Assembly: GCA_007136585.1 (NCBI GenBank)
Contig: SLGR01000244.1
Location: 1-17,940 of the forward strand
From: Candidatus Sumerlaeota bacterium
Lineage (GTDB): Bacteria; CG03; SLGR01
Direction: 5' to 3'
DNA: 17,940 nucleotides
The position numbers were made by a program, and so were the translations under genes. The notes under the pieces are model-generated. The model searched no databases and was not told where the DNA came from. It saw only the letters and a program-made list of their open reading frames with translations. Positions 1 through 17,940 of the stretch are shown piece after piece. Every line of letters starts with the position of its first letter. Within the stretch, counting starts at the first letter, position 1.

Positions 1-991
1 CGTTCCGCATATCATCGGTATCTGGTTTAAAAGCAAGCCCCAGAACACCTATGGTTTTTCCCCTGAGGTTCCACAGAGAGTTCCGGGCTTTCTCAACCAT
101 AAGTCCCCGCTGGTATTCATTGATACGCTGAACTTCCTTCAGCAAACTGAAATTATATCCCAGCTTTTCTGAGATTTTTATAAAAGCTGAAAGGTCTTTA
201 GGGAAACAGCTTCCTCCGAACCCCGCACCGGCATTCAGAAAACTCCCGCCTATTCTTTTATCAAGCCCCATCCCCCTTGCCACCTCCCTTATATCCGCCC
301 CGGTACGTTCGCATATCCCGGCTACAGCGTTAATATAGGAAATTTTCAGGGCAAGAAATGAGTTAGAGGCGTGTTTTATAAGTTCTGAGCTCTCAATACT
401 GGTAATAAGTATCTCCGTCCGTTCGCTTATGGGTGCGTAAAGCTCCTTCATTTTATCGGCTGCTTTCCGGGACTCCACCCCTATGACAACCCTGTCAGGG
501 TGGAGAAAATCCTTAACGGCAACCCCTTCACGGAGAAACTCGGGGTTTGAAGCGATATCGTACTCGGCTCCCTCGGGAGAATATTTCTCAACTGTTCTTT
601 TTATCCAGGTTCCGGTCTCAACGGGGACAGTGCTCTTGGAAACAATCAGCCTGTAGGAATCAAGGTTTTCAGCTATCTCCCTTGATACGGCCTCAACGTA
701 GCAGAGGTCTGCAGACCCGTCCGGAAGAGGAGGCGTATTTACTGCCACGAATATAATTTCAGAGCTGCTCACACCTTCTTTTACGGAATCAGAAAACTTT
801 AGCCGGCCCGCTTTAACATTCTCGTCAATAAGTTCCCCGAGCCCCGGCTCGTAAATAGGCACTCCCCCTGATTCAAGGGTACGTATTTTATCCCGGTCAT
901 TGTCTATGCAGATAACCTCGTGTCCCATATCCGCAAAACAGGTCCCTGAAACAAGTCCAACATAACCCGCTCCCACAACTGCTACTTTCAT
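1..991 (-). CDS. ugd: UDP-glucose 6-dehydrogenase, C-terminus cut by window edge
   Basis: Oxidises UDP-glucose to UDP-glucuronate with two NAD+, in the cytoplasm, feeding capsule or other surface polysaccharide synthesis. I translated the minus strand from the ATG at 991 and read 330 codons before the window ends. The N-terminal Rossmann motif GAGYVG lies at residues 7-12. The catalytic thiol motif GFGGSCFPKD (257-266) puts the nucleophile at Cys262. Lys206 and Asn210 in ELIKHASN match the conserved lysine and asparagine of the family. The frame stays open through GLAFKPDTDDMR at the edge, so roughly the last 100 residues of a usual ~430-residue enzyme are missing. The ATG follows an AAAGGAA ribosome binding site. 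GDP-mannose dehydrogenase is the nearest alternative. Upstream lies the structured element at 1035-1135. Confidence 0.93.
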   Translation of the reverse strand, partial: MKVAVVGAGYVGLVSGTCFADMGHEVICIDNDRDKIRTLESGGVPIYEPGLGELIDENVKAGRLKFSDSVKEGVSSSEIIFVAVNTPPLPDGSADLCYVEAVSREIAENLDSYRLIVSKSTVPVETGTWIKRTVEKYSPEGAEYDIASNPEFLREGVAVKDFLHPDRVVIGVESRKAADKMKELYAPISERTEILITSIESSELIKHASNSFLALKISYINAVAGICERTGADIREVARGMGLDKRIGGSFLNAGAGFGGSCFPKDLSAFIKISEKLGYNFSLLKEVQRINEYQRGLMVEKARNSLWNLRGKTIGVLGLAFKPDTDDMRN

Positions 992-1034
992 TTTATATAG
1001 TTCCTTTCATCTGATACATCTGAAAACACTTCCC

Positions 1035-1135
1035 AGGCAGTACTGGAATTGTCTGTTTTCGGATTTCGGCGAAAGCCGACCTCGGAGCAACCACAGGTTG
1101 CGAGAATGAGAAAACGGATAATGACAGTAATGCCT
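1035..1135. other. Three-way-junction inverted-repeat structure in the queF-ugd gap
   Basis: The gap 992-1183 holds nested complementary segments. An outer stem pairs 1035-1045 with 1125-1135 (11 positions, one mismatch). An inner stem pairs GTTTTC (1055-1060) with GAAAAC (1110-1115). Inside are two hairpins. One is TCGGC-GAAA-GCCGA (1066-1079), a perfect 5-bp stem with a GNRA-type loop when read on the plus strand. The other is GCAACC-ACA-GGTTGC (1087-1101), which CTC/GAG (1081-1083 with 1102-1104) extends across a 3-base bulge. Read on the minus strand it would sit in the ugd 5' leader. Read on the plus strand it is followed by a T-rich run (1135-1152), as for a terminated small RNA. I do not recognise a known riboswitch. 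It could also be a genomic palindromic repeat. Confidence 0.55.
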
Positions 1136-1153
1136 TATTTTCATCCTTTTTTG

Positions 1154-1187
1154 TGAGTAATATACTCATAGACGTTTAACCTGCTAC
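1154..1187 (-). promoter_or_regulatory. Possible ugd promoter with overlapping palindrome
   Basis: The perfect inverted repeat TGAGTA-ATA-TACTCA spans 1154-1168. On the minus strand its centre contains TATATT (1159-1164), a 5/6 match to a -10 box. Seventeen bases upstream is GTAGCA (1182-1187), a weak -35 overlapping the queF stop codon. If real, transcription would start near 1152 and give ugd a leader of about 160 bases containing the structured element, and a repressor on the palindrome would cover the -10. The weak -35 makes this tentative. Confidence 0.25.
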
Positions 1188-1606
1188 GACTTCCGTTCCC
1201 CTCTGTTTGTTTTATCATACTCAGCCCTTACGTTTATGGTAATCCCCCCGCGCGGAGTAAACCTGCCTTTAACGGCAGCCCTCCTGGGACGGCAGGCCTT
1301 TATCAGGTCATCAAGTATCCGGTTAACTATTTCCTCCGCAAACCCCCTATGGTTCCTGAAAGAAAAGAGATACAGTTTCAGGGATTTGCTTTCAATACAC
1401 TTCCTTTCCGGAACATAGGTTATTGTTATCCTGGCAAAATCCGGCTGAGAGGTAACCGGGCAGAGCGAGGTAAACTCGGCGGTCTCAAACTCAATCTCAT
1501 AATCCCTGCCTGATTCAGGGTTGTCAAAAACCTCCAGGGTCGCCTCTTCAGGGCTCCCGGGGTACCTGGTCTCCCCGCTTCCAAGTATTGTGATTTTATC
1601 TTTCAT
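1184..1606 (-). CDS. queF: NADPH-dependent preQ0 reductase (QueF, short type)
   Basis: Reduces the nitrile of 7-cyano-7-deazaguanine (preQ0) to the aminomethyl group of preQ1, the last step before insertion into tRNA. It has 140 residues, the size of the unimodular, Bacillus-like type of QueF. Cys49 in FTSLCPVTSQPDF is the expected thioimide-forming nucleophile and Asp56 the proton donor. The QueF signature ESKSLKLYL is at 72-80, followed by FRNHRGFAE (83-91), which holds the conserved His/Glu region. The start overlaps the end of queC by 11 bases and has a strong GGAGG ribosome binding site inside queC. It is the last gene of the queDECF operon. GTP cyclohydrolase FolE is a fold relative, but the motifs separate them clearly. 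Confidence 0.95.
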   Translation of the reverse strand: MKDKITILGSGETRYPGSPEEATLEVFDNPESGRDYEIEFETAEFTSLCPVTSQPDFARITITYVPERKCIESKSLKLYLFSFRNHRGFAEEIVNRILDDLIKACRPRRAAVKGRFTPRGGITINVRAEYDKTNRGERKS

Positions 1607-2270
1607 CTTTATCTTCCTCCGGCATGCCGCCAGCCCCCCTGATCCCTTTTTCGCGCTGAATGCAACTGCTGCATTCTCCGCACGGGGTTCCCTTATCTGA
1701 CGGGTTATAGCAGGAACTCGTAAGCGATATATCTACTCCCAAACGCATCCCCTCCCGGACGATCTCCGCCTTATCCATATTAAGAAGAGGGGCCTCAACT
1801 GAAATCCGGGTCTCTTCTCTGGTCCCCAGGGAAACGGTTTTTTCAAAACTCTTCAGAAATTCCTCCCGGCAGTCCGGGTAACCCGAGTAGTCCCTGACCG
1901 CCGCCCCGATGAAAACAGCCTCCGCTCCCAGAACCTCCGCCCAGGATACGCCCAGCGAAAGAAGTATAAGGTTACGCGCCGGAACGTACGTAACCGGAAT
2001 ATCTTCAGATTCGCCCCGGGGAATATCAATTTCCGGGTCCGTAAGAGCCGACCCCTTTATACTGTCAAGGGCAGTATTTATAACAAGATGCCCGGCCCCC
2101 AGAAGGCGCGCTATCTCTCCGGCCGCCTGTATCTCAAACCTGTTTTTCTGTCCGTAATCCACGGTGAGGGCGTTAAGGGCGTATCCCTGCTCGCGCGCCA
2201 AGGCCGCGCAGACCGCCGAATCAATGCCCCCGCTTAGAAGCACTACCGCTTTTTTCTCTTTTCCGCTCAT
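1596..2270 (-). CDS. queC: 7-cyano-7-deazaguanine synthase (QueC)
   Basis: ATP-dependent conversion of 7-carboxy-7-deazaguanine to preQ0 with ammonia. The PP-loop ATP-pyrophosphatase motif SGGIDS lies at residues 13-18. The conserved YVPARN (95-100) and DYSGYPDC (127-134) blocks follow. Four zinc-binding cysteines, Cys187, Cys197, Cys200 and Cys203, form the C-terminal site. At 224 residues it is of normal length. It starts 11 bases after the queE stop with only a weak G-rich ribosome binding site (GGCGGG), and it overlaps queF downstream. The C-terminal tail after the last cysteine is rich in Glu, Asp and Lys and is probably not structurally important. Confidence 0.96.
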   Translation of the reverse strand: MSGKEKKAVVLLSGGIDSAVCAALAREQGYALNALTVDYGQKNRFEIQAAGEIARLLGAGHLVINTALDSIKGSALTDPEIDIPRGESEDIPVTYVPARNLILLSLGVSWAEVLGAEAVFIGAAVRDYSGYPDCREEFLKSFEKTVSLGTREETRISVEAPLLNMDKAEIVREGMRLGVDISLTSSCYNPSDKGTPCGECSSCIQREKGIRGAGGMPEEDKDER

Positions 2271-2281
2271 ATTAAACCCGC

Positions 2282-2902
2282 CTATTTAAAACCGAAGATT
2301 TTATGCAGGTTAGGCTGCACCCTTGCCCCGGGAGCCTCTTTCTTTACCATCTCGGAAAGACGGCGGAACCCTATCCCTCCCTCCAGTGGCGAGAAAAGCA
2401 CTTCGCCTGAATCGGGTCGGAGGTCCCGAAGCACCTTCAGGCTCCAGAGAAAATCATCCCTGTCGGATATCACAAACTTCAGTTCATCACTCGCCTTAAG
2501 CCTGCCTGCGTTTGAGAAATCCATTGAGGAGCTTTCCCCGGAGGACGGTGTTTTAAAATCCATAACCGTAATAACACCGTCCGGGACCCCGGTTATATCA
2601 ATTGACCCGTTCGTCTCAATAATAACCTCCAGCCCTTCCTCAATCAGAAGAGACGCAAGTTCCGGGGTTTCCTCCTGCAGGAGAGGCTCTCCCCCGGTAA
2701 TAACCGCCATAGGGCAGGAATATTCAAGAGCCACACCGGATGTCTCGGCCACGCTCTTTTTGATTCCCCCTTCCCGGGCGTACTTCGTATCGCACCACCT
2801 GCAGGAAAGGTTGCACCCCGCCAGCCTTATGAAAACCGCCGGACGCCCGGCGTACGAGCTTTCCCCCTGAACGGAGTAAAATATTTCTGCTATATCAAGC
2901 AT
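2282..2902 (-). CDS. queE: 7-carboxy-7-deazaguanine synthase (QueE, radical SAM)
   Basis: Radical-SAM enzyme that contracts 6-carboxytetrahydropterin to 7-carboxy-7-deazaguanine, the committed ring-forming step of 7-deazaguanine synthesis. The cluster motif is Cys30-X3-Cys34-X2-Cys37 in GCNLSCRWCDTKYA. The SAM-binding GGEP motif is at 70-73. The N-terminal IFYSVQGE-SYAGRP block (7-21) is typical of QueE. At 206 residues it is of normal length. The ATG shares one base with the queD stop (TAATG), so translation is probably coupled. Another small radical-SAM activase is possible from the motif alone, but the queD/queC/queF neighbours settle the assignment. Confidence 0.95.
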   Translation of the reverse strand: MLDIAEIFYSVQGESSYAGRPAVFIRLAGCNLSCRWCDTKYAREGGIKKSVAETSGVALEYSCPMAVITGGEPLLQEETPELASLLIEEGLEVIIETNGSIDITGVPDGVITVMDFKTPSSGESSSMDFSNAGRLKASDELKFVISDRDDFLWSLKVLRDLRPDSGEVLFSPLEGGIGFRRLSEMVKKEAPGARVQPNLHKIFGFK

Positions 2903-3261
2903 TACTCTTCAGAGTAAGAGGCAGAGCAACTGTCGGTCTCAAAAACGGTGACTTCCGAGACCGGAGCACCTTTTTTCCTTACCGACTCAAAGATGTACCT
3001 GGCAATATTTTCCGAAGTAGGGTTTACATCCCGGAAATATTCCAGCCTGTTTATATCCTTGTGGTCAAGTGTTTCCAGGACTTCGCCAAGGACCTTTTTA
3101 AGGTCCCTGAAATCAACGCACATTCCGCTCGGAGGGAGCTCTTTGCTGGAAACCGAAAGAAACACGCGAAAGTTATGACCGTGGAGATTCTCGCAGTCCC
3201 CCCCGTACTCCCTTATCCTGTGCGCAGCAGAAAAATCTGACTCAACCGTAACTCTGTACAT
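2902..3261 (-). CDS. queD: 6-carboxy-5,6,7,8-tetrahydropterin synthase (QueD)
   Basis: Converts 7,8-dihydroneopterin triphosphate to 6-carboxytetrahydropterin, the first dedicated step of queuosine precursor synthesis. It is 119 residues long. The zinc ligands are His14 (SAAH), His27 and His29 (LHGHN). The catalytic cysteine is Cys23 in GDCENLHGH. LDHKDIN (65-71), PTSENIA (81-87) and the C-terminal VFET glutamate (108) complete the active-site pattern. The start is secure: reading upstream in frame, an UAA stop is reached with no other ATG, GTG or TTG. There is no Shine-Dalgarno site. A promoter lies so close that the mRNA is predicted to be leaderless. It is the first gene of queDECF. FolE, which would supply the substrate, is not in the window. 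Confidence 0.94.
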   Translation of the reverse strand: MYRVTVESDFSAAHRIREYGGDCENLHGHNFRVFLSVSSKELPPSGMCVDFRDLKKVLGEVLETLDHKDINRLEYFRDVNPTSENIARYIFESVRKKGAPVSEVTVFETDSCSASYSEE

Positions 3262-3270
3262 AATGGTAAA

Positions 3271-3298
3271 ATAATAGCAAAATACTTAATAAATACAA
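3271..3298 (-). promoter_or_regulatory. Promoter of queDECF, predicted leaderless
   Basis: On the minus strand TTGTAT (3293-3298) and TATTAT (3271-3276, 5/6 match to the -10 consensus) are separated by 16 bases. The -10 box ends nine bases before the queD ATG at 3261, so transcription should begin within about three bases of the start codon. The 54-base gap after the previous gene contains no Shine-Dalgarno site and no room for a preQ1 riboswitch. Confidence 0.55.
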
Positions 3299-3315
3299 CT
3301 TTCTTCCGGGAACGG

Positions 3316-4941
3316 TTAAGAGGTATTACCCGGCTGATTTTTAAGAAACGCGGTAACAACTTCAGGATCAAACTGGGTCCCGCTCCTGCTCTTTATTATC
3401 TCAACGGCCCTGGCGTGATCCAGCGCTTCACGGTAAGGGCGTTTCCCGGTAAGAGCGGCGTAAGCATCGGCCACCGCAAGTATCCTGGCTTCCAGGGGGA
3501 TAGCTTCCCCTTTAAGGCTGTCGGGATATCCCGTTCCGTCATAATTTTCGCGGTGATGCATTACCGCAGGTATAAGTTTTTTAAACTCATTGACGGATTC
3601 AAGGATCCTGACGCTCTCACGGGGGTAGGTCTTTATCACCTTCCATTCCTCCTCGGAGAGTTCCCCCTCCTTTGAGAGTATGCTCTCGGGAATAACAAGC
3701 TTGCCTATGTTCTGAACAGCGGCCGCTATATCTATAAACTGTATATCCTCTTCACTGAACCCCATCTCTTGAGCTATAAGGCGGGCATACTCCCTGACTT
3801 TGTCGGTCTGTCCCGGAAAATACTTTTCCCTTACATCCACGGTACGGGTTATAAGCTCTATTACAGAGTTTAACCACCGGTCCTTTCTGGTAAAAATACG
3901 CGCCTTGTTTACAGCAAGAGCGGCGTGTGATGAGAGCACCGTAAGCATTTCCAGATCCCCCCTGGTAAAAGGGGGCTTTTCTCTTGAGCGCACTATCTCC
4001 ACCGCCCCCACCGTCTCTTCCGCAACCATTAACGGGGCGCATATTATGGAGCCGGAGATCATCCTTGTCATGCTGTCGGCCCGGGGGGAAAACCTCTCAT
4101 CCTTCGCCACGTTTCCTACCAGAAGCGGCCTGCCTTTCTCAATGACCCATCCTGCTATCCCTTCGCCTTTTGAGAGTTTCTTTCCCCTGAGAATACCAGC
4201 CTTGCTCCCGCTTACAGCTGTAAACTCGGCCCTGCCTTCATCATCTTTTGTAAGGATGGAACACCCCTCGGCCCCGAAAAAACTCAGAGCGTGTTTCATT
4301 ATAACCTCAAATACAACGCTCTCCCTCCGGGCGGAGCTTACAGCCTCAGTTATTACGCTGAGTTTCCTCAGTGAATCCGTCCGCTCCTTCAGGGAACCTA
4401 TGCGCCGGAAAATCTCCAGCGCCATACCTATATGCGCTCCGGCGCTTACAAGGGCCTGTTTTCTGTCATCCCCTGGAAGCCCCCCCGGGATATTGAAGAG
4501 TTCTACGGCTCCCATAACCCTGTTGCCGCTTTTAAGGGGAAATATCGTAATATTATCAATCTCTCCGAGAGCTTCCTTAAGGGCTTTTCTGTATGCGGGT
4601 TCATCAGATATATCCTCGGAGTACTCAAACTTTGAAGTGCCGGAAAGAACCCCGGATAAGATCGGGCCGGGTTCAACTCCGGAGCTTTTAAGCTTCTCCC
4701 GGCATTTATCCGCATCCGCAGCAGGTATATCGGCTTTGAAAGAGGCCGCCGAAAAACCGGCGCTCCTGATAATTATAACTCCGGCCGGGGCCCCCGAAAG
4801 TTTCATAAGCACCGAGAGGGTCTTATCCAGGTAATCGGCCGCGCTCTCCGAGTTTCCCATAAGCGCGCTTATTTTTTTGAGGGCGTTATACCTCAAACTC
4901 AGGGCCCTGACCGTATGTTTAAGAAGTTTTACCCCTTCCAC
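3316..4941 (-). CDS. GAF-GAF-HD-GYP protein with degenerate active site
   Basis: Predicted cytoplasmic sensor protein of 541 residues with two GAF domains (about 36-178 and 206-346) and a C-terminal HD-GYP domain (about 352-535). HD-GYP proteins normally hydrolyse cyclic di-GMP. Here the metal centre is largely lost. The first histidine of the usual GHS motif is Gln378. The HD pair is Gln410-Asn411 in AAVQNIGK. The histidine usually seen before Pro in the next helix is Tyr439. The second Asp of the usual D-x-x-D block is Ala495. HHRENYDGTGYP (462-473) and Asp492 are kept. It is therefore probably a catalytically dead signalling or binding protein. It starts with GTG, 13 bases inside the end of wecB, behind a GGAG site, so it is the last gene of the long operon. 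No membrane segment was seen. Confidence 0.85.
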   Translation of the reverse strand: MEGVKLLKHTVRALSLRYNALKKISALMGNSESAADYLDKTLSVLMKLSGAPAGVIIIRSAGFSAASFKADIPAADADKCREKLKSSGVEPGPILSGVLSGTSKFEYSEDISDEPAYRKALKEALGEIDNITIFPLKSGNRVMGAVELFNIPGGLPGDDRKQALVSAGAHIGMALEIFRRIGSLKERTDSLRKLSVITEAVSSARRESVVFEVIMKHALSFFGAEGCSILTKDDEGRAEFTAVSGSKAGILRGKKLSKGEGIAGWVIEKGRPLLVGNVAKDERFSPRADSMTRMISGSIICAPLMVAEETVGAVEIVRSREKPPFTRGDLEMLTVLSSHAALAVNKARIFTRKDRWLNSVIELITRTVDVREKYFPGQTDKVREYARLIAQEMGFSEEDIQFIDIAAAVQNIGKLVIPESILSKEGELSEEEWKVIKTYPRESVRILESVNEFKKLIPAVMHHRENYDGTGYPDSLKGEAIPLEARILAVADAYAALTGKRPYREALDHARAVEIIKSRSGTQFDPEVVTAFLKNQPGNTS

Positions 4942-6065
4942 TGAACCGGCTCCTTTTTTCTCATCCCTAACTTGTACTCAAGTATATCCGCAATCCTGCA
5001 GGAAGAATTCCCGTCTCCGTAAGGGTTATGTTTCCTGGCAAAACGCCTGTAGAGCCCCTCATCTGTAAGAAGGCGCTCCGACCACTCCAGTATAGCCCCG
5101 GGTTCGTCCCCGATAATCTTTACCGTCCCGGCCTCAACCCCTTCGGGTCTCTCCGTGACCTTTCTGAGAAGAAGTACAGGTTTTCCGAAAAACGGGGCCT
5201 CCTCCTGTATTCCCCCGGAATCCGTTATGCAGAAAAGGCAATGCCTTAACAACCATACCATGCCGGGGTAAGCGACAGGTTCTGTCAGTATAATATTATC
5301 CGTCTTTGAGAGCAAACCGCTGACCGGGGTTTTCACCTCCGGGTTCGGGTGCACAGGGTAAATAAAAACTATATCCGGAAACCTTTCAGCCGCTTCTTTC
5401 AAACCCGAGCATATCCTGAGGAGGGGTTTTCCGAAGTTTTCCCTGCGGTGGGCGGTCACAAGAACGAACTTCTTTCCTATAAGTTTCCGGAGCTCTGGGG
5501 TAGGAGCGGATATGGGGGAAGAAGATATAATTCTTAAAGCGTCGATACCCGTGTTTCCCGTAACGTAAATACTCTCACGTTTTACGTTTTCTATTATCAG
5601 GTTCTCGCGGTTCAGAGGCGTAGGCGCAAAGTGAATCGCGGAGAGGAGATCAGCCATTATCCTGTTATACTCCTCGGGAAAAGGGTTTTCGGGATCACCC
5701 GACCTGAGCCCCGCTTCTATGTGTCCCGTCTCTATACGGCAGTAAACGGCGGTAAGAGCCGCCGCTGCTGCGGTAGTGGTATCGCCCTGAACCAGGAGCA
5801 TATCCGGCTTTTCCTTTTCCAGGACTTCCCCAAGGCGTTCTATACACCTTGAGGCTATCCCGGGAAGTCTCTGGGAGTCTCTCATTATCCCGAGGTCGTA
5901 ATCGGGAGTTATCCCGAAAATTCCCAACGCCGAATCAAGCATCTGCCTGTGCTGAGCGGCGGAGATGCTGAGAACCTCAAACTTTTCCCGCCTGCCCAAC
6001 TCCTTAATAAGGGGGGCCGTTTTTATAACCTCCGGACGGGTCCCGAAAACTACAGCTATCTTCAT
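4929..6065 (-). CDS. wecB: UDP-N-acetylglucosamine 2-epimerase, non-hydrolysing
   Basis: Interconverts UDP-GlcNAc and UDP-ManNAc, supplying ManNAc for surface polysaccharide. It has 378 residues, the normal length. Arg10 and Lys15 in GTRPEVIK, Asp95 in VQGDTTT, Glu117 in GHIEAGLRSGDPENPFPEE and Glu131 fall at the same positions as in the characterised E. coli enzyme. His206 in AHRRENFG is the equivalent catalytic histidine. DSGGIQEEAP near residue 280 is the nucleotide-binding signature. It starts 13 bases after the transferase gene and overlaps the HD-GYP gene. No hydrolysing-type features were seen. A specific polysaccharide product cannot be named from this window. Confidence 0.94.
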   Translation of the reverse strand: MKIAVVFGTRPEVIKTAPLIKELGRREKFEVLSISAAQHRQMLDSALGIFGITPDYDLGIMRDSQRLPGIASRCIERLGEVLEKEKPDMLLVQGDTTTAAAAALTAVYCRIETGHIEAGLRSGDPENPFPEEYNRIMADLLSAIHFAPTPLNRENLIIENVKRESIYVTGNTGIDALRIISSSPISAPTPELRKLIGKKFVLVTAHRRENFGKPLLRICSGLKEAAERFPDIVFIYPVHPNPEVKTPVSGLLSKTDNIILTEPVAYPGMVWLLRHCLFCITDSGGIQEEAPFFGKPVLLLRKVTERPEGVEAGTVKIIGDEPGAILEWSERLLTDEGLYRRFARKHNPYGDGNSSCRIADILEYKLGMRKKEPVQWKG

Positions 6066-6078
6066 ATCAAGTCAGCAC

Positions 6079-7092
6079 TCATATTATCGTAAGTCCCAGG
6101 GCCAGAAGACCCAGTAAGAAAGTTACCGTGTATATCCTCAACGCCACCTTCCGGGAGTTCCACCCCGGGCGGTAAAGCAGCCGGTGATGAATATGGTCCT
6201 TATCGGCTTCCATAAAATGCCTGCGGCTGAGAACCCTCCGGGTAAATGATAAAAGCGCGTCCAGCACAGGCACCCCGAAAAGTATCAGGGGAACTGCCAG
6301 GGTAAACGCCCCGGCGGTCTTAAGTATCCCCGTAACGGTAAGAGCTCCGGCCATATACCCCAGCAAAAGGCTACCCGAATCCCCGAGAAAAATCTTCGCC
6401 GGGGGAAAATTAAATTTAAGAAACCCCAGGCACCCCCCGCAGAGTGAAGCGCTCAGAACAGCTGCCGGAAGAAGCCGCTCTAAAGCACCGGGATCGGTCT
6501 GCCGGGAGATCTGGAGGAGAGCTATAATAAAAAAAACAAGGCTGGCTATACCCGTAACCCCCGCTGCCAGCCCGTCAAGGCCGTCCAGGAGGTTTATTGA
6601 GTTAATAAACAGAACTATCCAGATAACGGTAGCTATAATAGAGACCATAAGGGGAAGAGCGAAGCTGAAACCTGAGAAAGGCAGTCGCAGACTCTCTATC
6701 CTCAAGCCGTACTGCATAGCTATAAGGCAGGCTATTACCTGCCCAAACAGCTTTGTTGTAGGCGAGAGATCGCTGAGGTCGTCAGCCGCTCCCAGGAGCG
6801 TTATGAAAAGGGCGCCAGAAAACACCCCCGTTAACAGGTGCCCCGAACCGGGAGAGCCGGGAATATCAAGTGAGAATCCGGTTATAAAACGCCCCAGTAT
6901 CAAAGGCGGAAGGAATATCCCTCCAAGTACGGCAAACCCGCCCCAGAGCGGGACCGTTTTTCTGTGAACCTTTCTGCCTGAAGGAGAATCCACAGCGTTG
7001 AACCTGATAGCAAGTGCCCCGGAAACGGGGGTTAGAATAAAAGTCACCGCGACGGAGGTAAAAAAAATCAGCAGGTAAGATCCGGCGCTCAT
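6079..7092 (-). CDS. Undecaprenyl-phosphate sugar-1-phosphate transferase (WecA/TagO type)
   Basis: Integral membrane enzyme of the MraY/WecA superfamily. It is predicted to move a sugar-1-phosphate, most likely GlcNAc-1-P, onto undecaprenyl phosphate and so start a surface glycan. The 337 residues form about ten hydrophobic segments. The family signatures are all present: DSPSGRKVHRKTVPLWGG (35-52), the Mg-binding AADD (102-105), NLLDGLDGL (167-175), FLGDSG (235-240) and a late DHIHHRLL histidine motif. The HIHH pattern and the lack of MraY-specific blocks favour WecA/TagO over MraY. The immediately following wecB supports a GlcNAc/ManNAc glycan. The ribosome binding site is weak, and the gene starts 15 bases after upp. 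Confidence 0.9.
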   Translation of the reverse strand: MSAGSYLLIFFTSVAVTFILTPVSGALAIRFNAVDSPSGRKVHRKTVPLWGGFAVLGGIFLPPLILGRFITGFSLDIPGSPGSGHLLTGVFSGALFITLLGAADDLSDLSPTTKLFGQVIACLIAMQYGLRIESLRLPFSGFSFALPLMVSIIATVIWIVLFINSINLLDGLDGLAAGVTGIASLVFFIIALLQISRQTDPGALERLLPAAVLSASLCGGCLGFLKFNFPPAKIFLGDSGSLLLGYMAGALTVTGILKTAGAFTLAVPLILFGVPVLDALLSFTRRVLSRRHFMEADKDHIHHRLLYRPGWNSRKVALRIYTVTFLLGLLALGLTII

Positions 7093-7107
7093 ACCGGGTC
7101 AGTCCGC

Positions 7108-7755
7108 CTAACGGGTACCGAAAATCCTGTCGCCGGCATCGCCCAGTCCCGGGAGTATGTAGCCCCGGCTATCCAGTCTATCGTCAAGAGCGGCCGTATA
7201 AATAGGGACATCGCTATGGTATTTCCTGACCTCTCTGACCCCCTCGGGGGCGGCGACAAGGCACATTACAGCAAGGTTCTTCGCCCCGGAATTTACGCAT
7301 ATATCCAGGGCTGCCGCCATTGTGTGCCCCGTGGCCAGCATCGGGTCTATCATAAGAACCAACTCAGATTCTTTCAGGTCGCCGGGTAGCTTATGGTAAT
7401 ACTCAACCGCCTCCAGGGTATCGGGATCCCTGTAGAGACCCACGTGACCCACCCTGGCGCTGGGAATAACGTCAAGGACCCCCTCAACCATCCCTATCCC
7501 TGCCCTTAGGACCGGAACACAGATGACCCCCGTATGTTTTACCAGGCCTCCCCCGGCCCGGGTTCCCAGAGGTGTCTCAACGGTAACCTCCTCAAGAGAA
7601 AGGTTCCTTGTCACCTCAAATGTCATAAGGCTTGAGAGTTCCCGGAGAAGGGTTCTGAAGTTCCTGCTGGGCGTCCTTACATCCCGCATACGAGTGAGCT
7701 TATCAAGTATAAGCGGGTGTTCCACTACCGTAACAGGGCCGGTTTTTATATTCAC
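7108..7755 (-). CDS. upp: Uracil phosphoribosyltransferase
   Basis: Salvages uracil with PRPP to give UMP in the cytoplasm. At 215 residues it is close to the ~208-210 of characterised enzymes. The PRPP loop reads [15 protein letters not shown] (135-149), with His-Thr where many homologues have Gly-Ser. The uracil-binding C-terminal block [16 protein letters not shown] (199-214) is intact, as is the PVLRAG stretch (81-86) used in substrate binding. The ATG overlaps the glyA stop by four bases (ATGA). Placement directly after glyA repeats the glyA-upp order known from Bacillus and other Firmicutes. Confidence 0.96.
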
Positions 7756-8972
7756 CGAGGCGCCGGAAAGGAGGCTGCCAGACTTGCGGACCTCCCGGAA
7801 CCCTTCTGCGGGTCCCTGTCCCTGAGAACGCTCAGTATTATACCGGCTATCTCTCTCATCTCCTCCGGCCCCATTCCCCTTGTAGTAAGAACAGGGGTAC
7901 CTATTCTTATCCCTGAAGTGACCAGGGGTTTTTCGGGATCGTAGGGAATAGTATTCTTATTTACAATAATACCCGCTTCCTGAAGCAGCGCCTCTGCCTC
8001 CCTGCCCGTAAGACCCAGGCTCCTGAGATCAGCCAGGATGAGGTGGTTATCGGTTCCCCCCGTGACAAGATCAATACCGCCTTCGGAAAGTCTGGCAGCA
8101 AGTTCCCTGCTGTTTGCAATTACCCTGCGGATATAATCCTTATATTCCCCCTTCAGAGCCTCTCCGAAACATACCGCTTTGGCCGCTATGACATGCATAA
8201 GGGGCCCGCCCTGGTTTCCCGGAAATACGGAACGGTCAACCTGCGAGGCAAAATTCTTACGGCACATAATCATCCCCCCGCGCGGGCCGCGCAGCGTTTT
8301 ATGGGTAGTGGTTGTAACTATATCGCAGCAGTTAACAGGATCAGGGTGCGCCCCGGCGGCCACAAGCCCCGCTATATGGGCTATATCTGCCAGAAGGTAT
8401 GCGCCCGCCTCGGATGCTATTTCCGAGAACCGCTCAAAATCTATGATCCGCGGATAGGCCGAGGCGCCGCAGATTATCATACGCGGCTTCTCCTTAAGAG
8501 CCGTTTCCCTGATCAAATCGTAATCAATGAACTGGTTATCCTTCCTGACCCCGTATGGGATTATTCTGAAAAACCTTCCGCTGAAATTCAGCGGGTGACC
8601 GTGAGTGAGGTGCCCCCCGCAGGAAAGATCCATACCCATCACAGTATCCCCCGGCTCAAGAAGGGCCAGGTATGAAGCTATATTCGCCTGGGTGCCGGAA
8701 TGAGGCTGAACGTTCACGTGTTCCGCCCCGAAAAGTTTTGCGGCCCTCTCCACCGCCAGGTTTTCCACCGTATCAACATGCCCGCATCCGCCGTAATACC
8801 TTCTCCCGGGGTACCCTTCGGCGTACTTATCCGTAAGCCGTGAACCGGTCGCTTCAAGAACCTCGGCTGAGGTGTAGTTCTCGGATGCGATCATCTCCAG
8901 GCTGTTTTCCTGCCTCTTTACCTCGGCCTCTATGGCGCCGTAAACAGCGGGATCCTTATCTTTCAGACTCAT
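7752..8972 (-). CDS. glyA: Serine hydroxymethyltransferase
   Basis: PLP enzyme that converts serine and tetrahydrofolate to glycine and methylene-tetrahydrofolate, the main one-carbon source for purine and thymidylate synthesis. It has 406 residues. The PLP lysine is Lys225 in [14 protein letters not shown]. The substrate-site residues Glu52 (KYAEGYPG) and Tyr60 (RRYYGG) and the cofactor stretch [11 protein letters not shown] (87-97) are conserved. Just after RYYGGC the usual Glu-Tyr is Gly-His (64-65), a mild deviation outside the catalytic set. The gene overlaps the upstream phosphatase and the downstream upp by four bases each, so translation is probably coupled along the series. Confidence 0.97.
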
Positions 8973-9439
8973 TTAAATAGCCTCTCCTTCATTTTAACCA
9001 GGTATTCTTCTATGGAATCATAAACACGGAGGTACGTTTCAACCCCCTGCCCTATGGGATCGGGTATATCTTCCCGCCCGGCACCGGCAAATTCGCTCAG
9101 CATAAAAACCTTATCCGCGTATTCGGAGAACCTCTCTTTGAGGTACCCGGAATGCTCGCGGGTCATCGCAAGGATGATATCCGACTCTTCCATTATATTC
9201 CTGTCCACCATCCGGGGTATATGGCCGCTGTACTCTATACCTTTAATATCAAGGGCCGTTTTCAGGTCACCGTAAATGGAGTATCCGGGAATCGCGGCTG
9301 TTCCGGCAGACTGCACATTTAAACCGCTCAGGCCTTTCTCCCTGACCATTTTAGAAAGTATTTTTTCGCCCATAACGCTGCGGCAGGTGTTCCCCGTACA
9401 TATAAATGTAACTGTTTTCAAGGAAATATCCCTGTTCAT
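8969..9439 (-). CDS. Low-molecular-weight phosphatase, probably YwlE-like protein-arginine phosphatase
   Basis: A small cytoplasmic phosphatase of the LMW-PTP family, 156 residues. The P-loop C-X5-R is [10 protein letters not shown], with nucleophile Cys14 and Arg20. The general acid is Asp127 in IPDPIGQG. The loop is CTGNTCR, as in B. subtilis YwlE. There the threonine matching Thr18 favours phospho-arginine over phospho-tyrosine, so an arginine phosphatase is the best guess. The glyA-upp neighbourhood also resembles the Bacillus ywlE region. The ATG start has no clear ribosome binding site. A TTG six codons in (9421) has AGGGA in front and would give the short N-terminus usual in the family. 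A Wzb-type tyrosine phosphatase is the alternative, given the polysaccharide genes nearby. Confidence 0.85.
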
Positions 9440-9442
9440 GGT

Positions 9443-10603
9443 TCAGGATATGTAATGGGCGTTTATCCTGACATACTCGGGACTCAGGTCGCAGGTATAG
9501 AAGGAGGCCTCCTCCCTGCCGAGCCCGAGGTCTATCTCAAGGTTATATCTGCCCCCTGACATTACCTCCCTGGCTTTTTCCGCGGTAGCCGGATCGCGGG
9601 CCCCGTTCCTCACCAGGGCGGCCCCGTTTACGTAAACACTGAAAGATTCCAGGTTCACATGTATCCCGGAAGCGCCCAGCGCTGATATTATCCTGCCCCA
9701 GTTGGGCGAAGCGCCGTAAAAGGCCGTCTTACAGAGCGGCGAAGCCGCCACCGCCCGGGCTGCAGTCCGCGCGCAATCCGTATCAGGCGCCCCCTTCACT
9801 GTAACTTTTATCATTTTAGTAGCACCTTCCCCGTCGGCGGCAATCTTCTCGGTGAGAGAGAGGCAGACCCGCTCCAGGTGGGTAAGGAAGCTCCCGTAAG
9901 CGCTTCCCGAATCCCCTATACTGCGGTTCCCGGCCTTCCCTGAGGCGCAGAGAAAAACCGAGTCGCTGGTGGAGGTCTCCCCGTCAACGCATAGGGCGTT
10001 GAAACTGAGAGCCGCCGATTCACGCAGGGCCTTATCAAGGGCCTTCTTTTCAATATCAGCGTCTGTCATTATGAAAGCAAGCATCGTAGCCATATCGGGA
10101 CAGATCATCCCGGCTCCCTTGGCCGCTCCGTACAGGGTTATCTTGCGCCCCCCGAGCTTAAATGAGGACCAGGCGGTTTTACTTACCGTATCAGTGGTCA
10201 TTATAGCCTCTGCAAAACCGCACGGATCAACCTCGTCTTTTTTGGAAAAAAGTCTGTTAAGGGTAGATTCGGAGTATTCAAGCTGCATACCTATAACCCC
10301 TGTCGAGGCATGGAGAATTTCTTCCCTCTCTACACCTAGTGCCGAAGAAGCGCTGTCAAGCAGACCGAACATCCTTCTTCTGCCTTCGCTTCCGGTTGCG
10401 GCGTTGGCGCTGCCCCTGTTTACGAGCACAGCCCGGTGAGACTCTCTTTCTATTACAGTGCGGCAGTATTTAACCGGCTCCGAAGCGACAGTATTCCGCG
10501 TAAATATACCCGCAGTACTCATACCGCACGGGGCGGTTATAAGACCGAACCCGGTACTCTCGTCCTTGAGCCCGGTTATACGGAATCCTTCGGGAAATTC
10601 CAC
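9443..10603 (-). CDS. argJ: Bifunctional ornithine acetyltransferase / N-acetylglutamate synthase
   Basis: Transfers acetyl from N-acetylornithine to glutamate, recycling the acetyl group in arginine synthesis. It cleaves itself into two chains at Ala172-Thr173 in GMICPDMATMLAF, with Thr173 becoming the nucleophile of the beta chain. Other conserved blocks are STGVIG (100-105), TTDT (136-139) and the C-terminal YVRINAHYIS. At 386 residues it is slightly short of 390-410 but complete. The start is GTG, directly after the argC TAG stop with no spacing, and the ribosome binding site is weak. Whether it also uses acetyl-CoA (bifunctional) or is monofunctional cannot be told from sequence by eye. 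argB, argD and argF are not in the window. Confidence 0.95.
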   Translation of the reverse strand: MEFPEGFRITGLKDESTGFGLITAPCGMSTAGIFTRNTVASEPVKYCRTVIERESHRAVLVNRGSANAATGSEGRRRMFGLLDSASSALGVEREEILHASTGVIGMQLEYSESTLNRLFSKKDEVDPCGFAEAIMTTDTVSKTAWSSFKLGGRKITLYGAAKGAGMICPDMATMLAFIMTDADIEKKALDKALRESAALSFNALCVDGETSTSDSVFLCASGKAGNRSIGDSGSAYGSFLTHLERVCLSLTEKIAADGEGATKMIKVTVKGAPDTDCARTAARAVAASPLCKTAFYGASPNWGRIISALGASGIHVNLESFSVYVNGAALVRNGARDPATAEKAREVMSGGRYNLEIDLGLGREEASFYTCDLSPEYVRINAHYIS

Positions 10604-11626
10604 CTATCTCAAACCCAGGTTCTCTTCAATCCCGAGGGCCGCGTTCATATTCTGTACAGCCTGTCCCGAAGCGCCTTTGACCAAGTTGTCTATGGCGGAT
10701 ATCACAAGGGCCGAGTTATTCCCGGAATCCGAGGTTCCGATAAAACACATATTGGTGGTGCTTACATCGCTCAGCTGGGGGTACTCCCCCTCCCCGCAAA
10801 GATAAATAAACTCCTCTTCCCGGTAGCAGGAGCGGAATATCTCCGCAAGCTCACCGCTTTTAAGCGGCTTTTTCGTACTTACATAGAGATTGGAGAGGAT
10901 ACCCCTCTCCACGGGAACAAGGTGGGGACAGAAAACAAGTCCGTCCGGGTTCCTTCCGGTCTGAGCATCCAGGAAGGAGATTATCTCACCCATATGCCTG
11001 TGCCGGTTGACGTTATAAGGGGTAAGGTTTCCGAACCGGTTTATGAAAAGCAGCTCGGGAGAGAGTTTTTTCCCGGCTCCCGATATACCGGATTTTGCGT
11101 CTATAAAAACAGGGCCGTATAGAACCCCTTCCTTAAGGAGAGGGTAAAGGGCAAGAATAGCAGCCGTGGCGTAACATCCGGGATTGGCCACCAGGGAAGC
11201 CCCTGATATATCCTTACGGTTAATCTCGGGTATCCCGTAAACGGCCTTATCCAGGTTCTCTTTATCGGAATGCTCTTTACTATACCATTTAAGGTACTCT
11301 TCAGGGCTCCTGAACCTGTAATCGGCGGAGAGGTCAATAACAAGGCGCGCGCTCCTTAAAGATGCGGGGACATACTCCATAGCTGCCGTATGGGGCAGGG
11401 CAAGGAATATGATATCGGCAGGAGGGATCCCGGATGGGTCCGGGTTTTTAAGCTTCCTTGAAAGGGTCCCCCGTAGAAAAGAGTGAATATCGGATATGCA
11501 CCTTCCCGCCGCGGACCGGGAAAAAAGATCTTTTATCTCAACATCCGGATGACGCAGAAGTATCCTGAGGAGTTCTCCCCCGGTCATTCCGCTTGCCCCT
11601 ATAACAGATACGCTGTACTTACTCAT
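10604..11626 (-). CDS. argC: N-acetyl-gamma-glutamyl-phosphate reductase
   Basis: NADPH-dependent reduction of N-acetylglutamyl phosphate to the semialdehyde in arginine synthesis. The open frame extends to 11713. I place the start at the ATG at 11626, because the family begins SVSVIGASGMTGGEL right there and the ATG shares one base with the stop of the upstream membrane gene (TAATG). That gives 340 residues. The nucleotide-binding motif GASGMTG is at 10-16. The catalytic cysteine is Cys151 in VANPGCYATAA. The conserved KSGISGAGKK (178-187) and NRHRHMGEI (207-215) blocks, with active-site His209 and His211, are present. It is directly followed by argJ, the usual partner. Confidence 0.95.
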   Translation of the reverse strand: MSKYSVSVIGASGMTGGELLRILLRHPDVEIKDLFSRSAAGRCISDIHSFLRGTLSRKLKNPDPSGIPPADIIFLALPHTAAMEYVPASLRSARLVIDLSADYRFRSPEEYLKWYSKEHSDKENLDKAVYGIPEINRKDISGASLVANPGCYATAAILALYPLLKEGVLYGPVFIDAKSGISGAGKKLSPELLFINRFGNLTPYNVNRHRHMGEIISFLDAQTGRNPDGLVFCPHLVPVERGILSNLYVSTKKPLKSGELAEIFRSCYREEEFIYLCGEGEYPQLSDVSTTNMCFIGTSDSGNNSALVISAIDNLVKGASGQAVQNMNAALGIEENLGLR

Positions 11627-12228
11627 TACAGGAAAAGCGCCCCCATAGATACCAACACCGATAAAAAGAGCAGCAGCATCACTCCAAGCGAAATCACCCA
11701 GGGGATAAGACATACAGCAAGCGCCTCATAGGGGTATATTCCGTATATATTCCTGACCAGGGCTACCTGAAGGTAGAAAGACCATAACCCGAAAAATAAA
11801 AGAAAAAGACCCATAGAAACGACTCCCGGTCCGGGGATAAAAGCCCTGGTCAGAAGCGCCGCCGGGGCTGTAAAAAGAAAAGGTATACTGCTGTAGGGAA
11901 GAATTTTAAAAAGGCGGTTCCCTGAGCCGGAGCCGCCTATAACCTCTGCGAAGTAGCCGTACATGGCCGAAAAGAGAAAAACGGCAAAAGAAGCCAGTAG
12001 AAACCTTGATAGAACGCAGAAAAGCATATGAGGAACAAGGACCGGCCACCGGGGAAGAAACCCGAAAAGCCACACCCCCGTCATCAGTGAGACAACTGCG
12101 CCAAAAAGCATCCTGAAACCGCTGTAATCAGTAATAACCGCTGGAAGCTCCCGCGCCGTATCGCGCGGGGTAATAAGGAGAGCTAAGAACAGCTCACGCC
12201 CGGTCTCAGTGCCGGTAAAGATACGCAA
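11626..12228 (-). CDS. Yip1-like integral membrane protein
   Basis: A polytopic membrane protein of about 200 residues with five hydrophobic segments, near 39-58, 66-90, 111-130, 136-157 and 170-198. A short N-terminal ITPRDTARELP stretch before the first segment resembles the entry of Yip1-domain proteins, and I assign the family on that and on topology only. The function in bacteria is unknown. The frame's first start is TTG at 12228, 23 bases inside sppA, with no convincing ribosome binding site. A later start is possible, so the N-terminus is uncertain. It sits between sppA and argC in the long operon, and coupling to a membrane protease suggests an envelope role, which is inference. Confidence 0.6.
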   Translation of the reverse strand: MRIFTGTETGRELFLALLITPRDTARELPAVITDYSGFRMLFGAVVSLMTGVWLFGFLPRWPVLVPHMLFCVLSRFLLASFAVFLFSAMYGYFAEVIGGSGSGNRLFKILPYSSIPFLFTAPAALLTRAFIPGPGVVSMGLFLLFFGLWSFYLQVALVRNIYGIYPYEALAVCLIPWVISLGVMLLLFLSVLVSMGALFL

Positions 12229-13135
12229 GCCCGCTTATCCTTCCCTGCCCAAACACGTCAAAGCGTCCCGCAAGGTTAAGAAGCCCGAAAAACCGGCCCA
12301 GTCTCCTGACAGGAACCCTGACCATCTTAGTCCCGGTTACACCCGCAAGCTCTTCTGCGACAGAGTGGGCTGTTGTGGTATCTCCCAGCCTGTCCGCCAG
12401 GCCGTTATCCACTGCCTGCCTGCCGGTAAAAACCTGGCCCCGGGCAAGAGGCCCGACCTCCTCCCGGGACATATCTCGACCCCGGCTGACCTGATCAATA
12501 AACTGGGAGTAAGCGTCGTCTATAAGCTCCTGAAGGTAACTCCTCTCCTGGGGGGTAAAAGAACGGTGAAACGATCCCGTGTCCTTAAAGGGCCCGCTTT
12601 TTATAACCTCAACATTAACCCCGACCCTCTCCAGGAGCCCCGACATATCCGAAGCTATGAACATCACCCCGATACCTCCCGTTATGGATCCGGGGTTGAC
12701 CACTACCTTATCACAGGCCGAGGCCAGGTAATACCCTCCGGAAGCCCCTATATCGGCGATAGATGCCACTACGGGTTTTCCGGATTCCCGGACCCGTTCT
12801 ATCTCTGAGATTATTTCCTGTATGGCCCCTACTGTTCCTCCGGGGGAGTTTATCCTGAGAATTACAGCCTTTATCCTATGATCCCTGCGGAACCGGCGGA
12901 TGTTTGAGGTTATCCTTGTAAGCTCATCCTGCGCGAATATATCTCCCGCAGAACGACCTGCCTGAACAGGTCCGTATATATCTATAACCCCTACCGATCT
13001 CGGGGAGACCGCGGTTCTCCTTGCCAGACCCGTGCGGGGACTTTCAAGCTGCTGTCTTACCGCGAGATATATGCTGCCTAAAACAGAAAACAGCAGCAGT
13101 ATTATTATTACTGCTCCGGTTAATCTGCGGTTCAT
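12206..13135 (-). CDS. sppA: Signal peptide peptidase SppA, short form
   Basis: Membrane-anchored Ser/Lys protease of peptidase family S49 that degrades cleaved signal peptides. It has 309 residues, with one transmembrane anchor (about 7-26) and the catalytic domain outside the cytoplasm. The nucleophile is Ser132 in ADIGASGGYYLASACD. The general base is Lys184 in VIKSGPFKDTGS. The 52-residue spacing is the same as between Ser147 and Lys199 in B. subtilis SppA. RINSPGG (94-100) is the conserved oxyanion-side block. It has a single S49 domain, unlike the double-domain E. coli form. The gene begins five bases after rpsI, so it is expected to be co-transcribed with ribosomal proteins. Confidence 0.94.
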   Translation of the reverse strand: MNRRLTGAVIIILLLFSVLGSIYLAVRQQLESPRTGLARRTAVSPRSVGVIDIYGPVQAGRSAGDIFAQDELTRITSNIRRFRRDHRIKAVILRINSPGGTVGAIQEIISEIERVRESGKPVVASIADIGASGGYYLASACDKVVVNPGSITGGIGVMFIASDMSGLLERVGVNVEVIKSGPFKDTGSFHRSFTPQERSYLQELIDDAYSQFIDQVSRGRDMSREEVGPLARGQVFTGRQAVDNGLADRLGDTTTAHSVAEELAGVTGTKMVRVPVRRLGRFFGLLNLAGRFDVFGQGRISGLAYLYRH

Positions 13136-13140
13136 ACTTA

Positions 13141-13545
13141 TTATCTCTTTTTGTACTGTTCGCTTTTTCTGGCTTTGCGCCGGTAGGGTTTTTTTCTCTC
13201 AACCATACGCGCATCACGGGTGAGGTATCCGTTTGTACGAAGAATTTTCCTGGTCTTTTCATCAAGTTGGGCAAGGGCTCTTGATATCCCGAGCCGGATA
13301 GCCCCGGACTGACCTTTCTTTCCCCCTCCCTTGACATTTATCTTTATGGTATAGCCGTTTTCTACCCCGGTGAGTTTGAAAGGACTCATCGCGTATTCAA
13401 TGAATTCTTTCCTGTCAGAAAAGTACTCGTTAATACTCCTGCGGTTTATTATAACTTCCCCTTTGCCGCCCGGAAACATATGAACCCGGGCCACCGCTGT
13501 CTTTCTTCTTCCTACCGCATTAATGTTTTCCATACTTACAGGCAT
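13141..13545 (-). CDS. rpsI: 30S ribosomal protein S9
   Basis: Small-subunit ribosomal protein whose C-terminal tail reaches the P site. It has 134 residues, normal length. It opens with the family pattern NAVGRRKTAVARVHMFPGGKG and ends in a very basic tail, SEQYKKR, matching the universal QFSKR-like end that contacts P-site tRNA. The start at 13545 directly abuts the rplM stop and has a GGAG ribosome binding site seven bases upstream. A second ATG four codons in is less well placed. The rplM-rpsI order is nearly universal in bacteria. Confidence 0.98.
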   Translation of the reverse strand: MPVSMENINAVGRRKTAVARVHMFPGGKGEVIINRRSINEYFSDRKEFIEYAMSPFKLTGVENGYTIKINVKGGGKKGQSGAIRLGISRALAQLDEKTRKILRTNGYLTRDARMVERKKPYRRKARKSEQYKKR

Positions 13546-13947
13546 TTAAATCTCCAGTTCCACCGGTTGCTGAGCCTGGTTGGGGTGTTCGCTTCCCGGA
13601 TATACCTTAAGGCGCTTCATCCTCTTTGCGGCCAGGCGGTTCTTCGGCAGCATACCTTTCACGGCATGTGTTATTATATGACACGGATCATTCTTCATCA
13701 TCCGTTCATATTCTATGGTTTTGCTGTTCCCCGGGTACCTTGAAGGCCTGAAATAGGTTTTCTGGGTCTGTTTATTACCCGAAACCCTCACTTTCGAGGC
13801 ATCGGTTATTATAAGAAAATCACCCTTATCCTCGTGGGGGGTGTAATCAACCCTGTTCTTCCCGGTAAGTATAAGGGCCGCCCGGGCGGCCAGCCGCCCC
13901 AGAACAGCGCCTTCCGCGCTTAATTTGTACCATTTTCTCCCGTTCAT
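13546..13947 (-). CDS. rplM: 50S ribosomal protein L13, short N-terminus
   Basis: Early-assembly protein of the large ribosomal subunit. The sequence matches L13 from KWYKLSAEGAVLGRLA (5-20) through YKGM-like VKGMLPKNRLA (96-106) to the LKVYPGSEHPNQAQQP block (113-128). It has 133 residues where 142-145 is usual. About nine N-terminal residues are missing compared with common L13. This is genuine rather than a wrong start, because an in-frame TAA lies three codons before the ATG with no other start between. There is no Shine-Dalgarno sequence (AAAGCAGC precedes the ATG), and a strong promoter ends eight bases upstream, so the mRNA is predicted to be leaderless. First gene of the twelve-gene run. 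Confidence 0.97.
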   Translation of the reverse strand: MNGRKWYKLSAEGAVLGRLAARAALILTGKNRVDYTPHEDKGDFLIITDASKVRVSGNKQTQKTYFRPSRYPGNSKTIEYERMMKNDPCHIITHAVKGMLPKNRLAAKRMKRLKVYPGSEHPNQAQQPVELEI

Positions 13948-13955
13948 GCTGCTTT

Positions 13956-13983
13956 ATTTTATTAATTTAAACCCTAATGTCAA
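13956..13983 (-). promoter_or_regulatory. rplM promoter, predicted leaderless
   Basis: On the minus strand a perfect -35 TTGACA (13978-13983) is followed after 16 bases by TAAAAT (13956-13961), 5/6 to the -10 consensus. Eight bases separate the -10 from the rplM ATG, which puts the start of transcription about two bases before the start codon. It probably drives the operon down to 3316. Read-through from the tRNA promoter would add a transcript with a leader. Confidence 0.65.
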
Positions 13984-14010
13984 ACACCCTGCAGAACCGC
14001 TATGCCTGAT

Positions 14011-14087
14011 TGGGGTGGGTGACCGGATTTGAACCGGCGGCCTCCTGGGCCACAACCAGGTGCTCTAACCCCTGAGCTACACCCACC
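14011..14087 (-). tRNA. tRNA-His (anticodon GTG)
   Basis: The minus strand folds as a full tRNA. The acceptor GTGGGTG (14080-14086) pairs perfectly with CACCCAC (14015-14021), followed by TA and the GCTC D-stem. The anticodon arm is CCTGG-TTGTGGC-CCAGG with anticodon GTG. The T arm is GCCGG-TTCAAAT-CCGGT. The identity is confirmed by an encoded extra G at -1 (14087) opposite discriminator C73 (14014), the special mark of tRNA-His. The CCA tail is encoded (14011-14013). The anticodon begins with G34, the position modified to queuosine, so this tRNA is a likely target of the queDECF pathway in the same window. Confidence 0.97.
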
Positions 14088-14092
14088 ACTAC

Positions 14093-14106
14093 GGGGCCAA
14101 AGCCCC
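14093..14106 (-). other. Hairpin in the tRNA-His 5' leader
   Basis: GGGGC-TTTG-GCCCC on the minus strand forms a perfect 5-bp stem, ending five bases before the tRNA. With transcription starting near 14110 it would fill most of a 23-base pre-tRNA leader removed by RNase P. It is too short and lacks a T-run for a terminator. Confidence 0.5.
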
Positions 14107-14116
14107 TGTTTGCGGA

Positions 14117-14145
14117 ATTATATATATTAGCCGGGTAAAAATCAA
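14117..14145 (-). promoter_or_regulatory. Promoter of tRNA-His
   Basis: On the minus strand TTGATT (14140-14145) and a perfect TATAAT (14117-14122) are separated by 17 bases. Transcription would start near 14110, about 23 bases before the tRNA. No terminator was seen after the tRNA, so read-through into rplM is possible. Confidence 0.7.
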
Positions 14146-14208
14146 CAATCCCTGTGAAACTTTATTGACCTCCTAACTGTCAAAAGATATGATACAGCGG
14201 AATAAGGG

Positions 14209-14237
14209 TGGTCAAACTCCGGTTTGTATGTTAGAAT
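14209..14237 (+). promoter_or_regulatory. Promoter of the TPR / lipoprotein genes
   Basis: TGGTCA (14209-14214) and TAGAAT (14232-14237) are 17 bases apart, with TG one base before the -10 (extended -10). Transcription should start near 14244, leaving a leader of about 43 bases that ends in a CCGGAG ribosome binding site before the ATG at 14287. It diverges from the tRNA-His promoter about 64 bases away. Confidence 0.6.
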
Positions 14238-14286
14238 AAGTACAGTTAAGAGTCGCAGACAAAGTATATAAATTCCGGAGAAACTT

Positions 14287-14736
14287 ATGAAAATTGCATC
14301 ATTACTTTTAATAACGCTTTTTTGCTTAATGCCGGCCCTGCCCGGGGAGGCCTCAGAACCCGGTGAGCAAATTGCAGTAAACAGGTACTTCCAGAAAGGT
14401 ATTGAGTATTCCAACAAGGGTGAGCACGAAAAAGCAGCGGAGGAGTTCAGAAAAGCCATCACAATAGATGAGAGATTCCCGGACGCCTACCTCGCCCTGA
14501 CCGTGGCTCTAATAAATATGAGAGAGCCGGAGGAGGCCCTTGTTTACGCAGTAAGGGCATCCGAACTGGATCCCGAAAGCAGGAAAGCGCTTTTTATAAA
14601 AGCGCGGCTTTACGAAAGAAACGGAGAGACAGATAAGGCTATAAGCGCCTGGGAAAGATATCTTAAACTCAACCCCGAGGGACGGCGCGCCCGCAAGGCG
14701 AAGAGGCACCTGGAGACACTCAGGGAAGCGCAATGA
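14287..14736 (+). CDS. Exported TPR-repeat protein
   Basis: A secreted or periplasmic adaptor-type protein of 149 residues. Residues 1-22 form a signal peptide (Lys, then a long Leu/Ile core) with a likely cleavage after GEA. The rest is three tandem tetratricopeptide repeats, about 32-65, 66-99 and 100-133, showing the typical A-x-x-x-F/Y and LDP/LNP end patterns, followed by a basic tail RRARKAKRH. TPR arrays bind partner proteins; no enzyme motif is present. The start has a good GGAG site. The stop overlaps the next gene's ATG (ATGA), so the two products are probably made together and may act together. The function is unknown. Confidence 0.85.
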   Translation: MKIASLLLITLFCLMPALPGEASEPGEQIAVNRYFQKGIEYSNKGEHEKAAEEFRKAITIDERFPDAYLALTVALINMREPEEALVYAVRASELDPESRKALFIKARLYERNGETDKAISAWERYLKLNPEGRRARKAKRHLETLREAQ

Positions 14737-15350
14737 GACCGGTTTCAAAAACACTTAAAAAGACACCGCTGGGAGCAATCTTCTCTCTTATCGTTTTAGC
14801 AGTCTTATTTTACGGCTGCGGACCCAAGGTGGCTTTTATAGAAGGTTACGATTTCGGGCGTATAGAACGCGTGGGGGTAATAAAGTTTGACAGCTCCCAG
14901 GTGAATTACTTTTCATCGTTCGACCCGGGAAGCGCTGTGGCTGACGAGTTTGTATTCCAGTTCATTAACAGGGGAGTCAGAGTCGTGGAGAGATCGCGCC
15001 TGGAAAACATACTCCGTGAGCAGAACCTCTGGGATAGCGGGCGCCTTGACCCCGAAACCGTTAAAGAGGCGGGAAAACTTCTCGGGGTGGATGCCCTCGT
15101 GATGGGAACCGTCACCCGCTACGTTCCGGATAAGAAGGAACGGATATATGTAAGAGACAGCGCCGGCAGGGTCCGAGAGGAGATATTCCTTGTTGAGGCC
15201 GAGGTGGGGGTAAGCGCCCGGATGGTGGATGTGGAGACAGGAGAGATAATCTGGGCCGGGTCGCACGTGCACGAATCCTTCTATATTGATACCGCCATAC
15301 GACAGGCGGTAAGCGCGCTGCTCAATTCCCTCCGGGGCGTCTGGCTCTAA
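14733..15350 (+). CDS. CsgG-like lipoprotein
   Basis: A 205-residue predicted lipoprotein. The signal peptide ends in a lipobox (LFYGC, with lipidated Cys29). The mature part looks like a CsgG/LpoB-type fold: RVGVIKFDSS near 42-51, the RGVRVVERSRLENILREQ block (80-97), LLGVDALVMGTVTRY (114-128) and a late VDVETGEIIWAG (166-177). True CsgG forms the outer-membrane curli pore. Shorter relatives of this size occur with many unknown envelope roles, so a pore cannot be claimed. No csgA, csgE or csgF is nearby. It is translated with the TPR gene, and a pilin-like gene follows 25 bases later. Residue +2 after the cysteine is Gly. Confidence 0.75.
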   Translation: MRPVSKTLKKTPLGAIFSLIVLAVLFYGCGPKVAFIEGYDFGRIERVGVIKFDSSQVNYFSSFDPGSAVADEFVFQFINRGVRVVERSRLENILREQNLWDSGRLDPETVKEAGKLLGVDALVMGTVTRYVPDKKERIYVRDSAGRVREEIFLVEAEVGVSARMVDVETGEIIWAGSHVHESFYIDTAIRQAVSALLNSLRGVWL

Positions 15351-15375
15351 TACAACCAACCGAAAGGAAATTCCA

Positions 15376-15792
15376 ATGATGAGAAAAAAATCAAAGAAGG
15401 GGTTTACGCTGGTTGAACTGGTTGTAACGATGGTTATACTCGGTATACTGGCGGGGATCACGGTTCCTCTGTACAGAAACTATATCCGGAGGGGTCGGGC
15501 CCAGGAAGGGTTTATGCTCCTTGGCTCTGTCAGTTCGGCTCTGGACGCCTACTGGACCGAACACGGCACTTTCACCGGGGCCTCCGGAAACGGAAATACA
15601 GATCTGGGAAACCTAAATATTGATGCCAGGGGAAATACTTACTTTACAAGCTATACCCTGGAAACGCTCACCGAGACCCGTTACACCGTAAGTACCGAAG
15701 CCGAACCCGGAACCGACGCTGAAGGGATCTCACTTACTATGACCGGGGGAACCGACACCCGCGCTGAAATCAGCGTGGATTTTGATGATTAG
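15376..15792 (+). CDS. Type IV pilin-like protein (prepilin)
   Basis: A prepilin of 138 residues. The short basic leader MMRKKSKKG is cut by prepilin peptidase after Gly9. Phe10 would be the N-methylated first residue and Glu14 the conserved Glu5. The hydrophobic alpha-1 helix TLVELVVTMVILGILAGITV follows. The globular part is small, rich in Thr and Gly, and has no cysteine pair. It could be a major pilin or a type II secretion pseudopilin; no pil or gsp gene is in the window to decide. It has an AAAGGAAA ribosome binding site and follows the lipoprotein gene by 25 bases, probably in the same transcript. It converges on the helicase gene 17 bases away. Confidence 0.9.
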   Translation: MMRKKSKKGFTLVELVVTMVILGILAGITVPLYRNYIRRGRAQEGFMLLGSVSSALDAYWTEHGTFTGASGNGNTDLGNLNIDARGNTYFTSYTLETLTETRYTVSTEAEPGTDAEGISLTMTGGTDTRAEISVDFDD

Positions 15793-15807
15793 GTTATAAT
15801 TTTTCCG

Positions 15808-15839
15808 GTTTAAGATTTCCTGCGGAAACCCCGTTTTTT
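15808..15839 (+). terminator. Possible weak terminator after the pilin gene
   Basis: TTTCC-TGC-GGAAA (15816-15828) forms a short hairpin. GGTTT/AAACC (15808-15812 with 15826-15830) is an alternative pairing. A run of six T follows at 15834-15839. It lies inside the 3' end of the opposing helicase gene, so the match may be chance. Confidence 0.3.
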
Positions 15840-16973
15840 CCCGGGGAAACTCCTCTTTGAGTAACGGGAGTGTTTTTTACGGTCGGGATTTAAGTCCGAT
15901 CTTTTCTTGATCTCCTCATAGTTCTCTTCTTCCCGGGAGGAAACAAAAGAGACAGAAACCCCTTCCCTGCCCATACGGGCTGTACGCCCGCTGCGGTGAA
16001 TATAAATCTCCGGGTTTTTTGTAACATCGTAGTTTATGATATGGCTGACCCCGCTTATATCCATCCCCCTTGCCATAACATCGGTAGTGACCATAAAACG
16101 TATCTTCCTTTTTCTGAACCTTCCCATAAGGCTGGTTCGCTTTCCCTGGGGGAGACCCCCGTGTATGTACTCGGCGTTACTGACACTGCCCTTAATCTTT
16201 TTGTAGAGCTGCTCAACACGCCTGCGGGTATTACAGAATATTATGGCCTGGCTTATCTCCTCTTTTTGAAGGAACTCTTTCAGGGCCTTTTCCTTTCCGC
16301 TCTGGTGCACACGGATGACGCTGTGGGTAAGCTTATCGGGCTGTATCCTTTCCTTATTGAGCCTTATATGGACAGCGTCTTTCATATAATTACCGGCCAG
16401 CTTCTTAATGGGCCCGGGCATGGTGGCCGAGAAAAGAAGCGTCTGGTGCTCCCGCACAACGCATTTCTTGATAAAACTGACGTCCTCTATAAACCCCATT
16501 TTCAGCATCTCGTCGGCCTCGTCTATCACAAAAGTTTTTATATGGCTCAGAGGAAACTGCTGGTTGTAGATTATATCGGCCAGCCGGCCGGGGGTAGCTA
16601 CGATTACGTGCACTCCGTCCTTTAGCTTTGTCATCTGTATATCCATATCAAAACCGCCGTAAATCACAAAAGGCTTGACCCCGTACGGGGTACCTATAGA
16701 GCTGATCTCCTCCAGGTACTGGATAGCCAGTTCCCTGGTGGGAGTAAGCACGATAGCCTGAGGCGCATCCAGGCTCTTATCAATCATCTGCACAATCGGA
16801 ATGCCGCAGGCTGCGGTCTTTCCCGAACCGGTCTCGGCCTGCCCTATTATATCCTTTCCCTCAAGGACAAGCGGAATCGCCTCCTCCTGAATAGGTGTGG
16901 GGTATTTAAATCCTATCCCTTCAAGTATCCGGACAATCTCTTCATTTACTCCTATATCGCTGAACGTTTTCAT
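15810..16973 (-). CDS. DEAD-box ATP-dependent RNA helicase
   Basis: Unwinds RNA duplexes, with roles in ribosome assembly or RNA decay. The open frame begins with TTG at 16994. I prefer the ATG at 16973, which has AAAGGA about nine bases before it, giving 387 residues. Motifs numbered from that ATG are: Q motif PTPIQ (25-29), Walker A AETGSGKT (46-53), PTREL (78-82), TPGR (127-130), DEAD (151-154), SAT (182-184), IIFCNT (244-249), TTDVMARGMD (296-305) and HRSGRTAR (326-333). The tail after about 355 is short and very basic (KKRGFRRK), fit for non-specific RNA binding. There is no DbpA or CsdA-type extra domain. It follows the ZIP gene by about 33 bases on the same strand, so the two are probably co-transcribed. 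Confidence 0.93.
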   Translation of the reverse strand: MKTFSDIGVNEEIVRILEGIGFKYPTPIQEEAIPLVLEGKDIIGQAETGSGKTAACGIPIVQMIDKSLDAPQAIVLTPTRELAIQYLEEISSIGTPYGVKPFVIYGGFDMDIQMTKLKDGVHVIVATPGRLADIIYNQQFPLSHIKTFVIDEADEMLKMGFIEDVSFIKKCVVREHQTLLFSATMPGPIKKLAGNYMKDAVHIRLNKERIQPDKLTHSVIRVHQSGKEKALKEFLQKEEISQAIIFCNTRRRVEQLYKKIKGSVSNAEYIHGGLPQGKRTSLMGRFRKRKIRFMVTTDVMARGMDISGVSHIINYDVTKNPEIYIHRSGRTARMGREGVSVSFVSSREEENYEEIKKRSDLNPDRKKHSRYSKRSFPGKKRGFRRKS

Positions 16974-17006
16974 TTTTTTCTTTCCTTTACTCAACCCGGG
17001 GGGCCC

Positions 17007-17771
17007 CTAATGAGCTCCCATTAACGCGGTGCCGGCCATTCCCAATATAAACCCCAAGACTGCTCCCAGGGCCGGGACCCGGTGTCTTCCCATCTTTGCC
17101 ACGGGAGCTATGTCCTGAAAAACAAGGTAGAGTATCCCGCCGGAGGCAAATGTCGCAATAAAAGCGGTTATACCCGGACTCCCGCTTAAAAAAACTGTTC
17201 CTGCTAAAGCGGCGGCGGGGCCCAGAAACCCTGCCGCAAAAAGCCTTCCGAGAGCCCCGGATGAACGGACCCCTGCGGCGGTCATCTCCCTGTGAGAGTT
17301 AAACCCCTCCGGAAGGTTCTGTATAAATATAAAAACAGAGAGAAATATTCCCAAAACCCGGTCACGGGCGAAAACCGCCCCCAGAGCAAGGGCCTCCGGT
17401 ATAAAATCAAGCAAAAAAGCAAGGAACTCCGCCCTGGATTTCCCTCCCCGGGAAAACGCCGCATCCAGGGCGCAGAAAACCGCGCCCCCTGAAGCAGCCG
17501 CCAGGGTTATATGTAACGGCGGAAGATGTTCTATCCCTTTGGGCGCGAGTGCAAAGGCCACTGCTGCAATAAGCCCTCCTCCTCCTAACGCCGTTATTCC
17601 GTGAAGCGCCTCTTTTTTCAGTTCCGTCCCGGGGAGTTTTTCGGATGCCGAGAGAACCCCTCCTAAAAAGGCCGCAGATCCGGCCGCCCAGGCAAAGAAT
17701 GCCGCCTGTATGATAATCCCCGTTTCCATGACTAATAGGTACAGTATAAACAGGCCAATGTCAAGGTTCAC
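17007..17771 (-). CDS. ZIP-family metal transporter
   Basis: A polytopic membrane protein, probably importing zinc or another divalent metal. About eight hydrophobic segments are visible in 240-254 residues. The two metal-site helices are recognisable: LLDFIPEALALG and IQNLPEGFNS. In the characterised bacterial ZIP from Bordetella the first helix starts with His. Here it is Asp in DFIPEA, while the Gln-Asn-x-Pro-Glu-Gly of the second fits the Gln-Asp-x-Pro-Glu-Gly there. A third-helix acidic residue (YLVFQDIAP) is kept. Two starts are possible: GTG at 17771, and ATG at 17729 starting METGIII. Neither has a ribosome binding site. The ATG lies about where transcription would begin. The metal is unknown. 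Confidence 0.8.
   Translation of the reverse strand: MNLDIGLFILYLLVMETGIIIQAAFFAWAAGSAAFLGGVLSASEKLPGTELKKEALHGITALGGGGLIAAVAFALAPKGIEHLPPLHITLAAASGGAVFCALDAAFSRGGKSRAEFLAFLLDFIPEALALGAVFARDRVLGIFLSVFIFIQNLPEGFNSHREMTAAGVRSSGALGRLFAAGFLGPAAALAGTVFLSGSPGITAFIATFASGGILYLVFQDIAPVAKMGRHRVPALGAVLGFILGMAGTALMGAH
17736..17764 (-). promoter_or_regulatory. Possible promoter of the ZIP gene
   Basis: A perfect -35 TTGACA (17759-17764) is followed after 17 bases by TACCTA (17736-17741), a poor -10. If used, transcription would begin at or next to the ATG at 17729, a leaderless start. It would also exclude the GTG at 17771. The poor -10 keeps confidence low. Confidence 0.35.
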
Positions 17772-17774
17772 CGG

Positions 17775-17788
17775 TGTCTGAACAGACA
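17775..17788. promoter_or_regulatory. Operator-like palindrome between divergent promoters
   Basis: TGTCTG-AA-CAGACA is a perfect inverted repeat with 6-base arms. It lies between the -35 of the ZIP promoter (ends 17764) and the -35 of the plus-strand promoter (begins 17796), a place where one regulator could control both genes. An adjacent 8-base palindrome CACCGGTG occupies 17769-17776. I cannot match either to a known regulator. Confidence 0.35.
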
Positions 17789-17795
17789 GGAGAGG

Positions 17796-17824
17796 TTGTA
17801 TTCCGAGCCCCTCCTTATTAAAAT
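17796..17824 (+). promoter_or_regulatory. Promoter of the gene at 17831, predicted leaderless
   Basis: TTGTAT (17796-17801) and TAAAAT (17819-17824, 5/6) are separated by 17 bases. Six bases lie between the -10 and the ATG, so transcription is expected to start at the start codon itself. No Shine-Dalgarno site is present. Confidence 0.5.
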
Positions 17825-17830
17825 TATTCT

Positions 17831-17940
17831 ATGAAGAGGGAAAATAAAATACGGCTGATGATTTATCCGGTGCTCCTGGCAACCCTTGCAGCGGCAGGAG
17901 CGATTTATCTCAGGCATACCCGGGATACCATACCTACACC
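17831..17940 (+). CDS. N-terminus of an unidentified protein with a membrane or signal segment
   Basis: The frame from the ATG at 17831 stays open for 36 codons plus two bases and leaves the window. The visible part is a basic start (MKRENKIR) followed by a hydrophobic segment of about 17 residues (9-25: LMIYPVLLATLAAAGAI) and then polar sequence (YLRHTRDTIPTP). This is a signal anchor or an uncleaved transmembrane helix typical of an exported protein. The start is supported by an in-frame TAA four codons upstream and by the promoter 6 bases before. The family cannot be recognised from this stub. Confidence 0.6.
   Translation, partial: MKRENKIRLMIYPVLLATLAAAGAIYLRHTRDTIPT

Follow-up and report, generated by a model that had tools for sequence, protein, structure and literature searches.

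The GAF-linked HD-GYP gene of the window, which is the whole 17,940-nucleotide stretch of contig SLGR01000244.1 analysed here, apparently encodes an old and selected pseudo-phosphodiesterase and is not a damaged gene, because syntenic orthologues share its losses at the metal site, these proteins form one clade, dN/dS is low and paralogues elsewhere are intact. From these comparisons it is well supported that the loss of catalysis is old and under selection, and the suggestion of selection for a non-catalytic role, made in a preliminary description of this DNA, is upheld. By analogy with DvhD of Desulfovibrio vulgaris the conserved and catalytically dead domain would probably (at about 0.6) serve as a signal receptor that binds cyclic di-GMP without metal. 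If so, HD-GYP enzymes have become receptors more than once, as have EAL and GGDEF domains. Routine annotation would label the window protein a phosphodiesterase, and probably wrongly.

The reading frame, Pfam and an AlphaFold model together bear out the GAF-GAF-HD-GYP architecture first proposed for the 541-residue product (Table 1). Pfam reports HD_5 over residues 366-528 (E=6.3e-41) and, for the second GAF, GAF_2 over residues 207-344 (E=2e-25), and does not separately report the first GAF, of which a GAF-like fold is visible in the model (input a 25-sequence alignment, mean pLDDT 86.6). The first GAF is there joined by a long helix to the second, and the second by another long helix to the HD-GYP bundle. 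Sequence and fold agree in placing the protein in the HD-GYP family, since besides the HD_5 match PmGH of Persephonella marina is matched in sequence at E=1e-45, and among the best solved matches to the model are PmGH (PDB 4MCW; Z 28.6, 347 residues aligned), DvhD with cyclic di-GMP (structures PDB 9RBZ/9RC0; Z 25.2, rmsd 3.1 over 196 residues) and PA4781 (Z 24.7). Its GAF domains resemble numerous unrelated GAF structures about equally well, so that these fold matches point to no particular GAF ligand, and the protein is predicted to be soluble. Opposite the gene runs an antisense open reading frame (window 3800-4834, + strand, 344 aa, TTG start), which has probably arisen by chance opposite the coding sequence.

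Table 1. Coordinates, in window positions, of the HD-GYP gene, its parts and its operon neighbours.
Feature	Position	Strand	Basis or remark
Putative GAF-GAF-HD-GYP pseudo-phosphodiesterase, 541 aa, GTG start	3316..4941	-	ORF call, Pfam, AlphaFold model
First GAF, residues about 34-149	4495..4842	-	AlphaFold model; weak in Pfam
Second GAF, residues about 207-319 (Pfam 207-344)	3985..4323	-	Pfam, AlphaFold model and fold match
HD-GYP domain, residues about 358-535	3337..3870	-	5/7 core metal ligands lost
Gln410-Asn411 codons at the HD position	3709..3714	-	
wecB, UDP-GlcNAc 2-epimerase, upstream operon neighbour	4929..6065	-	
queD (PTPS family), conserved downstream neighbour	2902..3261	-	
13-nt overlap of wecB 3' end and HD-GYP gene start	4929..4941	-	same in L009, L010, L011

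In PmGH the metals are held by E185, H189, H221, D222, H250, H276, H277 and D305, and both HD-GYP subfamilies share all of these but E185 (PMC4159591). At the seven common positions the window protein reads, in the same order, Q378, Q410, N411, Y439, H463, R464 and D492, and so has lost five of the seven core ligands (Q378, Q410, N411, Y439, R464) and with them the catalytic set of HD pair plus remaining ligands; kept are H463 and D492, together with K414, the GYP tyrosine Y472, R501, Y503 and R504. Alignment with PmGH and the orthologues places Gln410-Asn411 at the HD pair, and Q378, Y439, D492 and A495 where they had been assigned. That HHRENYDGTGYP is intact, as was also claimed, proved wrong by one position. 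PmGH H276-H277-E278 aligns with H463-R464-E465, the orthologue segments YHCENYDG and YHHEKYDG agree, and, with the alignment anchored by the conserved E465 and the DG, H463-R464 corresponds to the HH dyad and the H277 equivalent is lost. The HHExxDGxGYP loop is here H463-R464-E465-NY-DGTGYP, and since its second histidine is an arginine the protein is filed as a degenerate, non-canonical HD-GYP. Ala495, counted earlier among the metal-ligand losses, does replace an aspartate, although that residue, the equivalent of PmGH D308, is a conserved structural one and no ligand; D308 hydrogen-bonds the ligand H189 and Arg192, and D308A harms PmGH activity as severely as ligand changes do (PMC4159591).

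Single alanine changes in PmGH (H189A, H221A, D222A, H250A and H277A) each essentially abolish activity (PMC4159591), and because of this the window protein, read through its aligned residues, is very unlikely to be a working phosphodiesterase. A reduced or altered metal site giving weak or different phosphohydrolase activity could be argued from the retention of H463, D492 and K414 and from the orthologues, as L011 keeps five of the seven core ligands (H189, H250, H276, H277, D305) and L009 and L010 keep an Asp at the D222 position. It is nonetheless very improbable, given the PmGH alanine changes, the loss of both HD residues in the window copy and in L011, and ligand columns that vary at the background rate, unlike those of a selected alternative site. 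Q378 and R464 occur only in the window copy, which has lost the most ligands among the orthologues, and the dyad reads HC in L009 and L010 and HH in L011. The orthologues therefore span graded states, from L011 with little lost besides the HD pair to the largely dismantled window protein, and such a graded family would allow the steps of an enzyme-to-receptor conversion to be tested directly.

The three full-length orthologues (41-44% identity) represent two further families of the order, occupy the same operon position, and belong to genomes deposited as Elusimicrobia bacterium CSSed10_371m, CSSed10_282R1 and GH52. A fifth copy, split in the genome G002 of the same family as the window (L167:1501-1710 and L155:3151-3381), is represented on contigs by 70 residues from its start and 76 from its end, the middle with the HD pair not being found there; a match at a G002 contig end turned out to be a different HD-GYP with its HD pair intact. 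Across the window copy and L009, L010 and L011 the HD position reads QN, KD, KD and QN, so that the Gln-Asn sought in related genomes is found in one orthologue and not in the other two. The HD histidine is absent from all four proteins with a readable HD pair, the window copy counted, and none of them has the intact pair by which the window copy would look merely damaged. The ADxxD aspartate (the D308 equivalent) is lost in five of five, Ala or Thr standing in its place and Ala in the G002 fragment. In the tree the window protein and the three orthologues form one clade (support 100/99), and the complete HD-GYP paralogues sampled at other loci of 16 phylum genomes keep H189, the HD pair, H250, HH and D305 without exception (28 of 28). 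As the orthologues share losses while these paralogues keep the ligands, the simplest account is that activity was lost in the common ancestor of the family and that the protein has been kept ever since. Judged from the residues seen today, that ancestor had probably given up both the HD histidine and the aspartate of ADxxD before the three families split.

The window genome is 88% complete in 257 contigs and its copy has more lost ligands than any orthologue, both of which could point to a decaying gene or, the genome being metagenome-assembled, to a mistake of sequencing or assembly. For the family this is ruled out by the shared losses and by the dN/dS of the closest orthologue pair (84% identical), which comes to 0.069 for the whole gene and 0.032 for the HD-GYP domain, a sign of strong purifying selection, and for the window copy it is scarcely credible in view of open full-length frames, a conserved start overlap, synteny and common losses in three other genomes. 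Neither of the marks of a pseudogene, a broken frame or relaxed selection, is seen, the frames being open in four genomes and dN/dS low. A scan of genome contigs together with searches of the phylum and its relatives returned no family members besides the three orthologues and the split G002 copy, the contig scan relying on two short peptide patterns that distant members could escape. The next matches are HD-GYPs about 33% identical and lacking the N-terminal part. Other altered ligand sets occur in nine Omnitrophota HD-GYPs (such as Pro in place of the first-helix or the HD histidine, and Ser, Asn or Gly at D305), which are apparently separate degenerate families, and three Atribacterota proteins form a divergent HD-GYP clade on a long branch, in which D305 is replaced by Glu and R314 by Lys or Thr.

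What has stayed fixed across the orthologues is the fold, the GYP loop, L428, W433, Y472, R501, Y503 and R504. Across the four sequences two of the seven ligand columns do not vary, equal to the domain background of 46/159, against six of nine for the canonical cyclic-di-GMP contact columns of DvhD and PmGH (p=0.026), a nominal significance from four sequences of one clade that is treated as weak; an earlier contact set, picked post hoc, gave p=0.004 and was replaced by all published canonical contacts. Equivalents of the DvhD contacts L577, Y621, R650, Y652 and R653 are kept and M646 is Leu or Met, and three contacts are not kept, with Ser or Lys for E668, Trp for K582 as in PmGH, and Y523 matched only in the window, the orthologues having Arg or Lys. 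The E185 position holds Tyr in the window and Arg, Arg and Lys in the three orthologues, and each protein has at least one basic residue at a ligand or E185-equivalent site (R464; K410 with R374; K374). The pattern fits a pocket that would no longer need metal yet still need its ligand. The same contact residues are conserved in ordinary HD-GYPs also, and so could persist for folding. Cyclic di-GMP is likely to be present in the host for a receptor to bind, since profile matches above the curated cut-off give its genome nine GGDEF domains and one PilZ domain, and at least two of its HD-GYP proteins have complete ligands.

With the DvhD precedent and most nucleotide contacts kept, a cyclic-di-GMP-binding output is plausible. 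Once the ancestor had lost its HD histidine and the aspartate of ADxxD, the remaining metal ligands would have drifted at roughly the domain-wide rate, with the fold, the GYP loop and most contacts held fixed, and the metal-free pocket would still bind cyclic di-GMP or a related dinucleotide. Tyr472 and Arg501 would grip the phosphates, and a basic residue in the former metal site (Arg464, or elsewhere Lys410 or Lys/Arg at 374) perhaps also holds a phosphate. Binding would then alter the packing of the HD-GYP dimer and of the long GAF-HD helix, as in DvhD, the two GAF domains may tune the response to another ligand, and the output would probably be a protein partner, for which WecB or another product of the operon is a possible though not a favoured candidate. 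It is put forward only tentatively that the family comprises lineage-specific tandem-GAF receptors in which these basic residues replace the metal in holding the cyclic dinucleotide, made together with a sugar-nucleotide epimerase in most hosts, and so would represent a second independent HD-GYP conversion.

A different output, possible if on balance not expected, would be a pure protein-protein interaction module without nucleotide, through a GYP-loop contact with a GGDEF protein or as a scaffold, with the GAFs as sole ligand sensors. The GYP loop and its surrounding face (DGTGYP, IP, RI) are among the most conserved parts of the protein, the DvhD contacts E668 and Y523 are not conserved in the family, the GYP motif of RpfG is required for its GGDEF complex and dispensable for activity (PMC4159591), and PA2572 of Pseudomonas aeruginosa, a YN-GYP protein, acts in vivo without detectable phosphodiesterase activity (PMC3411652). 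However, a scaffold would not obviously need all of the nucleotide-contact residues Y472, R501, Y503, R504 and L428, which are invariant.

The order wecB, HD-GYP gene, queD is found in four genomes (G000, G004, G005 and G006), in an operon that further holds glyA, upp and queuosine-precursor genes. In each the gene starts inside the wecB tail with the same 13-nt overlap and an AAGGAG- or AGGAGG-like site within wecB (in the window a Shine-Dalgarno-like AAGGAG inside its 3' end, just upstream of the start), and the overlap is kept whether the start codon is GTG, ATG, ATG or CTG. The CTG of L011 (L011:1501-1503) is an apparent start, placed by the conserved N-terminus and the wecB overlap. The coupling to wecB noted in the preliminary description thus holds in four genomes, and fails in G002, where 36 nt separate the gene's start from upp, with neither wecA nor wecB in the interval, and queD follows the C-terminus on another contig; no wecB was found in that assembly, which is 84% complete. 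Elsewhere wecA-wecB occur without the HD-GYP gene, wecB being followed directly by queD in G001, while in G003 the two flank a sensor histidine kinase and a response regulator whose C-terminal domain looks repeat-like (L154:2916-5616). Because its occupants differ among genomes, the slot seems to be a site for signalling genes in an operon of mixed housekeeping content.

A specific role in surface polysaccharide control, as once suggested from the wecB coupling, is weakly supported because the link holds in four genomes and fails in the fifth. The stronger form, a dedicated regulator of WecB or surface polysaccharide translationally coupled for stoichiometric assembly, would be compatible with the receptor reading and could explain the conserved overlap, but it is improbable given the differing neighbourhoods of G001, G002 and G003 and the housekeeping nature of the remaining operon genes.

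Two further loci of the window were recorded. A 254-aa membrane protein (17007-17771, - strand) has no Pfam match and meets the ZupT model NF003243 at E=8.5e-5, far below its cut-off. ZIP transporters usually carry HNxPEG, and this protein has DFIPEALALG and QNLPEG, so that by its motifs its metal site may also be altered. A short group at 14287-15792 (+ strand), near tRNA-His at 14011-14086, comprises a TPR protein, a CsgG-like lipoprotein and a type IV pilin-like protein (ComP_DUS, E=8e-6).

DvhD is among the closest known systems. In it SQ stands in place of HD and MN in place of HH; the structure of its HD-GYP domain contains cyclic di-GMP and no metal, the protein has no phosphodiesterase activity and its dimer changes on cyclic di-GMP binding (PMC13090378). 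Like DvhD the window protein has lost ligands of both the HD pair and the HH dyad and retains the fold, the GYP tyrosine, the Arg-x-Tyr-Arg segment and the loop leucine, L011 still having its HH. The two differ in that DvhD is membrane-bound, carries dCache and PAS domains, has a periplasmic protease as its output and retains the His of the first helix, which the window copy has lost, whereas the window protein has two GAF input domains and lies in another operon. PmGH, the best structural match, likewise joins a GAF to an HD-GYP by a long connecting helix, but is an active phosphodiesterase with its eight ligands complete and three irons bound, against five of the seven shared ligands missing in the window protein. 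PA2572 resembles it by description in its replaced HD pair, undetectable cyclic di-GMP degradation and function in vivo, and differs in having a REC input instead of GAF. Bd1817 of Bdellovibrio bacteriovorus (PDB 3TM8), an unorthodox HD-GYP fold matched by the model at Z 18 and termed inactive (PMC4159591), has a PDB title that flags the unusual Y of its GYP, in contrast to the window protein with its GYP tyrosine intact and its metal ligands lost. The window protein is not the first dead HD-GYP, since DvhD and PA2572 precede it. DvhD falls outside the window family in the tree, though on a long branch, and because it groups elsewhere the losses look independent in the two, so that the window family, with its different architecture, seems to be a separate instance.
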